From contig NZ_CP019791.1 in assembly GCF_002007645.1 (NCBI RefSeq), positions 3,278,593-3,342,592 on the forward strand: 64,000 nt of DNA, written 5' to 3'. This stretch comes from Anaerohalosphaera lusitana. Lineage in GTDB: Bacteria; Planctomycetota; Phycisphaerae; Sedimentisphaerales; Anaerohalosphaeraceae. Below, piece by piece: positions 1 to 64,000 of this stretch. Made by a program: the position numbers and the translations under genes. The notes below the pieces were generated by a model. The model was not told the DNA's origin, made no database searches, and was given only the letters and a program-made list of their open reading frames with translations. The stretch's first letter is position 1. The number at the start of each line of letters is the position of its first letter.

Positions 1-512
1 TTCGGCTGCCCCTTCGAGAGCCTTGGTATGTTTACGTTCATAACATCGCCCGGGCGTAAAGGCAGGAGCTTTTTGACAACAGAGGCACAGTATTCGGATA
101 TTTTGTCCATATCCATATCTTCCTCATATGCGGCACTGAGTGCGATTGCCGGGGCACCGAAGAAGGCCCCTTCCATAGCAGCAGCGACCGTACCGCTGTA
201 ATGCACGTGTATACCCACGTTCGCACCGTAATTGATCCCTGAAACAACGAGGTCCACCTTATCTTTGATGATCTCGGTCATACCCAGTTTCACGCAATCG
301 GCAGGCGAGCCTTCGATGCTGTATCCGCTGAACTTGCCGGTGAGCTCGACCTTGTCACATGTCAGGGGGATCAGACTGATGCTGTGACTTGCTCCGCTCA
401 TCACCTCGGCAGGTGCAACGACTGTTACTTCAGCAATTTCACACAAACGCTTGTATATCGCAAACAAACCAGGGGAAAATATCCCATCATCATTAGTCAG
501 CAGAATATGCAT
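1..512 (-). CDS. surE: SurE 5'-nucleotidase, partial (C-terminal end outside window)
   Basis: SurE is a metal-dependent nucleoside 5'-monophosphate phosphatase acting in nucleotide salvage and stress survival. The reading frame runs off the left edge, leaving about 170 N-terminal residues of a family usually near 250. The protein begins MHILLTNDDG, whose Asp-Asp pair is the SurE metal site. Further on are the SGINYGANVG-type metal and phosphate loop (around residues 112-120) and the segment HVHYSGTVAAAMEG, all characteristic of SurE. The start is the ATG at 510-512. The gene lies alone on this strand and points out of the window, so its downstream partner cannot be seen. The family assignment rests on these motifs and is confident. 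Confidence 0.93.
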   Translation of the reverse strand, partial: MHILLTNDDGIFSPGLFAIYKRLCEIAEVTVVAPAEVMSGASHSISLIPLTCDKVELTGKFSGYSIEGSPADCVKLGMTEIIKDKVDLVVSGINYGANVGIHVHYSGTVAAAMEGAFFGAPAIALSAAYEEDMDMDKISEYCASVVKKLLPLRPGDVMNVNIPRLSKGQP

Positions 513-721
513 TTTCTTCTTTTTCCTCAAAGCTGTCATATAAGAACCACTCCAGAAGCAAAACAGAACTCTGTTATTCAGCCCAGTCGCCAATATCCTA
601 CCATATCAGGCTGGAATCACAAGTCCCGGCTTTGAGCCGAATGCGAATTTGCTTTGCCCGTAACAATCACTTCTGCTAAAATATTCATCCTATTTAGACG
701 CGTAGCGGAAAGGAACTCACA

Positions 722-1978
722 TTGTATCAGGCGAGCAGTATAATATTATTTGTATTCAATCTACTTCTGATCTCGGCCGGTCCGATCCGGGGCGAACAAC
801 TGATTGTCAGAGAGACCATACCGCCGGTTGTAACCAGCCAGCGGGTCCAGAGTACTCCAGCTGCGACGATGAAGTGTCCGAACGGACGCACCGTGGAAGC
901 CCACATATTCTTCTGCGACACCTCGGATGCACCGGGCGATCCCAATCTGGCAACACGCCAGTACTTCGAAAATACAACCCGCAACTACATCTTCGGCACT
1001 GGCGAGAACGGCATACAGAGCTGGTTCGATTATTATTCGCACGGTAAGATACGGTTTCGCTATGTCGTACATCCTGACTGGCTGCGACTGCCCAAAACAC
1101 AGGAATACTACCTGAAGCCGCTACCGGGCAAACCAAAAAGCTGGAACTGGCCGGAATGGATCGCAGATGTTACGGACACACTGCTGGCCGCAGGTTATGA
1201 GCACACCGACACACGACTGCCGATAATCATTAATCCTCCAAACTCCAGCAAAGTATTTATGGGCGGCGGTGCTATACATGCCCTCAAGGTCAATGCCCCT
1301 AATGCCAGGTTTCTGCATCTCGGCGGCGGCATTTATCTCGATGATTCAGATCGTTACGCTTATCTGCGAAATGAAGGCGTTGTCATACATGAGATAGGAC
1401 ACTTCCTGGGGCTACCGGACCTCTATAACGGCACACGAGGTTTCAACTCATGGGACATGATGGGCGGTGCATATGACGCGGCCGGCTTTTGCGGATGGCA
1501 CCTTCATTGCCTTGACTGGCTCGATAAAAGCCGCAAACGGTACGTCGTATCGACCGGGTCGAAACCGCAGACAATGACACTCACGGCCCTGTCAAAGGGT
1601 GAGGGCGTGTTTATGATGGTGATCCCCGATAATCCAGCAAAACCTGAACAGCTTCGCTCGCCCTGGATCATCGAACTCAATCAGCCTGTTCTCGAACGCG
1701 AAAAGAATAATGGCGGCCCTGACAAACACATCCTACTCCCCGAAGCAACGGGCGTGCTCGTCTACCGCCTCGAACCCGACAAGAATCCGGTTCTGCAGTC
1801 CTACTTCCGCGAAATACCCCAGGACAAAACAAAACGCAAGCCAAGGCCGGACTACCTTAACAAGACTCTCTATGGGCCTGGTGATATCTTCAAAAATCCT
1901 GAGGCCCCTTTCAAAATGCGGGTACTGAGCATCAAAGACAAGACCGCCAATATAAGACTTATCATTCCTAAACCCTGA
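722..1978 (+). CDS. Secreted M6-family (immune inhibitor A-like) metalloprotease
   Basis: This is a predicted exported zinc metalloprotease of 418 residues. Residues 1-24 form a signal peptide with hydrophobic core SSIILFVFNLLLISAG. The zinc site is HEIGHFLGLPD at 223-233, the extended HExxHxxGxxD motif in which two histidines and an aspartate bind zinc and Glu224 is catalytic. A Met-turn-like SWDMMGG follows at about 243-249. This combination fits the M6 family; metzincin relatives are the main alternative. The start is TTG at 722 with AAGGA about eight bases upstream; no closer ATG suits the signal peptide. The gene stands alone, convergent with the alcohol dehydrogenase. It probably degrades external protein; the substrate is unknown. 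Confidence 0.85.
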   Translation: MYQASSIILFVFNLLLISAGPIRGEQLIVRETIPPVVTSQRVQSTPAATMKCPNGRTVEAHIFFCDTSDAPGDPNLATRQYFENTTRNYIFGTGENGIQSWFDYYSHGKIRFRYVVHPDWLRLPKTQEYYLKPLPGKPKSWNWPEWIADVTDTLLAAGYEHTDTRLPIIINPPNSSKVFMGGGAIHALKVNAPNARFLHLGGGIYLDDSDRYAYLRNEGVVIHEIGHFLGLPDLYNGTRGFNSWDMMGGAYDAAGFCGWHLHCLDWLDKSRKRYVVSTGSKPQTMTLTALSKGEGVFMMVIPDNPAKPEQLRSPWIIELNQPVLEREKNNGGPDKHILLPEATGVLVYRLEPDKNPVLQSYFREIPQDKTKRKPRPDYLNKTLYGPGDIFKNPEAPFKMRVLSIKDKTANIRLIIPKP

Positions 1979-2037
1979 CGACAGCTTCAAAGGCACTACC
2001 TATATTCAGCCTAACTGCCCTGATTGATCACGCATAC

Positions 2038-3102
2038 TCAGAACGTTATCAATGGTTTTATAATGCCATCCTCTTTTGTTTTCATCATTTCGAATGCTTT
2101 TTCAATTTCATCAAAACCGAATCGGTGGGTTGTCATAAGGGTTGGATCGACCCTGCCGTTCTGGATAAGACGCATCAATCGAGCCATGCGCTCCTTACCG
2201 CCGGGGCATAGCCCGGTCCGTATGGTTTTGTCGCTCATTCCGACACCCCAGGCCATACGGGGCAACTCAATATAATCGCCCTCGCCGTGATAGCCGATGT
2301 TGCTGATCGTACCGCCTGGTCGGGTCACTTTAACGCACCCTTCGAAGCTTACCTGCGCACCAAGAGCCTCTATCGCCGAATCTACTCCAGCCCCGTCTGT
2401 CAGTTCCATGATCTTTTCAACCGGATCCTCTCTTGTGTAGTCTACTACGACATCGGCACCGTACTTTTTGGCAAGTTCCTGCCGTTCAGGGATCGATTCT
2501 ACTGCGATAACATATCCTGCCCCCTGCAGCCGGGCGCCCGCTGTTGCCATCAGTCCAACCGGACCCTGGGCGAATACGGCAACCGTTCCGCCTATCGGTA
2601 TGTTTGCGTGCTCGGCGCCCATGAAGCCGGTAGAGAGCATATCACAGCAGTAAGCTGCCTGTTCATCAGTCAGTTCGTCCGGTATCAGCGCCAGGTTGGC
2701 CTGTGCATCATTCACGAGGAAATACTCAGCCATGTTTCCATCTTTCATGTTCGCAAATTTCCAGCCGCCCAGCATTGTCGTACACTGTGACGTGTATCCG
2801 CGCAAACAATTATCACATCGGTAGTCGGGCGTGATCGCATTTACAGCGACCCGCTGACCTTGACTGAAGCCTTCAACGGCATCACCCAGCTTCTCGATCA
2901 CGCCAACTGCTTCATGGCCGAGCGTTCGGTTGGTCTTTTCACCGATCGCGCCGCTGACCGTATGAACATCCGAAGTGCATACAAGCGCCGCAGTCGTCTT
3001 TATCAGCGCATCGTTAGGCCCCGGCTCGGGTATGTCCTTGTCAACAACGCCGACGCTTCCTATTTTCTTCATTACAAAAGCTTTCATGCTTTCCGCTGTC
3101 AT
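2038..3102 (-). CDS. Zinc-dependent NAD(P) secondary-alcohol dehydrogenase (MDR family)
   Basis: This is a 354-residue medium-chain dehydrogenase/reductase. Catalytic zinc ligands can be placed at Cys42 (VCTSD), His63-Glu64 (GHEA) and Asp154 (CCDMLSTG). Asp as third ligand, together with the segments TSDVHT, WKFANMKDG and GLCPGG, resembles the clostridial/thermoanaerobacter isopropanol and secondary-alcohol dehydrogenases. The nucleotide-binding loop is GPVGLM at about 180-185. The structural zinc lobe keeps Cys96, Cys99 and Cys107, but the first ligand position is Asp93, so that site is probably altered. The start ATG has AAAGGA seven bases upstream. It follows the cupredoxin gene on the same strand after 70 bases; co-transcription is possible. 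Exact substrate and cofactor preference cannot be read from the sequence. Confidence 0.9.
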   Translation of the reverse strand: MTAESMKAFVMKKIGSVGVVDKDIPEPGPNDALIKTTAALVCTSDVHTVSGAIGEKTNRTLGHEAVGVIEKLGDAVEGFSQGQRVAVNAITPDYRCDNCLRGYTSQCTTMLGGWKFANMKDGNMAEYFLVNDAQANLALIPDELTDEQAAYCCDMLSTGFMGAEHANIPIGGTVAVFAQGPVGLMATAGARLQGAGYVIAVESIPERQELAKKYGADVVVDYTREDPVEKIMELTDGAGVDSAIEALGAQVSFEGCVKVTRPGGTISNIGYHGEGDYIELPRMAWGVGMSDKTIRTGLCPGGKERMARLMRLIQNGRVDPTLMTTHRFGFDEIEKAFEMMKTKEDGIIKPLITF

Positions 3103-3172
3103 GCTGAAATCCTTTCTGCTCTAGTCAGCTAAAAATCTAACCATTGTATCTCACTTACAAAACATTGCTTCT

Positions 3173-3688
3173 TCACTCGATCACGACAAGCTCTCCATCC
3201 ATCTGCATGTGCCCCCTGCCGCAATAGACCGAACACTGAAACGGGTATGTTCCAGCTTCTTTCGCTGTAAGGGTCACTTCTACCGGCTTCTCAGGTTCGA
3301 GCTTTACGTCAATCCCGAACTCATTCAGTGCGAAGCCGTGCGTCACATCAACACTTGTAATCTTCAGCTTTACGTTCTCGCCCTTCTTCACTACGATGCG
3401 GCCCGGTTCAAATCTAAACTGCTTTGCTGTGACCTCAACAACCCGGACGCCGTCCTGAACCGTGCCTGATAGCTCCATACTCCCATTTTCCGCGGCTCCG
3501 TTTACGGCTACGCTGCCCCTACCCTGAGGCCCTGCCTGCTCAGCTTCGCTGCCATGCTCATGCCCGGCATGCTCTCCCTGGTCAACTACATCCTGACCAC
3601 TGTAGCGAACAACCGCAAACAGCACGATGACCATCAGTATGAATCCAACAACTGACCATGCCAGTTTGCCAACATTCTCCTGTCGCAT
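3173..3688 (-). CDS. Membrane-anchored CuA-type cupredoxin (COX2-like domain)
   Basis: A single N-terminal membrane helix (about residues 12-27) is followed by a His/Glu/Gly-rich linker and a cupredoxin fold (about 85-171) facing the periplasm. The ligand set is that of a dinuclear CuA centre: His117 (VTHGFA), then Cys152, Cys156, His160 and Met163 in CSVYCGRGHMQM, as in cytochrome oxidase subunit II and nitrous oxide reductase. No oxidase subunit I or NosZ is nearby, so the electron partner is unknown. I chose the ATG at 3688 (MRQEN), preceded by AGAAAGG, rather than the ATG 27 bases upstream, which lacks a ribosome site. It lies 59 bases downstream of the transmembrane reductase gene and may be electronically coupled to it. 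Confidence 0.85.
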   Translation of the reverse strand: MRQENVGKLAWSVVGFILMVIVLFAVVRYSGQDVVDQGEHAGHEHGSEAEQAGPQGRGSVAVNGAAENGSMELSGTVQDGVRVVEVTAKQFRFEPGRIVVKKGENVKLKITSVDVTHGFALNEFGIDVKLEPEKPVEVTLTAKEAGTYPFQCSVYCGRGHMQMDGELVVIE

Positions 3689-3747
3689 ATCTAATGCCTT
3701 TCTACCGCGATGCATGAAGCGGCGGTAAGAATTTCTTCACAAAGATA

Positions 3748-5079
3748 CTATATTGTGAACCGTTCATAGTGTATTCGTTTGTCATCCACTCGGAGCTTTC
3801 TCAGGGCAGCTATCACCTTATCCATCATTACCGGCGGCCCGCACAGAAATACATCTGCGCTTCTCAGCATGTCCTTAGAATATTTGTCGATGACCTCGGC
3901 AGTCACGTAGCCGCTCTCACCGTTCCAGTCTTCACCCGGCCGGCTCAACACATACGTAACTTCAAAATTTGCTCCCAAGCTTTCGAGCTCATCGCGAAAA
4001 ACGATGTCTTGTTCGGTTTTGACTCCCCAGATCAGCTTGACCGGCCGCTGATCACCGCTGTCCCGCAGATGACGGATCATGCTCATTATGGGCGTGATGC
4101 CTATACCGCCGGCAATGAAGAGGATCTCTTTGACATCGTGGTATGCAATGCTGAAGCGTCCGTAAGGCGCCTCGATGTTTGCCTGATCGCCCGCCTTTGT
4201 CTGTCCTATGGTGTTGGTGAAATTGCCGGATTCTTTTATCGTGGCCTGCAGCAGGTCGTCATCTTCAGGGCCTGCCGCTATTGTAAACGGGTGCTGTTCC
4301 GATTTGCGTCCGGGACGTTTGAATTTGACGAACATGAACTGCCCGGGATTGCGCCAGATCGTTCCGTCATCTTTGGGCTTGAACGTCAACGTCCAGGTGT
4401 CATGCGTGGTCTGTTTGACTTCAGTGATGTCGAACCGCCGTCTGCCCCAACGGGGTACGTAGATGTTTCTGTAAAGGTAAACTGCTGCGGTGACGCTAAA
4501 CAGACCGATCCAGTACCAGCGAACCGCAGGGATCCGCAGGTCAGGGCCTATGAAAAGGCCATGCAGGAACCCAAGCAGCACGATCAGTATCATGCCTTTG
4601 TGGATGACACGCCAGATGTTATAATCTACGCCCAACTTCAGAAACGTCAGCGAGAATGGGACTCCCACAATTGCAATCGCCAGTGCCGCCTTGCCCAGAT
4701 TAACCTGCCAGCCGGTATCCAGTCCAAATAGTCCCCAGCTCTGAAAACCCAGTGCAAGCAAAACCGGATGCGCCAGAAGCAAACACGCCGCAAAAGCTCC
4801 CATCGCCTTGTGAAAATTCATTACGCAATCCAACCCGAAAGGTCTGTCAACGCCGTGAAACCGTCCCGCAAGCAGAACCTGGAGGCAGATCAGTGAAAAA
4901 CCTGTAAGAGCCGCCGCGAATCCAATTTCTACAAGCACGGGCTCATCTCCGCCGGGCTGAAAGAAAACCGACAGTACCGCCGGACCCGCCGCGACCAGCA
5001 TGTAAACTGTAACCAGAACCACTGCCCAAAAACGCGAGTCCAACCAGCCCAGCCTATATCTGTAGTCCGTCGTTTGCAT
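3748..5079 (-). CDS. Ferric-reductase-like transmembrane haem/FAD/NAD oxidoreductase
   Basis: This 443-residue protein combines about six membrane helices (residues 18-205) with a cytosolic ferredoxin-NADP reductase-type module. Two histidine pairs spaced as in bis-haem ferric reductases are visible: His90/His104 and His160/His173. The FAD motif HPFTIA is at 263-268, the nucleotide motif GGIGITP at 324-330, and a C-terminal CGPPVMM completes the NAD(P) domain. It should carry electrons from NAD(P)H through FAD and haem across the membrane to iron, copper or oxygen. The start is the ATG at 5079 with GGAG six bases upstream; an in-frame TTG four codons earlier overlaps that site and is unlikely. 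The next gene downstream is the CuA cupredoxin. Confidence 0.87.
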   Translation of the reverse strand: MQTTDYRYRLGWLDSRFWAVVLVTVYMLVAAGPAVLSVFFQPGGDEPVLVEIGFAAALTGFSLICLQVLLAGRFHGVDRPFGLDCVMNFHKAMGAFAACLLLAHPVLLALGFQSWGLFGLDTGWQVNLGKAALAIAIVGVPFSLTFLKLGVDYNIWRVIHKGMILIVLLGFLHGLFIGPDLRIPAVRWYWIGLFSVTAAVYLYRNIYVPRWGRRRFDITEVKQTTHDTWTLTFKPKDDGTIWRNPGQFMFVKFKRPGRKSEQHPFTIAAGPEDDDLLQATIKESGNFTNTIGQTKAGDQANIEAPYGRFSIAYHDVKEILFIAGGIGITPIMSMIRHLRDSGDQRPVKLIWGVKTEQDIVFRDELESLGANFEVTYVLSRPGEDWNGESGYVTAEVIDKYSKDMLRSADVFLCGPPVMMDKVIAALRKLRVDDKRIHYERFTI

Positions 5080-5277
5080 ATTGATCTCCAAAAAAACAAC
5101 ACTTCCCCCAACCTATCGATTTAACCTAAAGGCAAGCCGCACCACCCGCAATAAGCACCTCACCCATTTCCACCAAGCAAATCCCCTAAAAAGCTGTGGG
5201 CTATTGCGTTGTCAGTTGCAAATGGACAGTAGCTCCGTACAGTGATAGTCGAGTTTTAGAAACAGCGATGAATGCCG

Positions 5278-6102
5278 TCACCATTGCTCATTCGCTGCCT
5301 CTCCTACTTCCTGTGTCCAGCTCCGGCCGTTTTTTTCGAACTCCGCTTTGTTTGTACTGATGCTTTTTACGGTTACTCCGCGGAGCTCGTCACCTTCTCG
5401 AACCAGCTCGTCGCCGATCATCATCACGCATTCACCGTATTCATTGTAGGCGATAGCATTGATAACGCTCGGTCTTTGTTCTCCGGGTTCGGCCTCGATC
5501 TGGCGTATAATACCTTGGACCTGCTCCTTCATTCGCTTTTCCCAGGCGTCCACCCTGCTGACAGCTTCAACCATCTTTCCCTCAAGCTGATTTGCCTGCT
5601 CGATCTTGTCAGCAACCCTGGCCACCAGCTTAACAGCGAACGGGTCAACGACATCGTCACCGCTGACATATTTCTCTATCACCGGCACCAGCAGATGTCC
5701 CGCTGTGAGCCGTTCGTCCAGCAGGCCGGTGGCTGAGGCGAAATACCTGTCAGCACGCATTGCCCTGTCAACGTCAGACACGTCAGCGACATTGCGCACC
5801 ATCAGGCCGAGCAGATCACGATCGTTCATCGAGAGCCCTTCCAGCCGATCTTCAAATCGTTCAAGAAAAACACCAAGCTCGCGGCGGGCCGATGCCGCTG
5901 CACGGTCATATTTCACTCGTAGAGACTCTCGCCTGGATTTAGCGAGTCGCTCAATATCAACAAGGCGGTCCTCCTGCAGCGCAACACGTTCATCGACGCT
6001 CAGTTCAAATACACCGTTCTCTAAATCGCTGCCATTTTCAGCCAGACAAACACCAGTCATACAAACAGCACACAACACAATACAGACCCCGCGGATAGAC
6101 AT
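5278..6102 (-). CDS. Secreted coiled-coil protein with C-terminal GspB/PilP-like domain
   Basis: A predicted exported protein of 274 residues with signal peptide 1-21 (core VCIVLCAVCMTGVCLA). Residues 35-205 are highly charged and helical, likely coiled coil. The C-terminus (about 213-268) has the pattern INAIAYN, then LVREGDELRG at 233-242, then VTVKSI. This resembles the small beta domain at the C-termini of the two PilP-like proteins at 37 kb and 55 kb, and the GspB/PilP family generally. The ATG start is preceded by AAGGGGG. No transport or pilus genes adjoin it, so a role as an assembly or anchoring factor for an envelope machine is only inference. The domain comparison was made by eye. 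Confidence 0.65.
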   Translation of the reverse strand: MSIRGVCIVLCAVCMTGVCLAENGSDLENGVFELSVDERVALQEDRLVDIERLAKSRRESLRVKYDRAAASARRELGVFLERFEDRLEGLSMNDRDLLGLMVRNVADVSDVDRAMRADRYFASATGLLDERLTAGHLLVPVIEKYVSGDDVVDPFAVKLVARVADKIEQANQLEGKMVEAVSRVDAWEKRMKEQVQGIIRQIEAEPGEQRPSVINAIAYNEYGECVMMIGDELVREGDELRGVTVKSISTNKAEFEKNGRSWTQEVGEAANEQW

Positions 6103-6253
6103 GGTTACCCCCTTTTTGCAAATTAAAAAACCGCATTTTTACCCACTATGATAACATGACATCACCACTTAACCATCAGGCCTGATTTTGATATTCGGAT
6201 AAGACAATGCCCTACGGCGGGGAAGTAGAACACTCAAGAATAAGTCTTTTCCA

Positions 6254-6282
6254 TTGACAAGTCAGGCTCATTACGAAAGAAT
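6254..6282 (+). promoter_or_regulatory. Sigma-70-type promoter for the iron-sulfur flavoprotein gene
   Basis: A perfect TTGACA (6254-6259) is followed after 17 bases by AAGAAT (6277-6282, four of six consensus positions). It points at the gene beginning at 6319. A short inverted repeat, AAGGAC...GTCCTT, lies between them at 6285-6304. Confidence 0.5.
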
Positions 6283-6318
6283 CAAGGACAGCAAATGGTC
6301 CTTAAGACGAGGTAAGAC

Positions 6319-6894
6319 ATGAAAGTACTGGGAATCAACGGGAGCCCGCGAAAAGGCGGAAATACAGAAATAATGATGCGCAAGGTTTTTGAACCTTTGG
6401 AAAAGGCCGGCATTGATACTGAGCTGGTACAGATAGGCGGCAAGCCTATGCGCGGATGCACTGCATGCGGCAAGTGCCGGGAAATGCAGAATGGGACGTG
6501 TGTGATCACGAACGATGCCTTGAACGACATACTGGCCAAGATGCGCGAAGCAGATGGTATAGTGCTAGGAAGCCCTACTTACTTTGCAGATGTGACGGCC
6601 GAGATGAAGGCATTGATCGATCGTGCGGGGTATGTTTCGAAAAACAACGGCGGACAGCTTCAGCGGAAGGTCGGCGTTGCGGTTGCAGCAGTACGTAGGG
6701 GTGGTTCGATACATGCATTTGACAGCATGAACCACTTTTTCCAGATCAGCGGCATGTTCATCGTCGGGTCGACTTACTGGAACATGTGTTACGGCCGGGA
6801 GGTCGGTGAGGTCGAGAATGACGAAGAAGGCATAGCGAATATGGCTGATATTGGCGAATCGATGGCTTTTCTTTTGGAAAAACTGGCGAAATAG
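6319..6894 (+). CDS. Iron-sulfur flavoprotein (NADPH-dependent FMN reductase fold)
   Basis: This is a 191-residue flavodoxin-like protein. The FMN phosphate loop is GSPRKGGNT (residues 8-16) and a second flavin loop is GSPTYF. A compact cysteine cluster, Cys47, Cys50, Cys53 and Cys61, gives CX2CX2CX7C, which matches the motif that binds a [4Fe-4S] cluster in archaeal and anaerobe iron-sulfur flavoproteins. Such proteins move electrons and are linked to oxidative-stress defence or reduction of small molecules; the partner here is unknown. The ATG has GAGGT five bases upstream and a clear promoter at 6254. The gene is single and ends nine bases from the convergent phosphatase gene with no visible terminator. 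Confidence 0.88.
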   Translation: MKVLGINGSPRKGGNTEIMMRKVFEPLEKAGIDTELVQIGGKPMRGCTACGKCREMQNGTCVITNDALNDILAKMREADGIVLGSPTYFADVTAEMKALIDRAGYVSKNNGGQLQRKVGVAVAAVRRGGSIHAFDSMNHFFQISGMFIVGSTYWNMCYGREVGEVENDEEGIANMADIGESMAFLLEKLAK

Positions 6895-6903
6895 AGTACT
6901 GCA

Positions 6904-8472
6904 TCAGGGCTGTTTGTAGAAAAACGCAAGGACAGTCTGGTCATCTTTGAGATGTGTGTCTTTTGCAAATAATTCGGCGTCTGCTGTTATCTTATCTGTC
7001 AATTCGGAGAGGATTGCGAATTTATTGTTTGTGAGCAAATTCTCGAGCCTTTCCTTGCTGTAGAAATTGCCTTCGGCATCCTGGTTCTCAATAATTCCAT
7101 CTGAGACGATAAGGAAACGATCTCCGTCGGCTAGATTGGTCGATGTTTTAGACACGTCCAGGTTATCCTGTATGCCCAGTATCATGGAAGATTCACCGTC
7201 AAGCTGACGAAGAGAACCGTCGCCGCCGCTAATTATCCAGGGTACCGGATTGTGTCCGCAATTAATGTACTCAAAACAACCTGTCCTGCAATCCAGTATC
7301 GCCATAAATACCGCCGCAAAATCTCCAAGGGGTGTTGTCCGGCTTATGCTGCGATTAAGCCTGGCTGCAAGGCCCTCCAGGCTGGTAGGGTTTTCGGCCC
7401 AAGCTTCGAAAGTTGTTTTGAGAACGGCCGTGATCAGCGCGGCAGCCATGCCGTGCCCGCAAACGTCGGCAAAGAGAATCATAACTCTATCGTCGTCAAT
7501 TGGCTGAAGGTCGAAGTAATCGCCGCCAACTTCTTCAGCAGGTTTGTAGCTGCTTCGCCACTTCACCGAACCTGGAGCTGAAATTTTATCTGAATCAGGC
7601 AGAAAACACTTTTGTACATTGCTGGCGCGTTTAATGTCAGCCTGAATGCGCGATGCGTAAAATTTGAGCTTTTCATAGGCTCTGGTAAGCTGCCAGGCCT
7701 TTTCCTCGTTGTCATACTCAACACTTCCAACAACCATTAAGAATATGAATATGATCCCGTAAAGCTCCACGGCTGCCGCAGTCAAGAGCCAGAAGATGAG
7801 CCATTCGCTGTGCAGAGCAGAAATCAATATGGATGGCACCAGAACCAGCGCGACCGCGATCAGACCATATCGAGGAGCCATCTGAAAAAGGCTTCGATGA
7901 TCGCGGAACTTATTATTTCGTTTTTCCAGCCAGTGCACAAGGTGGCTGTATTTTAGAGTACAGTAGCTGTACTCTACTAAAAGATCATTTTTTTGTAGTG
8001 TAATATCTGCACAAGCATGATGGATGGGGTTGCCTTCGAGAAAAGCGACCGACGTAGGATTATTCTGGTGTTTGTTGCGGTCGGTGAGAGCCCTCTGATT
8101 TGACTTCAAGAAAACGAAAACATCCTGAACCTGGTTCATTTCCAGGCGGGGATCAAGCCTCAGATTGCGGATTCCCAGCGATAAAAGAAACTGCCAGAGA
8201 TATTTATATCGCTGCAACTGCTCACTGTTTTGAGGCCCATCGATCCATAATCTTTCAACCGAAGCGTCGTCAGCCAGGGCTATCCATATTTTGTCCTGAT
8301 TTTTACTTCGTGCCAATGCTCCAGCATCAAACTCGACCCAACGTGAAAACTCGACGATCTGATCCCAAAGTTTTGTACCCTTCAATCTCAGGCAGCTAAA
8401 CTTGTTACGAACCAAGTCGCGAAAATGGAGTGAAACAGCAGAATCGGGCGGTTTGTGATTTTCAGGTGCCAT
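6904..8472 (-). CDS. Membrane-anchored PP2C/SpoIIE-type serine phosphatase
   Basis: This is about 522 residues from the ATG at 8472. The N-terminal 190 residues are soluble and unrecognised. Two membrane helices follow at about 202-219 and 223-249, then a short coiled linker leading into an RsbU/SpoIIE phosphatase domain. Its metal motifs are GGDYFDL, DVCGHGMAAAL, SDGIIENQ and DDQT. These enzymes remove phosphate from anti-anti-sigma factors in partner-switching control of sigma factors; no anti-sigma or antagonist gene is nearby, so the target is unknown. A longer frame beginning with TTG at 8496 would abut the tmRNA 3' end and is less likely. No strong ribosome site precedes either start. 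It may be expressed by readthrough from the tmRNA promoter. Confidence 0.85.
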   Translation of the reverse strand: MAPENHKPPDSAVSLHFRDLVRNKFSCLRLKGTKLWDQIVEFSRWVEFDAGALARSKNQDKIWIALADDASVERLWIDGPQNSEQLQRYKYLWQFLLSLGIRNLRLDPRLEMNQVQDVFVFLKSNQRALTDRNKHQNNPTSVAFLEGNPIHHACADITLQKNDLLVEYSYCTLKYSHLVHWLEKRNNKFRDHRSLFQMAPRYGLIAVALVLVPSILISALHSEWLIFWLLTAAAVELYGIIFIFLMVVGSVEYDNEEKAWQLTRAYEKLKFYASRIQADIKRASNVQKCFLPDSDKISAPGSVKWRSSYKPAEEVGGDYFDLQPIDDDRVMILFADVCGHGMAAALITAVLKTTFEAWAENPTSLEGLAARLNRSISRTTPLGDFAAVFMAILDCRTGCFEYINCGHNPVPWIISGGDGSLRQLDGESSMILGIQDNLDVSKTSTNLADGDRFLIVSDGIIENQDAEGNFYSKERLENLLTNNKFAILSELTDKITADAELFAKDTHLKDDQTVLAFFYKQP

Positions 8473-8497
8473 GTATGTGATCAATCGGGAAAACAAT

Positions 8498-8850
8498 TGG
8501 AGGCGGGGGGATTCGAACCCCCGTCCCGTGATATTTCAGGTCAGGCTTCTACATGCTTAGTCGTTTGTTTGAGATTCGCTCATGCAACCGCCAAACGACA
8601 GGCTGCCGCACTCGCTATTCCGCAATTAGTTTCGCCTTTGCGTCGCGGACAACCGCAGAGACTATCCCGCTAATTGACGTTCTTTACAAACCCGCGGGCG
8701 AGGTCAGCAAGAACGGGTTGCCATTTTAGGCAGCCATACGCAACTGTGAGTTGCCAATTAAATTAAGGTGCCAGATGATTAACCAGGCCAACTGGCGTCC
8801 TGGACATGCAACCTGGCCATCTACCTATCCGGTCGATACCAGTCGCCCCC
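8498..8850 (-). ncRNA. ssrA: Transfer-messenger RNA (tmRNA)
   Basis: tmRNA rescues stalled ribosomes and tags unfinished peptides for proteolysis. On the minus strand the 5' end GGGGGCGACTGG (8850 downward) pairs with the 3' end CGCCTCC (8499-8505) in a seven-pair acceptor stem with one G-U pair. The T-arm is GGGGG TTCGAATC CCCCC near 8506-8523. A typical tag frame lies in the middle and pseudoknot-forming sequence lies on the 3' side. The CCA end is not encoded. The RNA is about 353 nt. A strong sigma-70 promoter sits just upstream at 8872-8900. The PP2C phosphatase gene starts directly after the RNA. Confidence 0.95.
8726..8755 (-). other. tmRNA proteolysis-tag reading frame
   Basis: Within ssrA the frame GGC AAC TCA CAG TTG CGT ATG GCT GCC TAA encodes GNSQLRMAA followed by stop. 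The hydrophobic-Ala-Ala end is the usual ClpXP-type degron end. The resume codon appears to be GGC (Gly) rather than the common alanine codon, and Met replaces the frequent Leu before Ala-Ala. The frame position follows from its place upstream of the pseudoknots and from its length; the exact resume codon is inferred. Confidence 0.8.
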
Positions 8851-8871
8851 GATTTTTAAAGAGCAAAACGT

Positions 8872-8900
8872 AGTATATCCTACACAAACTATACTGTCAA
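8872..8900 (-). promoter_or_regulatory. Strong sigma-70 promoter of ssrA
   Basis: On the minus strand TTGACA (8895-8900) is followed by exactly 17 bases and TATACT (8872-8877, five of six consensus positions). The expected start near 8865 leaves a short leader before the mature tmRNA 5' end at 8850. Confidence 0.75.
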
Positions 8901-8939
8901 GCTGTACATTTGTTCATTTTCATGCTCAAGATGCGGTCC

Positions 8940-9743
8940 TCAATATTTAACTCGTCTTCTGCGACTCGCTAGTACTGCTGATCTAGCATTTATCTTAGTC
9001 CTGAATTGCTGCTGATCCCATTCAATACCATCCCCAACATAGCTTTGGAAGAATATCTCCCGCAAATGATCGTCAAAATATTCGCTTCGCATGCTGAAAT
9101 CGAATGCCCCCAGATTTCTTGCAAATTCAAGCTGCCTGTTGAGCTTTGCGCCAACCTTCATTCGATGCAGGTCTATGACAGACAGTTTCTGATTACCTGC
9201 AGAGTCAGTGTCAACGAATATGTGCCAAACGTAAAGGTCGGGCATGCTGATGCCGGCATCATGTATCCGCCTTGCCAGCCGCCCTATATGTGTGATCAGC
9301 ATTTCTTTTTCGTTTTGCTGGAGCTGTTCCCACCTTTGATTGCAGATATCGGCAAGGCACTGGCCAGCGAGCTTTTCGGTGATGAAGAAGGATGATTCTT
9401 CAAATGGACCTTTCATATCCGAACCGTAACACACAGGAATATAGGTTCCGATACCATTGTCCAGCAAAGTTCTTGCGCTCAGCCATTCGAGCCTTCCCTG
9501 CGAACATATGGTGCGAAAATTTCTGAAGGCAAACCATGTATCTTTGAAATGAGGCTTTTTGAAGCGTTTGATGAAAAATTCCCGGCGGTTTTCACCTCGT
9601 CCCAAGGTAAAATAAGCCACCATGCGCTTTGTGTTCTGGTTGACAACCTGCTCCTGGTCAAACTCAAAGAAATCCTCATACTCAACTACGCCCTGCTGGG
9701 AAAAGAACTCCCTCCACTTCCCCGCAAACTGAATATTACGCAT
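8940..9743 (-). CDS. WaaP/KdkA-like lipopolysaccharide core kinase
   Basis: A 267-residue protein-kinase-fold enzyme. The conserved lysine region is FFIKRF (about 57-62). The catalytic loop reads GISMPDLYVWHIFVD, and the metal-binding segment is SVIDLHRM. This closely follows the WaaP pattern HRDxYxxHxLxD...IDLHR, except that the loop has Met-Pro-Asp in place of His-Arg-Asp while keeping the aspartate. WaaP enzymes phosphorylate inner-core heptose, and KdkA phosphorylates Kdo, on the cytoplasmic side of the inner membrane. It implies an LPS-bearing outer membrane. AGGGA lies five bases before the ATG. No other LPS gene is adjacent, and the sugar acceptor cannot be deduced. Confidence 0.75.
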   Translation of the reverse strand: MRNIQFAGKWREFFSQQGVVEYEDFFEFDQEQVVNQNTKRMVAYFTLGRGENRREFFIKRFKKPHFKDTWFAFRNFRTICSQGRLEWLSARTLLDNGIGTYIPVCYGSDMKGPFEESSFFITEKLAGQCLADICNQRWEQLQQNEKEMLITHIGRLARRIHDAGISMPDLYVWHIFVDTDSAGNQKLSVIDLHRMKVGAKLNRQLEFARNLGAFDFSMRSEYFDDHLREIFFQSYVGDGIEWDQQQFRTKINARSAVLASRRRRVKY

Positions 9744-9953
9744 ATAAATCCCTGCAAAATAACAGAAAAATAGCCATCAGCGACAGATTAACGCCGCTTA
9801 ACTGCTCTGAACATGTATGTGAGCATTATAAGGCTATTCGCATAAAATTCATGCACAAACATTAACGTTTTACTAACAATAAGAGAGGGTGTATTTTGAC
9901 CACAATTCACAAGTAACGGCGACAATCCGGCACGCTCAGATATAGCTCATTAG

Positions 9954-10886
9954 CTACCGAATGAGCTTGCTTAGCACTTTTAGTGCCATTTTCGCCTTGG
10001 TTCCGGTCACCGCAGCAGATTTTTCAAATATAAGGCTGAACATGTGAGTAACTTCGGCATCACTCATTTCACCCAGCCAGAGCGTGTCGCCAACGTTTTC
10101 GTCCTCCACAAATTCGTAATCTACACCCCTCATTATTGCTGCGGGGACCCAGGCGTCGCTTTGTCCGAAAAGCAATCCACATGCTCCAGATACCTGGTGT
10201 ACTGTAAGATCAAGACCGCCGAACTTTGGACGCCCGTACCGGTCTATAGCTCCGAGGTCCTTTGTTCTCGGCCTGATTCCCCAGGATCCTACAGCGGCTT
10301 CAAATGTTCCGATCGGTACGATTTCGGTATCGGCAATTATCACTGCGACATTCTTGCCGGTAATGTCCCGCAGTCTTTCGCCGATCTTTCGGGCCTCAGC
10401 GTCGGGATCTTCGGGCAAAACTCCTATCAGACCTGGCGGGAAGTTAGACCGGTCCAATCCGCCGTCATGTGTGTAAAAACGCCAGCTTTTACAATCCTTG
10501 GTGACGCAGATGACCTTCTCGCGGTCGCAAACTTCCTGGACCTTTTCATCGTTTTTGCCGCTTGACTGCAATATTTTCTTTAGAGCACCGTCAACTGGTA
10601 TGAGAGCTACAATTTTGAGTCCGCGCTGCCACATCAGTTCAATCAAGCGGGCATCTTTGCCTATTTTTTCAGCCAGCCTGACCGCTTGGGGACGCGGCTC
10701 GATGTTTTCCATCTTAAATACAAGACCACACGCTTTGGTCACGATCTTGCTGGTCAATACCACAACATCTTTTTCTCTCAGACCTGCGACTTCCTGCTCG
10801 GCCGCATCTGAGACGATTTCGGCAAGATCATCACCTTGTTCAATGTCCCCTATTGTTTCCAATCCCAATACTTCGATCTTTCTCAA
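9954..10886 (-). CDS. cofE: CofE-type F420-0:gamma-glutamyl ligase
   Basis: The CofE family adds L-glutamate to coenzyme F420-0 using GTP. This 310-residue protein shows family landmarks: VVVLTSKIVTKACG (about 42-55), HDGGLDRSNFPPG around residues 139-151 (the usual AGxDxSN motif), IADTE and the C-terminal VGDTLWLGE. It is somewhat longer than the usual 250 residues. The start is TTG at 10886, preceded by GGGGGT. No other F420 gene (CofC, CofD, CofG/H) is visible nearby, so it may serve F420 synthesis or glutamylate a different acceptor. The family is confident; the substrate is inference. Its 3' end is followed by about 200 bases without a recognisable feature. Confidence 0.82.
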   Translation of the reverse strand: MRKIEVLGLETIGDIEQGDDLAEIVSDAAEQEVAGLREKDVVVLTSKIVTKACGLVFKMENIEPRPQAVRLAEKIGKDARLIELMWQRGLKIVALIPVDGALKKILQSSGKNDEKVQEVCDREKVICVTKDCKSWRFYTHDGGLDRSNFPPGLIGVLPEDPDAEARKIGERLRDITGKNVAVIIADTEIVPIGTFEAAVGSWGIRPRTKDLGAIDRYGRPKFGGLDLTVHQVSGACGLLFGQSDAWVPAAIMRGVDYEFVEDENVGDTLWLGEMSDAEVTHMFSLIFEKSAAVTGTKAKMALKVLSKLIR

Positions 10887-11015
10887 AGCAACCCCCAGAA
10901 CTGAACTATAATTCGGCTCTTACGAATGTCTTATCCTTATTCAGATTAACGCGTATGCGCAAACTGTCCAGATTGAATCTTTTAGCACATATGAATAATT
11001 CAGTATGATTAACAA

Positions 11016-11051
11016 TGAAAAAGGCCGGTCATTATGCACTGACCGGCCTTT
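11016..11051 (-). terminator. Rho-independent terminator of the fucosidase gene
   Basis: An 11-pair stem AAGGCCGGTCA/TGACCGGCCTT (11021-11031 with 11040-11050) encloses an eight-base loop and is followed on the minus strand by a run of five T. It lies just past the stop of the GH29 gene. Confidence 0.85.
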
Positions 11052-11072
11052 GAGTCAATTAAAATGGGACAG

Positions 11073-12848
11073 CTAGTCAGTAGGCACCAATTTGACCCAT
11101 TCCAGATTCATTAGAGCATTGCCGCTGCCGAACTTTTGAGGTTTTACATCTAAATTATACTGGCCGGGCTCCAGTTCGACCTGACCTGGTGAGACTGTTT
11201 CATAATCAGTCCAGCCTTCGGTTTTGCTGACATCTCCGGTGAGCTGCTTGCCGTCAAGGGCTACCTGATACGTGCCGCCTTCGTAGCCGGCTTCGCAGGA
11301 TATACTAAGCTGAACCTTGTAGGTTTCGGCTTTATCGACTTTGAATTTCCATGAAACAGTGTCATTTTCACCTGTCCAGTAGCCGATGTTGGCATTCTCG
11401 CCCTTCTGCTCAAGACGTACATTTGCTCCTTTTATGTCGGCGTCTTCGGCCTTGAGAGTAACTGTGCCTGCGTCATCAGGTCTGGCCATCCAGGGCAGAA
11501 CCTCGGGTTCGCCCTCGATCTCGAGCACAACAACGGTTGCGACGCTGTCCATCTTGGGCGGCACATCAATGACGACATCGTCGCCTTTGCGGGTTGTACT
11601 TAGCTTGTTGCCTTCCATGCCGCCAAGGATGTATGCGGAAGCGACTTTGTTCTTGAGACCCGGAACGACAAGCTTATTATCTGCAGGCCAGTCGTATACG
11701 TGGAGGTAGAGTTTGCCGGGCTTGGCAGTACAACGCCCCCACGGTGTCTTCGTGAACGGGCTCGCAGTGCTGCCGTAGATGCTTTCGCCGTAGGTTTCGA
11801 TCCAATCGCCTATCTGGTCCAGACGCTGTACGCATGGCGGCGGGAAAGTGCCTTCGGGAGTGGGGCCTACATTGAGAAGACAGTTGCCGCCCTTGCTGGT
11901 GGTGTCGATCAGGTCCCGGATGAAAGAATCTCCGCTACGGAGCCATTTCTGATAATTCTTGTGGTAGCCCCAGTGATGGAACATTGTCAGGCAGGATTCC
12001 CAGTCTACACCTTCGAGCCCAGTTGCGGGGATCTGCTGTTCGGGGGTGCCGAAATCGCCCGCGTAGCCTTCTCCTTTGTTCATGCCCTGCATTCCCTGAC
12101 GACCTTTGCCGACACGGTTGTTTATAATAATATCGGGCTTGAGCGAGCGGATATAGTTGTAAAGCTCCTTGCCCTGCGGCTCGGTCCATTCTTTGATCCA
12201 TTCGCCGTCAAACCAGAGGACTGCGGGATCATAGCGTTCGACGAGCTCCTTTAGCTGGGGCTTCATGTATTCGTCACGGTATTTTGGGAAGCTGTCGCCG
12301 GATGCATCGGGATGGTGCCAGTCCATGATCGAATAGTAGAAGCAGAGTTTGACACCGTGTTCGTTGCAGGCGTCTTCGAGTTCCTGGAGGATATCACGAT
12401 CGTACGGGGTGGCATCAATTACGTCATACTCGGTCACGTCAGAGTCCCACAAACAGAATCCATCGTGGTGTTTTGAAGTTATCACGATGTATTTCATGCC
12501 CGCGTCTTTTGCTATCCGGACCCATTCATCCGCATCGAAATCTGTAGGGTTAAACTGGTCCGCAAATTTTTCGTATTCGTCTTTTGGGATCTGAAGGCTG
12601 GCCATGATCCATTCCGCCCCGCCGGAAAGCGATCGGCCCTTGTGGATACCTCCGGGGACGGCATAAATACCCCAGTGAATGAACATACCAAAACGGGCGT
12701 CTCGCCACCACTGCATGCGAGCATCCGTCTCAGCTTCGCTTTCGTTGAGGTAATTCTTTTCGGCAGCGTTTGTTGGAGGAACGACAGTCATGAGCAAGCA
12801 AACTGCAATCAGACACCAGACCAAAGATTTCTTTTCGCGTTTGTTCAT
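11073..12848 (-). CDS. Secreted GH29 alpha-L-fucosidase with C-terminal beta-sandwich
   Basis: A 591-residue exported enzyme that should release alpha-linked L-fucose from glycans. Residues 1-28 are a signal peptide (core WCLIAVCLLMTVVP). The GH29 barrel covers about 40-350. It includes RFGMFIHWG (52-60), KHHDGFCLWDS (126-136) and the nucleophile Asp214 in LWFDGEW. A beta region follows, then a carbohydrate-binding-like sandwich at about 460-590 (WKFKVDKAETYKVQL and the end MNLEWVKLV). AAGGGG precedes the ATG by six bases. It is transcribed away from dapB, with a promoter at 12903-12929 and its own terminator. It belongs functionally with the GH20 and GH78 genes 1-6 kb further on. Confidence 0.95.
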   Translation of the reverse strand: MNKREKKSLVWCLIAVCLLMTVVPPTNAAEKNYLNESEAETDARMQWWRDARFGMFIHWGIYAVPGGIHKGRSLSGGAEWIMASLQIPKDEYEKFADQFNPTDFDADEWVRIAKDAGMKYIVITSKHHDGFCLWDSDVTEYDVIDATPYDRDILQELEDACNEHGVKLCFYYSIMDWHHPDASGDSFPKYRDEYMKPQLKELVERYDPAVLWFDGEWIKEWTEPQGKELYNYIRSLKPDIIINNRVGKGRQGMQGMNKGEGYAGDFGTPEQQIPATGLEGVDWESCLTMFHHWGYHKNYQKWLRSGDSFIRDLIDTTSKGGNCLLNVGPTPEGTFPPPCVQRLDQIGDWIETYGESIYGSTASPFTKTPWGRCTAKPGKLYLHVYDWPADNKLVVPGLKNKVASAYILGGMEGNKLSTTRKGDDVVIDVPPKMDSVATVVVLEIEGEPEVLPWMARPDDAGTVTLKAEDADIKGANVRLEQKGENANIGYWTGENDTVSWKFKVDKAETYKVQLSISCEAGYEGGTYQVALDGKQLTGDVSKTEGWTDYETVSPGQVELEPGQYNLDVKPQKFGSGNALMNLEWVKLVPTD

Positions 12849-12902
12849 TATAGTCCCCTTCGAAAGAAAATATAGGTTGAAAGCCTCTCAGGCTATCACT
12901 TT

Positions 12903-12929
12903 AGTATATGCAGAGAGGTGGATTGTCAA
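12903..12929 (-). promoter_or_regulatory. Probable promoter of the GH29 fucosidase gene
   Basis: On the minus strand TTGACA (12924-12929) precedes TATACT (12903-12908) with a short 15-base spacer. The short spacer suggests a weak or activator-dependent promoter. It lies 20 bases from the divergent dapB -35 box. Confidence 0.4.
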
Positions 12930-12948
12930 GCGAAACTGAAAGGCCGGG

Positions 12949-12976
12949 TTGTAAAATGAGCCATTGCTGTTATAAT
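12949..12976 (+). promoter_or_regulatory. Promoter of dapB
   Basis: TTGTAA (12949-12954), 16 bases, then a perfect TATAAT (12971-12976) preceded by TGT, giving an extended -10. It points to dapB, whose start is 53 bases downstream. Confidence 0.6.
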
Positions 12977-13028
12977 TACCACTCAATCGAACTTTTGCTA
13001 ACCATATAGAGAACAGGGAAGTACAGAT

Positions 13029-13826
13029 ATGAAACCTAAACTGGTAGTTACAGGTGCGGCAGGACGCATGGGCAAGAGAGTGCTGAATGCCGCTGTGGAA
13101 TCAGGTGAATTCGAGATAGCCGCTGCAACAGAAGCAGATGGAAATCCTACGCTGGGTAAGGATGCGGGGCTCACAGCCGGCATCGGCGAGCTTGGTGTGC
13201 CTATTACGACTGAAGGTCCTGCGGATGCAGATGTTGTTATCGATTTTTCACTGCCGCAGGCGACGGACAAGGTAATCGATTATTGCGTGCAGAACAATGT
13301 TGCACTGATACTTGCGACTACGGGCCTTTCCGACGAGCAGCTCAAGAAGGTCGACGAGGTCTCGGCGAAGATACCGATCATTCAGCAAACCAACATGTCG
13401 GTCGGCATGAATACGCTGTTTGCAGTAGTCGGCAAGGTCGCGAATATGCTCGGCGAGGAGTATGACATCGAGATCACAGAAGCGCATCACCGGTTCAAGA
13501 GGGATGCGCCGAGCGGGTCGGCGATGACGCTGGCGGAGAATGTGGCAAAGGAAACCGGACGCGATTTCCCGGACTGCCTGGTACACGGCAGGTACGGCAA
13601 AGAGGCCGTGCGTGAGAAAGGAACGATCGGCATGCACGCAATCCGCGGCGGCGATATTACCGGCGAGCATTCAGTCATCTATAGTTCGCTGGGAGAGACG
13701 ATCACGATATCACACAGTGCGCATAATCGAGACAATTTCGCGAGAGGTTCCGTGCGAGCCGCGAAATGGCTGGCAGGCAAACCGGCTGGCCGGTATTCAA
13801 TGGCGGATGCACTGGGGATCAAGTAG
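13029..13826 (+). CDS. dapB: 4-hydroxy-tetrahydrodipicolinate reductase
   Basis: DapB reduces hydroxy-tetrahydrodipicolinate with NAD(P)H in the diaminopimelate/lysine pathway, which feeds cell-wall and lysine synthesis. The 265-residue length is typical. Visible motifs are the nucleotide loop GAAGRMGKRV (9-18), the segment QQTNMSVGMN, and the active-site signature EAHHRFKRDAPSGSAM (about 150-165) with its catalytic His and Lys. AGGGAAG lies upstream of the ATG. No other lysine gene is close. It sits alone on the plus strand between two glycosidase genes of opposite orientation, closed by a strong bidirectional terminator. Confidence 0.96.
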   Translation: MKPKLVVTGAAGRMGKRVLNAAVESGEFEIAAATEADGNPTLGKDAGLTAGIGELGVPITTEGPADADVVIDFSLPQATDKVIDYCVQNNVALILATTGLSDEQLKKVDEVSAKIPIIQQTNMSVGMNTLFAVVGKVANMLGEEYDIEITEAHHRFKRDAPSGSAMTLAENVAKETGRDFPDCLVHGRYGKEAVREKGTIGMHAIRGGDITGEHSVIYSSLGETITISHSAHNRDNFARGSVRAAKWLAGKPAGRYSMADALGIK

Positions 13827-13850
13827 ACACTGATTTGAACGAACAATAAC

Positions 13851-13888
13851 AAAAGCCGCTGACCCTTTCACAAGTCAGCGGCTTTTTT
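13851..13888. terminator. Bidirectional terminator between dapB and the GH20 gene
   Basis: A perfect 13-pair stem AAAAGCCGCTGAC/GTCAGCGGCTTTT (13851-13863 with 13874-13886) has T runs on both strands. It serves dapB (plus) and the convergent hexosaminidase gene (minus). Confidence 0.9.
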
Positions 13889-13907
13889 GCATTGAGAATG
13901 AGCAAGC

Positions 13908-16370
13908 TTACTGCATGTTCCTTTTGATCGTGATATCGCCTGTGGAATCGGTACCGCCGTCGCTCCGTACTTCTGCTTTGATGGTGTATTCGGCAGCCGG
14001 TTCGTAATCATCAATGGTGACGGTATAGATATTGTCCTTGTTGCTGCCGCCTGTCTGACCGGGATGTTCGTCACGGGCGATTTCCTTGCCGTCGACGAGC
14101 AGACTTACCCAGTTCAAATCCAGGCGATGTGCTCCGCCGGTGTATTGGAAAACTATGCTGTAGGTTCCGGTACCGTCAATAACGCCGGAAACATCCCATT
14201 GCAGCGTCTTCCAGTCCTGCGACATCTGCTCCGGAGTCCACTGGCCGACGAGATGTTCTTCTGGAGCAGTCGAGTATACGGCCGCTTTGTGCAGTGTTCC
14301 CTGGAAAGCGTTCGGATAGGTGTCACCTAGACGTGTTAGCGGCAGTACTGCCTGGGTGTTGAAACTTCCAATGAGGTTGCCGTCAGCATAGAGTTCTGTC
14401 TTTTTCAGGTTGGCGACAAAAGTAAGCTCGACCTTTTCGCCTAGCGGCAACTGGTAGTCCCAGATAAGAATATCGGGCTGAACCGTACCATCCGGTGTGC
14501 GGGCTGGTGCGTGACTTGCACGGACCAGAGCAACGCCCCGTTTTGTTTCAGTGACATTACCTTTTTTGTCGCGGACCTCGTGAGTGTAGTCCAGATAGAG
14601 AGTTGCCAGGTCGCTGCTTAGCAGTATCTCGTGGCCGTTTGGCCTGCGTTCCCATCGCCAGGTAATATCCTTTTCGCGAGTAACGGTGAATGTCGCGGTC
14701 CACGGATACTCGAGATTGCTCGCGGAACCTGGTACATCCAGCTCTTTAGATGTGTTCTCAATGAAGTGCATCGGCTGATCAAGCTTCCATACGAGTTCAT
14801 CCTGATCGACTGCTGGGCGGGTAAGGTAGCTGGTGTTCGGGACTTCATGCAGGATGGGATTCGTCTTGCTGTGCGATGCATGGCTGCCGGGGATGAATTC
14901 AACTTGCGTTTGGCCTTGCGACATGATCGAAGCGGCTTTTTCACGGAACGCGTTGAAGTCAGGACTGCCCTTTGTGCCCCAGAGCTTTTCACCCATAACT
15001 ACGATAGTCGGATAGCAAAGGCGGGCAATTTCGTTCGTCGTGTAGCCCATCGGACCGAAGTCGTTCCAGACGTGCAGCTTACCGCCGAGCAGTGCGGGAT
15101 CGCCCTTTTCAAGCTGGCCTGCCGGATCGTTGGAGAATTTTGTCGGGTCCCAGTTATTGTAAAGGAAAGAATTGCTCACACCGTAATACGGGGCGCCGGG
15201 CACAATATAGGTCCAGATATGTGTTGAATTGATGACCTTGTAGCCAGCCTTGGCTTTGTTTGCTGCGTCGGCTGTGACCCACATATCTATAACTACGGAT
15301 TTATCGGGTTCGGTGGTACCGGGCATGTGTTCGTAGCCGGACCAGATGCGGACGGTTTTGCCCTTGGCGGTAAGGTAATCGTTAAAATGATTGATATATT
15401 GCCGAAATTTTTCGCCGAGCATCTTTCGTTCTTCCGGATCACGGATTGCGCCGAGACTGTATTCGTCCGTACCGATATGGATGTGCGGACTGTCGAACAG
15501 CGGTACGATCTCATCGAAGACCTTTTCCATGAGGTCGTAAGTACCTTCTTTGGTGATATCGAGATACGGCGCGCCAAGACGCGGATGAGCCAGGTCCGGA
15601 CGGATCCGCGTAAATGCCCTGCTGTGGCCCGGGGAGTCTATTTCGGGGGTGATCGTCACACCGCGGACAGCGGCAAAGTCCTGCAGCTCGCGGATCTGCT
15701 CCTGTGTGTAGTAACCATCGTCGGAGGCGAGCTCGGGGATTGTCTTCATCTCAACACGAAAACCGGGATAGTAAGGCCAGGTATTATCGTTGAGATGCAG
15801 GTGTATCTCATTCATTTTGAAGTAGCTTATGGTGCGGACCCAGTCAAGCAGTTCGTCGTACGGAATGAACTTGCGACCGACGTCGAGCAGGATCGATCGG
15901 ACCTGGTAATCGGGCGAATCGGTGATCGTACCTTTAGGCAGGTCGTTACCCTGAGCGATCATCTGGCAAAGCGTGCGTGTACCCCAGTAAACGCCTTTGG
16001 CAGTAGCAGCCCGGATCGTGACGCCGTCGCCAATAACAAGGATGTAACCTTCTTCTGAAATCTCATTACCGGCAGTATCAAGAGTTAGAAGAATGTGCCC
16101 GTTCTTGCCGGAGAACCAGCCCGGTTTAAATTTGCTCTTTTTGCGGCCGGTGAGAAATGCAAGATCCTCTCGGAGGATATCAGCAACAGGTTCGAGCTGT
16201 TTCTTAAAATCGGAATCGATGGCTACCTTTGCATTGGATGCATCAAACGAGCCCTCGCCGCCCTGCCACTGTTCAGGTGCAGGAATAATCTGCGGTTCAG
16301 GGTTGGCTGCGTGAACCGTTGTAATCATAATGCATGTCAGTAAGACGATCCATGTCAATCTACTACTCAT
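13908..16370 (-). CDS. Secreted GH20 beta-N-acetylhexosaminidase
   Basis: An 820-residue exported enzyme cleaving terminal GlcNAc or GalNAc. The signal peptide covers residues 1-21 (core WIVLLTCIMITTVHA). A GH20b-type domain spans about 25-150, and the catalytic barrel begins RSILLDVGRKF (158-168). The substrate-assisted catalytic pair is Asp302-Glu303 in HIGTDEYS. Beyond the barrel, about 340 residues form beta domains, including a concanavalin-like segment and a C-terminal fibronectin-like domain. The start is the ATG at 16370 with GGAG seven bases upstream; a TTG 16 codons earlier has no such site. It lies 87 bases downstream of the GH78 gene on the same strand and is probably co-transcribed. 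Confidence 0.93.
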   Translation of the reverse strand: MSSRLTWIVLLTCIMITTVHAANPEPQIIPAPEQWQGGEGSFDASNAKVAIDSDFKKQLEPVADILREDLAFLTGRKKSKFKPGWFSGKNGHILLTLDTAGNEISEEGYILVIGDGVTIRAATAKGVYWGTRTLCQMIAQGNDLPKGTITDSPDYQVRSILLDVGRKFIPYDELLDWVRTISYFKMNEIHLHLNDNTWPYYPGFRVEMKTIPELASDDGYYTQEQIRELQDFAAVRGVTITPEIDSPGHSRAFTRIRPDLAHPRLGAPYLDITKEGTYDLMEKVFDEIVPLFDSPHIHIGTDEYSLGAIRDPEERKMLGEKFRQYINHFNDYLTAKGKTVRIWSGYEHMPGTTEPDKSVVIDMWVTADAANKAKAGYKVINSTHIWTYIVPGAPYYGVSNSFLYNNWDPTKFSNDPAGQLEKGDPALLGGKLHVWNDFGPMGYTTNEIARLCYPTIVVMGEKLWGTKGSPDFNAFREKAASIMSQGQTQVEFIPGSHASHSKTNPILHEVPNTSYLTRPAVDQDELVWKLDQPMHFIENTSKELDVPGSASNLEYPWTATFTVTREKDITWRWERRPNGHEILLSSDLATLYLDYTHEVRDKKGNVTETKRGVALVRASHAPARTPDGTVQPDILIWDYQLPLGEKVELTFVANLKKTELYADGNLIGSFNTQAVLPLTRLGDTYPNAFQGTLHKAAVYSTAPEEHLVGQWTPEQMSQDWKTLQWDVSGVIDGTGTYSIVFQYTGGAHRLDLNWVSLLVDGKEIARDEHPGQTGGSNKDNIYTVTIDDYEPAAEYTIKAEVRSDGGTDSTGDITIKRNMQ

Positions 16371-16457
16371 TTTCACACTCCACTTTAAGAAACTGTATAA
16401 ATCAGTTTTACGAATCAAAGATTTTAGTCATTCCGAAACTATGTTCAAGAAATTTTG

Positions 16458-18914
16458 TTAACGATCAAGAAGTGGTTTTCCGTTGCATGAAATACGGAAT
16501 TCGGGGCTGCAACGAGGATCCAGCTCAAGATCATATTCACGCGGCAGTTCTATATTGGCCGAAAAACCACCTGATGCATCTTCCTTCCATGATATGGATA
16601 TAACTCCATTAGGTGTAGGAATCTGGCCGGTACAAAACTCCAGGCCCATATTCTGCAATCGAAGAGTGACAGTCTTGCTGGGTATATCTACATTACGAAC
16701 GCCCAGTATATCGCGGTACAGGCAGTGGGCGACATGGGAAGCGAAGCCGTGATTGCAGCTTGCGGCCGGGCTCATGTTCTCCCAGAGAGTGCCGGTTGTT
16801 TCAGCCATTTCCAGAAAGTAGGAGGTAAGCTCTGAACGGAGCTGCTTTGTAAGACTCCGCTCACTCAACAGCTCCATGCGAAGGTAGTTGCCTACGAAGG
16901 CATTGGCTGGATGGATCTCGGGAAAAGCTTTTGTCTTGCTTCGCTGCGGGCCAAAGTCATTTACGAGTTTTTTCCAGAGGTCAGGATGTGTTTCGGGTGA
17001 TGCAACATCAAAATAGAACGCGAAATACTGGCAGACCTCTGTGCGATTTTCGGTCACCTCGAGCGAGCCGTCGTCTGTTCTTTCGGCATTGTCTACGAAG
17101 AAGGTGCCGTCGAATGACTGGTTAAGGATAGTTTCGCGTACGCTCTGGGCCTTTTTAGCGAGCTTGGGCTTGTCGTACATTTCACTTGCAGCTTCGAGGA
17201 CAGCAGCGTAGAGCATGTTGCTGGGGTAGTTGACATCCTGAACGAAACGGTTTGCTGCGGACCATTCTATAAATACCCAGGAGGGCAGATTTTCGAGCAA
17301 GCCGTCAGAGTTTTCATACTGCGAGAGGAAATCAAGCAAAGCCATCACGCGTGGTTCGAGATCGCTAAGCATTTTATCGTCGCGGGAGCGGTTGCCGTAT
17401 TCCTGAAGCTGGAGAACGAACCACATGGCCCAGTTGGGGATGTAAACGCCGTCATTATGGTCCGCAGGATAACACATCGGAAGCATTCCATCCGGTAGAT
17501 GTTCGAATTTTTCAGGCAATAGATAGTTCTCGAAGAACACCTTTTCCACAACAGCACTGCCTGTCATGTCGAGTGCAACGCGGGATGTGAAAAAGCTGTC
17601 ACAAAGCCAGCCAGCACGTTCTCGGGACGGGCAGTCCATAAATGTATCCAGGGTGTTCTGCCGAAAAGTTTGTTTTGCGGCGCAGAACAATTTGTTGAGA
17701 CGCTCGTCGGAGCAGTCAAACGTCGCTCGGCCGGTGCCAGGATATGCGTACTCGGTGAGCTGGACGTTGGAAATATCGCACTCGCCTTCAAGGACCATGA
17801 CCTTGAGGTGCTGCAGGGTGTAGGGTTCGAAAGATAAAAGCTTGTAACTGCCGGGCGCGAGTTCATATCCGATCGCATTGACGCAGCTTAGACGGAGAAA
17901 ACTCACATCCTTGTCACTTAGGATCTCATCGAAAGTGAGAATTATCCTCGCATCCTTTTTGCAGGTCACATCAAGACCAATAAAGCCGGTAAGATTCGTG
18001 CCGAAGTCATAGATTCGGTAATCGCTTTTAGTGAGATAGTCTGGTACGGCAGAGTAATCATCTTGCAGAATATCTTTCGATTCGGTTTTGATCTGCTGGA
18101 CCTCGTCAGACAAAACGAGATCGAGGTTTTCGAGCTTATAACCTTTCAGCTTTGGGCCTATATTGACCAGGGAGCGGTTTCGCCATGGGTGTTCGACTTC
18201 ATTGTTTTGTAAAATTTTTCCAGCAGAATAAGTTTGCACAGGTGCAATATGCTTAAAGGTTGGATAGCCCACTCGCCGAGGGATAAGTCTTCGATTCTCT
18301 AGCATTTCACAATCGACGGCAGTTCGAAAGAAACTGGGATCCGTAAACCAACTTCGATATCCAGGCGTGAGCCGGTAGTATTCAATGAAAGGACGCTGAA
18401 AGCTGTATCTTTGTACTTTCTGCACGCGTTCATTCAAGATAACTGTCTCAAACCCGTTATCTTTTGAGCCGGTTGCAGCTATCACCTTACCATCCTGCAA
18501 AAGCTCGGCCTGGAGGAAAGCCGGTTGATCGAGCAGGTAGTAGCTGTTGACATTATAGCCTGCGACCTCAATTGCAAGTATAGCTTTTTCATTATCCGCA
18601 GGTATGTCCCATTCATCAACACGATAATAGCCATGGGGCCCACGGGCGGGGCCATAACCAACCAAACGGCCGTCAAGCATAATACGAAATGCGGACGAAC
18701 CGCTTATACGCAGGATCAAAGTTTCGGTGGAATCTATGTCTTCGAGAACAGTTCGAAAGCCGACAAAAAGATTCTTTTCGAGACTTCGTCCCTTTGGCCA
18801 GACAGGTTTGGCAGCTTTAAAATCAGGTTCGGGCGAACCCGGATGTGTATCGGCTATTGTATTGATCTGAGAAAAAAGAACGACCATAATGAAAAACACA
18901 AGATATCTGCGCAT
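16458..18914 (-). CDS. Secreted GH78-type alpha-L-rhamnosidase
   Basis: An 818-residue exported protein with signal peptide 1-21 (YLVFFIMVVLFSQ). N-terminal beta-sandwich domains include RIMLDGRLVGYGPARGP (77-93), the usual rhamnosidase substrate-binding region. An (alpha/alpha)6 barrel begins near 400 with the signature DCPSRERAGWLCD (427-439), matching the GH78 pattern DxPxRxERxGW that carries the general acid. It should release alpha-L-rhamnose from plant or algal polysaccharides or glycosides. Only a weak GAGTG precedes the ATG. It lies between the (alpha/alpha)6 hydrolase gene (89 bases upstream) and the GH20 gene (87 bases downstream), all on one strand. Confidence 0.88.
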   Translation of the reverse strand: MRRYLVFFIMVVLFSQINTIADTHPGSPEPDFKAAKPVWPKGRSLEKNLFVGFRTVLEDIDSTETLILRISGSSAFRIMLDGRLVGYGPARGPHGYYRVDEWDIPADNEKAILAIEVAGYNVNSYYLLDQPAFLQAELLQDGKVIAATGSKDNGFETVILNERVQKVQRYSFQRPFIEYYRLTPGYRSWFTDPSFFRTAVDCEMLENRRLIPRRVGYPTFKHIAPVQTYSAGKILQNNEVEHPWRNRSLVNIGPKLKGYKLENLDLVLSDEVQQIKTESKDILQDDYSAVPDYLTKSDYRIYDFGTNLTGFIGLDVTCKKDARIILTFDEILSDKDVSFLRLSCVNAIGYELAPGSYKLLSFEPYTLQHLKVMVLEGECDISNVQLTEYAYPGTGRATFDCSDERLNKLFCAAKQTFRQNTLDTFMDCPSRERAGWLCDSFFTSRVALDMTGSAVVEKVFFENYLLPEKFEHLPDGMLPMCYPADHNDGVYIPNWAMWFVLQLQEYGNRSRDDKMLSDLEPRVMALLDFLSQYENSDGLLENLPSWVFIEWSAANRFVQDVNYPSNMLYAAVLEAASEMYDKPKLAKKAQSVRETILNQSFDGTFFVDNAERTDDGSLEVTENRTEVCQYFAFYFDVASPETHPDLWKKLVNDFGPQRSKTKAFPEIHPANAFVGNYLRMELLSERSLTKQLRSELTSYFLEMAETTGTLWENMSPAASCNHGFASHVAHCLYRDILGVRNVDIPSKTVTLRLQNMGLEFCTGQIPTPNGVISISWKEDASGGFSANIELPREYDLELDPRCSPEFRISCNGKPLLDR

Positions 18915-19003
18915 TGCATCACACTCTGAATTAAAAGTATTCCATTTGCAACCTGCTACGCCTTCGTCATTTTAATTGGATCAGGCATTTGTTGCAAATG
19001 TTT

Positions 19004-20233
19004 TCATGTGACAGCGTGCTGAATTGATCTCTGTAGCCATTTTTCAACATCTTTCCAGCCGCTGGCGATACGGATCCGGTCGAAGAAAGGAGTAGAACCA
19101 GTTTTGACACATTCGACGGCGTAAATATACATTGCAGCGGACCAGCTTTGCCAGTCCTGCCCGCAGGGACTTCCGGTAAAGGCATTGTGCCATTCATTAA
19201 AGCCGTATTCGATTTTTGGATGTGTTTTCTGCTTTATAAGCTCAGTCAGTGCGATAAGCTTACGGCTTGCCATTCTCATTCGCCCTGCCGCGACAAGTGC
19301 AGCAATGTGGAATCCTGCGATAAAGGGCCAGATGCCGCCGTTGTGGTAATCTCCCGGGCGGTTAAATTCATCGTAGCGGGGCTGCCAGTCAGGATCTTCA
19401 GGCTGGATATAAGGAAATAGATTGGGACATAGATCGACGGCAAGTTTGTTTTGTTCTTTGAGGGCGCGGCATTCAGCTTCGATCCAGGCAAGGATACTTC
19501 GTGAGCGGGACAGCGAGGCCATGCCCGTGAGGATAGCAAGACTGTTACCCAAGAGATCAAAACGTTCACTGCGGAATATCTTATAGGACCACATGGCGTA
19601 ATAAGGTTTGCGCTTAAGCAAAAGGCCTTCGTGTACATGTCCGCATTTTTCGTGATCATTAATAGTAAAATGGTTCATTTCCCAGAGCAGTTGCTCGGCA
19701 CGGCCGTCATGGTCGAAGAGCCGCAGGCATGCATAGAGGATGGTATTCACGAACAAGCCGTAGCCAAGTACCCACTGCTCGTCCCGCCAGTCGCTTGTAG
19801 GTAGCTGTGAAACCAGAACACGATCATTGGGGCTCTGATACATCATCCAGGTAAGAGCCTTTTGTACCGCTGGTGAAATAAAGTCGGGCTGATTGGTGAA
19901 TTGACGATATAGGCCGGCACCTAGAAGAAACAGAGGAGTACAGTCACTTGCACCGCGATCTTCGGGATCGTGGATCAAAGAAGTAATATGTCCCAAAGAG
20001 GTCTGATTGCGGGCGGCCACTTCGAGCATCTGTCTCAAGGAATCGATTAGCTCCTGTCTGCCTGATAGAAGGAAACCCAGCGAACAGATCATCATATCGC
20101 GTGTATAGGGCTGATAATAGCCCCAGGCGGAAGTTTTGGGCAGTCCCCTGCATGGGCCGTGCATATTGTTCATCAGGACCTTTACGGCGGCCTCTCTCGC
20201 GTTTTCTATCTCAAGCCATTGATGGTTATTCAT
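19004..20233 (-). CDS. GH100/GH63-like (alpha/alpha)6 glycoside hydrolase, cytoplasmic
   Basis: A 409-residue protein without a signal peptide. The pattern is that of a clan-G-like (alpha/alpha)6 hydrolase: YTRDMMICSLGFLL (43-56), SDWRDEQW (147-154) with candidate acid Asp148, FNRPGDYHNGGIWPF (290-304) and FNEWHNAFTG (345-354) with candidate base Glu347. Related families include neutral invertases (GH100), mannosyl/glucosylglycerate hydrolases (GH63) and debranching-type enzymes, so the substrate is open. The ATG at 20233 begins one base after the glycosyltransferase stop, with GGGGGT inside that gene as ribosome site; the in-frame extension upstream is spurious. It is the last gene of a PIG-L/GT4/hydrolase unit. 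Confidence 0.7.
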   Translation of the reverse strand: MNNHQWLEIENAREAAVKVLMNNMHGPCRGLPKTSAWGYYQPYTRDMMICSLGFLLSGRQELIDSLRQMLEVAARNQTSLGHITSLIHDPEDRGASDCTPLFLLGAGLYRQFTNQPDFISPAVQKALTWMMYQSPNDRVLVSQLPTSDWRDEQWVLGYGLFVNTILYACLRLFDHDGRAEQLLWEMNHFTINDHEKCGHVHEGLLLKRKPYYAMWSYKIFRSERFDLLGNSLAILTGMASLSRSRSILAWIEAECRALKEQNKLAVDLCPNLFPYIQPEDPDWQPRYDEFNRPGDYHNGGIWPFIAGFHIAALVAAGRMRMASRKLIALTELIKQKTHPKIEYGFNEWHNAFTGSPCGQDWQSWSAAMYIYAVECVKTGSTPFFDRIRIASGWKDVEKWLQRSIQHAVT

Positions 20234-20234
20234 C

Positions 20235-21371
20235 TTATTCGACCCCCAGACGGGATTTGACGATATCAAGAAACTGGCGTGCCACAACCCGATAGTCATA
20301 CTTTTCGACAGCTCGCTTCCTGCCGGCCTGCCCCATTCTCTCACGCAATGATGGATCGCTCATCAGTTCACGAAGATACCCTGCTATATCGTACGAGCTT
20401 GCACGGTAATCCACCGTCCGAGGTCGACGAAAGGATATGCGTTTTCGGTCACCCTCACAGCCGCAGATCACCGTTTCCTTCATCTTAACTTCCTGTGCAA
20501 TACCGGCCAGATATGCGTTTTCCCCATGAACCATTGTATCCAGCAGCCCCATTGCTTTGATGCCTATGACGGGTTTGCCGCAAGCTGCAGCTTCAACCTG
20601 AATCATACCGAAACCTTCAATTCTCGAAGGAGCAGCGTAAATATCGCAAGCAGCAAGAAGATACGGCATAAATTCACGGCTGGTAACATTCATCGCATAG
20701 ATAACGTTGTCATCGATCTCAAGCTCGCGAGCAAGTCGACGGTCCAATTCGTTCTGGTTCAGCGTCCGAGGCCCGGGGTAAACTTTGCAGATATATTTCC
20801 AATCGGGCAGATCACTGTTGCACATCGCCAGTGCATGCATCACTTCCTGGGCGCCCTTGCTGGCCGCATCCCCGCCAGCGGTAAGTATCATGAGCGTATC
20901 GTCATCTATGCCAAGGGTTTCCCGGACTGCAGCGACTTTCTGATCCGAAGCTGAACGGGGGCAGAAATTATCAGTGTCGCAACCGACCGGCAGCACCTCG
21001 ATATTCTGCCCCTTAAGTCCGTCACGCATGTAAACTTCTTTCACCCATTGTGATGTTACCAGTATGAGCGGCAGAGAGTCGAGAGTTTCACGGTGGTCGG
21101 CAATATAACCGTCCGCTACCAGCCAGGGGACAGCAGCAATGCCGTGTTTTTGAGGGTGGTGGACAAGATCGGGAGTAAAGCCCCAATAGCCGATGCCAAC
21201 CGCAACGTCCGGCCTATACCAGCGGTAGTACCACTCTTTCTCATATGCACTCTGAAAGTGAACCTGCTGGACATCGACACCAACCTGCTTGAGGCCCTTT
21301 GCAAAAAGATCGCCCTGTGTGCTCAGTCCGCCCGGATATGGCGGATACTCATACATGAGCAGAACTTTCAT
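20235..21371 (-). CDS. GT4-family glycosyltransferase
   Basis: A 378-residue GT-B retaining glycosyltransferase. The N-terminal domain starts MKVLLMYEYPPYPGG with the usual glycine-rich acceptor loop. The C-terminal donor domain has TAGGDAASKG (164-173), which contains the phosphate-contact lysine, and the EX7E motif EGFGMIQVE (252-260). The start is the ATG at 21371 with an AAGGG-type site; 82 additional codons in frame overlap the deacetylase gene and are not coding. It is 22 bases downstream of a PIG-L deacetylase gene and one base upstream of a hydrolase gene. GT4 plus LmbE-type deacetylase is the pairing used for bacillithiol- and mycothiol-like conjugates, but the acceptor here is unknown. 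Confidence 0.87.
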   Translation of the reverse strand: MKVLLMYEYPPYPGGLSTQGDLFAKGLKQVGVDVQQVHFQSAYEKEWYYRWYRPDVAVGIGYWGFTPDLVHHPQKHGIAAVPWLVADGYIADHRETLDSLPLILVTSQWVKEVYMRDGLKGQNIEVLPVGCDTDNFCPRSASDQKVAAVRETLGIDDDTLMILTAGGDAASKGAQEVMHALAMCNSDLPDWKYICKVYPGPRTLNQNELDRRLARELEIDDNVIYAMNVTSREFMPYLLAACDIYAAPSRIEGFGMIQVEAAACGKPVIGIKAMGLLDTMVHGENAYLAGIAQEVKMKETVICGCEGDRKRISFRRPRTVDYRASSYDIAGYLRELMSDPSLRERMGQAGRKRAVEKYDYRVVARQFLDIVKSRLGVE

Positions 21372-21393
21372 GCTGTTTCCCTTTAAAGAAACG

Positions 21394-22020
21394 TTATGTT
21401 TGTTGTATTCGACAGAATGCCTCCGGGCTGGTGACAGCCTTCGCTTCAAAACTTTCAGGCAAGAATCCGTAATATTCAGTGACCAGTCGTCGCTTAGTCT
21501 GTAAAGTTGCCTCATCAAGGTGCAGAATGATATCAGCATTCGGCTGAGCGTGGGGCGACTGCGTTCCGCCATCATCGAAATATGCGAACGTCCAAAGATC
21601 GCCGGTAGGAAGCTCATGATCGCAAAACATGGCTGTTACCGCCCTGCTGACCTCTTCATGCCTTATGTGACGTGTATACTCCCCTCTTGGTCCATGCGTA
21701 ATAATCAAGTCATAGCTGTGATCATTCAGTAACTGATGTACGCACTTGCTGACAGCCTCGTTAGAAAGGGGTGGTAGACCAGGCGAATCGTCGAGGTCTC
21801 CCATGACACCCGAGGCCTGGTAGAAGTCCAGGACACGGCGAAATTTTGGCGCACGGTCGGGGTCGCTGCGCCGACACAAACATACGACGTGCCAGTTAGA
21901 TTCAGGATGGGTGAGGATCAGGCCTCCGCACCAGATCGTTTCATCGTCAGGATGTGCGACTATCACACAGCAGTTTTCATATTCCCAGCCGTCCAATGTG
22001 TCCCCCCATGGAACGTGCAT
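21394..22020 (-). CDS. PIG-L/LmbE-family N-deacetylase
   Basis: A 208-residue zinc deacetylase. The first motif AHPDDE (22-27) supplies the catalytic Asp and zinc ligands, and HIRHEEV (118-124) supplies the distal zinc histidine. Family members remove N-acetyl from GlcNAc conjugates such as GlcNAc-inositol, GlcNAc-malate and GlcNAc-PI. The start is uncertain: the ATG at 22020 lacks a good ribosome site, and a TTG five codons upstream is no better. The following genes are a glycosyltransferase and an (alpha/alpha)6 hydrolase with gaps of 22 and 1 bases, which strongly suggests one transcription unit. A GlcNAc-type substrate made by the neighbouring GT4 enzyme is inference. Confidence 0.87.
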   Translation of the reverse strand: MHVPWGDTLDGWEYENCCVIVAHPDDETIWCGGLILTHPESNWHVVCLCRRSDPDRAPKFRRVLDFYQASGVMGDLDDSPGLPPLSNEAVSKCVHQLLNDHSYDLIITHGPRGEYTRHIRHEEVSRAVTAMFCDHELPTGDLWTFAYFDDGGTQSPHAQPNADIILHLDEATLQTKRRLVTEYYGFLPESFEAKAVTSPEAFCRIQQT

Positions 22021-22142
22021 CTCAAAATTCGGCAAACAACATAATTCTAGTATTGCGAAGCCAACCTGAGAACCTAAAAAGCAGGAATATCAATAATTTT
22101 AAAGCAAAAGCACCCCCTCTGTTTGTGCAAAATCTCCAAATA

Positions 22143-22177
22143 GAAAAGGCCGATCGTCAAAAAACTGACGTCGGCCT
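22143..22177 (-). terminator. Probable terminator of the 22.2 kb pseudopilin gene
   Basis: Arms AGGCCGATCGTCA and TGACGTCGGCCT (22147-22177) form a 12-pair stem with one bulged base and a six-base loop. A short T run follows on the minus strand. It lies about 50 bases past the stop at 22230. Confidence 0.65.
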
Positions 22178-22229
22178 AAGTTATCTTAGTTGCTGTAAGT
22201 CACAGCTTCCGAAAGATATCTTCCGTCTT

Positions 22230-23024
22230 TTACCAGTAGTGCTGGACCGCACCGTTGTTGTTGGGAGCGACATAGTTTTTATCCATCTCACGCAGATTCC
22301 GCCATTCGACACTGCCGTCAGCATTGAGGACATTTCCACCTTCGGCTTTTGAGCCGTCAAGATGATTAGAGCTGAACGGCTCAGGCCTGCCACCGTAAAT
22401 CTCGGAAAAGTCTCTAGGTTCATCAGCATCATGGGTAAAAACCAGATCGACAACCATGGGTCGACTGCTTGCATTGGGGACACTTGTCTTGTCAATGAAT
22501 ATACGCCTGCCTGCAAGTCGACTGTCGTCCGGATAAATTGTATTATAGCTTGTGTTTCGGACGTCAGCTTCGCGCCAGTCCGCATTGAATGTAAGCAGCC
22601 AGAAGTAATCGGTCACTGCCCATCCGGTGGTTGTTTCGTCAACATCATCAATATCGTTTACCGACATGTGACTGACAAAATAATCCTCAAGCTCCTTGTT
22701 TTCTTTGGATCTGAGGGTGTTGGCAGGGCAATATATGCTTTCCAATTGGTAGTCAGTGCGTATATCATCAGCGACATTGCGAGGCAGGTCGAACAGCCAG
22801 CGCCCAAGATACGGGCCCTGCTGAGGCACTACGGGTAATTTAGAATTGTGATCAGATGCATAAAGATTCAGGACCAGGCTGATGTTCTTCATGTGAGCGC
22901 CGCAGACCACTCGGCGGGCGCGTCGTTTCACGGAAGATAACGCAGGCATCATAATTGCTAAAAGAAGGGCAATGATCGCTATTACGACCAACAGTTCAAT
23001 TAACGTAAAAGCTCTTCTGCGCAT
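22230..23024 (-). CDS. Pseudopilin with planctomycete-type prepilin N-terminus
   Basis: A 264-residue prepilin-like protein. It begins RRRAFTLIELLVVIAI, with predicted cleavage between Ala5 and Phe6 and the conserved Glu10. A cationic stretch KRRARR and a soluble domain follow. Many such proteins are encoded around planctomycete genomes, and their roles in envelope structure or secretion are mostly unproven. The ATG at 23024 has GGAG eight bases upstream; a GTG two codons earlier is less suitable. It is not inside either pilus locus; the CPBP protease gene lies 79 bases upstream. It ends at a terminator near 22150. Confidence 0.85.
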   Translation of the reverse strand: MRRRAFTLIELLVVIAIIALLLAIMMPALSSVKRRARRVVCGAHMKNISLVLNLYASDHNSKLPVVPQQGPYLGRWLFDLPRNVADDIRTDYQLESIYCPANTLRSKENKELEDYFVSHMSVNDIDDVDETTTGWAVTDYFWLLTFNADWREADVRNTSYNTIYPDDSRLAGRRIFIDKTSVPNASSRPMVVDLVFTHDADEPRDFSEIYGGRPEPFSSNHLDGSKAEGGNVLNADGSVEWRNLREMDKNYVAPNNNGAVQHYW

Positions 23025-23103
23025 CTGCACATCTCCGAATTCAATTAACGAAAGTCAGATGCCACCCTAGCCCTGACATATCAGTATTTTACTGTACCTG
23101 CTG

Positions 23104-23976
23104 CTAATTTACAAGATTTGGCTGAAAAACAAGCATCGCGACATTGGTACCGTTGAAGATCATATGCATGAATATCGGCCGCCAAAGAGACCCGCTTTTT
23201 TCGTAGGCATAGCCGAAGCCGCAAGAAAGCAGAAACAACGGCAGCCAGTGTGTCCAGTTGGCGTGCAGAACGGCGAAGATCAATGACGTTGCAGCAATAC
23301 CGGGCCAATTGCCCATATATGAAACCAGGGAAGACTGAAGGAGCCCGCGAAAAAGCAGTTCTTCAAAAATCGGGATAATCACGATGACCGAGACGGCAAT
23401 GGCCACAACAACAGGCAATGAAGGATTGTCCATTATAGCTTTAAGGCTTTCATGCATGGGCAACTGAAACCCATCGCCGCTGATAGCTTCACCAATAAAC
23501 TGTATCAGATAGATCGTGCCCACTACCAAAGGCATCACTGCAAGGTAGTGGATCAATCCCCAGAGAGCGTCTTTGGTGACTGTGCATAAAGAAAGTCCAA
23601 AACCGGCCAGTCCTCTCGTAAAATAGAAATGCCCCAGCACCAGTATGGTCAATGTCAGCAGTATGTCGACACAGCCAGTGCTGATATATAAGGCCATGAG
23701 CTTAACGGTCTCATCAGCAGTGTCAAAAAATGCTGTTATCGCCGAGCCAGCCACGACGAGCAGACCAAACCACAGTATCAGTATGCCGAAAGGCAGCCAT
23801 GGTGTCATACTGTGGCGACGCGAGGGTTTGTGTGCCAAAGCTCGTGCCCCGAACCCGTTCTGTGCCCATCTGATCAGCAGACCGCAGCCCGTGATCAAAA
23901 TGAGCAGTTCAAGAGCTCCCAGCCAAGAGGGTTGGGGCTGATCGACAGCGGCTAAAAATTGCCAAAATTTCAACAT
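23104..23976 (-). CDS. CPBP-family intramembrane metalloprotease
   Basis: A 290-residue polytopic membrane protein of the CPBP (Abi/Rce1) family. The motifs are EELLFRG (about 205-211), with the Glu-Glu pair and Arg, and further helices carrying HANWTHW and FMHMIFN, which supply the metal-site histidines. Hydrophobic helices fill most of the chain. Family members act as prenyl endopeptidases, bacteriocin-immunity proteins or processing proteases; the substrate here cannot be told. GGTGG is eight bases before the ATG. It is divergent from murA, with 71 bases between the starts, and is followed by a pseudopilin gene on the same strand. Confidence 0.88.
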   Translation of the reverse strand: MLKFWQFLAAVDQPQPSWLGALELLILITGCGLLIRWAQNGFGARALAHKPSRRHSMTPWLPFGILILWFGLLVVAGSAITAFFDTADETVKLMALYISTGCVDILLTLTILVLGHFYFTRGLAGFGLSLCTVTKDALWGLIHYLAVMPLVVGTIYLIQFIGEAISGDGFQLPMHESLKAIMDNPSLPVVVAIAVSVIVIIPIFEELLFRGLLQSSLVSYMGNWPGIAATSLIFAVLHANWTHWLPLFLLSCGFGYAYEKSGSLWRPIFMHMIFNGTNVAMLVFQPNLVN

Positions 23977-24047
23977 AAACTAATCCACCAATTGAAAGGT
24001 AACCGATTTTCTATTAGATTAACATAGATTATGCAAGGAAAATAGAT

Positions 24048-25325
24048 ATGGACGCATTGGAAATTCACGGGCCGGTCCAACTGGACGGCACAATAGAGAT
24101 AAGCGGCAGCAAAAACGCTGCTCTTCCCATAATGGCGGCAGCTTTGCTCGCCCCGGGCGAATCGGTAATCGAAGGCGTGCCCAAGCTTGTGGACATCGCT
24201 GTTCTGGAACGGCTTCTGGCCTCACTTGGCGTAAAGGTCTGCCGCGATGAGACCGGCTCGATCCATATTGACGCAACCACGATCGAAAAGCCGATAGGTG
24301 AATACGATATTGTGCGCAAGATGCGCGCGAGTATCTGCATCCTCGGCCCCCTGCTGGCGAGGTGCGGCCATGTAGAAGTGTCCATGCCTGGCGGCTGCGC
24401 GATAGGCGACAGGCCCGTGGACATACATCTGCGGGGCCTGCGAGAACTGGGCGCCCAGATAACACTGGAGAACGGATATATTGTTGCGGACGCTCCACAG
24501 GGACTTAAGGGTGGGGCAATATTCCTCGGAGGTCCCTTCGGATCGACTGTACTCGGCACTGCGAACATTCTTATGGCCGCTACACTTGCGGAAGGCAAAA
24601 CTGTCATCGAATGTGCAGCTTGTGAACCGGAAATATGTGATCTTGCGAATTTTCTGAACGAAATGGGTGCAAAGATCACAGGCATCGGATCGCCGCGTCT
24701 GACTGTCGAAGGTGTTTCCGGGCTTTCACCTGTCAAATATAAGGTCATCGGCGACCGCATCGAGGCTGGAACATTCATGGTCGCTGCTGCTATCACACGA
24801 GGCAGACTCGAGCTCAAGAACTGTGATCTGGGACACATGCTGGCAGTAGTAGACGTACTCCGCAAGATCGGCGTCAGGATCGATGAGACCAATGACGGAT
24901 GCGTGGTGACATGCACCGGCAGACTTTCGCCGGTAGACATCACCACACAGGTGTATCCGGGCTTTCCGACCGATCTCCAGGCACAGCTTATGGCTCTTTT
25001 GGCTCTCGCAGATGGTAACAGCGTTGTTACCGAAAAGATATTCCCGGATCGTTTCATGCACGTTGCGGAACTTAACCGCATGGCGGCAAACATACGCAAA
25101 GAAGGCCCCACCGCGATCATTGCGGGCGTTGAGCGGCTTGTTGCTGCCCCGGTAATGGCATCGGATCTGAGAGCGTCGGCTGCGCTGGTGCTGGCGGCAA
25201 TGGCGGCTGAGGGCACCACGTTGATAAACCGCGTCTACCACATCGACCGCGGCTATGAGAGAATCGAGGAAAAACTCAACCCGGCAGGTGCCAGCATCGT
25301 CCGGAAGCAGGTTGAGCAGGTCTAG
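24048..25325 (+). CDS. murA: UDP-N-acetylglucosamine 1-carboxyvinyltransferase
   Basis: MurA transfers enolpyruvyl from PEP to UDP-GlcNAc, the first committed step of peptidoglycan synthesis. The 425-residue protein has Lys22 in SKNAALP, the loop KMRAS (91-95), the catalytic loop PGGCAIG with Cys117 (the fosfomycin target position), and the DxQAQ-type segment TDLQAQ. Its presence supports a peptidoglycan wall. AAGGA lies eight bases before the ATG. It is a single gene. A terminator-like hairpin occurs only 370 bases beyond the stop (25694-25730), so the transcript may have a long tail or a separate RNA may lie there. Confidence 0.97.
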   Translation: MDALEIHGPVQLDGTIEISGSKNAALPIMAAALLAPGESVIEGVPKLVDIAVLERLLASLGVKVCRDETGSIHIDATTIEKPIGEYDIVRKMRASICILGPLLARCGHVEVSMPGGCAIGDRPVDIHLRGLRELGAQITLENGYIVADAPQGLKGGAIFLGGPFGSTVLGTANILMAATLAEGKTVIECAACEPEICDLANFLNEMGAKITGIGSPRLTVEGVSGLSPVKYKVIGDRIEAGTFMVAAAITRGRLELKNCDLGHMLAVVDVLRKIGVRIDETNDGCVVTCTGRLSPVDITTQVYPGFPTDLQAQLMALLALADGNSVVTEKIFPDRFMHVAELNRMAANIRKEGPTAIIAGVERLVAAPVMASDLRASAALVLAAMAAEGTTLINRVYHIDRGYERIEEKLNPAGASIVRKQVEQV

Positions 25326-25841
25326 GCCTGAACAAAACTCTCCAATTCGCTTCAGGTTCGGCCCCTGTGCCCCACCCAATTTGCGTTTTGCGCAACCGTT
25401 GCGTTTAGAAATTCTTTTCTTCCGATAGGCCCATTCTCTTCCTGCAGTGACATAGCGGTGTCACTCAAGCCTGAAAAAGCGTAGCCGATCTGGGCCAGAT
25501 CGACGATTATACCAGTGTCCCGGGCAGGATGAAATAGTATCACCCGCTCTGAATGGATTCCTGCTCTGGACTCTTGCGAGGAATGGAGAAGGAGGACCGC
25601 GGTGCTGCAATAAATGTGAAAATCTCCGTGCTGGAAGCGATGACAAACTTTTCAGCAGCTTCTAAATACACAAATCCTTGCACCGCTTTGTGGGCAGAGG
25701 GTGACTCCGTGCACCCCCTGCTCCTTTTTTCGATACAGCAGTAAAACCAAACCGCTTCGAAACATGTGAGCAAAATGGGGTCTGCTCGGTCGTGTCAGTC
25801 ACATTTCAACAAATTCGATTCAACGATTCTCACGTGAGCTA
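25326..25841. other. 516-base region without a recognised gene; structured sequence
   Basis: Between murA and the yhaM-like gene I recognise no protein. Weak ORFs of 60-77 codons occur on both strands but lack convincing ribosome sites or motifs. The sequence holds several hairpins: GATCTGG/CCAGATC near 25487-25501, GTGACA/TGTCAC near 25447-25464, and the terminator-like stem at 25694-25730. The minus strand has an extended -10 box, TGGTATAAT (25507-25515), pointing left. A structured small RNA on one strand is possible. Confidence 0.4.
25694..25730 (+). terminator. Terminator-like hairpin downstream of murA
   Basis: GCAGAGGGTG (25694-25703) pairs with CACCCCCTGC (25712-25721), with one A-C mismatch and an eight-base loop. 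TCC and six T follow on the plus strand. It could end murA readthrough or a small RNA. Confidence 0.55.
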
Positions 25842-26825
25842 TTATTCGCCTAACTGATCAGCTTCGGTAACCTTTTTGCGGTAGAGTCGGGTCTGGAGGG
25901 GATTTTTCCACATGGTCCAGTCCGAGTCGCCGGGTTCGTTCTCTATCTCAGTGACAACCTGGTTCATTTTCGCATCCAGATCGTCTATTCTGCTGAGCAT
26001 GAACGCCTCCGCAGTCGCAGGCAGCTTGGGCGAACCGAAGTCATACTGGCCGTGATGCGCAAGGATCATATGCTGTATATTTGAAATTATGTCGCGGTCA
26101 ATTTCAGTTCCGTTGGCAGCGAGTTCGTCTGCTTTTTTGTCTATCATGACCACGCAATGCACAATATGGCCCACGAGCTGTCCTTCGTCCGTGTAGGAAA
26201 AGCCCATTTTATAGGAAAGTTCCCAGGTTTTCGCGATATCATGCAGAAAGATGCCCGCAAGCACTAGATCCGCCTGAACCTTGGGATAGAGGGGCAATAT
26301 CGACTTTGCAACCTTGAGCATGGTGAAGGTGTGTTCGAGAAGCCCGCCGAGATAGTCATGGTGCATGCGTGTGGCTGCCGGAGCTGTGCAGAATTCTTTC
26401 ATGAGCTTTTTATCGCTGAGAAACGCGCTGAGAAGAGCGCGAATCTGAGAATTCTTGATTTCACCCAGGATCGAATTGACCTCATTGAACATTTCAGAAA
26501 CATTTTTATCTGTCCGCGGCATGTAGTCCGCAAGGGACACTTCATCCGGATCAATCACTTCAACCTGGTTGACTATCAGTTGGATAGCGTTCTGATACAG
26601 CTCACTCTTGCCGCGGATGCGAACAAAGCCTTCTTTTGGAAGAGACTCATATATCTCCTGGGTAGCCTGCCACATTCGGCAGTTGACCTTGCCGGTCTTG
26701 TCGGAAAGGTACATCGCGATATACAGGTCCCCGCGCGAAGTATTTCGCAGTATGGGCTGGGTGACCATGTATACATCTTCTATCATCTGGCCTGGTTTGA
26801 GTTCCTTGATGAACAGGTGAGGCAT
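25842..26825 (-). CDS. yhaM: YhaM-family 3'-5' exoribonuclease (OB-fold plus HD domain)
   Basis: A 327-residue protein with an N-terminal OB-fold (about 15-95; RNA or DNA binding) and a C-terminal HD-domain hydrolase (about 150-315). The HD metal ligands are His165 (LLEHT), His195-Asp196 (LHDIAKT) and the later HMILAHHGQYD segment. This architecture is that of the YhaM nucleases, which trim RNA 3' ends. The length is typical. GGAG is five bases before the ATG. The sigma-54 activator gene lies about 200 bases downstream on the same strand; joint transcription is possible but not evident. Confidence 0.88.
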   Translation of the reverse strand: MPHLFIKELKPGQMIEDVYMVTQPILRNTSRGDLYIAMYLSDKTGKVNCRMWQATQEIYESLPKEGFVRIRGKSELYQNAIQLIVNQVEVIDPDEVSLADYMPRTDKNVSEMFNEVNSILGEIKNSQIRALLSAFLSDKKLMKEFCTAPAATRMHHDYLGGLLEHTFTMLKVAKSILPLYPKVQADLVLAGIFLHDIAKTWELSYKMGFSYTDEGQLVGHIVHCVVMIDKKADELAANGTEIDRDIISNIQHMILAHHGQYDFGSPKLPATAEAFMLSRIDDLDAKMNQVVTEIENEPGDSDWTMWKNPLQTRLYRKKVTEADQLGE

Positions 26826-27041
26826 TATTGCTCCATTTTTTGAGTTTCAGCGATAATTATTGAAAAAGCTGTACACTCTACCCGGTGAATGATACGAGCG
26901 GGAAATTAGATGTCAGCAATTCGAACGGGCTCATTATAACAAGCGCAAACTAAAACTCAAAAACGAAATGCACGACTCTACCAATTCACATCTTATGGCT
27001 GAATAGTTGGACAGAAGTTCAGCAGATGAGCGCCGGTATAC

Positions 27042-28571
27042 TCAACGGCGTTTGGGGAGAATATCATATTTGCGGATTTTGTAGCCGAGTATCCGCTCAG
27101 TAACACCCAGATCCCGGGCTGCCTGCCGCTGATTTCCGTTTGTTTTCTTGAGAGCGTCGACAATCAGTTCACGCTCCTTATTTTCTATGATCTCCGGAAG
27201 TGTCAGATTTTTCTCGGCCGGCGCATTCGGTTTTACCATCTGCAGGGACGGAGGCAGGTGTTCGGATCGAATAACGTCTTCATTGCAGACCAGAACCGCC
27301 CTTTCGATACAATTCTCGAGCTCACGAATGTTGCCCGGCCAGTGATAGCTGGTGAGCATCTTTATCGCTGGAGTAGATATCCTGGAAATAGATTTATTGT
27401 TTTCAGGGGCGTACTTTTCCAGGAAATAGTCAGCGAGAAGCATGACGTCGTCCTTGCGGTCCCGAAGCGGCGGCAAATAGATAGGGAATACATTGATTCT
27501 GTAATACAGATCCTCGCGGAAGAGTCCTTCGCGAATCTCCTGTTCCAGGTCCTTGTGAGTGGCGACTACGATGCGAACGTTTGTCTTTATCGTTTCGGTT
27601 CCGCCCAGACGTTCGAATTCCTTGAACTGGATCACTCGCAGCAGCTTTACCTGCAAGTTGAGTGAAAAATCTCCAATTTCGTCCAGAAATATCGTCCCGC
27701 CATGTGCCATCTCGAAACGGCCTTTCTTCCGTTCGACAGCACCCGTAAACGCCCCCTTTTCATGGCCGAAAAGCTCACTTTCAAGAAGTGTTTCGGGCAG
27801 CGCGGTGCAGTTTACCTTAACGAACGGTTTGTCCGCACGCAGGGAGTTGTAGTGTACCGCATGGGCGACCAGGTCCTTACCCGTACCGGACTCGCCGCGG
27901 ATCAGAACTGTCGCATTGGAGTTTGCGACTTGCTCAACCAGGCGGTAGACCTGCTGCATCGCATTGGAAGTACCAACCATATTGTCAATTTTGAAGCGTG
28001 AACGAAGTTCGGAACGAAGGCGTTCGTTCTCGCTTGTAAGGCCCTTTCGCTCGGACTGGAGACGCCGATTCAGCCTGACCGCCTGTGCGATCATAGTAGA
28101 AATGACGTTGAGAAAATAAGTTTCACTTTCAAGATCGTCACCGGACTGAGATTTTTTGTCGACACTTATCGTCCCGATCGTGTTGCCCTCAAGCTTAATA
28201 GGCAGGCAGAAAAAGGCGCGTCTTTCAGTGGAAAGTTCCGGTTTCGTACGTGTTTTGTACAGGAATCGGGGGTCTTTGCGGATATCCGGCACTATAACCT
28301 CTTTGCCGGTCTGTACAACGGTTCCGGTAATACCCTCACCAGGCTTGTATGTTACTTGCTTTTTGTTTGCATCGCTTATTCCATGTGCGACTTCGATGTT
28401 GATCGTCTCTGAATCAGGGTCGAAAAGCGTAATCGTACCCCGCCTGAGCTTGAGCTGCTGATCGAGCCATTTGAGAATGGCTTTGAGAGATGATTCCAGG
28501 TCGATAGCTTCTGAGAAAACATTGGCTATCTGGCTGAGCAGTTCGATGTCTTTTGTGGCCTTTTTTGCCAT
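27042..28571 (-). CDS. GAF-domain sigma-54-dependent transcriptional activator
   Basis: A 509-residue bacterial enhancer-binding protein with NifA-like architecture. A GAF sensor domain covers about 15-165, a coiled linker about 168-192, and the AAA+ domain about 198-430. The last has Walker A GESGTGKD (226-233), the sigma-54 contact loop GAFTGA (273-278) and Walker B FLDEIG (295-300). A Fis-type helix-turn-helix occupies 465-505 ([11 protein letters not shown]). It should bind upstream elements and open sigma-54 promoters in response to a small ligand or signal. AAAGGA precedes the ATG. It is divergent from the PEP-binding protein gene; I found no consensus sigma-54 promoter in the shared intergenic region, so its targets may be elsewhere. 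Confidence 0.93.
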
Positions 28572-28675
28572 TTAGAAATCCTTTCAACTTGTTGAGCCCC
28601 AATCGTATAACATATTTGTCCCATAACATCAACAAAATTACATAATTGTAAGCAAAAATAAAAATAACTACATTT

Positions 28676-28704
28676 TTGACAACCCTACAGTCTACAAATA
28701 CAGT
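28676..28704 (+). promoter_or_regulatory. Candidate promoter of the PEP-binding protein gene
   Basis: TTGACA (28676-28681), 17 bases, then TACAGT (28699-28704, four of six positions). It faces the gene starting at 28891 and would give a long leader containing the 28763 palindrome. Confidence 0.45.
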
Positions 28705-28762
28705 TTTGTCATTGCTGAATGGGCGTATATTTCAATTTCATCGCAGAAAACCCATCACCGAA

Positions 28763-28779
28763 CATCACTATAAGTGATG
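28763..28779. promoter_or_regulatory. Palindrome, possible operator
   Basis: CATCACT-ATA-AGTGATG is a perfect inverted repeat with seven-base arms, sized for a dimeric helix-turn-helix regulator. It lies between the two divergent genes. It could be bound by the neighbouring activator or another protein. Confidence 0.45.
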
Positions 28780-28890
28780 CTGCTATAAGTAAGTAAAATA
28801 AGTAATTTGAGGTTTTGTCGTTCAACAAGTATCATGTCCTTGCTGCAATGTCCGGCATAAGCTTTCAAAAGGTATAAATAGAGGACAAAA

Positions 28891-31479
28891 ATGACAGGTC
28901 ATCCCAGTACAGGTTACAGCGGTTTAGACGAAATACTATGCAATTTGCAGATAGGCGACAATGTTGTATGGCAGGTGGACAGCATCGAAGACTATTCCCA
29001 TTTTGTGCGGCCCTATGTCGAAAAGGCCCTGGAGCAGGAGCGTAATGTCGTATATATGCGATTTGCCGACCATGAACCGCTGGTCAAGGACCAGGACGGG
29101 GTTGTGGTTTACGAGCTGGACGCAAACGTTGGCTTTGAGACTTTTTCGATGGCCGTACATAACATCATCACCAACGAAGGTGTTGGGTCGTTTTATGTTT
29201 TTGACTGTCTGTCAGAGCTCGTCAGCGCGTGGGCCACGGATATGATGATCGGGAACTTCTTTATGATCACATGTCCGTACCTTTTTGAGCTGGACACGAT
29301 CGCATATTTCGGCATACTCAGGAATTACCACTCCTTCAAAACAGTAGCGAGAATCCGTGAGACAACCCAGCTTCTGCTGGATGTATACCACTTCAAGGGT
29401 AATTTTTACGTTCATCCGCTCAAGGTCTGGAATCGGTATTCTCCTACCATGTTCCTGCCCCATCTGCAGGATGGCGACACATTCAGGCCGGTAACCCAGA
29501 GCATGGATGTAACGCAACTGTTTTCACACATATCCGAAAAGGGACTCGATGGAAGCAGACGCACACTGGATTACTGGGACAGACTGTTTCTGCATGCTCA
29601 GGAACTTTTGTCAGAAAGCGGTGACAAAGAAGAGATCGAACGCGCTAAGTCGCAATTGTCCAGGATAATGGTCGGACACGAGGAAAGACTTAGTCGACTG
29701 GCAGAAAAAACGTTTTCACTTAGCGATCTGATCAGCATCAATAACCGACTGATAGGCAGCGGCTTTATAGGCGGCAAGGCGGCCGGCATGCTTCTGGCGC
29801 AGAAGATATTACTTAACGATGAGAAGCTCAACTGGCAAGAAAACACCGAGCCGCATGATTCATTCTATATCGGATCGGACGTCTTTTACACTTACATAGT
29901 GGAAAACAAGTGGTGGAAGCTCTGGGTCGAGCAGAAGAGTCAGCGAGGCTATTTCAAGGCAGCGGAGAAACTGAAGCAGAAGATACTCAAGGGCAGATTC
30001 CCCAGTGAGATACGACAGCGTTTCCAGGAAATAATAGAGTATTTCGGACAGTCGCCCATTATCGTCCGATCCAGCAGTCTGCTGGAGGATTCTTTCGGCA
30101 ATGCGTTCGCGGGCAAGTATGACAGCGTCTTTCTAGTCAATCAGGGCAGTCCGGATGAGAGGTATGCAGCATTCGAAGCCGCGGTACGTGAGGTCTACGC
30201 CAGCACCATGAGCGAGGATGCACTTACTTACCGTCTGCAAAGAGGTCTCGATCAAATGGACGAACAGATGGCGCTTCTTGTTCAGCGAGTATCAGGTTCT
30301 AACCGCGGCAAATACTTCTTCCCGGATCTTGCAGGCGTGGGAGTGTCGTACAATACATTCGTATGGCAGAGCGACATGGATCCGAAGGCTGGCATGCTGC
30401 GGCTGGTGTTTGGACTTGGAACGCGAGCCGTCGATCGTGTGGAGGATGACTATCCTCGAACAATCGCCCTGGACAATCCGCTATTGCGACCTCACGAGGA
30501 CATGAAGAAAATCGCAAGGTTTTCTCAGAGAAAAGTTGATCTGCTTGACATATCAGAAAATAAGGTTGCTACCAAACGCGCAAGAGTCCTTGCGAATGAA
30601 GGCCTTGGTCTGGATATGCAGCTCGACATGGTTGCTGACCGGGATAAGAAGGCAGAGGCCAGGATGAAGTCCGCGGGAATGAAGCAGGAAAAGGCGTGGG
30701 TGCTCACTTTTGAAAAGCTGCTGTCACAGACGGATTTTGCCGAAAAGATGCAGGGGATGCTCAAGACACTGGAAGCGGCCTACAATTATCCTGTGGATGT
30801 GGAGTTCACTGCGAATTTTGCCAATGATGGGCGACTGCGAGTGAATGTGGTTCAGTGTCGACCCCTGCAGACTCGCGGTCAGAAGGCAAACGTATCGATC
30901 CCCAAAGATATCAGCGAGGAGAAGATACTGTTCAGGTCGCAAGGGTTTACGATGGGAGGCAGTATCGCCCTGCATTTGAAGAGGCTTATCTACGTGGTGC
31001 CGGATGAGTATATTAAGCTGGGCATTTCCGAAAAACACGAGGTAGCCAGGACTATCGGCAAGCTGAATAAACAGCTAAAGGACCAGGAGGATAAGCCGAC
31101 CCTGCTTATGGGACCCGGCAGGTGGGGCACCACCACGCCAAGCCTGGGCGTGCCAGTACATTTTTCTGAGATTAATCATGCCTCAGTACTTTGTGAGATG
31201 GCTTATGAGGGAGGCAATCTGATGCCAGAGCTTTCGTTTGGAACGCACTTCTTTCAGGACCTCGTAGAGGGTGACATCTTTTATGCCGCACTGTTCCCGG
31301 ACAGGGAACACGTTCACATAAACAGGGATTGGTTCAACAGCATGCCCAATCAGTTAAATGAGCTTCTGGGAGAAGAGTGTAGATTCGCTAATGTGATCAA
31401 AGCATGTGAGTTTACGGATGAGGATCTGCAGATCGTATGCGATGTGCTAACACAACGATTGGCTTGTTTTTTCACATAG
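28891..31479 (+). CDS. PEP synthase-like ATP-grasp protein with degenerate KaiC-like N-domain
   Basis: An 862-residue multidomain protein. Residues 1-200 resemble a RecA/KaiC-type domain: GYSGLDEIL (8-16) matches the usual GxxxLDxLL entry, and YVFDCLSELVSAW (102-114) looks like its Walker B strand. The segment where Walker A (GxGKT) should be lacks it, so ATP binding there seems lost. Residues about 285-660 are a PPDK/PEP-synthase N-terminal ATP-grasp domain with GGKAAGM (294-300), IVRSSSLLEDSFGNAF (391-406) and the closing CRPLQTRG. The phosphohistidine swivel domain and PEP barrel of true PEP synthases are absent. Instead about 190 unique residues follow, with GPGRWGT. GAGGA precedes the ATG. 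Function unknown; a phosphotransfer or energy-sensing role is inference. Confidence 0.75.
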   Translation: MTGHPSTGYSGLDEILCNLQIGDNVVWQVDSIEDYSHFVRPYVEKALEQERNVVYMRFADHEPLVKDQDGVVVYELDANVGFETFSMAVHNIITNEGVGSFYVFDCLSELVSAWATDMMIGNFFMITCPYLFELDTIAYFGILRNYHSFKTVARIRETTQLLLDVYHFKGNFYVHPLKVWNRYSPTMFLPHLQDGDTFRPVTQSMDVTQLFSHISEKGLDGSRRTLDYWDRLFLHAQELLSESGDKEEIERAKSQLSRIMVGHEERLSRLAEKTFSLSDLISINNRLIGSGFIGGKAAGMLLAQKILLNDEKLNWQENTEPHDSFYIGSDVFYTYIVENKWWKLWVEQKSQRGYFKAAEKLKQKILKGRFPSEIRQRFQEIIEYFGQSPIIVRSSSLLEDSFGNAFAGKYDSVFLVNQGSPDERYAAFEAAVREVYASTMSEDALTYRLQRGLDQMDEQMALLVQRVSGSNRGKYFFPDLAGVGVSYNTFVWQSDMDPKAGMLRLVFGLGTRAVDRVEDDYPRTIALDNPLLRPHEDMKKIARFSQRKVDLLDISENKVATKRARVLANEGLGLDMQLDMVADRDKKAEARMKSAGMKQEKAWVLTFEKLLSQTDFAEKMQGMLKTLEAAYNYPVDVEFTANFANDGRLRVNVVQCRPLQTRGQKANVSIPKDISEEKILFRSQGFTMGGSIALHLKRLIYVVPDEYIKLGISEKHEVARTIGKLNKQLKDQEDKPTLLMGPGRWGTTTPSLGVPVHFSEINHASVLCEMAYEGGNLMPELSFGTHFFQDLVEGDIFYAALFPDREHVHINRDWFNSMPNQLNELLGEECRFANVIKACEFTDEDLQIVCDVLTQRLACFFT

Positions 31480-31517
31480 CCGTACATCCGGGCCCAGTAA
31501 AAACCTTGTCTGCATGA

Positions 31518-32051
31518 TCAGTTAAGGTTGCGACGAAGAACGGCTGCTGTTGCTATGGTCCGCGAGACATCTCCAATATCGAGTGTTATCGACAATTGAA
31601 CGTCGCGCACTACACCGGGCTCGTCAGGTACGGTTGTCCGCTGGAAATCGACGGCTGTCACATTACGGCAGACTATGTAGTCACTGTCTGTCGTGTCATC
31701 ATTGGTAATCAGCTCAAGTGTCTGGTTATTCGAGTCGTACGCATAGGTAATATCATCGCCTGCTGAATTTACCATGCTGAGCTGCGATGTTCCTTCCGAA
31801 GTCGCCACTGCCTGAGCAGTGCGTAATTCGGTGGTCATCCGGGTCAGGGCCTGACGAGCATTGTTAACTGCTTTGTACAGATTCTCATTGGTTGTGTAGT
31901 TCTTGACCGAGGCGTCAAAAGCCAGTGCCACTGCCGTCATCAGCATTGCTGTCACGGACAGAGCAATGAGTATCTCGACCATTGTGAAGCCCGAACGAGC
32001 ACGCACGCCTGAGTGTCGTGTGTTCAATTCTCTTCTCGTTTGTTTATTCAT
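31518..32051 (-). CDS. Minor prepilin, locus A (GspJ/PilW-like)
   Basis: A 177-residue prepilin-like protein, the last gene of pilus locus A. The leader ends RSG with cleavage predicted between Gly21 and Phe22 (GFTMVEILIAL); Glu26 is the conserved position-5 glutamate. A helix with RQALTRMTTELRTAQ and a beta-rich domain follow, the usual arrangement of GspJ/PilW-type minor pilins. GGGGGA lies five bases before the ATG, and 21 bases separate it from the upstream prepilin gene. It would help start or cap the pseudopilus fibre. The finer subclass is uncertain. Confidence 0.82.
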   Translation of the reverse strand: MNKQTRRELNTRHSGVRARSGFTMVEILIALSVTAMLMTAVALAFDASVKNYTTNENLYKAVNNARQALTRMTTELRTAQAVATSEGTSQLSMVNSAGDDITYAYDSNNQTLELITNDDTTDSDYIVCRNVTAVDFQRTTVPDEPGVVRDVQLSITLDIGDVSRTIATAAVLRRNLN

Positions 32052-32072
32052 TGCTATCCCCCGCTGGCCAGG

Positions 32073-32576
32073 TTAGTAGTTGGCACGGATCCAGCTTGAA
32101 GAGGTTATCTGTTCACCGCCGAGCAGGATATTGACAGTCACTCGGACAAAATTAGTAGAATGGTCGTACTGAACGCTGGAGAAATCATTCGCACTTACGT
32201 TCCGCACTGTAACCTGCTGTGTATAGCCTGCGTAGTTTGACAGAGCGTTTCGTTTTATATCGATGGGAGGTGAAAACGATGCACCATCGAAATCGTCCAG
32301 GTCATCGTAGTCAGCGACTGAGGATTCGTAGTATTCGGGTCCAAATGTATCGTCGTCTGAATTAGGATCAGTCACTGACAGGGAAGTAGTGAGTTCGCGA
32401 ACCTCTTCAACCAGGAACTCGGCAGTAGAAAGTTCGATACCGCTTGCATTGGACTCAGTAAAGGCAGTACTGGCAGCCAGAACCGAAACCATACCAAGTG
32501 AGATTATCACCACAGCGATCAGCACCTCGAGCAACGAGAACGCCCTTCTGTTTTTTATTTTACTTCGGCGGGTCAT
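32073..32576 (-). CDS. Minor prepilin, locus A (GspI/PilV-like)
   Basis: A 167-residue prepilin-like protein. NRRAFSLLEVLIAVV shows predicted cleavage after Ala12, with Glu17 at position 5 of the mature protein. The VVIISLGMVSVLAAS core and the polar helix that follows resemble GspI/PilV. An acidic stretch near 75-95 is rich in Asp and Tyr. AAGGAG lies six bases before the ATG. The gene sits ten bases after pilC and 21 bases before a second prepilin gene. It probably forms a tip complex with that partner. Confidence 0.82.
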   Translation of the reverse strand: MTRRSKIKNRRAFSLLEVLIAVVIISLGMVSVLAASTAFTESNASGIELSTAEFLVEEVRELTTSLSVTDPNSDDDTFGPEYYESSVADYDDLDDFDGASFSPPIDIKRNALSNYAGYTQQVTVRNVSANDFSSVQYDHSTNFVRVTVNILLGGEQITSSSWIRANY

Positions 32577-32586
32577 TGTAGACTCC

Positions 32587-33762
32587 TTAACCGGTAACCA
32601 CGTTTGACATCTTGAAGATGGGCAGAATAATACTCATCGCGATGAAGCCTACGATCACACCCATTACAACGATCATGATAGGCTCTATCATAGAGGTCAC
32701 CATCTTGATAACCGTCTTGAGTTCTCGACCGTAGAATTCAGACACATCGCGAAGAACCGTGCCGAGTGAACCGGAATCTTCACCCGAACGCAGCATCTGA
32801 ACCACGCTCGAAGGCAGCAGATCGTAGCCGTCAAGACTCTGGGCAATCTTCTTACCCTGACGAACGTTCTCATGAACATCCTGCCACATGCGTTTAAAAT
32901 ATATGTTGCCGGAGATTTTCGCTGTGATGTTGAGCGTATCCAGAACAGGCACACCGGCATTTGTCAGCACGCCCATTGTGTGCAGGCCGCGCGTTATGTA
33001 GAGACTGCGGCAAAGCGTTTTCACAAGAGGCATTTTGAGCTTTACCTTGTCCCACCAAACTTTGCCCGTAGGGGTCTTTGTGAAATAATGGAAGCCGCCT
33101 ATTGCTGCAGCGATGCCGGGGAAGATCACGTACCAGTAGCCCCGCATTGTTCCGCTGATGGCCATGATGATCTTAGTAGGACCGGGCAGGTACTGTTCTT
33201 TTCCCGCGAATACCGCCAAAAACTTGGGAAGTACGAAGATCAGAAGGAAAGTCACACAGGTAACAGCCATAACACCAATGATGATAGGATACATCATGGC
33301 ACCCATCACCTGTGAACGCGTCTCTGCTTCCTGATCGAGATAGCCAGCCAGTTTCTCAAGCATAGAGCTCAGTGAGCCTGATATTTCCGCAGCAGCGACC
33401 ATGTTAATGTAAAGCTCATTAAATATGCCGTCATGCTCAGCCAACGCCTGCGAGAAGCTCTGTCCACCTTCTATGCGATTCTTGACATCCATCAGCACTT
33501 CTTTGAACTTTCTCTTTTCAGTCTGTTCAGCGATGGACTCAAGGCTTTCTTGCAGTGACATGCCTGCCTTTACCATCACAGAGAGCTGATTGGTAAAGTT
33601 CAAGATGTCCTTACGATTAGGCCCGGCCTCAATGGAAAAGCTGTTGAGCTTATCCATGGTTGTTTGAGGCTGATCTTGTGCGGCATCTGTACCTGCAGAT
33701 GAAGTACTTATCACCTGCGAAGTATCTTCCGTTTGATTTAGTGTCTGTTCAAGGGTTGCCAT
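32587..33762 (-). CDS. pilC: Type IV pilus / type II secretion platform protein, locus A
   Basis: PilC/GspF is the inner-membrane platform that couples ATPase motion to pilin insertion. The 391-residue protein has two GspF domains (about 65-190 and 265-390), each with FTNQLSVMVKAG-like or LHTMGVLTNAG-like signatures, and membrane helices near 158-185, 210-228 and 362-385. An N-terminal 60-residue Gln/Thr/Ser-rich segment precedes the first domain and is unusual for the family. GGGGGG precedes the ATG. It lies between pilT and the two minor prepilin genes of locus A. About 125 bases separate it from pilT. Confidence 0.92.
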   Translation of the reverse strand: MATLEQTLNQTEDTSQVISTSSAGTDAAQDQPQTTMDKLNSFSIEAGPNRKDILNFTNQLSVMVKAGMSLQESLESIAEQTEKRKFKEVLMDVKNRIEGGQSFSQALAEHDGIFNELYINMVAAAEISGSLSSMLEKLAGYLDQEAETRSQVMGAMMYPIIIGVMAVTCVTFLLIFVLPKFLAVFAGKEQYLPGPTKIIMAISGTMRGYWYVIFPGIAAAIGGFHYFTKTPTGKVWWDKVKLKMPLVKTLCRSLYITRGLHTMGVLTNAGVPVLDTLNITAKISGNIYFKRMWQDVHENVRQGKKIAQSLDGYDLLPSSVVQMLRSGEDSGSLGTVLRDVSEFYGRELKTVIKMVTSMIEPIMIVVMGVIVGFIAMSIILPIFKMSNVVTG

Positions 33763-33887
33763 AATACCCCCCGATAAATATTTCGATTACATATGTTTTT
33801 CTCTTTGAAGGCCATCCTGACCTCCGAAGCAGCTTAAAAGCATTTTTAAGCTATCACACTTGGCCTATTCGGCCGGTCCGGTTCTAA

Positions 33888-34967
33888 TCAAGCAGGGACA
33901 GCATTTCCGTGCTGACTGAAGAGCTTTTCCATTTTGCCGGGATTAGAGGACCGCATTACAGCCTCTTCACGGTCAATGAAGCCCCGGAAGTACATATCAG
34001 CGATACTGTTGTCCATGCTCTGCATGCCGATCTTTCTGGATGTCTCGATAATATTAGGTATTTCGAAAACACGGTTTTCACGGATGCAGTTTCTCACCGC
34101 TGATGTGCAAAGCAGTATTTCGGTGCAGGGAACCATGCCGGGCTTATCAACACGACGGAAGAGCGTCTGTGAGATAACGGCCTGCAGCGTATTGGACAGC
34201 ATGGCACGTATCTGGTTCTGCTGACTTCCGGGATAGATATCTATGATACGTTCAACGGTCTGTGATGCATTTACAGTATGAAGTGTTGAGAAGACAAGGT
34301 GACCCGTTTCGGCGGCGGTTATCGTCGAGCTCGTAGTTTCGAGGTCACGCATTTCACCAACAAGGATGACGTCGGGGTCCTGCCTAAGAACGTGCCGCAA
34401 GCCCGAGGCGAAAGTCACACAGTCAGCACCGATCTCTCGCTGTTCGATCATGCAGTTGTCGTTTTCCAACGCATACTCGACAGGATCCTCGAGCGTGATT
34501 ATACGCTTTGAACGTTTTTCATTAATGGATCCGATCATGCTTGCAAGTGTGGTACTCTTACCAGAACCGGTATGTCCTGTCACCACGACCAGACCACGAG
34601 GAAGTTCAGTTAGTTCCTTTACGATGTCAGGCAGATTGAGCTCATCGAGCACGGGTATGTAATTCGATATTGCTCTGAAAGATAAAGCTATGGACTCTCG
34701 CTGATAGTGTGCATTTACACGGAAACGGCTCCCGTCATCGATATAGGTCGAAAAATCCAGGTCGCGTTTTTCTTCAAACTCCTGAAACTTGTCCTGGCCT
34801 ACCATTTCAAGCACCATTTGCCTGGCTTCTTCATCTGTTACCGCGGGATACTCCATCGCGATCAACTCTGTATGCACACGCATAATGGGAGGCAGGCCGA
34901 CATTTATGTGCAAGTCGGATGCTGACTGCTCGATCGATTCTGCCAGTATTTCTTTAATATTGATCAT
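33888..34967 (-). CDS. pilT: Type IV pilus retraction ATPase, locus A
   Basis: PilT is a hexameric cytoplasmic ATPase that drives pilus disassembly and twitching. The 359-residue protein has an N-terminal PAS-like domain with SASDLHIN (15-22), Walker A GHTGSGKST (131-139), the Asp box around TLEDPVEY, Walker B DVILVGEMRD, and the His box HLVFSTLHT. The C-terminal segment SAVRNCIREN matches the AIRNLIRE retraction motif. AGGA precedes the ATG by seven bases. It is 21 bases downstream of pilB. A retraction ATPase argues for a type IV pilus rather than a pure type II secretion system. Confidence 0.94.
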   Translation of the reverse strand: MINIKEILAESIEQSASDLHINVGLPPIMRVHTELIAMEYPAVTDEEARQMVLEMVGQDKFQEFEEKRDLDFSTYIDDGSRFRVNAHYQRESIALSFRAISNYIPVLDELNLPDIVKELTELPRGLVVVTGHTGSGKSTTLASMIGSINEKRSKRIITLEDPVEYALENDNCMIEQREIGADCVTFASGLRHVLRQDPDVILVGEMRDLETTSSTITAAETGHLVFSTLHTVNASQTVERIIDIYPGSQQNQIRAMLSNTLQAVISQTLFRRVDKPGMVPCTEILLCTSAVRNCIRENRVFEIPNIIETSRKIGMQSMDNSIADMYFRGFIDREEAVMRSSNPGKMEKLFSQHGNAVPA

Positions 34968-34988
34968 AGAACAATCCTGTTATATTTA

Positions 34989-36851
34989 TTAGCTTAAGTT
35001 CTCAACGAAAACTTCATCTTCGTTTTTGCCGTAAATTTCGGTTACGCGAAGCACCTCTTCGACAGTCGTTATGCCTCTTGCAACCTTTTTCAGTCCGTCG
35101 TCAAACATCGTGTCGTTACCTGCTTTTACAAATGCTCTTCTCATAGATTCCACGGACGCATCCTTATTGATACGGTCACGGAATTCTTCATCGACCACCA
35201 GCAGCTCATGTATGCCAGCTCGGCCGGAGTAACCGCTTTCGCGGCACTTGTCGCATCCCTTTCCGCATATCAGATTATCGGGGTCTGCGCCTATCTTTTC
35301 CAGATATCCTCTGATCTTGTCAGGAGCACTGTATGTTTCCTGACAGTGGGGACAGACGCGTCGCACAAGACGCTGAGCGAGAATGCCGTTGAGCGAAGCC
35401 GCGATCAGATAAGGTTCTATGCCGATATTGACCATTCGGGAAATAGTACTGGGTGCATCATTGGTATGCAGCGTAGACAAAACAAGGTGACCCGTAAGGG
35501 CTGCCTGTACAGCAATGCGGGAAGTTTCATGGTCGCGTATCTCACCCACCATGACGATATCGGGGTCCTGCCGCAGCAGTGAACGAAGTGCAGCAGCGAA
35601 GGTCATGCCGACTTTTTCGTTTACCTGGACCTGATTGCAATACTCGAGATCATACTCAACAGGGTCCTCAACAGTAGAGACGTTAAGTGCTTCAGAGTCC
35701 ATCTGTTTGAGCGCGGAATACAACGTCGTACTCTTACCGGAACCGGTGGGACCTGTAACGAGCAGAATCCCATGAGGCATGCTGATCTGCTCGCGGAACG
35801 ATGCCAGTATATCGGATTCCATGCCGGTCTCTTCAAGACCATAGCTAATAGATTTGCTGTCTAGAATACGTATTACGACCTTTTCACCATGACTGGTGGG
35901 AAGGATCGATATTCGAAGATCGACACCCCTGCCGCCCATTAGAACCGCGATTTTACCATCCTGGGGCACACGGCGTTCGGAAATATCCAGATTTGCCATG
36001 ATCTTGATACGTGAAACAATGGCAGGATGCATCTTGGCGGGTGCCTGCATCGACTCAAACAGGATGCCGTCAATTCTGTAACGGATCTTTGTGTATTTTT
36101 CCTTGGGCTCGATATGAATATCACTTGCGCCTTCGCGGACGGCGTTGGATATGAGATAATTCGCAAATTTGATGACGGGCGATTCGCCCGCGCTTTTCTC
36201 GAGGTCCTCGGCATCTTCCTCGACGTCTTTAACCACCTCGATATCGGCCATATCGTTCATTATTTCGTCAACGTCATAGCCGAGCTTGCTCTCGTCAAAT
36301 TCGTCGCAGACCGCGTCGATGTCCTTCTGATGACATACCATCACTTCAAGGGACATGCCGGTCTGACGTTTGACATCATCCAGTGCAAATACATTGGTAG
36401 GTTCTGTGGTAGCGACGACCAGGAGGTGATCGCGTACAGCTACGGGTACGATCTTGTTGGCACGAACATACTGCAGCCCGAGTTTATCGAACGCTTTGCG
36501 GTCGACATCTTCGGGCGTTATATTCTTGAACTGGTAGCCGAGCAGTTCGGCCTTGGCGATGAGGACATCCTCGGGTGTGACATACTTTCCCGCAACAAGT
36601 ATCTGCTCAACATCAGCACCCCGGCGGCTGGAAGCCTCGGCCCTGATCTGCTCTACCTTTTCAGGAGCGAGCTTGCCCATGTCAGAAAGGATATCAACGA
36701 TATCTCTGACGTGAGCAACTTCGGTCCGTTGAGGTGAATACAGACAGCTCAGACCTCGGATACCCTGCTGGGCTTCACCACCGGTCCCCGTGCCTGAATT
36801 TACACCTGTCTCGGATTCCTGTTTTTTTTCCAGTCCAAACAGTCGCTTCAT
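34989..36851 (-). CDS. pilB: Type IV pilus extension ATPase, locus A
   Basis: A 620-residue GspE/PilB assembly ATPase. The N-terminal T2SSE_N-type domain covers about 60-185. The C-terminal ATPase has SASDIHIEP-like ASDIHIEP (242-249), Walker A GPTGSGKST (367-375), Walker B DIVMVGEIRD and His box HLVLSTLHT. A zinc-binding tetracysteine element, CPHC...CDKC, lies in the C-terminal part, as in GspE. Its ATG overlaps the stop of the PilP-like gene by four bases (ATGA), implying translational coupling. The first 45 residues contain a Gly/Thr-rich linker absent from the locus B paralogue. Confidence 0.94.
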   Translation of the reverse strand: MKRLFGLEKKQESETGVNSGTGTGGEAQQGIRGLSCLYSPQRTEVAHVRDIVDILSDMGKLAPEKVEQIRAEASSRRGADVEQILVAGKYVTPEDVLIAKAELLGYQFKNITPEDVDRKAFDKLGLQYVRANKIVPVAVRDHLLVVATTEPTNVFALDDVKRQTGMSLEVMVCHQKDIDAVCDEFDESKLGYDVDEIMNDMADIEVVKDVEEDAEDLEKSAGESPVIKFANYLISNAVREGASDIHIEPKEKYTKIRYRIDGILFESMQAPAKMHPAIVSRIKIMANLDISERRVPQDGKIAVLMGGRGVDLRISILPTSHGEKVVIRILDSKSISYGLEETGMESDILASFREQISMPHGILLVTGPTGSGKSTTLYSALKQMDSEALNVSTVEDPVEYDLEYCNQVQVNEKVGMTFAAALRSLLRQDPDIVMVGEIRDHETSRIAVQAALTGHLVLSTLHTNDAPSTISRMVNIGIEPYLIAASLNGILAQRLVRRVCPHCQETYSAPDKIRGYLEKIGADPDNLICGKGCDKCRESGYSGRAGIHELLVVDEEFRDRINKDASVESMRRAFVKAGNDTMFDDGLKKVARGITTVEEVLRVTEIYGKNEDEVFVENLS

Positions 36852-37513
36852 TTGGGCATCCTCAGTGTCACAGGAACCTCTTGTGATTCCAGTTCGACAC
36901 TCTCAGAAGTTATCTTCTTGACTTCGAATCCATTGATCGAATCGCCTTCATACAGGATCTTTTCGTTGATCATACAACAACTGCCTTTAGGCGACTCCAT
37001 AATCGACCAGAGTTTAAGCTGTTCTGCCTGTTCGTTCACTTTCTCAGTGACGATCTTCGCCTTGCTCTGTTCGAAATCGGAATTTGTTTCTTTAGCTGCG
37101 GTTACTTGATCAAGCAGCAGTTCATTCTTGAAAGGATTCTTTTTCAGTTCAGAGACAGATATCTGTTCTATGTCGGAGAACTGGTGAAAGCGATCAACTA
37201 TCTGTCCCATATTCTTGTTCATTTCATCTTTGATGCCTGTCAGTTGAGCAAGGGCCGTTTCGATCTCCATTTGTTCTTTAGGAGCTGTTGCAGCGTCAGC
37301 CTCTGCGGGAACGGTCTTTTTGATCATAAACCAGAGTGCACCAGCTCCAACAGTGAAAAGAACCATAAGAAGCATGGTCGTCTGCTTTACAGTCTTTTCA
37401 TTGGCAGAGGGCTTCAGATAATCCTGCTTGGACTCAGACTGAGAACTGACGTCTGCAGCGTTTTCATTATTTTCAGGCTTACCTGCCGATTGTTCTTTAA
37501 GAAAAGAAAGCAT
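36848..37513 (-). CDS. PilP/GspB-like pilus alignment protein, locus A
   Basis: A 221-residue bitopic protein: cytoplasmic tail 1-45, one membrane helix at about 46-64, a coiled-coil periplasmic stalk and a small C-terminal beta domain. The stalk carries KKNPF (124-128), comparable to the RDPF element of PilP lipoproteins. The C-terminal domain has ILYEGDSING (186-195) and FEVKKI, as in GspB/PilP. By position after pilO it replaces PilP and probably links the PilMNO platform to the outer-membrane secretin. The start is the ATG at 37513 with GGAG six bases upstream; a TTG four codons earlier overlaps that site. Gene identity rests on order and motif resemblance. Confidence 0.7.
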   Translation of the reverse strand: MLSFLKEQSAGKPENNENAADVSSQSESKQDYLKPSANEKTVKQTTMLLMVLFTVGAGALWFMIKKTVPAEADAATAPKEQMEIETALAQLTGIKDEMNKNMGQIVDRFHQFSDIEQISVSELKKNPFKNELLLDQVTAAKETNSDFEQSKAKIVTEKVNEQAEQLKLWSIMESPKGSCCMINEKILYEGDSINGFEVKKITSESVELESQEVPVTLRMPK

Positions 37514-37548
37514 GTTACTCTCCAAAATTCAGCTTTTACTTCTGTTTA

Positions 37549-38085
37549 TCAGGCCTTAGTGTCCTGGAAAAATATACTGACAATAAAGGTGGCTTCCGTT
37601 TCACCTTCGAATTTCGACTTCTTCTTAAGCGAGAGTTCCTTGATTTGAGAAATACGGTCAAGGTTTTCGATCTCGAGCAGGAACTGATAGTAAGAGCTGA
37701 AATTACCTGACAGCTCCATACTCAGAGGCTGTTCAACATAGCCATGAGTATTTTTCTGCTTTAGCGTGCGGATCGTTTTGGGCTTTAGCCCCTGCTTTTG
37801 AGCGATCATTGTAATGTTTTCCAGAACTTTGTGTATTTCGCTCTTGGGAGGCAGCTTATTCTCGAAGAAACTCATTGCATCATCAAGTTCGGTGAGCTGC
37901 TTGCTGAGATCCTCTGCATCACGTGTCGCATTTTCAAGCTGGGTTAGTTTTGCTCGTTTTGTTTCGACAGCCGCCTTTTGCTTTTTCAAATCTTCATTCG
38001 CAGGCTTGATCATATATGCCCAGGCCACGTAAGCCAGTCCGATCAAAACTATGAAGAAGATCAGTTTTCGGAATCCAGTACTCAT
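37549..38085 (-). CDS. pilO: PilO-like inner-membrane alignment protein, locus A
   Basis: A 178-residue bitopic protein with a short cytoplasmic tail, one helix (residues 8-26, LIFFIVLIGLAYVAWAYMI), a coiled coil at about 30-80 and a ferredoxin-like periplasmic domain. The pattern MELSGNFSSYYQFLLEIENLDR is diagnostic of PilO (residues about 125-146). It pairs with PilN to form the inner-membrane alignment complex. GGAG precedes the ATG by eight bases. It lies 36 bases downstream of pilN and 35 bases upstream of the PilP-like gene. Confidence 0.87.
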   Translation of the reverse strand: MSTGFRKLIFFIVLIGLAYVAWAYMIKPANEDLKKQKAAVETKRAKLTQLENATRDAEDLSKQLTELDDAMSFFENKLPPKSEIHKVLENITMIAQKQGLKPKTIRTLKQKNTHGYVEQPLSMELSGNFSSYYQFLLEIENLDRISQIKELSLKKKSKFEGETEATFIVSIFFQDTKA

Positions 38086-38121
38086 TTTATCATCTCCGTA
38101 AGATTACGAGAATTTCAACTG

Positions 38122-38829
38122 CTATATTACACCGTTCTTTTTGAGACGTATGGTGTCAATGTCTTCTTTTGAAAGCTTAAGATCGGGCTTGATCCTGGCA
38201 TTTAGTCTGAACTGCCTGTAATTTATGCCATCGAGCTGGTACTCTTTCGACTCAACCAGTCCCACGCGATCGAGCAGTATGGAATCAGTCAATGAAGCGA
38301 TATAGTTTGCGACCTCTATGTCGCTGGGAGCGACACCTGTAATTTCGAGCTTATTGTTAATAACCTTTTTCACGATTGTCTTGGCTTTTGCCTTCGCTTT
38401 TTTTGCAGCTTTCTGGTACTGCGTTTTACTCTCTTTTGCCGAAGCTGCCTGTTTAACGGTCACCTCTTCAGCCTCGACCTCTAGTTCCAGAAGCGAAACG
38501 CTGGAAGGAAGGTTGTTCGTTAGACATGCCAGAAGAACACTCTTGGGCACAGGCTCGATCAGTTCTGCGGTCATCACAGCAGTCTTCATCATGCTTTTTT
38601 TCTTCGTGCTTATCTCTTCGAGCTGGGCGATCTGTTTTTGTGCGGTAACGAGTTTGCTGTTTATCTCTTCCAGATCCGCAGAAACAGCTTTCTGTCTTAC
38701 CTTGATGATCGAAAAGGTTGCAATAACACCGCCCATTATCGCAGCGAAAAGAACCAGGCACAGCAGATTTGCCCTGCTTGATTCCTTCTGCTCAATATAG
38801 TCGGTAGGGACAAAGTCTATATTGGCCAT
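38122..38829 (-). CDS. pilN: PilN-like inner-membrane alignment protein, locus A
   Basis: A 235-residue bitopic protein with the family's usual cytoplasmic head NIDFVPTDY (3-11), which binds PilM. It has a helix at about 22-43, a coiled coil, and a periplasmic domain containing LEITGVAPSDIEVANYIASL. An insertion of about 35 Lys/Ala-rich residues (AKKAKAKAKTIVKKV near 143-157) interrupts the periplasmic domain and is odd for PilN. AAGGGGG precedes the ATG. It lies 17 bases downstream of pilM. With PilO it spans the inner membrane to align the pilus machine. Confidence 0.85.
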   Translation of the reverse strand: MANIDFVPTDYIEQKESSRANLLCLVLFAAIMGGVIATFSIIKVRQKAVSADLEEINSKLVTAQKQIAQLEEISTKKKSMMKTAVMTAELIEPVPKSVLLACLTNNLPSSVSLLELEVEAEEVTVKQAASAKESKTQYQKAAKKAKAKAKTIVKKVINNKLEITGVAPSDIEVANYIASLTDSILLDRVGLVESKEYQLDGINYRQFRLNARIKPDLKLSKEDIDTIRLKKNGVI

Positions 38830-38846
38830 TTTCAGCCCCCTTCAGT

Positions 38847-39833
38847 TTAACTTACAGCTTGTAATTGCTTTGCACCACTAAGACTCAGGCCATAGGCGAT
38901 AGCCCAGTCAACCTGAGGCATACTTATATCACTATTTGCTCCGGGTCTGGTTTCCACTGCCTGAACAACATCGCCTATCTGAGCGCTGACTTGCATCTTT
39001 TGGGCAAAATCAGCAATCTGGTGACAGAGATCCTGATCGATATCTTCTCGGGCGAGCACAACCAGTCGTTCGATTCGCGAACCGCCTGAAACAGACTCGA
39101 AGTATCTGCAGCACGAATTGGTCTCTGATATCAGTGTTTCAGCATTGGAAGGTCCTGACTCAGCAAGCAGCTTATAGCCGACAGGTATGGAACGTGCGAA
39201 CAAGAGATCCGTTTGACGGCAGATCACGGCATTGGAGTGGTGTGCCCCCATTTCCAATAGAAGAGCAGTCGTATCGGTGTCGGATTCCCGTCGGCCGAAG
39301 AACTGTGCATAGCTTGTCGTTATAGCCAAAGGCCACACCGTCATGCCACGGACCTGCAGTCCTGCTTTTTCATAAATGGCGAGGTTGCGTTCAACCTTCT
39401 CACGTTCAGTAACCATCACAACGACATCGAGGTCGTCGCTGGACGAGCCGTTTTCCGTGACTACGTATTTGACAACTGCCTTTGCGGGATCGAAAGGCAG
39501 CTTTTGCTGAACCTTGGCCAAAGTCGCCTGGTCCAGAGAGTTTGCAAGTGATCTGGCTATTCTGACCTGATCTATGAAAACATCATCCGCAGGCATTGCG
39601 GTCATCACGCTCTTACCTTTGAAGCCTTTCGAAGAGATGGCCGACTTGACAGCCTTTGAAACCCATCGCTGCCATTGTGCGGTACCGGGAGCTATGTCGG
39701 CAGGCCTGGGCTCGCAAGCCGCAGCCTGAAGGAAAACATTGTCCCCCTCGGTACCAAGCTGGGCCATTTTAAGGTGCCCTGTACCAAGGTCGACGCCGAT
39801 TGGAAGAGTTTTGTTTTTTAGAAAACCGAACAT
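38847..39833 (-). CDS. pilM: PilM actin-like ATPase, locus A
   Basis: A 328-residue cytoplasmic actin-fold protein that binds PilN and the pilus ATPases. The nucleotide phosphate-1 motif GVDLGTGHLKM is intact, and later segments ALLLEMGAHHS and RLVVLA fit the fold. I chose the ATG at 39833 (MFGFLKNK), the usual beginning of PilM. An ATG at 39872 is in frame; neither has a clear ribosome site, so the start is uncertain. It is the first gene of locus A, and the ensuing genes are pilN, pilO, PilP-like, pilB, pilT, pilC and two prepilins. About 490 bases lie upstream before gpsA. Confidence 0.87.
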   Translation of the reverse strand: MFGFLKNKTLPIGVDLGTGHLKMAQLGTEGDNVFLQAAACEPRPADIAPGTAQWQRWVSKAVKSAISSKGFKGKSVMTAMPADDVFIDQVRIARSLANSLDQATLAKVQQKLPFDPAKAVVKYVVTENGSSSDDLDVVVMVTEREKVERNLAIYEKAGLQVRGMTVWPLAITTSYAQFFGRRESDTDTTALLLEMGAHHSNAVICRQTDLLFARSIPVGYKLLAESGPSNAETLISETNSCCRYFESVSGGSRIERLVVLAREDIDQDLCHQIADFAQKMQVSAQIGDVVQAVETRPGANSDISMPQVDWAIAYGLSLSGAKQLQAVS

Positions 39834-39878
39834 TTTTTTCGCAATGCTTTCGCAGGGTACTATATTTAACATAATCAA

Positions 39879-40325
39879 CTATTCATAAGCTTCACAAAGG
39901 ATCACTTTCTCATCTGGCTGTCGTTTAATGATCGACTCTATTCCGGAAATACATTATTGACCGCAATAGACTTATATGCGGCAGAATAATCTTTGCTGGG
40001 TAAAATATAGAAAACACCAGCTCGGCAGGCAAATCGGGAGTGGGCAAAGAATAGTAATTATTCTGAAGTCCTATAAAATAGCGACCTGCAGGCTTTTTGA
40101 TGCCTTAAAGATGCTTAGATGAACACCATATTGGGTAAATATCCCCATAGCGATGCATAAAAAACAAGCATTTAACCCTGCGCAGGGAATTAAATCCAGT
40201 CTTTGGTATCCTTGTGAAAAATTGCAGAGAGATCAGGTGCCGGCATGTATTTTTGCAAAATGGATGCCCAAACGTCCCATAACTAAGGCCTTAAGATGTA
40301 GCCGACAAGTCTGTCTGCTTTAAGC
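39879..40325. other. 447-base intergenic region upstream of pilus locus A
   Basis: This AT-rich stretch between pilM (locus A) and the end of gpsA should contain the locus A promoter on the minus strand. I saw no good -35/-10 pair, no sigma-54 site with correct spacing, no tRNA and no ORF with a ribosome site. A short stem, AGGC/GCCT, occurs near 40090-40105 but is too small to name. Confidence 0.5.
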
Positions 40326-41327
40326 TTATTCGCCCTCGGACTTCAGCTCGCGCGTCATGAGATCCTGAATGCCTTCCTGAACAGTCTTGCCCCCGTAAAT
40401 GACATCGTAGACTGCCTGTGTGATCGGCATCTCAACATCGTATTTTCCTGCCAGTTCAAGAACTGAAACGCAAGTGGCTGCACCTTCGACAACGCTGTCC
40501 GTAGCAGACAGTGCCTGCTCAGCAGACTGGCCCTTCCCGATGCGTTCACCAAAGGAACGGTTCCGCCCTTTTGGTGAGACACAAGTGGTCACCAGATCCC
40601 CAAGGCCGGACAGACCAGCAAAAGTGTTTTCGTTGGCCCCAAGAGCAAGCCCGAGCCGTTTGATCTCAGCGAGGCCCCGTGCAAGCAGTGCCGCTTTGGC
40701 GTTGTCACCGGCACCGATACCGTCAATCACGCCCGCTGCGATCGCGATAACATTTTTGAGTGCGCCGGCCAACTCAACGCCGTCGAGATCGCTATTCGTA
40801 TAAACGCGAAATCTAGCGGAATTGAATGCCTGCTGTATATCCCTCGCGAGTTCCAGATCGGTGCTGGCTGCAGTTGATGTTGCAGGAAGCTTACGAACGA
40901 TTTCGTCCGCTATAGTAGGTCCGGACAGAGCGGCATAGTGACGGTCTGGTCCTATAATTTCGCTAAGGATCTGACTGGGGCGCAGCAAAGTGCCCTTTTC
41001 GATACCCTTGGTAACGCTCACGACAGGTATCAAAGGAGGAGTATGAGGTTTCAGACGTGTCCAGACGGAACGCATGTACTGACATGGTACTGCAGAGAGG
41101 ATCAGGTCGGCCCCCTTCATGGCCTGATCGTCGTCCGGCTCAAAAGCAATCTCGTCCGGCAGTTTATAGCCCGGAAGGAACTTCACGTTCTCACGTTTAT
41201 CTGCGAGAAGCCGGACATAATCTGCATCATGTCCCCAGAGTTTGACATTTATACCATTTTCCACGAGCAGCATCGCGCAGACACTGCCCATAGCTCCGTC
41301 ACCTATTATGCTTACGTTCTTGATCAT
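40326..41327 (-). CDS. gpsA: Glycerol-3-phosphate dehydrogenase [NAD(P)+]
   Basis: GpsA reduces dihydroxyacetone phosphate to sn-glycerol-3-phosphate for phospholipid synthesis. The 333-residue protein has the nucleotide loop GDGAMGSVCAMLL (9-21), SVTKGIE, the substrate signature LSGPTIADEI (about 130-139), and ALKNVIAIAAGVIDG with the catalytic lysine. The length is typical. The ATG lacks a strong ribosome site. It is 75 bases downstream of hflX on the same strand and may share its transcript. Confidence 0.96.
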   Translation of the reverse strand: MIKNVSIIGDGAMGSVCAMLLVENGINVKLWGHDADYVRLLADKRENVKFLPGYKLPDEIAFEPDDDQAMKGADLILSAVPCQYMRSVWTRLKPHTPPLIPVVSVTKGIEKGTLLRPSQILSEIIGPDRHYAALSGPTIADEIVRKLPATSTAASTDLELARDIQQAFNSARFRVYTNSDLDGVELAGALKNVIAIAAGVIDGIGAGDNAKAALLARGLAEIKRLGLALGANENTFAGLSGLGDLVTTCVSPKGRNRSFGERIGKGQSAEQALSATDSVVEGAATCVSVLELAGKYDVEMPITQAVYDVIYGGKTVQEGIQDLMTRELKSEGE

Positions 41328-41402
41328 AGCGCTAAATTATCGCCAGATGCACGAATTTGCAACAAAAAAGCAACGCTATTTCATCGTCAATCGCAATAGG
41401 CC

Positions 41403-42725
41403 CTAGGCGTCAAGCCGTAACTCCGCCGGCTTGAGGCTTTTGAGCGCGGGCAACTGGGACTTGCCAAGGCGGGCCTCTATCTCCACATGGCTGTCAGTGT
41501 AGTTTTCTTCGAGTATCTCGCAGTAGCCGCGCAGAAAGCTCTGGGTTTTACCGTCACTGAGCGCTATTTTCACACGCACGGTCATCTCCTCCTGCCGGTA
41601 GCGATCGAGCACTGCCTGGGCCAGCAGGTCGAGATTCATGCCCGTACGAGCCGAAATACATATCGCATCAGGGTATATGGCCTGAAGAGATTCTAGATTC
41701 GCTTCACTGGCAAGAGCATCAGACTTGTTGAACAGTACCAGACGCTCCTTCTCACCACATCCTATATCGTCCAGTACCTGATCGACCGACTTGATCTGCT
41801 CGAACACATCTTCATCCGAAACATCAACCACCTGAAGCAGAAGATCGGCATGCACGGCCTCTTCGAGGGTAGCCTTGAAAGACGCCACAAGATGGTGAGG
41901 CAAGTGGCTGACGAATCCGACCGTATCGCTGAGCAGAACCTCAACGCCCTTATCAACCGACCATTTGCGAGTTCGTGTATCCAGTGTGGCAAATAACCTG
42001 TCCTCGACAAAGACCTCCGCATCAGTGAGAGCATTCATCAGCGTACTTTTACCCGCGTTGGTATAACCAACCAGGCTGACCTTGTACTGATCATGACGCC
42101 CCTTGATCTCACGCATTTTGCGTTTGTCAATGCCTTCGATCTCGCGTTTGAGCTCGGTTATGCGTTTGTTAACGAGTCGGCGGTCAATTTCGAGCTGTTT
42201 TTCGCCAGTACCACGGGTTCCGATACCGCCCACCGCACCTGCAGCTCCCGCACCGCCGGCAGCACCAGCAACGGTGTCAAGATGGGACCAAAGGCGGGTA
42301 AGCCTGGGATATGTGTACTGAAGCTGAGCAAGTTCTACCTGTAATTTGGCCTGACGAGTGCGTGCTCTGGTTGCGAAAATATCTAGTATCAGCTCACTTC
42401 GGTCAATGACTCGAACCCCCACCACCTTTTCAAGCTCCCGGATCTGAGCAGGCGAAAGATCGTTGTCAAATATAACGACATCGGCTTTTTCACTTTCTGC
42501 ATGCTCACCAAGCAGTTCAGCCTTGCCCCGTCCGATATATGTGGATGGATTTATTCGATCTATCTTTTGCTGCAGCTTGTAAACTATTGCGGCACCCGCC
42601 GATTCAGCCAATGCCGAAAGTTCCGAGAGATCGTTATATTTGTAACCCGATTCGCCGCGTTGGGCGGCTGCTACCAGTATTGCTCGTTCTTTTTGGACCT
42701 TAAACTTATCTTTTAGTGTTTCCAA
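41403..42725 (-). CDS. hflX: Ribosome-associated GTPase HflX
   Basis: HflX splits stalled or hibernating ribosomes under stress. The 440-residue protein has the N-terminal HflX domain (about 15-105) with NPSTYIGRGK, a glycine-rich loop GAAGGAGAAGAVGGIGTRG (155-173), and the G domain. The last has P-loop GYTNAGKST (220-228), switch DTRTRKW, DTVGF and the specificity motif NKSD. The start is TTG at 42725 with GGAGGT eleven bases upstream; no ATG lies near. It is followed by gpsA. A conserved pairing of these two genes is not known to me. Confidence 0.95.
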   Translation of the reverse strand: METLKDKFKVQKERAILVAAAQRGESGYKYNDLSELSALAESAGAAIVYKLQQKIDRINPSTYIGRGKAELLGEHAESEKADVVIFDNDLSPAQIRELEKVVGVRVIDRSELILDIFATRARTRQAKLQVELAQLQYTYPRLTRLWSHLDTVAGAAGGAGAAGAVGGIGTRGTGEKQLEIDRRLVNKRITELKREIEGIDKRKMREIKGRHDQYKVSLVGYTNAGKSTLMNALTDAEVFVEDRLFATLDTRTRKWSVDKGVEVLLSDTVGFVSHLPHHLVASFKATLEEAVHADLLLQVVDVSDEDVFEQIKSVDQVLDDIGCGEKERLVLFNKSDALASEANLESLQAIYPDAICISARTGMNLDLLAQAVLDRYRQEEMTVRVKIALSDGKTQSFLRGYCEILEENYTDSHVEIEARLGKSQLPALKSLKPAELRLDA

Positions 42726-42928
42726 CTAACTTTGGGACCTCCAGTATAGTACGTTTTGGTGCTTTTTTACCATCTGCAGAGCTGCTTTTCAAGCATCATG
42801 CCTATTATATACTACGACTGGGGAAAAATGTTGGGTAAGTGAGACAGGACTATTGGAGGTTAATTAAGGCAAAAGCCGGTAGAAGCGGCTTCAAATGTGG
42901 AATAAACTGCCAGAACTGGCGGGATGGC

Positions 42929-43099
42929 CTATTGGCGCCATGCTGGTTTTTTGACCATAAGCGGGGGCAACTGGTGGGGTTTTACCTTTTTCATATCCGG
43001 ACGGACACAACTGCGGTCGCTGGGATACCAGGTGACATCGCGTTTTTCGATCTGCCAGTCGTGTTTGTATTTCAGTATTTCTTTTATCCGGGTAAACAT
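42929..43099 (-). CDS. Small basic protein of unknown function (56 residues)
   Basis: An ATG at 43099 with an excellent ribosome site (AAGGGGG, five bases upstream) opens a 56-codon frame ending TAG at 42929. The protein begins MFTRIKEILKYKHDWQ and is basic and rich in Lys, Pro, Trp and Tyr. No membrane helix or known motif is seen. Codon use resembles neighbouring genes. It stands alone upstream of hflX, about 200 bases before that gene, and diverges from the unrecognised gene at 43301. The ribosome site is the main evidence for expression. Confidence 0.5.
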   Translation of the reverse strand: MFTRIKEILKYKHDWQIEKRDVTWYPSDRSCVRPDMKKVKPHQLPPLMVKKPAWRQ

Positions 43100-43300
43100 G
43101 TCAGCCCCCTTCTCTAATCAAGGACATACGTTTTGTGCATGATTACTATCGGCCAGAACAGACAGTGCATTAATCAGGATCACAAAAAAGAACCCATATT
43201 TCGATGCATACAGATTCTGTTGTGGAGTTTCAGGAAAATCTGGTTTACAATTGACATACGGAGCGAATTCACGACCTTACATAAGATTGAGGGCATCAGC

Positions 43301-44029
43301 ATGAACGTACTAAAACGCCAAACCAAGCGAACAGTTTACTTCGGGATCAAATACTTCGTATCAGCAAGCTGGTCTCTGGACAGAGCGCATCTGCTAAAAT
43401 TTCAGCAGCACCTCCTGGAAAGAGGACTGGACTTTTCACAGACGAATATTCAGGGCAACAGTTTCGTACTTTCGAGAACTCAACCCTCGCCGCTTCAGAT
43501 AAGGCTCGAAGCCAACGGCCCGCAAGTGTCCAGCATCAATGTCTTTGCCCAAAAACCCACATACGACCTGAGCCTTTTCATCAGGGACGCGGATGTTGTT
43601 TTTTCCGCCTACAGGGAAACCTGGCGCGCCGAGCAGTACCAGGTAATTCGAAAAGACGCCAAGATCCAGCACCTTTACAGTTGCACTGAGCATGCCTTCA
43701 AATACATCTGGGAACGCAGGCTCGGCCAGTCGCCAGGTGATTTCAGCAGCCTGGGAGGCAGACCTGTTGCAGGGGGCGGACTCCGGCTGATACTGCCGCC
43801 GCACAAAAAAGAAGGCGAAGAGACGCACAGTGCGGAAATACGCATAGAATCATTCCTTCGCGATACAAGGAGTCTATTCGTAGAGACAGGCTTTGTCTGG
43901 CCGACCCCGCAGACCATAAAAAAAGACGACAGCTTTGATGTCGACAAGCAAATGAACTTCGTTGAACATTATGCGACGAATGAGGTCTGGCAGTTTCTTA
44001 GTGAACAGGAAACAGAAAACGAGCAGTAA
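43301..44029 (+). CDS. Unrecognised 242-residue protein
   Basis: I do not recognise this protein. It begins MNVLKRQTKRTVYFGIKYFV and has no signal peptide or membrane helix. The fold seems mixed alpha/beta with alternating hydrophobic strands (LQIRLEANGPQV, SLFIRDADVVF) and a charged C-terminal helix. The ATG at 43301 has GAGGG seven bases upstream; the longer in-frame extension of 56 codons is poorer. The length, ribosome site and codon use support a real gene. It lies alone between hflX and pilus locus B. No function is proposed. Confidence 0.7.
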   Translation: MNVLKRQTKRTVYFGIKYFVSASWSLDRAHLLKFQQHLLERGLDFSQTNIQGNSFVLSRTQPSPLQIRLEANGPQVSSINVFAQKPTYDLSLFIRDADVVFSAYRETWRAEQYQVIRKDAKIQHLYSCTEHAFKYIWERRLGQSPGDFSSLGGRPVAGGGLRLILPPHKKEGEETHSAEIRIESFLRDTRSLFVETGFVWPTPQTIKKDDSFDVDKQMNFVEHYATNEVWQFLSEQETENEQ

Positions 44030-44314
44030 CAGAACGACCGGTCAGTACGGCTGCCTGAGATATTTTAACGCCTGTTGCATAACTCCATACAACAGACTCA
44101 AGTCCATGCCTTACCGCCCTTCTGACTCATTGCAAAGACGCAAAGATATACAGTCTCAATTCTGATATTCGCATCATTTTAAGCATTTTCAGCATATTTA
44201 TTGTTGCCGGGTGCCATGCTGCGCGTTATTTGGTAATTGAGAAGCGTTTTGGACACATCATTATTGGGGAGAGCTATTAGCCTGCAAGGCATATCACATT
44301 GGGGGAAGGAACTC

Positions 44315-46063
44315 ATGCTTGGGGAACTTAAAACCAGAGAAACGCCTTCACGAAGTTGTTATTTCGGTGAATGGCTGCTGAAACGCGGAGTCGTCGATCA
44401 CAAATCAATCTATGACGCACTCGAAGAACAGAAGATCCATGGGGGAAGGCTAGGCGAAATACTTGGCAGGAGGCATTCGCTTAGCCCGGACGAATTGACA
44501 AACGAGCTGGCTGCATACCTGGATCTGGAAGTGCTGGAGCTGACCGACAAGAACAGAATCGATATCGATGCAGCCAGACAGATACCCGAGAGTCTGGCGA
44601 GAAGGTTCTCTCTGGTGCTGGTCGGGCTGGAAAACGGGCTTGCAGTTGTGGCGATGTCTGATCCGCTCAACGTCGTCGCCAAGGACCGAATAGAGACCAT
44701 GACAGGATTGCCTTTAAAGGTTTGTCTAAGCAGTGAAGAAGGCATAAGCCGGGCAATAGAATGGATATACCACGGCTGTGATGAAGAAGAGAGGCAACTG
44801 CAGTCTCTCGCGAAGATAGAAATAGATGAAGATGAAGACTTTTTCAAACACGTCAGCGAACAGGCAAACCTGGATATTGAAGCGGCCGCGGACGATGCCC
44901 CGGTAATCCGTTTCGTTAACCTGTTATTGAGCCAGGCAGTGAAAAGCAGGGCCAGCGATATTCACGTAGAGCCGCAGGAAAATGACATGAGCGTTAGAAT
45001 GCGAGTCGACGGACACCTCAGACAGATGGTCGCCCCTCCAAGACGTATGCAGGCTGCTATCATAGCAAGGGTAAAAATACTTGCAGAAATGAATATCGCT
45101 GAGCGGAGACTGCCTCAGGATGGTCGCTTCAAGATACGCTCAAAGGGCCGGGACATCGATGTTCGGGTTTCGACGATCCCAACAATATACGGTGAAAAGG
45201 TGGTCATGCGCATACTGGATAAATCCGCGGTCCGCCATGATCTGGACAGAATCGGTTTTGACGAAGAATTGCTGCCCGAATTCAAGTCTATCCTCTCGCG
45301 ACCGCATGGGATCATAATAGTCACCGGCCCCACCGGCAGCGGAAAGAGCACCACGCTGTACTCTGCACTGAAATATCTCAGGGACCCGCGAAAAAATATC
45401 ACTACAGTTGAGGACCCAGTAGAATACCGGCTCAAGGGCATCAATCAGATCCAGGTGAAACCCGACATCAACATGGATTTTGCACTGGCTCTGCGATCGA
45501 TTCTGAGGCAGGACCCTGACATTATCCTCATCGGCGAAATACGTGACAAGGAAACCATGGAGATCGCGATGAAAGCGTCGCTGACGGGTCATCTTGTATT
45601 GAGCACGTTTCATACAAACGATGCTGCCAGTGCTTTCAGCAGACTCAGGTACATGGGACTGGAACCGTATTTGCTGGCATCGACAGTGAATCTGGTGGTT
45701 GCTCAGCGACTTGTCCGAAGGATATGCGAACACTGCAGGCAAAGATATATGCCCGATGATGAAACATTGGCCATGCTCGGTATTGAACGCAACAGCGGCA
45801 AAATATTCTATCACGGCACCGGCTGCAAGAACTGCGGCGGAACAGGATACAGGGGCAGATTGCCTATATTTGAATTCATGGTCGCTGATCCGGAGATCAG
45901 TCATCTGGTGATAGAAGGGGCTGCGGAAGAGAAAATTCGAAGCAGTGCCAGGAGCAAGGGATATGGGGGGCTGTTTGACAGCGGTCTAAAGAGAGTCTTC
46001 TCGGGCGAGACTACAGTCGAAGAAATACTCAATGTCGCCTGTGCCGACACATCTCTGGGTTAG
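44315..46063 (+). CDS. pilB: Type IV pilus extension ATPase, locus B
   Basis: A 582-residue PilB/GspE ATPase opening locus B. The N-terminal domain (about 18-155) is of the T2SSE_N type (GEWLLKRGVVDHKS). The ATPase has ASDIHVEP (213-220), Walker A GPTGSGKST (338-346), Walker B DIILIGEIRD, His box HLVLSTFHT and a zinc tetracysteine CEHC...CKNC. The start is the ATG at 44315 with GGGGGAAGGA upstream; a longer TTG frame is not supported. It differs from the locus A copy in the N-terminus and is a distinct paralogue. A non-coding gap of about 300 bases separates it from pilT, unlike the tight packing further on. Confidence 0.94.
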   Translation: MLGELKTRETPSRSCYFGEWLLKRGVVDHKSIYDALEEQKIHGGRLGEILGRRHSLSPDELTNELAAYLDLEVLELTDKNRIDIDAARQIPESLARRFSLVLVGLENGLAVVAMSDPLNVVAKDRIETMTGLPLKVCLSSEEGISRAIEWIYHGCDEEERQLQSLAKIEIDEDEDFFKHVSEQANLDIEAAADDAPVIRFVNLLLSQAVKSRASDIHVEPQENDMSVRMRVDGHLRQMVAPPRRMQAAIIARVKILAEMNIAERRLPQDGRFKIRSKGRDIDVRVSTIPTIYGEKVVMRILDKSAVRHDLDRIGFDEELLPEFKSILSRPHGIIIVTGPTGSGKSTTLYSALKYLRDPRKNITTVEDPVEYRLKGINQIQVKPDINMDFALALRSILRQDPDIILIGEIRDKETMEIAMKASLTGHLVLSTFHTNDAASAFSRLRYMGLEPYLLASTVNLVVAQRLVRRICEHCRQRYMPDDETLAMLGIERNSGKIFYHGTGCKNCGGTGYRGRLPIFEFMVADPEISHLVIEGAAEEKIRSSARSKGYGGLFDSGLKRVFSGETTVEEILNVACADTSLG

Positions 46064-46277
46064 CAGATCATTTCAAAATGCAGTCAGGATGGGGAAACAC
46101 TTGAAAGAAACATCACGTCAAAAAACAGTGCATTCAGACGGCTCCATATCTGTTGTTTTGCCGGCACCGCTTTGCCAGGCCAATCACATGTCTTGGATCT
46201 CTGCTTGAGTTGCCTTAGGCAAATTTACCATGACATACTTCTACAAAACCCTACGCAATGTAAGAGGCATACCCTGA

Positions 46278-46305
46278 TTGACCAAAAGAATAGTTCGATT
46301 ATGGT
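46278..46305 (+). promoter_or_regulatory. Candidate promoter upstream of locus B pilT
   Basis: TTGACC (46278-46283), 16 bases, then TATGGT (46300-46305). Placed 56 bases before the pilT ATG, it could drive pilT, pilC and later genes separately from pilB. Confidence 0.4.
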
Positions 46306-46360
46306 AGGTCATTAGATTAGTCAGAAAGTTAAAGGGGAATTGAAAACTGTAGAGGTGGCA

Positions 46361-47419
46361 ATGAATATCGAAACCAGCATGCAGGAATTACTCGGAAAAC
46401 TGTCTTCCACCATTGGTGCCAGCGATCTGATACTCACTGCTGGTCAGCCGCCGCAGATAAGAATAAAGAATGAGATCGTCTCTCTTGACTTTCCCAGGCT
46501 AAGCATAGATGACACATACAGACTCAGTACATCTGTTCTTGACGAAGAGCAAAAGGAAAAATTCAACCAGGATAAGGAGCTTGATTTATCACTGGAAATT
46601 GATGGTGCGGGAAGATTCCGCATCAATATGTTCAGGCAGCGAGGAGCTGCAGCCTTTGTAGCAAGATCGGTCATGAGCACGATCCCGACGTTTGAAGAAC
46701 TCGGCCTGCCGGATATCATGTACAGGCTCGGTTCCCTGCAGAGAGGACTTGTTCTTTTCACCGGACCTGTCGGGACAGGCAAAACCACTACTATCGCAAG
46801 CCTTGTGAACTACATTAATCAGACAAGGGCCTGCCATATAGTTTCCATCGAAGACCCTATTGAGTATATCCATACTCATATAAAGTCCACAGTCAATCAA
46901 AGGGAGGTCGGAACCGATACCCATTCATTCAAGGAAGCTTTGAGAAGAATTCTCAGGCAGTCCCCCGATGTCATTGTGATCGGCGAAATACGGGACCGTG
47001 AATCCGCACAGGCCGCCATGACATTGGCTGAAACGGGCCACTTGACCCTAGCAACACTCCACACACGCGGCTGCCCTGCTTCCGTAACCAGATTGGTGGA
47101 CATGTTCGGACAGGATCAGCACCAGCAGGTACGCTCCCAACTTTCAGCATCATTAGCAGCAGTGATCTGGCAGCAATTGATCCTGAGTGAGCAAGAGGAC
47201 AGACTTATACTGGCAACCGAGATAATGACGGCAACACCTGCAGTACGTTCATTGATCCGTCAGGGGAGAATGCACGAAATCTACAGTCTGCTTCAGTCAG
47301 GAAAGAAAAACGGGATGCATACGATGGAGCAGTCTATAAGGGAACTGATAAGCCGCGGACTGCTGGATGCTAATTGGCTGAACGATAACTATAGCGATGT
47401 TTATGCAGCGAAGGCGTAA
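46361..47419 (+). CDS. pilT: PilT-like retraction ATPase, locus B
   Basis: A 352-residue PilT-family ATPase. It shows GASDLILTAG (19-28) in the N-domain, Walker A GPVGTGKTT (135-143), Walker B DVIVIGEIRD, and the retraction-type motif PAVRSLIRQG near the C-terminus. Walker A differs from the more usual GPTGSGKST. The His-box histidine is kept (HLTLATLHT). The ATG at 46361 has GAGG five bases upstream; a TTG seven codons earlier is less likely. It ends four bases before the pilC start. It probably powers retraction of the locus B fibre; some PilT-like proteins instead act as PilU-type accessory motors. Confidence 0.92.
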   Translation: MNIETSMQELLGKLSSTIGASDLILTAGQPPQIRIKNEIVSLDFPRLSIDDTYRLSTSVLDEEQKEKFNQDKELDLSLEIDGAGRFRINMFRQRGAAAFVARSVMSTIPTFEELGLPDIMYRLGSLQRGLVLFTGPVGTGKTTTIASLVNYINQTRACHIVSIEDPIEYIHTHIKSTVNQREVGTDTHSFKEALRRILRQSPDVIVIGEIRDRESAQAAMTLAETGHLTLATLHTRGCPASVTRLVDMFGQDQHQQVRSQLSASLAAVIWQQLILSEQEDRLILATEIMTATPAVRSLIRQGRMHEIYSLLQSGKKNGMHTMEQSIRELISRGLLDANWLNDNYSDVYAAKA

Positions 47420-47422
47420 TAA

Positions 47423-48646
47423 ATGCAGTCAGTAACAGCACATAACTTTAAATACGTAGCCCGAGACGAGGACGGCCTGCGACATGAAGGTACGTATCAG
47501 GCGGCATGTGAAAGGGACGTGCTGACCTGGGCCCGACAGCAGGGGCTTGTTCCGGTCAAAGTAGAGCCTGTCACAAAACGCAGCCATAAACGCAAGAGTC
47601 TTCCGGTAGGCAAACGGATATCAAGCGGCAGAATGGCGACATCCTGCTGGCAGCTTACCACTATGCTCGAAGGCGGTATCGTACTGACGGAAGCTATCGA
47701 AGCAATGGCCATAGACCTGAAGAACCCGCGGTTTCGCAGAGTTTTGCAAAATATAAACGAGGATGTGAAAAGCGGGGAAACGCTTTCAGACAGCGTGGCA
47801 AAGTTTCCGAATGTCTTCAGCCCGTTGTTCAGGACTATGATACTGGCCGGCGAGGCGAGCGGTACACTGCCAGAAGTTCTAAAGCGGATGGCGACCTATT
47901 ATGAGAAGCGAGACAGGCTTATACGGCAAAGCAGACAGGCTGCCGCATACCCTATCTTTGTATTTCTTTTTGTTTTTGTGATCGTCGGCGTTATGGCTTT
48001 CTTTGTCATACCGCGTTTTAAACTCATATTCGAAACAATAAATGGTCAACTGCCAGCGTTTACTCAGGCGTTCCTTGCGGTTCATGAGCAGATGATGAGC
48101 AATCTGCATCTGGTTGCACTGGGTCTTCTGGCAGTTGTTCTTATTTCGATGCTCTATGCCAGAACGTCACTGGGACACTGGCAATTAAGTAGAATTGTTT
48201 TACGAATTCCCCTCGTCGGAAGGATATTGATCCGTTCGTTCTATGCACTTTTCTGCAGGACGATGGCAACTCTGCTGGGCTCGGGCGTTTCACTGCTCGA
48301 GGCCCTTGAAATAGTCGAGGATATGACAAGTAACGACGTGATCAAATCGGCTGTTCGCAGAACTCGAAACGCGATAACTGAAGGTTCGGGAATTTCAGCA
48401 AGCATGCAAAGCAGCAGATTCTTCTCGAATACTGTGATCAAAATGACAGAGGTTGGAGAAAAAAGCGGCGCACTGCCTGAAGTACTGGATAAGACAAGTG
48501 ATTACTATGAAAAACGGGTTGAGGCATTGATAAACACATTGATCAGAGCTATGGAGCCGATCCTGATAATAATTGTAGCATCAATCGTCCTGGTCGTCCT
48601 GATCGCACTTTACCTGCCGGTATTCACAATTTCCGACATACAGTAA
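47423..48646 (+). CDS. pilC: Type IV pilus / type II secretion platform protein, locus B
   Basis: A 407-residue PilC/GspF platform protein. The N-terminal segment FKYVARDEDGLRHEGT (9-24) is the classic GspF opening, which the locus A copy lacks. Two GspF domains follow (about 70-190 and 275-400), with helices near 173-195, 230-247 and 375-400. The sequence is clearly homologous to, but distant from, the locus A protein. It starts three bases after the pilT stop. The major pilin gene lies 68 bases downstream. Confidence 0.93.
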   Translation: MQSVTAHNFKYVARDEDGLRHEGTYQAACERDVLTWARQQGLVPVKVEPVTKRSHKRKSLPVGKRISSGRMATSCWQLTTMLEGGIVLTEAIEAMAIDLKNPRFRRVLQNINEDVKSGETLSDSVAKFPNVFSPLFRTMILAGEASGTLPEVLKRMATYYEKRDRLIRQSRQAAAYPIFVFLFVFVIVGVMAFFVIPRFKLIFETINGQLPAFTQAFLAVHEQMMSNLHLVALGLLAVVLISMLYARTSLGHWQLSRIVLRIPLVGRILIRSFYALFCRTMATLLGSGVSLLEALEIVEDMTSNDVIKSAVRRTRNAITEGSGISASMQSSRFFSNTVIKMTEVGEKSGALPEVLDKTSDYYEKRVEALINTLIRAMEPILIIIVASIVLVVLIALYLPVFTISDIQ

Positions 48647-48652
48647 CAAAAC

Positions 48653-48670
48653 GTGCCTGTTGGCTGGCAC
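48653..48670 (+). repeat. Short inverted repeat between pilC and the major pilin gene
   Basis: GTGCC (48653-48657) and GGCAC (48666-48670) can form a small hairpin in the pilC-pilin gap. Such a hairpin could raise pilin mRNA level relative to upstream genes by protecting a processed end. No T run follows, so it is not a terminator. Confidence 0.3.
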
Positions 48671-48714
48671 TATGAAAATCTAATACACTTTTTCAATTTA
48701 AGGGGGTTTCAATT

Positions 48715-49149
48715 ATGAAACGAAAAGGTTTTACACTGGTTGAGCTGATGGTCGTCGTACTTATCGTCGCAATTCTGGCAGCGGTAGCAGTACCCATCAT
48801 AAGGGGAAGAATTGACGCAGCCAAGTGGTCAGAGGGCAAGGCAATAATGGGATCGATCGCAACAGCGATACGGACCTACGCAGCCGAGCAGGGCACTAAC
48901 GGCACACTGCCTACAAGCCTTGATGATCTCGGATTCGCTTCGGGCGACTGCACTGGCACCTATTTCACAGATTCAGACTTTCAGATCAGCGTCTCCAGTC
49001 TGGGCGGCGGCACTGGCGACGATCAGTATGTCCAGTTCTCCATAACCTGCCCGGGAGGATCTCAGACTAATGCCCCTGGAACACCTGAAAATGGTTATGT
49101 GCTGACCGCGAATTCAGACGGCACCATGAGCTGGGCGATAGGAAGCTGA
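48715..49149 (+). CDS. Major pilin / pseudopilin of locus B (PilA/GspG-like)
   Basis: A 144-residue prepilin. MKRKGFTLVELMVVVLIVAI shows cleavage between Gly5 and Phe6 with Glu10 at position 5 of the mature protein. AKWSEGKAIMGSIATAIRTYA in the helix and a short beta domain with two cysteines that could form a disulfide resemble GspG/PilA major subunits. AAGGGGG is eight bases before the ATG. It is the only Gly/Phe-cleaved, compact pilin in locus B and is followed by three minor-pilin genes, so it is the best candidate for the main fibre subunit. Locus A has no equivalent. Confidence 0.88.
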   Translation: MKRKGFTLVELMVVVLIVAILAAVAVPIIRGRIDAAKWSEGKAIMGSIATAIRTYAAEQGTNGTLPTSLDDLGFASGDCTGTYFTDSDFQISVSSLGGGTGDDQYVQFSITCPGGSQTNAPGTPENGYVLTANSDGTMSWAIGS

Positions 49150-49211
49150 TACGCTTGGTCAGATCAGAACATGTCTCTTTTAGGGTAACATTGAGACAAG
49201 AAGGAGCCGTT

Positions 49212-49763
49212 ATGGATAGGGTTTTAAGAACATCAAGTATGAATAGAGACCAATACCAGAAACCGGCCTTTACTATCATAGAGGTCATCCTGGCGATGCT
49301 GGTTCTATCCATAGCCATCTCGGGAGCCATGGCATTTAGATACTTTTCAATGCTGGATGCTCGCAAGGCTGAAACGCGCATGACCGCGGCTCGGATTGGA
49401 ACACTGCTGCTTGAGACCTGGAGAGGCAGTGGAGGAAGCAGTCTGTTCGATCCGCTTGGCAGCATAGACCCGGGCATACTGGAAATTAACGGGCAGGACG
49501 CAGCTCTTTTTGGGGGGGAAGCTGGCGTTCTGCCTGGTAATTTCACTAGACTTCCATCAACGAGTGATCCGGACTACCGCATTGTCCTGAACGGCCACAA
49601 CTATTATGTAACGCTGTCTTATCAGGACATCGACACAGATACAGACGGCATCTACGAAATACGCCTGCTGAACAGTGACATACGTTGGCGAAGGGACCTG
49701 GGTGAAGGAACGGTCACTCAATCTGATCAAGCTGTGAGGTTCACGACATGTGTAAATCTATAA
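49212..49763 (+). CDS. Minor prepilin, locus B (GspI/PilV-like)
   Basis: A 183-residue prepilin. QKPAFTIIEVILAML gives a predicted cleavage after Ala19 with Glu24 at mature position 5; alanine rather than glycine is at -1. The helix DARKAETRMTAARIG and a beta domain follow. The ATG at 49212 has AAGGAG five bases upstream; a longer in-frame start at 49155 lacks one. It ends by overlapping the next prepilin gene by 16 bases. It probably belongs to the tip complex with the next two proteins. Confidence 0.85.
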   Translation: MDRVLRTSSMNRDQYQKPAFTIIEVILAMLVLSIAISGAMAFRYFSMLDARKAETRMTAARIGTLLLETWRGSGGSSLFDPLGSIDPGILEINGQDAALFGGEAGVLPGNFTRLPSTSDPDYRIVLNGHNYYVTLSYQDIDTDTDGIYEIRLLNSDIRWRRDLGEGTVTQSDQAVRFTTCVNL

Positions 49764-50311
49764 GATATTCTGCCGCTCAAAACAGGCAACTAATCAGGCT
49801 GAACAGGCCAGCGTTTACCCTCGTCGAGCTTGCTGTCACTTCTGTTCTTTCGACAATCGTCGTGCTCAGTGCGATGGTTATGATGGTTGACCAGACACGA
49901 GGTTGGCATGACATATACAGTAAAGTGCATGGAGACGTAGCAGTTGACAGCACATTCTCGCGACGGGTTTTCGAGAGGACATGCCGCAAGGCTACCGAGC
50001 GAAGAGCTGAGATAAACGAAGATGGTAACGAACTGATCGTGTTCTATTTCAGTGAAAGTGCCCCAAACGATGCATCGTGGCCGGACAGATATGCAAGATT
50101 TCACATCAGTAACGATGAACTGATGCTTGTAGAAGGCGATTTGACTGCCGGCGAATGGATCAGGCAGGCAGCCGACAGCCACAGAGTGCTGGCCCGAAAC
50201 GTGAGTGAACTTAACTTCGCCGCAAGGAACAATGCGATCCAGATGAATTTGAAGCTTGATGATGGTGAGAATTTTAGTTCTATGGTCTGCTCAGCTTCAA
50301 GGCACAACTGA
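49748..50311 (+). CDS. Minor prepilin, locus B (GspJ/PilW-like)
   Basis: A 187-residue prepilin. NRPAFTLVELAVTSVLST has cleavage after Ala22 and Glu27 at mature position 5. The downstream beta domain with IRQAADSHRVLARNVSEL matches the GspJ/PilW pattern. The ATG overlaps the previous gene by 16 bases and has TGAGG about eight bases upstream, so translation is probably coupled. It precedes the PilX-like gene by 35 bases. Confidence 0.84.
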   Translation: MCKSIRYSAAQNRQLIRLNRPAFTLVELAVTSVLSTIVVLSAMVMMVDQTRGWHDIYSKVHGDVAVDSTFSRRVFERTCRKATERRAEINEDGNELIVFYFSESAPNDASWPDRYARFHISNDELMLVEGDLTAGEWIRQAADSHRVLARNVSELNFAARNNAIQMNLKLDDGENFSSMVCSASRHN

Positions 50312-50346
50312 AGCTATACCGTAAAACTCGGAAGAGGAGAGAACAA

Positions 50347-51597
50347 TTGACATACAAATGCATAAAAAAAAGCCATCATAGCAGAAAAGGAGCTGCACTG
50401 GCTTTGGCTGCAATGGTGGTGGTCATTATGCTGCTGGCGGGCATGGCTCTTTTGCGAGTTGGACTCAATTCCAGAGTATATGCAAATAAAACAGTAAATG
50501 AACTCATAGCAAGATCAGCCGCCGACGCAGGACTGAATGAGGCTTTTTCCCTAATGCAGAAAAAGCTGGCCACTTCCCATCTTCCCGGCAACAGTTGGAA
50601 TAACAGTACACTTCCGAGTACAACTGACAGAACCCTGGATGCTTCCGATGCCACTTACAGCTATGCTGTTTCCGGTTCACCGATTAACGGCTTCGTGATA
50701 GCGTCCACCGGCGAATGTAGCGGTCAGCAGCGAACTGTTAATGTCTCGATAACTACGCAAACTCCATTTACAGGTATTGGTGTAAGAGAAGTGATCGACA
50801 TCAAAACTGGCGTGAATTTCTATAAGACCCCTGAAGATGGACTGTTCATTCTCAGAACAAACAGTAGCGAGACTGGTTGTATTTCTATTAATTCATGGGT
50901 CACAGTGCCGGGCGACGTGGTTATAGGCCCAGGTGGTATTCCAGAAACTTCGATAGATACCAAAAGCAACACAGTCATAGAAGGCGGAAGCTACTCAGCC
51001 ACGGAAGAGATTAATTTTCCACCTGTTTATGCACCGTCCGGACTGCCTCTAATGGAATATCAGCAAGGCAATACCATCACCCTGAACTCAAGTGGACAAT
51101 ATGAAGGTATTACAATTGGCAATGGTGAAACTCTAATGATAGACGATGGTGTCCCGGGTACTACAAAAAAGCTTACGATCTACATCTCTGGCGACTTGAT
51201 ACTCAACAATGGTGCAAGCATGATCCTTGCCGAGGGAACTGCATTGGATCTGTATCTTGGAGGGAACTGGGAAGATAAAAATTCATCGTCTGCCGGAGGA
51301 TTTTTCAACGAAAACACCATCTCTGACCCAATAACTGCTGCTCAACTCCTGCATGTCTACGGATTGCCTGGATGTGAAAAGATCTCATTTAAGGCGAAAA
51401 GCGATTTTGCCGGGGCGGTATATGCTCCAGATGCGGACCTGATACTTCACAACTCGGGCGATATTTACGGAGCTTTCGTGGGCAACAATTTTGAGATGAA
51501 AAACTCGTCCAGCTTCACATATGTCGCAGATTTAATGAACGGAATGATAGACGACCCAATAACTGTTTTCGCTCGACAGCGATGGTGGGAAGACTGA
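50347..51597 (+). CDS. PilX/GspK-like pilin with a bactofilin-like C-terminal domain
   Basis: A 416-residue protein beginning with a PilX-type transmembrane segment, SRKGAALALAAMVVVIMLLAG (residues 12-32; cleavage after Gly15 or nearby). It lacks Glu at mature position 5, as GspK/PilX-type tip pilins often do. From about 230 onward the sequence is repetitive and beta-rich with short strands (LILNNGASMIL, LYLGGNWED, AVYAPDADLILHNSGDIYG), resembling polymer-forming or bactofilin-like right-handed beta domains. The start is TTG with GAGGAGAG upstream. Its size and domain suggest a large adhesive or cap structure at the fibre tip (inference). Confidence 0.75.
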   Translation: MTYKCIKKSHHSRKGAALALAAMVVVIMLLAGMALLRVGLNSRVYANKTVNELIARSAADAGLNEAFSLMQKKLATSHLPGNSWNNSTLPSTTDRTLDASDATYSYAVSGSPINGFVIASTGECSGQQRTVNVSITTQTPFTGIGVREVIDIKTGVNFYKTPEDGLFILRTNSSETGCISINSWVTVPGDVVIGPGGIPETSIDTKSNTVIEGGSYSATEEINFPPVYAPSGLPLMEYQQGNTITLNSSGQYEGITIGNGETLMIDDGVPGTTKKLTIYISGDLILNNGASMILAEGTALDLYLGGNWEDKNSSSAGGFFNENTISDPITAAQLLHVYGLPGCEKISFKAKSDFAGAVYAPDADLILHNSGDIYGAFVGNNFEMKNSSSFTYVADLMNGMIDDPITVFARQRWWED

Positions 51598-51658
51598 GCC
51601 AGTCGGATAAGCATAGCGATTTAGCCAGAAACCCCTTGATTGCATAAAGGAGAAATGA

Positions 51659-52699
51659 ATGTTTCGTAAAAAACAATCAATTGGTCTGGATACAAACACC
51701 AGCGGTACAACTCTGGTATTGATGAGAAGAAGAAAAAACGGCTATAAGCTAAAGGCTTTGGCTCAGGCGGATCACTCAGAGAGCTTTGTCGACTCCTTCG
51801 ACCCTTTGGATCATATCCGAAAGTGTTTTATTCAGACAAGATCCAAACCCAGGAGAAGTCAGCGTGTCGCATGCGGGCTAAATGGAACAGAGGTAACTGT
51901 CAATCGATTTGATTTCCCGGCCATGTCGGAACAGGAACTCGAATATGCGATCCATTATGAAGCCGGTGAAGTATGCCCCTTCAACATTGACCGCTGCGTC
52001 GTTGACTTCTGCTTGGCCGAGGATCAGAAAAACAAGAAGCCGCTTGAAAAACGAGAACGTTTGCGGGGTATAACAGTAGTTGCAAAAAAACAGGCAATAG
52101 AAGAAAAGATCAGCACACTTAAACGACTTGGATTGAACTGTCGATTAGTCGACGTCAATGGACTTGCGCTTCTGAACTGCATAGATGAACTTGAATACAA
52201 AGGTGAGGGACGTGCATATGCGGCTGTATCCCTTAATGAAAGATCAACCACAGTTGCAGTCAAACTTGCCGACGGCACCTGCATAACCAGGGAACTGCAA
52301 GGCGGCATAGAAATGATATGTAGGAATATCAGCCAGGCATATCAGATGGAACGATCACATGTCAGGCAAAGATTTGATCATGCCTCGCCCCTCGATCAGC
52401 AGTTCCAGGAAATGCTTTTAACAGGTTCCAGAGAAGTGCTTGCACAAATCGACGAAACCCTGAAGTTCTCAACGTCACAGGGCACAAATAAACAGATGGC
52501 CATCGTTTATCTTTGCGGCCCAAGAGGAATAACCGACGCTTTTGGAATACCGCTCAACAACATGCTCCCTTATGAGGTAGAAATCTGGAACCCAATGGAC
52601 AGGCTTTTTATATCGAAGAGAGTCTCCCGAACAGGTATCGCCGGCAAGCTCAGAGGTTCGGCCGCGATCGCATTAGGTCTTGCAATGAGGTTAGCTTAA
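51659..52699 (+). CDS. pilM: PilM-like protein, locus B, with altered nucleotide motif
   Basis: A 346-residue actin-fold protein in the pilM position, followed directly by pilN. The first motif reads GLDTNTSGTTLVLM (9-22), whereas PilM normally has a DxGxxxxK pattern, so nucleotide binding may differ. Other parts, such as ELEYAIHYEAGEVCPF (85-100) and YAAVSLNERSTTVAV (about 185-199), fit PilM. AAAGGAG is six bases before the ATG. One base separates its stop from pilN. It likely binds the PilN tail and pilus motors. Confidence 0.8.
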   Translation: MFRKKQSIGLDTNTSGTTLVLMRRRKNGYKLKALAQADHSESFVDSFDPLDHIRKCFIQTRSKPRRSQRVACGLNGTEVTVNRFDFPAMSEQELEYAIHYEAGEVCPFNIDRCVVDFCLAEDQKNKKPLEKRERLRGITVVAKKQAIEEKISTLKRLGLNCRLVDVNGLALLNCIDELEYKGEGRAYAAVSLNERSTTVAVKLADGTCITRELQGGIEMICRNISQAYQMERSHVRQRFDHASPLDQQFQEMLLTGSREVLAQIDETLKFSTSQGTNKQMAIVYLCGPRGITDAFGIPLNNMLPYEVEIWNPMDRLFISKRVSRTGIAGKLRGSAAIALGLAMRLA

Positions 52700-52700
52700 A

Positions 52701-53351
52701 ATGTATAAGATCAATCTGATAAACAAAAAAAAGCATAAGAAGAAAGCCAGAATACTTCCCACTATCATGTGGACGATCCTGCTTGCTGTCCCGATCGGTG
52801 GAGCTGTTTACATAGCGCTGGAATACTGGGCGACAGAGTACAAAATCACAATCGCCAACAGCCAGCTTAACGATGTCGAAGCGGATCTTCAAAAATGGCA
52901 CGAAGACATTGAGTTCCTTCAGCAGGCGAACACGACCATCCATGCTTCCAACAAACAACTCACCGAGCTGGCTGCCCTTCTCGAGAGACAAGTTCAATGG
53001 ACCAGTATTCTTGGTGACCTTGTAGACATCCTTCCTGAAAAGATGATCATGCAGGAACTGACCGTATCTCGCATTTCCAAAACTATTAGAACAGAAAAAG
53101 AGAACCCCTTCACAGGCAAAAAAGAAAAGGAACTGATAGAACGCGGACTGTGCAGCAGCCTTGTCTGCCAAAATTCGGACGCTGCTGATCAAGACGTCAA
53201 GATCTACATAAAAAAACTGTGGCTTTCAGAAGAGCTTGGAAATGCCGTCAAAGACATCAGGATGACTTCTCTTCAGGACACAAAAGAGAAAGGCGTAAAC
53301 GGCAGCAAATATGAAATAGAATGCATTCTTAGCCCGGGGAGGTCGTTATGA
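52701..53351 (+). CDS. pilN: PilN-like inner-membrane alignment protein, locus B
   Basis: A 216-residue bitopic protein. The cytoplasmic head MYKINLINKKKHKK matches the PilN INLLP-type opening. A helix spans about 21-42, followed by a coiled coil (55-100) and a periplasmic domain with VDILPEKMIMQELTVSRI (about 109-126). An Arg/Lys-rich insertion near 128-145 is unusual. It starts one base after pilM and overlaps pilO by four bases (ATGA), pointing to coupled translation. The role in the alignment complex follows from the fold and order. Confidence 0.82.
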   Translation: MYKINLINKKKHKKKARILPTIMWTILLAVPIGGAVYIALEYWATEYKITIANSQLNDVEADLQKWHEDIEFLQQANTTIHASNKQLTELAALLERQVQWTSILGDLVDILPEKMIMQELTVSRISKTIRTEKENPFTGKKEKELIERGLCSSLVCQNSDAADQDVKIYIKKLWLSEELGNAVKDIRMTSLQDTKEKGVNGSKYEIECILSPGRSL

Positions 53352-53989
53352 ATCTTAAAAAAGGCAGTGTGATTTCATGGATTTTGCTGCTGGTCCTTTG
53401 CGCCGCATGCATAACAGTGTATTTGACCGTTCTACAGAACAGTAAAAATCAGCTTTCAGAAACCAAAAAACTACTAGCGGAAAAACAGGATCAGCTTGAA
53501 TTCATGGAATTCGGCCAGGGCAAACAACAATTGAATGAGATGAGGAACAATCTGGCCACATCCTCAGACACACTGACAAAATTTGTCTGCCCGGTCGAAA
53601 GCATTAGCGATATCACCTTCTCAATTAGCCAGCTAGCTTCAGATTTAGGTTTGGAACAGTATAGCTGTGAACAAAGAAAGAAAAGCCCATATGAAAAAAT
53701 GGAAGGCATGAACAATCTGGCAGTATGCCGTCTTCATATCAACTTCAGATCTGAATTCAATGAGTTCGCAAGATTTCTAAACAAGCTGGAAAAACACCAG
53801 CCGGTGATATTCATAGACAAGTTCAGCATCCAGCCTGATTCAAAAGAGACAGGTAAATACGTAGACATGGTTCTGGCATTTTTTGTAGATATCGGACCAG
53901 ACTCGCAAAAGGAACTTACACATTTGCTGGCAAAGTCTCATGAACTGGCAAACGCAAACGATCGACAAGACTCAGAAAGGCCACAATGA
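53348..53989 (+). CDS. pilO: PilO-like inner-membrane alignment protein, locus B
   Basis: A 213-residue bitopic protein: tail, one helix (about 9-26, ISWILLLVLCAACITVY), coiled coil, then a PilO-type domain. The element LHINFRSEFNEFARFLNKLEK (133-153) is the PilO/PilN-type ferredoxin-like core. The ATG overlaps pilN and has GGGGAGG five bases upstream. Its own stop overlaps the ParA-like gene start by four bases. It should pair with PilN in the periplasm. Confidence 0.82.
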   Translation: MNLKKGSVISWILLLVLCAACITVYLTVLQNSKNQLSETKKLLAEKQDQLEFMEFGQGKQQLNEMRNNLATSSDTLTKFVCPVESISDITFSISQLASDLGLEQYSCEQRKKSPYEKMEGMNNLAVCRLHINFRSEFNEFARFLNKLEKHQPVIFIDKFSIQPDSKETGKYVDMVLAFFVDIGPDSQKELTHLLAKSHELANANDRQDSERPQ

Positions 53990-54783
53990 TAACGATATCC
54001 GTTGCAAACCAGAAAGGCGGTTGCGGCAAAACTACGACAGCCGTGAATCTTTCAGCCGCTCTGGCGATGACTGGGAAAAGGGTTGTCCTGATTGATCTGG
54101 ATCCTCAGGGACATGCGACCCTGGGAGTAGGTTGCGATCCGGATCAGTGTGAACGTACTATATACGATGTAATGTCAAATGGACTGACACCTTTCAGTTT
54201 TGCCAGCAGCCGAACATCCGTAAACGGATTGGATATTGTACCAAGCAATGTATTGCTCTCAGGCCTTGAGACCGAGATATCGACTATGTACGGAAGAGAG
54301 TATTTGCTGCACAGCCGGCTGGGACAGATTGACAATCTGTATGATGTTTGCGTAATCGACTGCTCACCCTCTCTAAGTCTTCTCACTCTCAATGCCCTCG
54401 TAGCAAGTGATGGGTTGATCGTGCCCGTTCAGACACAATACTATTCGTTAGAAGGATTGAAACAGTTACTCGAAACGGTAAGCATTGTGCGAGAAAGATT
54501 CAATCCTGTTTTGGACATACTCGGCATCCTCCTTACATGCTATGAATCGAGAACGCTTTTGAGCAAACAGGTCGAATCACAAATGCGTGATCATTTCGGC
54601 AATCTTGTCTTCAAGACGATAATCCACAGAACCGTACGCATTGCAGAATCACCGGGGGCAGGTCTGCCGGTAGTGTACTATGATCCAGCATGTAAAGGAT
54701 CACTCGAATACAAATCTTTAGCTGATGAGATCGATCATGAAATCAAGATCAGGACTACACAAGCAAGTTTCCTCAATATTTGA
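53986..54783 (+). CDS. ParA/MinD-family ATPase embedded in pilus locus B
   Basis: A 265-residue ParA-type ATPase. The deviant Walker A KGGCGKTT (10-17), Walker A' LIDLDPQGHAT (35-45) and Walker B VIDCSPSL (123-130) are intact, so it should bind ATP, dimerise and hydrolyse ATP. ParA-type proteins partition DNA or position large complexes such as chemoreceptor arrays, flagella and pili. Its start overlaps the pilO stop (ATGA), and its 3' end overlaps the PilP-like gene, placing it firmly inside the pilus operon. No ParB or centromere-like repeat is present here. It may position the pilus machine; a chromosome-segregation role is less likely in this context. Confidence 0.88.
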   Translation: MITISVANQKGGCGKTTTAVNLSAALAMTGKRVVLIDLDPQGHATLGVGCDPDQCERTIYDVMSNGLTPFSFASSRTSVNGLDIVPSNVLLSGLETEISTMYGREYLLHSRLGQIDNLYDVCVIDCSPSLSLLTLNALVASDGLIVPVQTQYYSLEGLKQLLETVSIVRERFNPVLDILGILLTCYESRTLLSKQVESQMRDHFGNLVFKTIIHRTVRIAESPGAGLPVVYYDPACKGSLEYKSLADEIDHEIKIRTTQASFLNI

Positions 54784-55399
54784 CGGCACGCCCCTGCCTG
54801 TCAAGCAGGAGCAGACGACTAGCGAGACTAGAAGTAAGTCGCGTCAGGGAAGTTCGCTGCCTTTACGAGGAGACGGTTTCACGAAACCAGGGCCTTCAAC
54901 TGTCACCAATAATAGTGCAGTCTACTCAAGAGCACAGGCCAGTAGTGATCCCAAATACAGTACAGCTTCGATCGTCATGCTCATCTTGCTCGCTGTCTTA
55001 TTTGTCGCGATCGTATACTGGCTATACCTCAAGCCGCCGGAAACACCCTCACAGATTCTCAATCAGCCGGCAGAAATACAAACATCTGATGTTGCCGAAC
55101 CCGTTCAAATAAACTGGCCCGAGGCCCCTGAATGGCCGCTAAACATGAGAGACCCCATGACTCGACCCGCCAAAATCGAAACCGCAGAATCTGTACAAGA
55201 CGCACCAACCGAACTTGTGACGCCGCAGCTTAAAGGAATCGTTTACAGGTCCGGCGGACAGGCATCCGCGTTGTTTGGACAACAGATCGTTTACGAAGGC
55301 GATAGCGTCCAGAATCATAAAGTTGAAAAAATAATGGCTGACCGGGTGATCTTGAAAAATGAAGTCGGGGAAGAAAAAGTCGTCCTAACAGGCAAATAA
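54737..55399 (+). CDS. PilP/GspB-like pilus alignment protein, locus B
   Basis: A 220-residue bitopic protein: a Ser/Thr/Lys-rich cytoplasmic tail 1-75, a membrane helix at 77-97, a Pro-rich periplasmic linker, the element NMRDPM (136-141) similar to the RDPF region of PilP, and a C-terminal domain from 163. That domain starts TPQLKGIVY and has IVYEGDSVQN (184-193), as in GspB/PilP. It probably connects the PilMNO complex to the secretin encoded next. The ATG at 54737 lies inside the ParA gene (47-base overlap) with only a weak ribosome site; an ATG 12 bases earlier is equally possible. Confidence 0.72.
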   Translation: MKSRSGLHKQVSSIFDGTPLPVKQEQTTSETRSKSRQGSSLPLRGDGFTKPGPSTVTNNSAVYSRAQASSDPKYSTASIVMLILLAVLFVAIVYWLYLKPPETPSQILNQPAEIQTSDVAEPVQINWPEAPEWPLNMRDPMTRPAKIETAESVQDAPTELVTPQLKGIVYRSGGQASALFGQQIVYEGDSVQNHKVEKIMADRVILKNEVGEEKVVLTGK

Positions 55400-55417
55400 A
55401 TAACAAGGGGGGAAGCT

Positions 55418-56983
55418 GTGCCAAAGCCGCTTCCAGCCAACGTAAAATTGGCAACAAGCACGAAAGGGTGTCCTATGAAGAAACAGACAATCAAAAGCAT
55501 TTCGATATTTGCCGTGATCTGTTTTGCTGTATTGTGTCTGGTCAGCTCCCGATTGACCGCAGCGGAGCATCAGGCAGCAGAAGAAGAAAAAAGCGAAACT
55601 CGAGAATTGAGCCAGATCGAAAAACGAATGCAGCAGCCTGTCAGTCTTGATTTCCGCGAGACACCCATAGAAGATGTACTCAGAATGCTCGCAAAACAGG
55701 CCGACGTCGATATCATAAAGAGCCCGGAAGTAACGGGTAATGTCACAGCAACCCTTACCGAGGTCCCGCTATCGGAAGCTCTTGATAACATTCTTGCAGC
55801 ACACGGATATGGATATGTAACCACGAAGAATATGATCCGTGTCGTTCCACGCAGCCAGATAATAAATGTAGTCGAACCCATGGTCAGTCGGATTTATCGC
55901 GTCACCTATGCCGACGTAGTGGAAGTTGAGAAGGCTCTAAGCAGATTCTTGTCGGACAGTGGCAGTTTATCTTCCAATCCTGGGACCAGCAATATTATCA
56001 TAAACGACACGGAGAGCAAGATTGCTGCTATCGATGAATTCATCGAGGAGATCGATCGTGTCACGCCGCAGATACTGGTCGAAGCAAGGATCTATGATGT
56101 TTCAACTAATGATTCGCTGGACCTGGGAGTAGAATGGTTCGCAGGCAGACGAACACAATTTGACCCTGACACCGGCCTGGCGGTTAGCGGCGACACGGAC
56201 CCGTTCATCAGGGGTGAATTTGATTCCGGACTGCAAAATACTACCGCAACGGACGGTCTGCTGCGATTTGGAATTCTAAATGAACACGTAGACATCGATG
56301 CAACAATCTTTGCTGAACAGGAACAGGGATGCGCAAAACTGTTGGCCAATCCGCGGATCCTGGTCATGGATAATGAGCTTGCAAATATCAAGATCGTTTC
56401 AGAAGTCCCATTCCAGCAGCTCACTCAGACCATGGGTGGCGGTAATATTGGTACGACCGAATTTAAGGAAGTGGGCGTTTCACTGGAGGTGGTACCCCAT
56501 TTGACACGGGATGGCATGATAAGACTACAGCTTCGGCCGGAATTCAGCGTCCAGGTCGACACTGTTTCCATTATAATACCCAACCAGGAAGCCACGATCA
56601 CAAGTCCTCAACCAGTCATCGACAAACGCGAAGCAGTAACTACCACATTGATCAAAGACGGCCAAACGGTGGTCATCGGCGGCCTAAAGAAAAAGGACAC
56701 GTTCAAGGATACGAGCAAAATACCTCTGCTCGGTGATATCCCGCTGGCGGGAGGCTTGTTCCGATTTGACTCCGAAAAGATCGTAAACAGCGAGCTGGTC
56801 GTCTTCATTACACCTTACATTGTTTCCGAACCAGTATTGACCGCCAACGAAGCAGCAAGACTGAAACAAACTGAATTCTGTTCTCCGGACTGCAGAAAAT
56901 CTCTTCAGGAAACTTGCGGACAGGTCACACACCTCGAAGGCATGGAAGAACCTGAAAAAGAGCACCCATATATAGACAAATAA
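55418..56983 (+). CDS. pilQ: Secretin (PilQ/GspD family), last gene of locus B
   Basis: An outer-membrane channel-forming secretin. It contains an N0/STN-like domain (VSLDFRETPIEDVLRMLA), an N1 domain with YADVVEVEKALSRFLS, and the secretin domain with VEARIYDV, LANPRILVMDNE, VVPHLTRDGMIRL and the end motif IPLLGDIPLAGGLF. The family is certain. Two starts are plausible: the GTG at 55418 (AGGGGG six bases upstream, 521 residues) and the ATG at 55475 (AAAGGG upstream, 503 residues), which gives a shorter signal peptide. The C-terminal tail holds three cysteines (CSPDCRKSLQETC), which is unusual. The only secretin in the window, it may also serve locus A. Ends at the 57006 terminator. Confidence 0.9.
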   Translation: MPKPLPANVKLATSTKGCPMKKQTIKSISIFAVICFAVLCLVSSRLTAAEHQAAEEEKSETRELSQIEKRMQQPVSLDFRETPIEDVLRMLAKQADVDIIKSPEVTGNVTATLTEVPLSEALDNILAAHGYGYVTTKNMIRVVPRSQIINVVEPMVSRIYRVTYADVVEVEKALSRFLSDSGSLSSNPGTSNIIINDTESKIAAIDEFIEEIDRVTPQILVEARIYDVSTNDSLDLGVEWFAGRRTQFDPDTGLAVSGDTDPFIRGEFDSGLQNTTATDGLLRFGILNEHVDIDATIFAEQEQGCAKLLANPRILVMDNELANIKIVSEVPFQQLTQTMGGGNIGTTEFKEVGVSLEVVPHLTRDGMIRLQLRPEFSVQVDTVSIIIPNQEATITSPQPVIDKREAVTTTLIKDGQTVVIGGLKKKDTFKDTSKIPLLGDIPLAGGLFRFDSEKIVNSELVVFITPYIVSEPVLTANEAARLKQTEFCSPDCRKSLQETCGQVTHLEGMEEPEKEHPYIDK

Positions 56984-57005
56984 TCCTGGCAAAACCTGTC
57001 ATTAA

Positions 57006-57038
57006 AAAAGCGGGAGCATCGATTATACTCCCGCTTTT
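57006..57038. terminator. Bidirectional terminator between secretin and nifS
   Basis: A perfect 11-pair stem AAAAGCGGGAG/CTCCCGCTTTT (57006-57016 with 57028-57038) has T runs on both strands. It closes pilus locus B (plus) and the sulfur operon (minus). Confidence 0.9.
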
Positions 57039-57059
57039 AATATCTCGTCGCTTATGAGA

Positions 57060-58217
57060 TTAAGTCTGCACGAACGGACTGAGCTCACGTAGGCGTTTTA
57101 TGATTTCGGGCATTTTCTTTGCCACGAACTCTATCTCTTCGTCAGTATTAAACCTGCTCAGGCTCAATCGTATCGAGCCGTGGGCTGCAGTAAAGGGAAC
57201 CCCCATCGCACGAAGAACATGGGAGGGCTCTAACGAACCTGAAGTACAAGCAGAGCCCGAACTGGCACAGATACCAAGCCTGTCAAGCAGAAGCAAAATA
57301 CTCTCCCCCTCGATATATTCAAAGCTTATATTGCTCGTATTCGGAAGACGGTTTTCCGTGTCGCCGTTCACGAAGCAATCGGGACAGGATTCAAGTATTG
57401 TTTTTTCCAGCTTGTCACGCATCGCCTTGACACGCGTGTTCTCATCTTCCATCCACTTCTGCGCGATCTCACACGCCTTTCCGATGGCGATGATGCCGGC
57501 AACATTCTCGGTCCCGGCCCGCTTGCCGGACTCCTGATGACCGCCCAACATAAACGGAGCAAGCCTTGTACCTTTTCGAACATACAGCACACCTACGCCC
57601 TTAGGCGCGTGCAGCTTATGCCCGGAAAGACTCATCATATCGATTTTGCTTTCACTCATGTCACATGGGATCTTACCCACCGCCTGAACCGCATCCGTAT
57701 GAAAAACAGCTCCGTTCGCCCTGGCGATCTCAGCGAGTTCCTCAACCGGGAAGATAACCCCGGTCTCGTTATTGGCCCACATCGCGGTAACTACAGCAGT
57801 GTCGTCATCCACGGCATCGACATACTCGTCCATGTTAAGTCGGCCTTTTTCGTCAACACCGATCTCTACAACGCTGTATCCGTGGTGCTCGAGCTCACGA
57901 CAAGTACTCAATACCGCGGGGTGCTCCACACGCGTAGTCACGATCTTGGATCGATCGGAATGTGTCTGCAGAGCGCTTCTGATCGCGGTATTGTCGCTTT
58001 CGGTACCGCAACTGGTGAAAATAATCTCACTCGGGTCACAACCAATCAATGCTGCCACCTGCTCGCGGGCCTGGCGTATTTTCTGACCGACCTGACCACC
58101 GAAGGTGTGCATGCTGGAAGGATTGCCGTAAAGGTCCGAAAGGTATGGCATCATCGCATCGAGCACTTCAGGGTCGACACGGGTGGTAGCATTATTATCT
58201 AAATATATGGTCTTCAT
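57060..58217 (-). CDS. nifS: Cysteine desulfurase, NifS/IscS type
   Basis: NifS takes sulfur from cysteine for Fe-S cluster building. The 385-residue protein begins MKTIYLDNNATTRVD, the usual class opening. The PLP lysine is Lys201 in SGHKLHAPKG and the catalytic cysteine Cys324 lies in CASSGSACTSGS, a long-loop group I pattern. The ATG at 58217 has GAGGA eight bases upstream and follows the nifU stop by 19 bases; a longer frame inside nifU is spurious. It is the final gene of the sulfur operon and pairs with NifU as sulfur donor and scaffold. Confidence 0.96.
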   Translation of the reverse strand: MKTIYLDNNATTRVDPEVLDAMMPYLSDLYGNPSSMHTFGGQVGQKIRQAREQVAALIGCDPSEIIFTSCGTESDNTAIRSALQTHSDRSKIVTTRVEHPAVLSTCRELEHHGYSVVEIGVDEKGRLNMDEYVDAVDDDTAVVTAMWANNETGVIFPVEELAEIARANGAVFHTDAVQAVGKIPCDMSESKIDMMSLSGHKLHAPKGVGVLYVRKGTRLAPFMLGGHQESGKRAGTENVAGIIAIGKACEIAQKWMEDENTRVKAMRDKLEKTILESCPDCFVNGDTENRLPNTSNISFEYIEGESILLLLDRLGICASSGSACTSGSLEPSHVLRAMGVPFTAAHGSIRLSLSRFNTDEEIEFVAKKMPEIIKRLRELSPFVQT

Positions 58218-58236
58218 GGCAGTAGTCCTCTTTAGA

Positions 58237-59103
58237 TCAGTTTTCGCCATCTTTTTCTTCTTCAACAACCAGATCTTCACTGACGAATTCGCGAAGTTTG
58301 GCCTGCACGACATCCCGCATGGTCAAGTCAGCCATCTTGCATTTCGCACACATCCCGCGAAATGCCACTATGACCTTATTGCCCTCAACGTCGATAAGAT
58401 CGATGTCGCCGCCGTCTGCACGCAGGGCAGGACGTATCTGGTCGCTGATAGTTTCCTGAACAAGCCGTATCTTCTGAATGTTCGTAAGCTTTTTGCGTTT
58501 GGGGGGTTGCTCCTTTTTCTTAGCTCGATCGATCCAGTCACCGCGAACCTCACTGAGGATCTTCTCGATATCACCTTTACACCGGCCGCAGCCGCCGCCC
58601 GCTTTACAGTAGTTGGTAACCTGCTCCACACTGTTGAGCTTGTTATCTTCAACCACCTTGCGTATTTCGGTGTCCGTGATACCGAAACAGGTACAGACTA
58701 CCTTGCCTTCCTTCTCAGGCGCCGTTGTCTTGGTCTTGTCATAGTAATTCTGGATCGCCGCTTCAAGCGCTTCCTGACCCATAACAGAACAATGCATCTT
58801 CTGATCAGGCAGGCCGCCAAGCTTTTCCGCTATATCCTTGTTTGTCACATTAGCGGCTTCTTCAAGCGTCAAGCCTTTAATGATCTCGGTAAGTACTGAA
58901 GATGAAGCAACAGCACTGGCACAGCCGAATGTCTTAAATTTGGCATCTGCAATTCGGCCATTCTCATCCAGCTTGAATGTCAGAGTCAGAGCATCGCCGC
59001 ATGCAAGCGAACCTACGTCCCCTTTTCCGTCAGCGTCTTCTATTACACCTACGTTCCTGGGATTCAGGAAGTGATCCATAACCTTATCTGTATATTCCCA
59101 CAT
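58237..59103 (-). CDS. nifU: NifU Fe-S scaffold (three-domain)
   Basis: A full-length 288-residue NifU. The N-terminal IscU-type domain has Cys35, Cys61 and Cys105. The central [2Fe-2S] ferredoxin-like BFD domain has Cys137, Cys139, Cys172 and Cys175. The C-terminal Nfu domain has CAKC at 252-255. Full NifU is typical of nitrogen-fixing and many anaerobic bacteria, where it serves general Fe-S assembly. It lies 22 bases after metY and just before nifS. No nif structural gene is here, so nitrogen fixation cannot be inferred. Confidence 0.96.
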   Translation of the reverse strand: MWEYTDKVMDHFLNPRNVGVIEDADGKGDVGSLACGDALTLTFKLDENGRIADAKFKTFGCASAVASSSVLTEIIKGLTLEEAANVTNKDIAEKLGGLPDQKMHCSVMGQEALEAAIQNYYDKTKTTAPEKEGKVVCTCFGITDTEIRKVVEDNKLNSVEQVTNYCKAGGGCGRCKGDIEKILSEVRGDWIDRAKKKEQPPKRKKLTNIQKIRLVQETISDQIRPALRADGGDIDLIDVEGNKVIVAFRGMCAKCKMADLTMRDVVQAKLREFVSEDLVVEEEKDGEN

Positions 59104-59125
59104 TTGAGCAAATCCTCAATCGGAG

Positions 59126-60445
<1,320 letters not shown>

Positions 60446-60461
60446 TCAAATCTTTATCAAT

Positions 60462-61376
60462 TTACTTTTTCGGCAGCACCTCAAGCATTCGATCCAACGA
60501 CCCCTTTGCCTTTATTCTTATTTCATCAGGAACTGTGATCTGATGCTTCATATCTTCAAGCGACCATGCAACTTTCGCCAGATCAATCTTTTTCATGTTG
60601 GGGCATATCATCTTATCCGAAACGCCAATGAACTCCTTGTTCGGCATCTTTTTGCGCAATGTGTGCAATATGCCCTGTTCGGTTACAATAATGAATTTTT
60701 TCACATCGCTGTTTTCGGCATACTTTATCATCTGCCCTGTACTGAGCAGCTCATCCGAAGCCCTCTTCACATCACTGCTGCACTCAGGATGAGTCAGCAC
60801 TACAGCGCCCGGATGCTGATTTTTTGCTGCCTCTACATCCTCGGAGGTAATGCGAACGTGCGTCGGGCAGTAACCGGGCCAGAGTATCATTTCGCGACCT
60901 GTCTGCTGCATTACATAACTGCCTAGATGCTGGTCCGGACAGAAAATGATCTTGCGGTCTTTCGGCAGCGTCGAAACCAACTCAACTGCATTGCCCGAGG
61001 TACAGCAGTAATCGCTCAAGGCCTTGACTTCTGCCGGTGAATTAACATAAGTCACAACCAGAGCATCTGGATGCTGGTCTTTAAGTTTCTGCAGATCCGC
61101 AGCCGTTATCATATCCGCCATCGGACAGCCGGCATTCTTCTCTGGCAAAAGTACCGTCTTATCCGGCGAAAGTATATAGGCCGTCTCAGCCATGAACAGA
61201 ACACCGCAAAAAACTATCACATCCGCCTTGGTTTGGGCCGCCTGAACACTCAGTCCAAGCGAATCACCCGTATAGTCCGCAATGTCCTGAACTTCACCAA
61301 TCTGGTAATTGTGAGCGAGGATGACTGCGTTTCGCTCTTTCTTCAGCTTTTCTATTTTTTCAACAAGATTGCTCAA
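60462..61376 (-). CDS. nadA: Quinolinate synthase A
   Basis: NadA condenses iminoaspartate with dihydroxyacetone phosphate to quinolinate for NAD synthesis and needs a [4Fe-4S] cluster. The 304-residue protein has AHNYQIGEVQDIADYTGDS near the N-terminus and cluster-type cysteines in FCGVLFMAE, YCCTSGNAVE and HPECSSD, in the usual places. The start is TTG at 61376 with AGGAG eight bases upstream, 16 bases after the cysE stop; a longer GTG frame would overlap cysE. No nadB or nadC is close. Placement among Fe-S assembly genes fits its demand for a cluster. Confidence 0.94.
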   Translation of the reverse strand: MSNLVEKIEKLKKERNAVILAHNYQIGEVQDIADYTGDSLGLSVQAAQTKADVIVFCGVLFMAETAYILSPDKTVLLPEKNAGCPMADMITAADLQKLKDQHPDALVVTYVNSPAEVKALSDYCCTSGNAVELVSTLPKDRKIIFCPDQHLGSYVMQQTGREMILWPGYCPTHVRITSEDVEAAKNQHPGAVVLTHPECSSDVKRASDELLSTGQMIKYAENSDVKKFIIVTEQGILHTLRKKMPNKEFIGVSDKMICPNMKKIDLAKVAWSLEDMKHQITVPDEIRIKAKGSLDRMLEVLPKK

Positions 61377-61392
61377 CTTATAAGCTCCTGCA

Positions 61393-62307
61393 CTACTGTT
61401 TATCTGACTTGCCGCCAGGACCACGTTCGAGTACTTTCGTGCTTTTCATAGCGATTGTCTTACCTGGCTCTACACTTTTCTTTATCCAAACATTACCGCC
61501 GATCACGGCCCCCTTGCCTATGGTCACCGCACCGAGGATCGTCGCCTCGGCATAGATCGTAACGTCATCTTCCAGCGTCGGATGACGTTTCTGTCCCCGA
61601 ATGATCTCACCTCGTTCGTCTTTCGGAAAACTGATCGCACCAAGAGTGACGCCCTGATATATTTTTACATTTTCACCGATTTCTGTTGTTTCACCAATTA
61701 CCACACCCGTGCCATGATCAATGAAAAAATTCCTTCCGATCCTGGCACCGGGGTGAATATCTATGCCCGTCTTGGAATGAGCATTCTCCGATATCATCCG
61801 CGGGATCAAAGGCACATCTCGCACATAAAGCTCATGAGCGATACGATGAGCAGTGATCGCGTGTATGAACGGATACGATATAACGATCTCCTCGAAAGAC
61901 TCCGCTGCCGGGTCCCCGTCATAAGCTGCCTGAACATCGCCCTTGAGCACCTCACGCAAATTTGGAAGCTGGTTCAAAAGTTCTTCGGTGATCTTAACTG
62001 CCATTTCATGGCAATCGCAACCCGGACACGGTTTGAGCCTGCATTTATGCTTAAGTGCCCGCTCGATCTGCTCAGCCAGCTCATGCCTTACCCGGCAAAC
62101 GATGTCGCCAACCGTATACCTTATGCTGTCTCGTGCAATGCGTCTCTTGCCTGTATAACCAGGAAACGCAATTTCCATCAGCATGTCAAAAATCTCTACG
62201 ATCTTGCTTTTTACAGGCAAATTCGTAACATCGATAAAATTTATACCGGAGTCCCCTTCATAGGTCTCCAGTATTGAGTCTACCAGTTTATTGGTGGCCT
62301 TGTCCAC
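61393..62307 (-). CDS. cysE: Serine O-acetyltransferase
   Basis: CysE makes O-acetylserine from serine and acetyl-CoA for cysteine synthesis. The 304-residue protein has an N-terminal helical domain (with the unusual run CRLKPCPGCDCHE at about 89-101, four cysteines) and a left-handed beta-helix of hexapeptide repeats with HPGARIGRNFFIDHGTGVVIGE. The start is GTG at 62307 with AGGAG seven bases upstream. It lies 17 bases after cysK and 16 bases before nadA. Its length resembles the longer EpsC/SrpH-type branch. The cysteine cluster is not normal for CysE and could bind metal. Confidence 0.93.
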   Translation of the reverse strand: MDKATNKLVDSILETYEGDSGINFIDVTNLPVKSKIVEIFDMLMEIAFPGYTGKRRIARDSIRYTVGDIVCRVRHELAEQIERALKHKCRLKPCPGCDCHEMAVKITEELLNQLPNLREVLKGDVQAAYDGDPAAESFEEIVISYPFIHAITAHRIAHELYVRDVPLIPRMISENAHSKTGIDIHPGARIGRNFFIDHGTGVVIGETTEIGENVKIYQGVTLGAISFPKDERGEIIRGQKRHPTLEDDVTIYAEATILGAVTIGKGAVIGGNVWIKKSVEPGKTIAMKSTKVLERGPGGKSDKQ

Positions 62308-62324
62308 GATGCATCTCCTGTCCT

Positions 62325-63245
62325 TTACTTGAACAACTCGGTTGAAATATATCTCTCGCCGGTGTCGGGAAGTATAACGACGATCGTCTTGCCCTGCAGC
62401 TCTTTTCGCTTTGAGACCTCTATTGCAGCATATAACGCTGCTCCCGAACTGATCCCTGCAAGAATACCTTCCTTTGCCGCGAGCTCACGGGCGATCTCCA
62501 TAGATTTCTCATTACCGACTCGAAGAACTTCATCGTAAACATCTGTGTTAAGTATACCAGGCACGAAGCCGGCACCAATCCCCTGTATCTTGTGGGGTCC
62601 GGGCTGATCCCCTGAAAGAACCGCAGAGCTTTCAGGTTCGACAGCCACAACGCGAAGCTCAGGATTACGCTCTTTGAGCACCTGTCCACAACCGGTTATG
62701 GTTCCACCGGTGCCGATACCAGCTACCAGGATGTCAACCTGTCCATCCGTATCCTGCCATATCTCCTCAGCCGTAGTCTTTCTATGGATCTCCGGATTCG
62801 CCGGATTTTCGAACTGCTGACACATAAAAGCATTGGGAGTCGAATTGACTATCTCATTGGCTTTTTCGATAGCTCCTTTCATACCCTTCTCAGCAGGCGT
62901 GAGCACGAGCTCGGCACCAAGCATCTTGAGCAGACGGCGTCTTTCCACACTCATAGATTCGGGCATCGTAAGCATCAACCGATAACCCTTGCATGCACAT
63001 ACGAATGCCAGACCGATGCCTGTATTGCCGCTCGTAGGCTCGACCACTATTGTATCAGGCTTTAGCTTGCCGGCATCCTCCGCGGCCTGGATCATTGCAT
63101 ATGCAATTCGATCCTTGATGCTGGCACACGGATTAAAACTCTCGATTTTCGCCAGGATAGTAACTCCAGCCGCACCGAGCTTGTTGATGCGAACCAAAGG
63201 CGTCTTTCCGATCGTTTCGACTATATTTTCATAAATCTTTGCCAT
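62325..63245 (-). CDS. cysK: Cysteine synthase A (O-acetylserine sulfhydrylase)
   Basis: CysK makes cysteine from O-acetylserine and sulfide with PLP. The 306-residue protein carries the PLP lysine Lys44 in NPCASIKDR, the substrate loop [11 protein letters not shown], and the phosphate loop [10 protein letters not shown]. The length is standard. The gene begins about 70 bases after the Rrf2 regulator gene and 17 bases before cysE. CysK and CysE often form a complex regulating flux. The first enzyme of the operon, it is probably the main target of the regulator. Confidence 0.96.
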
Positions 63246-63316
63246 GCCAACACCCTTTCCTGAATACTCATTAGTGTTTCACTCCCCGGGCACTCAAGAA
63301 TTCTAAAGCTGCCGGA

Positions 63317-63751
63317 TTAAATCTGGAAATCCAGCTTCTTCTTGGATTTCGCCCTGTCAACCAGATCCTGAAGAGTCGTCGATTCCAGAACAGTCATAAT
63401 GGCCTGATGTATCTCTATCCAAACCTGGCGGGTGATGCAATCAGTACACCTCGAACAATAATCCGTGTGCTCAACGCACTCTACCGGCGTCATTGGCCCT
63501 TCCAGCGTCACAAATACATCGCTAAGTCTGATCTCTTCAGGCTTCTTTGCAAGCATATAGCCGCCTTTAGGACCGCGAACGCTTCGTACCAGACCGGCAG
63601 ATTTCAAAATCGCCATCAGTTGCTCAAGATATTTACTGCTGATGTCTTCACGGTCCGCTATGGATTTTATCTGCAACGGTCCCTCATCGACATGCTTTGC
63701 CAGGTCCAGCAAAGCCCTTAATCCATATCTGCTTCTTGTAGATAACTTCAT
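63317..63751 (-). CDS. Rrf2-family regulator with clustered cysteines (IscR/CymR-like)
   Basis: A 144-residue winged-helix repressor. The DNA-binding part is residues 1-60 (ADREDISSKYLEQLMAILKSAGLV, split across the recognition helix), and the wing is RGPKGGYMLAK (59-69). The C-terminal loop holds Cys92, Cys99, Cys102 and Cys105, close to the three cluster ligands of IscR (92, 98, 104), so it may bind an Fe-S cluster; CymR-type regulation by cysteine is the alternative. It is the first gene of the operon cysK-cysE-nadA-metY-nifU-nifS. AGGAG precedes the ATG. A palindrome overlapping its promoter suggests autoregulation. Confidence 0.9.
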   Translation of the reverse strand: MKLSTRSRYGLRALLDLAKHVDEGPLQIKSIADREDISSKYLEQLMAILKSAGLVRSVRGPKGGYMLAKKPEEIRLSDVFVTLEGPMTPVECVEHTDYCSRCTDCITRQVWIEIHQAIMTVLESTTLQDLVDRAKSKKKLDFQI

Positions 63752-63768
63752 ACATATCTCCTAAAATC

Positions 63769-63783
63769 CTAGTACTATACTAG
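63769..63783. promoter_or_regulatory. Palindromic operator candidate of the sulfur operon
   Basis: CTAGTA-CTA-TACTAG is a perfect inverted repeat with six-base arms around a three-base centre. It begins at the -10 box and spans the expected transcription start, an ideal place for repression by the encoded Rrf2 protein. Confidence 0.6.
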
Positions 63784-63811
63784 TTTTACTGTGGAAAGTT
63801 TGCCATGTCAA
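63783..63811 (-). promoter_or_regulatory. Sigma-70 promoter of the Rrf2-cys-nif operon
   Basis: On the minus strand TTGACA (63806-63811), 17 bases, then TAAAAC (63783-63788, four of six). The start would fall near 63776, inside the palindrome. Confidence 0.6.
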
Positions 63812-63994
63812 GCCCTGCACTAAAAAAAACCAATGCTAAAATTAACAGAAGAAAATTACACAACAATATCGTTAGACCATTGACAGACGAAACTATCTGC
63901 ATTAGAATTTGAAATAGACTATTGGGGAATAGCTTAATGCGGGCGTTGTTGACGAAAAACCCGAATGGGGGCTAAGGCCAAGGGAGGCACAGGA

Positions 63995-64000
63995 ATGACG
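63995..64000 (+). CDS. Possible gene start at the right edge
   Basis: GGGAGG lies seven to eight bases before an ATG at 63995, the last codons in the window. It could begin a gene divergent from the Rrf2 operon. Only two codons are visible, so nothing can be said about the product. Confidence 0.3.

Follow-up and report, generated by a model that had tools for sequence, protein, structure and literature searches.

A ParA-type ATPase encoded within a type IV pilus operon of Anaerohalosphaera lusitana and a conserved peptide of its PilP-like neighbour: a candidate docking pair

Genes of the pilus operon

The window (the whole 64-kb stretch of Anaerohalosphaera lusitana DNA that was analysed) carries, on the forward strand, a PilM-like gene (51659 to 52699; Pfam PilM_2, 2.8e-29), a gene in the position of pilN (52701 to 53351), a PilO-like gene (53348 to 53989), a gene for a ParA-type ATPase of 265 amino acids (53986 to 54783; AAA_31, 1.7e-57, and CbiA, 8.1e-27), a gene for a PilP/GspC-like inner-membrane protein of 220 amino acids (54737 to 55399, with an alternative start at 54725) and a PilQ-like secretin gene (55418 to 56983; Secretin, 2.4e-43, and the PilQ model, 7.8e-77). 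The second of these is named by position and size: it has no significant Pfam match and its product matches the Amuc_1101 PilM-like pilus family weakly (0.0022). The PilO-like protein is recognised by T2SSM_b (8.6e-6) and GspM_XpsM (8.8e-9), with PilO itself just under the cut-off (2.3e-4), and the PilP-like protein by T2SSC (2.7e-6). Judged by these models this is a type IV pilus PilMNOPQ operon, in which PilM and the secretin are clear, and PilO and PilP weak by sequence. ORFs resembling PilB, PilT and PilC were identified by eye at 44237, 46340 and 47423.

The PilP identity, weak in sequence, is supported by the fold of the predicted model. Foldseek places the GspC homology domain (3oss) at rank 1 (probability 1.00, E 0.02) and PilP (2y4y) at rank 3 (probability 1.00, E 0.3). 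The predicted layout includes a basic N-terminal peptide, KSRSGLHKQVSSIFDGTPLP (54740 to 54799), at the cytoplasmic end, the side being deduced from the topology. This is followed by a disordered, low-complexity linker (residues 22 to 76; 54800 to 54964), which is modelled with low confidence, a single transmembrane helix (a hydrophobic stretch at about residues 77 to 99, 54965 to 55033; residues 72 to 98 in the model) and a periplasmic domain of the PilP/GspC homology-region kind (residues 161 to 216; 55217 to 55384).

The ParA-type ATPase

The parA ORF starts with an ATG and shares the four bases ATGA with pilO, which ends at 53989. Its overlap with the PilP-like gene is 47 bases if translation of the latter starts at the ATG at 54737, or 59 if the in-frame ATG at 54725 is used. 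A preliminary description of this DNA had given these overlaps as 4 and 47 bases, in agreement with the ORFs. It had also described the Walker motifs as intact, and all are indeed found: a deviant Walker A motif, KGGCGKTT (residues 10 to 17; 54013 to 54036, forward strand), which is invariant in an alignment of 36 ParA sequences, DLDPQG (residues 37 to 42) and VIDCSPS (residues 123 to 129).

With its deviant Walker A, A' and B motifs and its AAA_31 and CbiA matches, the protein is, by sequence, a ParA/MinD-family ATPase of the ParA (Soj) branch. Its nearest solved relatives are a ParA family protein (8ray, 1.2e-59) and Soj of Thermus (1wcv, 1e-58). Among the matches listed, it falls below the curated cut-off of each of the specific NCBIfam ParA/MinD models.

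The preliminary description stated that type IV pili usually have no ATPase of this type. This is too broad, as Tad (type IVc) pili possess CpaE/TadZ, a ParA/MinD ATPase without which the secretin CpaC is not properly localised (PMC13170226); the operon does differ in its PilMNOPQ context. Both are ParA/MinD ATPases belonging to a pilus system, but CpaE/TadZ, the product of a Tad locus, has in addition a receiver-like domain and, at its C-terminus, an amphipathic membrane helix, whereas the window ParA is a bare Soj-type protein, with a single ATPase domain from residue 1 and no CpaE/TadZ model at cut-off among the matches listed, and its operon is of the PilMNOPQ kind and includes a PilP that carries the peptide. 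None of the three marks of CpaE/TadZ (receiver-like domain, C-terminal amphipathic helix, Tad locus) could be recognised. Keyword searches of the open-access literature gave no description of a PilMNOPQ operon that includes a ParA. Positioning by ParA and a partner is known, as is CpaE/TadZ; the combination of a ParA with a tagged PilP in a PilMNOPQ operon appears to be unreported in that literature.

Conservation of the gene order and relation to Soj

We searched 59 related genomes and examined the best 30 loci, to which a scan of 84,980 species genomes added more. The order pilM-N-O-parA-P-Q, or the part of it covered by the locus, occurs in some 45 loci, several of which are duplicates, one genome having been reached by way of two collections. 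Of 248 genomes sampled across the class, 31 have a ParA at E <= 1e-60, and 30 of these belong to the window's own taxonomic order (presumably Sedimentisphaerales). The order pilO-parA-pilP-pilQ, which the preliminary description proposed to look for in other planctomycetes, is therefore conserved across that taxonomic order. When a sample of the phylum was searched with a PilM-linked ParA, the examined hits outside the window's order had no adjoining recognisable pilus genes. Two differing parA genes lie in tandem between pilO and pilP in two loci (L011 and L014, the same as L267 and L268).

It is conceivable that a chromosomal or plasmid Soj-type ParA had inserted by chance into the pilus operon and has no pilus function, and the best solved relatives of the protein are indeed ParA/Soj proteins. 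We consider this very improbable. The place of the gene is not a matter of chance, since it recurs in dozens of relatives, and sequence comparison separates these ParAs from Soj. In a tree of 126 rows the PilP-linked ParAs cluster with orphan Phycisphaerae ParAs, apart from Soj. In a bootstrapped tree of 70 rows a branch with support 98/93 separates the PilP-linked, PilM-linked and orphan ParAs from the Soj, archaeal and CBM-fused ParAs. If the root is assumed to lie among the latter, the PilM- and PilP-linked pilus ParAs would have one origin. Moreover, the genome already has a Soj-like ParA (C1:173910), and its best ParB, with the N-terminus LGRGLDSLLGG, is at C1:445211. The 64-kb window contains no parS-like site and no match to the ParB_N domain. 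Neither a grouping with chromosomal Soj nor, in the window, a parB with parS sites was encountered; either would have told against a dedicated pilus ATPase. The Soj-like ParA and the best ParB of the host are about 270 kb apart and do not form one operon.

The pilus system shares with chromosomal ParABS (Soj-ParB-parS) the ATPase fold and motifs and a partner encoded by a neighbouring gene and carrying an N-terminal peptide (LGRGLxxL in ParB). It differs in that the pilus ParA forms a separate clade, the partner is a membrane protein and the window has neither a ParB_N match nor a parS-like site.

The N-terminal peptide of the PilP-like protein

Every parA-linked PilP-like protein with a complete N-terminus (58 ORFs; 47 of 47 distinct stretches) begins with a peptide of consensus KxKxGLHKxVSSIFDGVPxP. 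This is the most conserved part of PilP: the mean majority identity is 0.73 in the peptide, 0.34 in the linker, 0.50 in the membrane helix and 0.59 in the periplasmic domain. The cytoplasmic Ser/Thr/Lys-rich tail of the PilP-like protein had been put forward as a possible binding partner of the ATPase. The tail is the likely partner, but specifically through its first 20 or so residues, the conserved peptide; the Ser/Thr/Lys-rich linker itself is not conserved. A motif scan of the host genome gave a single match, the window PilP (E 9e-12; next 1.3).

Most of the peptide (54740 to 54783) shares its DNA with the C-terminus of the window ParA, and it could be supposed to be a mere by-product of the overlapping frames. 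Of 57 loci, 36 have its first codon within the end of parA and 21 have it beyond the parA stop; since the peptide is retained in those 21, this explanation was rejected.

As a control, we looked for the secretin in genomes lacking this parA. In all six operons that have a PilP-position gene and pilQ but no parA separating these from pilO (L119 to L124), the PilP-position protein is without the peptide, and the genomes in question have no match in the pilus-ParA range. One of these genomes (G035) belongs to the same genus as a parA-bearing one (G045). Mapped on a PilQ tree (53 loci), the presence of parA and that of the peptide are concordant throughout, and the peptide follows all four changes in the presence of parA. 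These are four independent contrasts, for which a sign test gives p 0.125, the lowest value that four pairs allow, so that p 0.05 is out of reach.

In published ParA/MinD systems it is a basic, disordered N-terminus of the partner that binds the ATPase, and the partner may itself be a physical component of the cargo (PMC10241942). Peptides of 20 to 22 N-terminal residues suffice in Spo0J, MinE, PomX and McdB (PMC7993993; PMC12204374). The pilus operon likewise appears to encode, beside the ATPase, a partner with a conserved basic N-terminal peptide. A likeness of the PilP peptide to the N-termini of ParB was noticed by eye. Comparison of profiles gave a null result (median shuffle p about 0.5) and BLOSUM62 a borderline one (p 0.055), and, as neither is significant, homology was set aside and we call this likeness a functional analogy.

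The peptide on other proteins and in other lineages

A peptide HMM was run on 4,816 ORFs and hits outside PilP were counted at 7.5 bits or more. All 19 such hits belong either to a gene that follows a parA at a distance of no more than about 310 bases or to a ParA, in its C-terminal tail. In one tandem locus, pilO-parA-pilO'-parA-pilP (L054:2633-5193), the peptide is at the N-terminus of the second, duplicated PilO. Hits also include the PilM-like proteins of L074 (Candidatus Erginobacter) and L071, as well as small non-pilus proteins.

In Omnitrophota (145 genomes), and in two further lineages, there are loci in which a PilM-like gene follows parA. Some of the Omnitrophota PilM-like proteins (L224, L226, L227 and L230) carry a nearly identical N-terminal peptide, that of L224 being KPTGLNKKVSSIFSGIP (also given as MAKKPTGLNKKVSSIFSGIPS). 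Several other PilM-linked Omnitrophota peptides are only loosely similar (for example, SPKKIDSKKVVSRIFG). For other Omnitrophota ParAs the next gene encodes a ParB with the N-terminus LGKGLxALIPE. Across these sequences parA and the tag are strictly linked, and this extends to tags on PilM-like proteins of other lineages.

Orphan Phycisphaerae ParAs (L059, L065, L157/L164, L160 and L066) carry a GLxK-type motif in their own C-terminal tail (for example, RGMQKQVSTIFQGAWIP). They resemble fusions of the ATPase with its partner peptide. In an AlphaFold model of the L059 ParA the tail is of low confidence and has no confident placement. If the peptide docks on ParA, a motif in the protein's own tail could be explained as self-regulation. 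Such ParAs would also be natural if a single hub recruited both proteins. On that view the peptide would have its binding site on a third factor (a polar hub, PilB or some other cytoplasmic protein), with ParA no more than co-inherited. We regard this as improbable: the motif is found on PilP, PilM-like proteins, a duplicated PilO and small non-pilus proteins, in every case close to a parA, and is missing where there is no parA; a third factor would need to have the identical pattern.

In two proteins of 1163 amino acids (L051:4873-8364 and L055:5001-8492), a putative membrane helix comes after an N-terminal ParA domain. Each of their genes is followed, at a distance of a few hundred bases, by one for a protein of 90 to 97 amino acids with the peptide KHKAGLHKDVARIFDGVWIP.

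Proposed function

We propose that this is a dedicated ParA with the type IV pilus machine as its cargo and that the PilP peptide is a docking and ATPase-activating tag on a subunit of that machine, a reading to which we give a probability of roughly 0.6. The tag would comprise the N-terminal 20 or so cytoplasmic residues of PilP, joined by the flexible linker to the membrane helix and to the periplasmic domain, which would contact the secretin. Dimers of ParA carrying ATP would attach to the nucleoid, without sequence specificity, by way of conserved arginines. Inner-membrane PilMNOP subcomplexes would bind the nucleoid-bound ParA with their tags and so provoke hydrolysis and release. The subcomplexes, and hence the pilus sites, would in this way be spread or placed along the cell and between daughters.

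Three arginines of the window ParA each align with an arginine of Thermus Soj: Arg189 (ESRTLL; 54550 to 54552, forward strand) and Arg215 and Arg218, the ends of RTVR in HRTVR (54628 to 54639, forward strand), which aligns with RNVR of Soj PRNVR. Soj arginines of this region are implicated in binding nucleoid DNA. Since they are retained here, the nucleoid is the likelier matrix, and the window ParA may bind it. The C-terminus, IDHEIKIRTTQASFLNI, has no obvious amphipathic or membrane-targeting helix.

These features bear on another explanation, in which the ParA-peptide pair gates the assembly or the number of pilus machines, as an on/off switch in the manner of FlhG or BcsQ, thrown by ParA on the PilP tail, with no nucleoid transport. 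Such a switch would explain the same gene data (the order and the peptide in 47 of 47), and the tight translational coupling suits a regulator that acts stoichiometrically. Relatives of the FlhG type govern both number and placement. The arginines aligned with the DNA-binding arginines of Soj and the lack of an evident C-terminal membrane-targeting helix argue against it, and we consider it unlikely, if a more serious competitor than a third factor.

Docking, ATPase stimulation, nucleoid binding and positioning are what we infer by analogy with cargo-positioning ParA/MinD systems (McdAB of carboxysomes, PpfA-TlpT and ParC of chemoreceptors and PomXYZ of the division site). These also combine a Soj-type ATPase with a partner carrying a short, basic, disordered N-terminal peptide. 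Here, in contrast, a type IV pilus machine is the proposed cargo and one of its transmembrane subunits the partner, and the peptide (GLHKxVSSIFDG) is strongly conserved and occurs on differing subunits in differing lineages. A wider reading is that in several phyla a dedicated clade of ParAs has type IV pilus machines as its cargo, these being marked by a portable peptide on which ParA docks, that this tag has moved between PilP, PilM and PilO beside parA and that the nucleoid is the track. We hold the chances of this to be about even.

The placement of type IV pilus machines is understood in few species; in Myxococcus the PilQ secretin is recruited through peptidoglycan-binding AMIN domains (PMC10653833). 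If the dedicated-ParA reading is correct, the list of ParA cargos will gain a transmembrane machine whose partner protein is one of its own subunits. The shortness of the tag allows a precise test of the idea that the machine is a cargo, and the rule that the gene after parA bears the tag will provide a way of finding the cargos of orphan ParAs in genomes.

Other ParA proteins

The host genome has a second ParA (C1:300589-301341; L002:1060-2253) near purE, with a C-terminal fusion that by eye resembles a glycogen-binding domain of the CBM48/AMPK type. Long ParAs of this kind are present in many relatives. Another planctomycete family, f67, and a relative (L280 to L286, L294 to L297, L299 and L300) have loci that lack neighbouring pilus genes and in which the gene after parA encodes a protein of about 180 to 205 amino acids with a conserved N-terminus of LGxDPLxWMK form. 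This may be a further ParA/partner pair.
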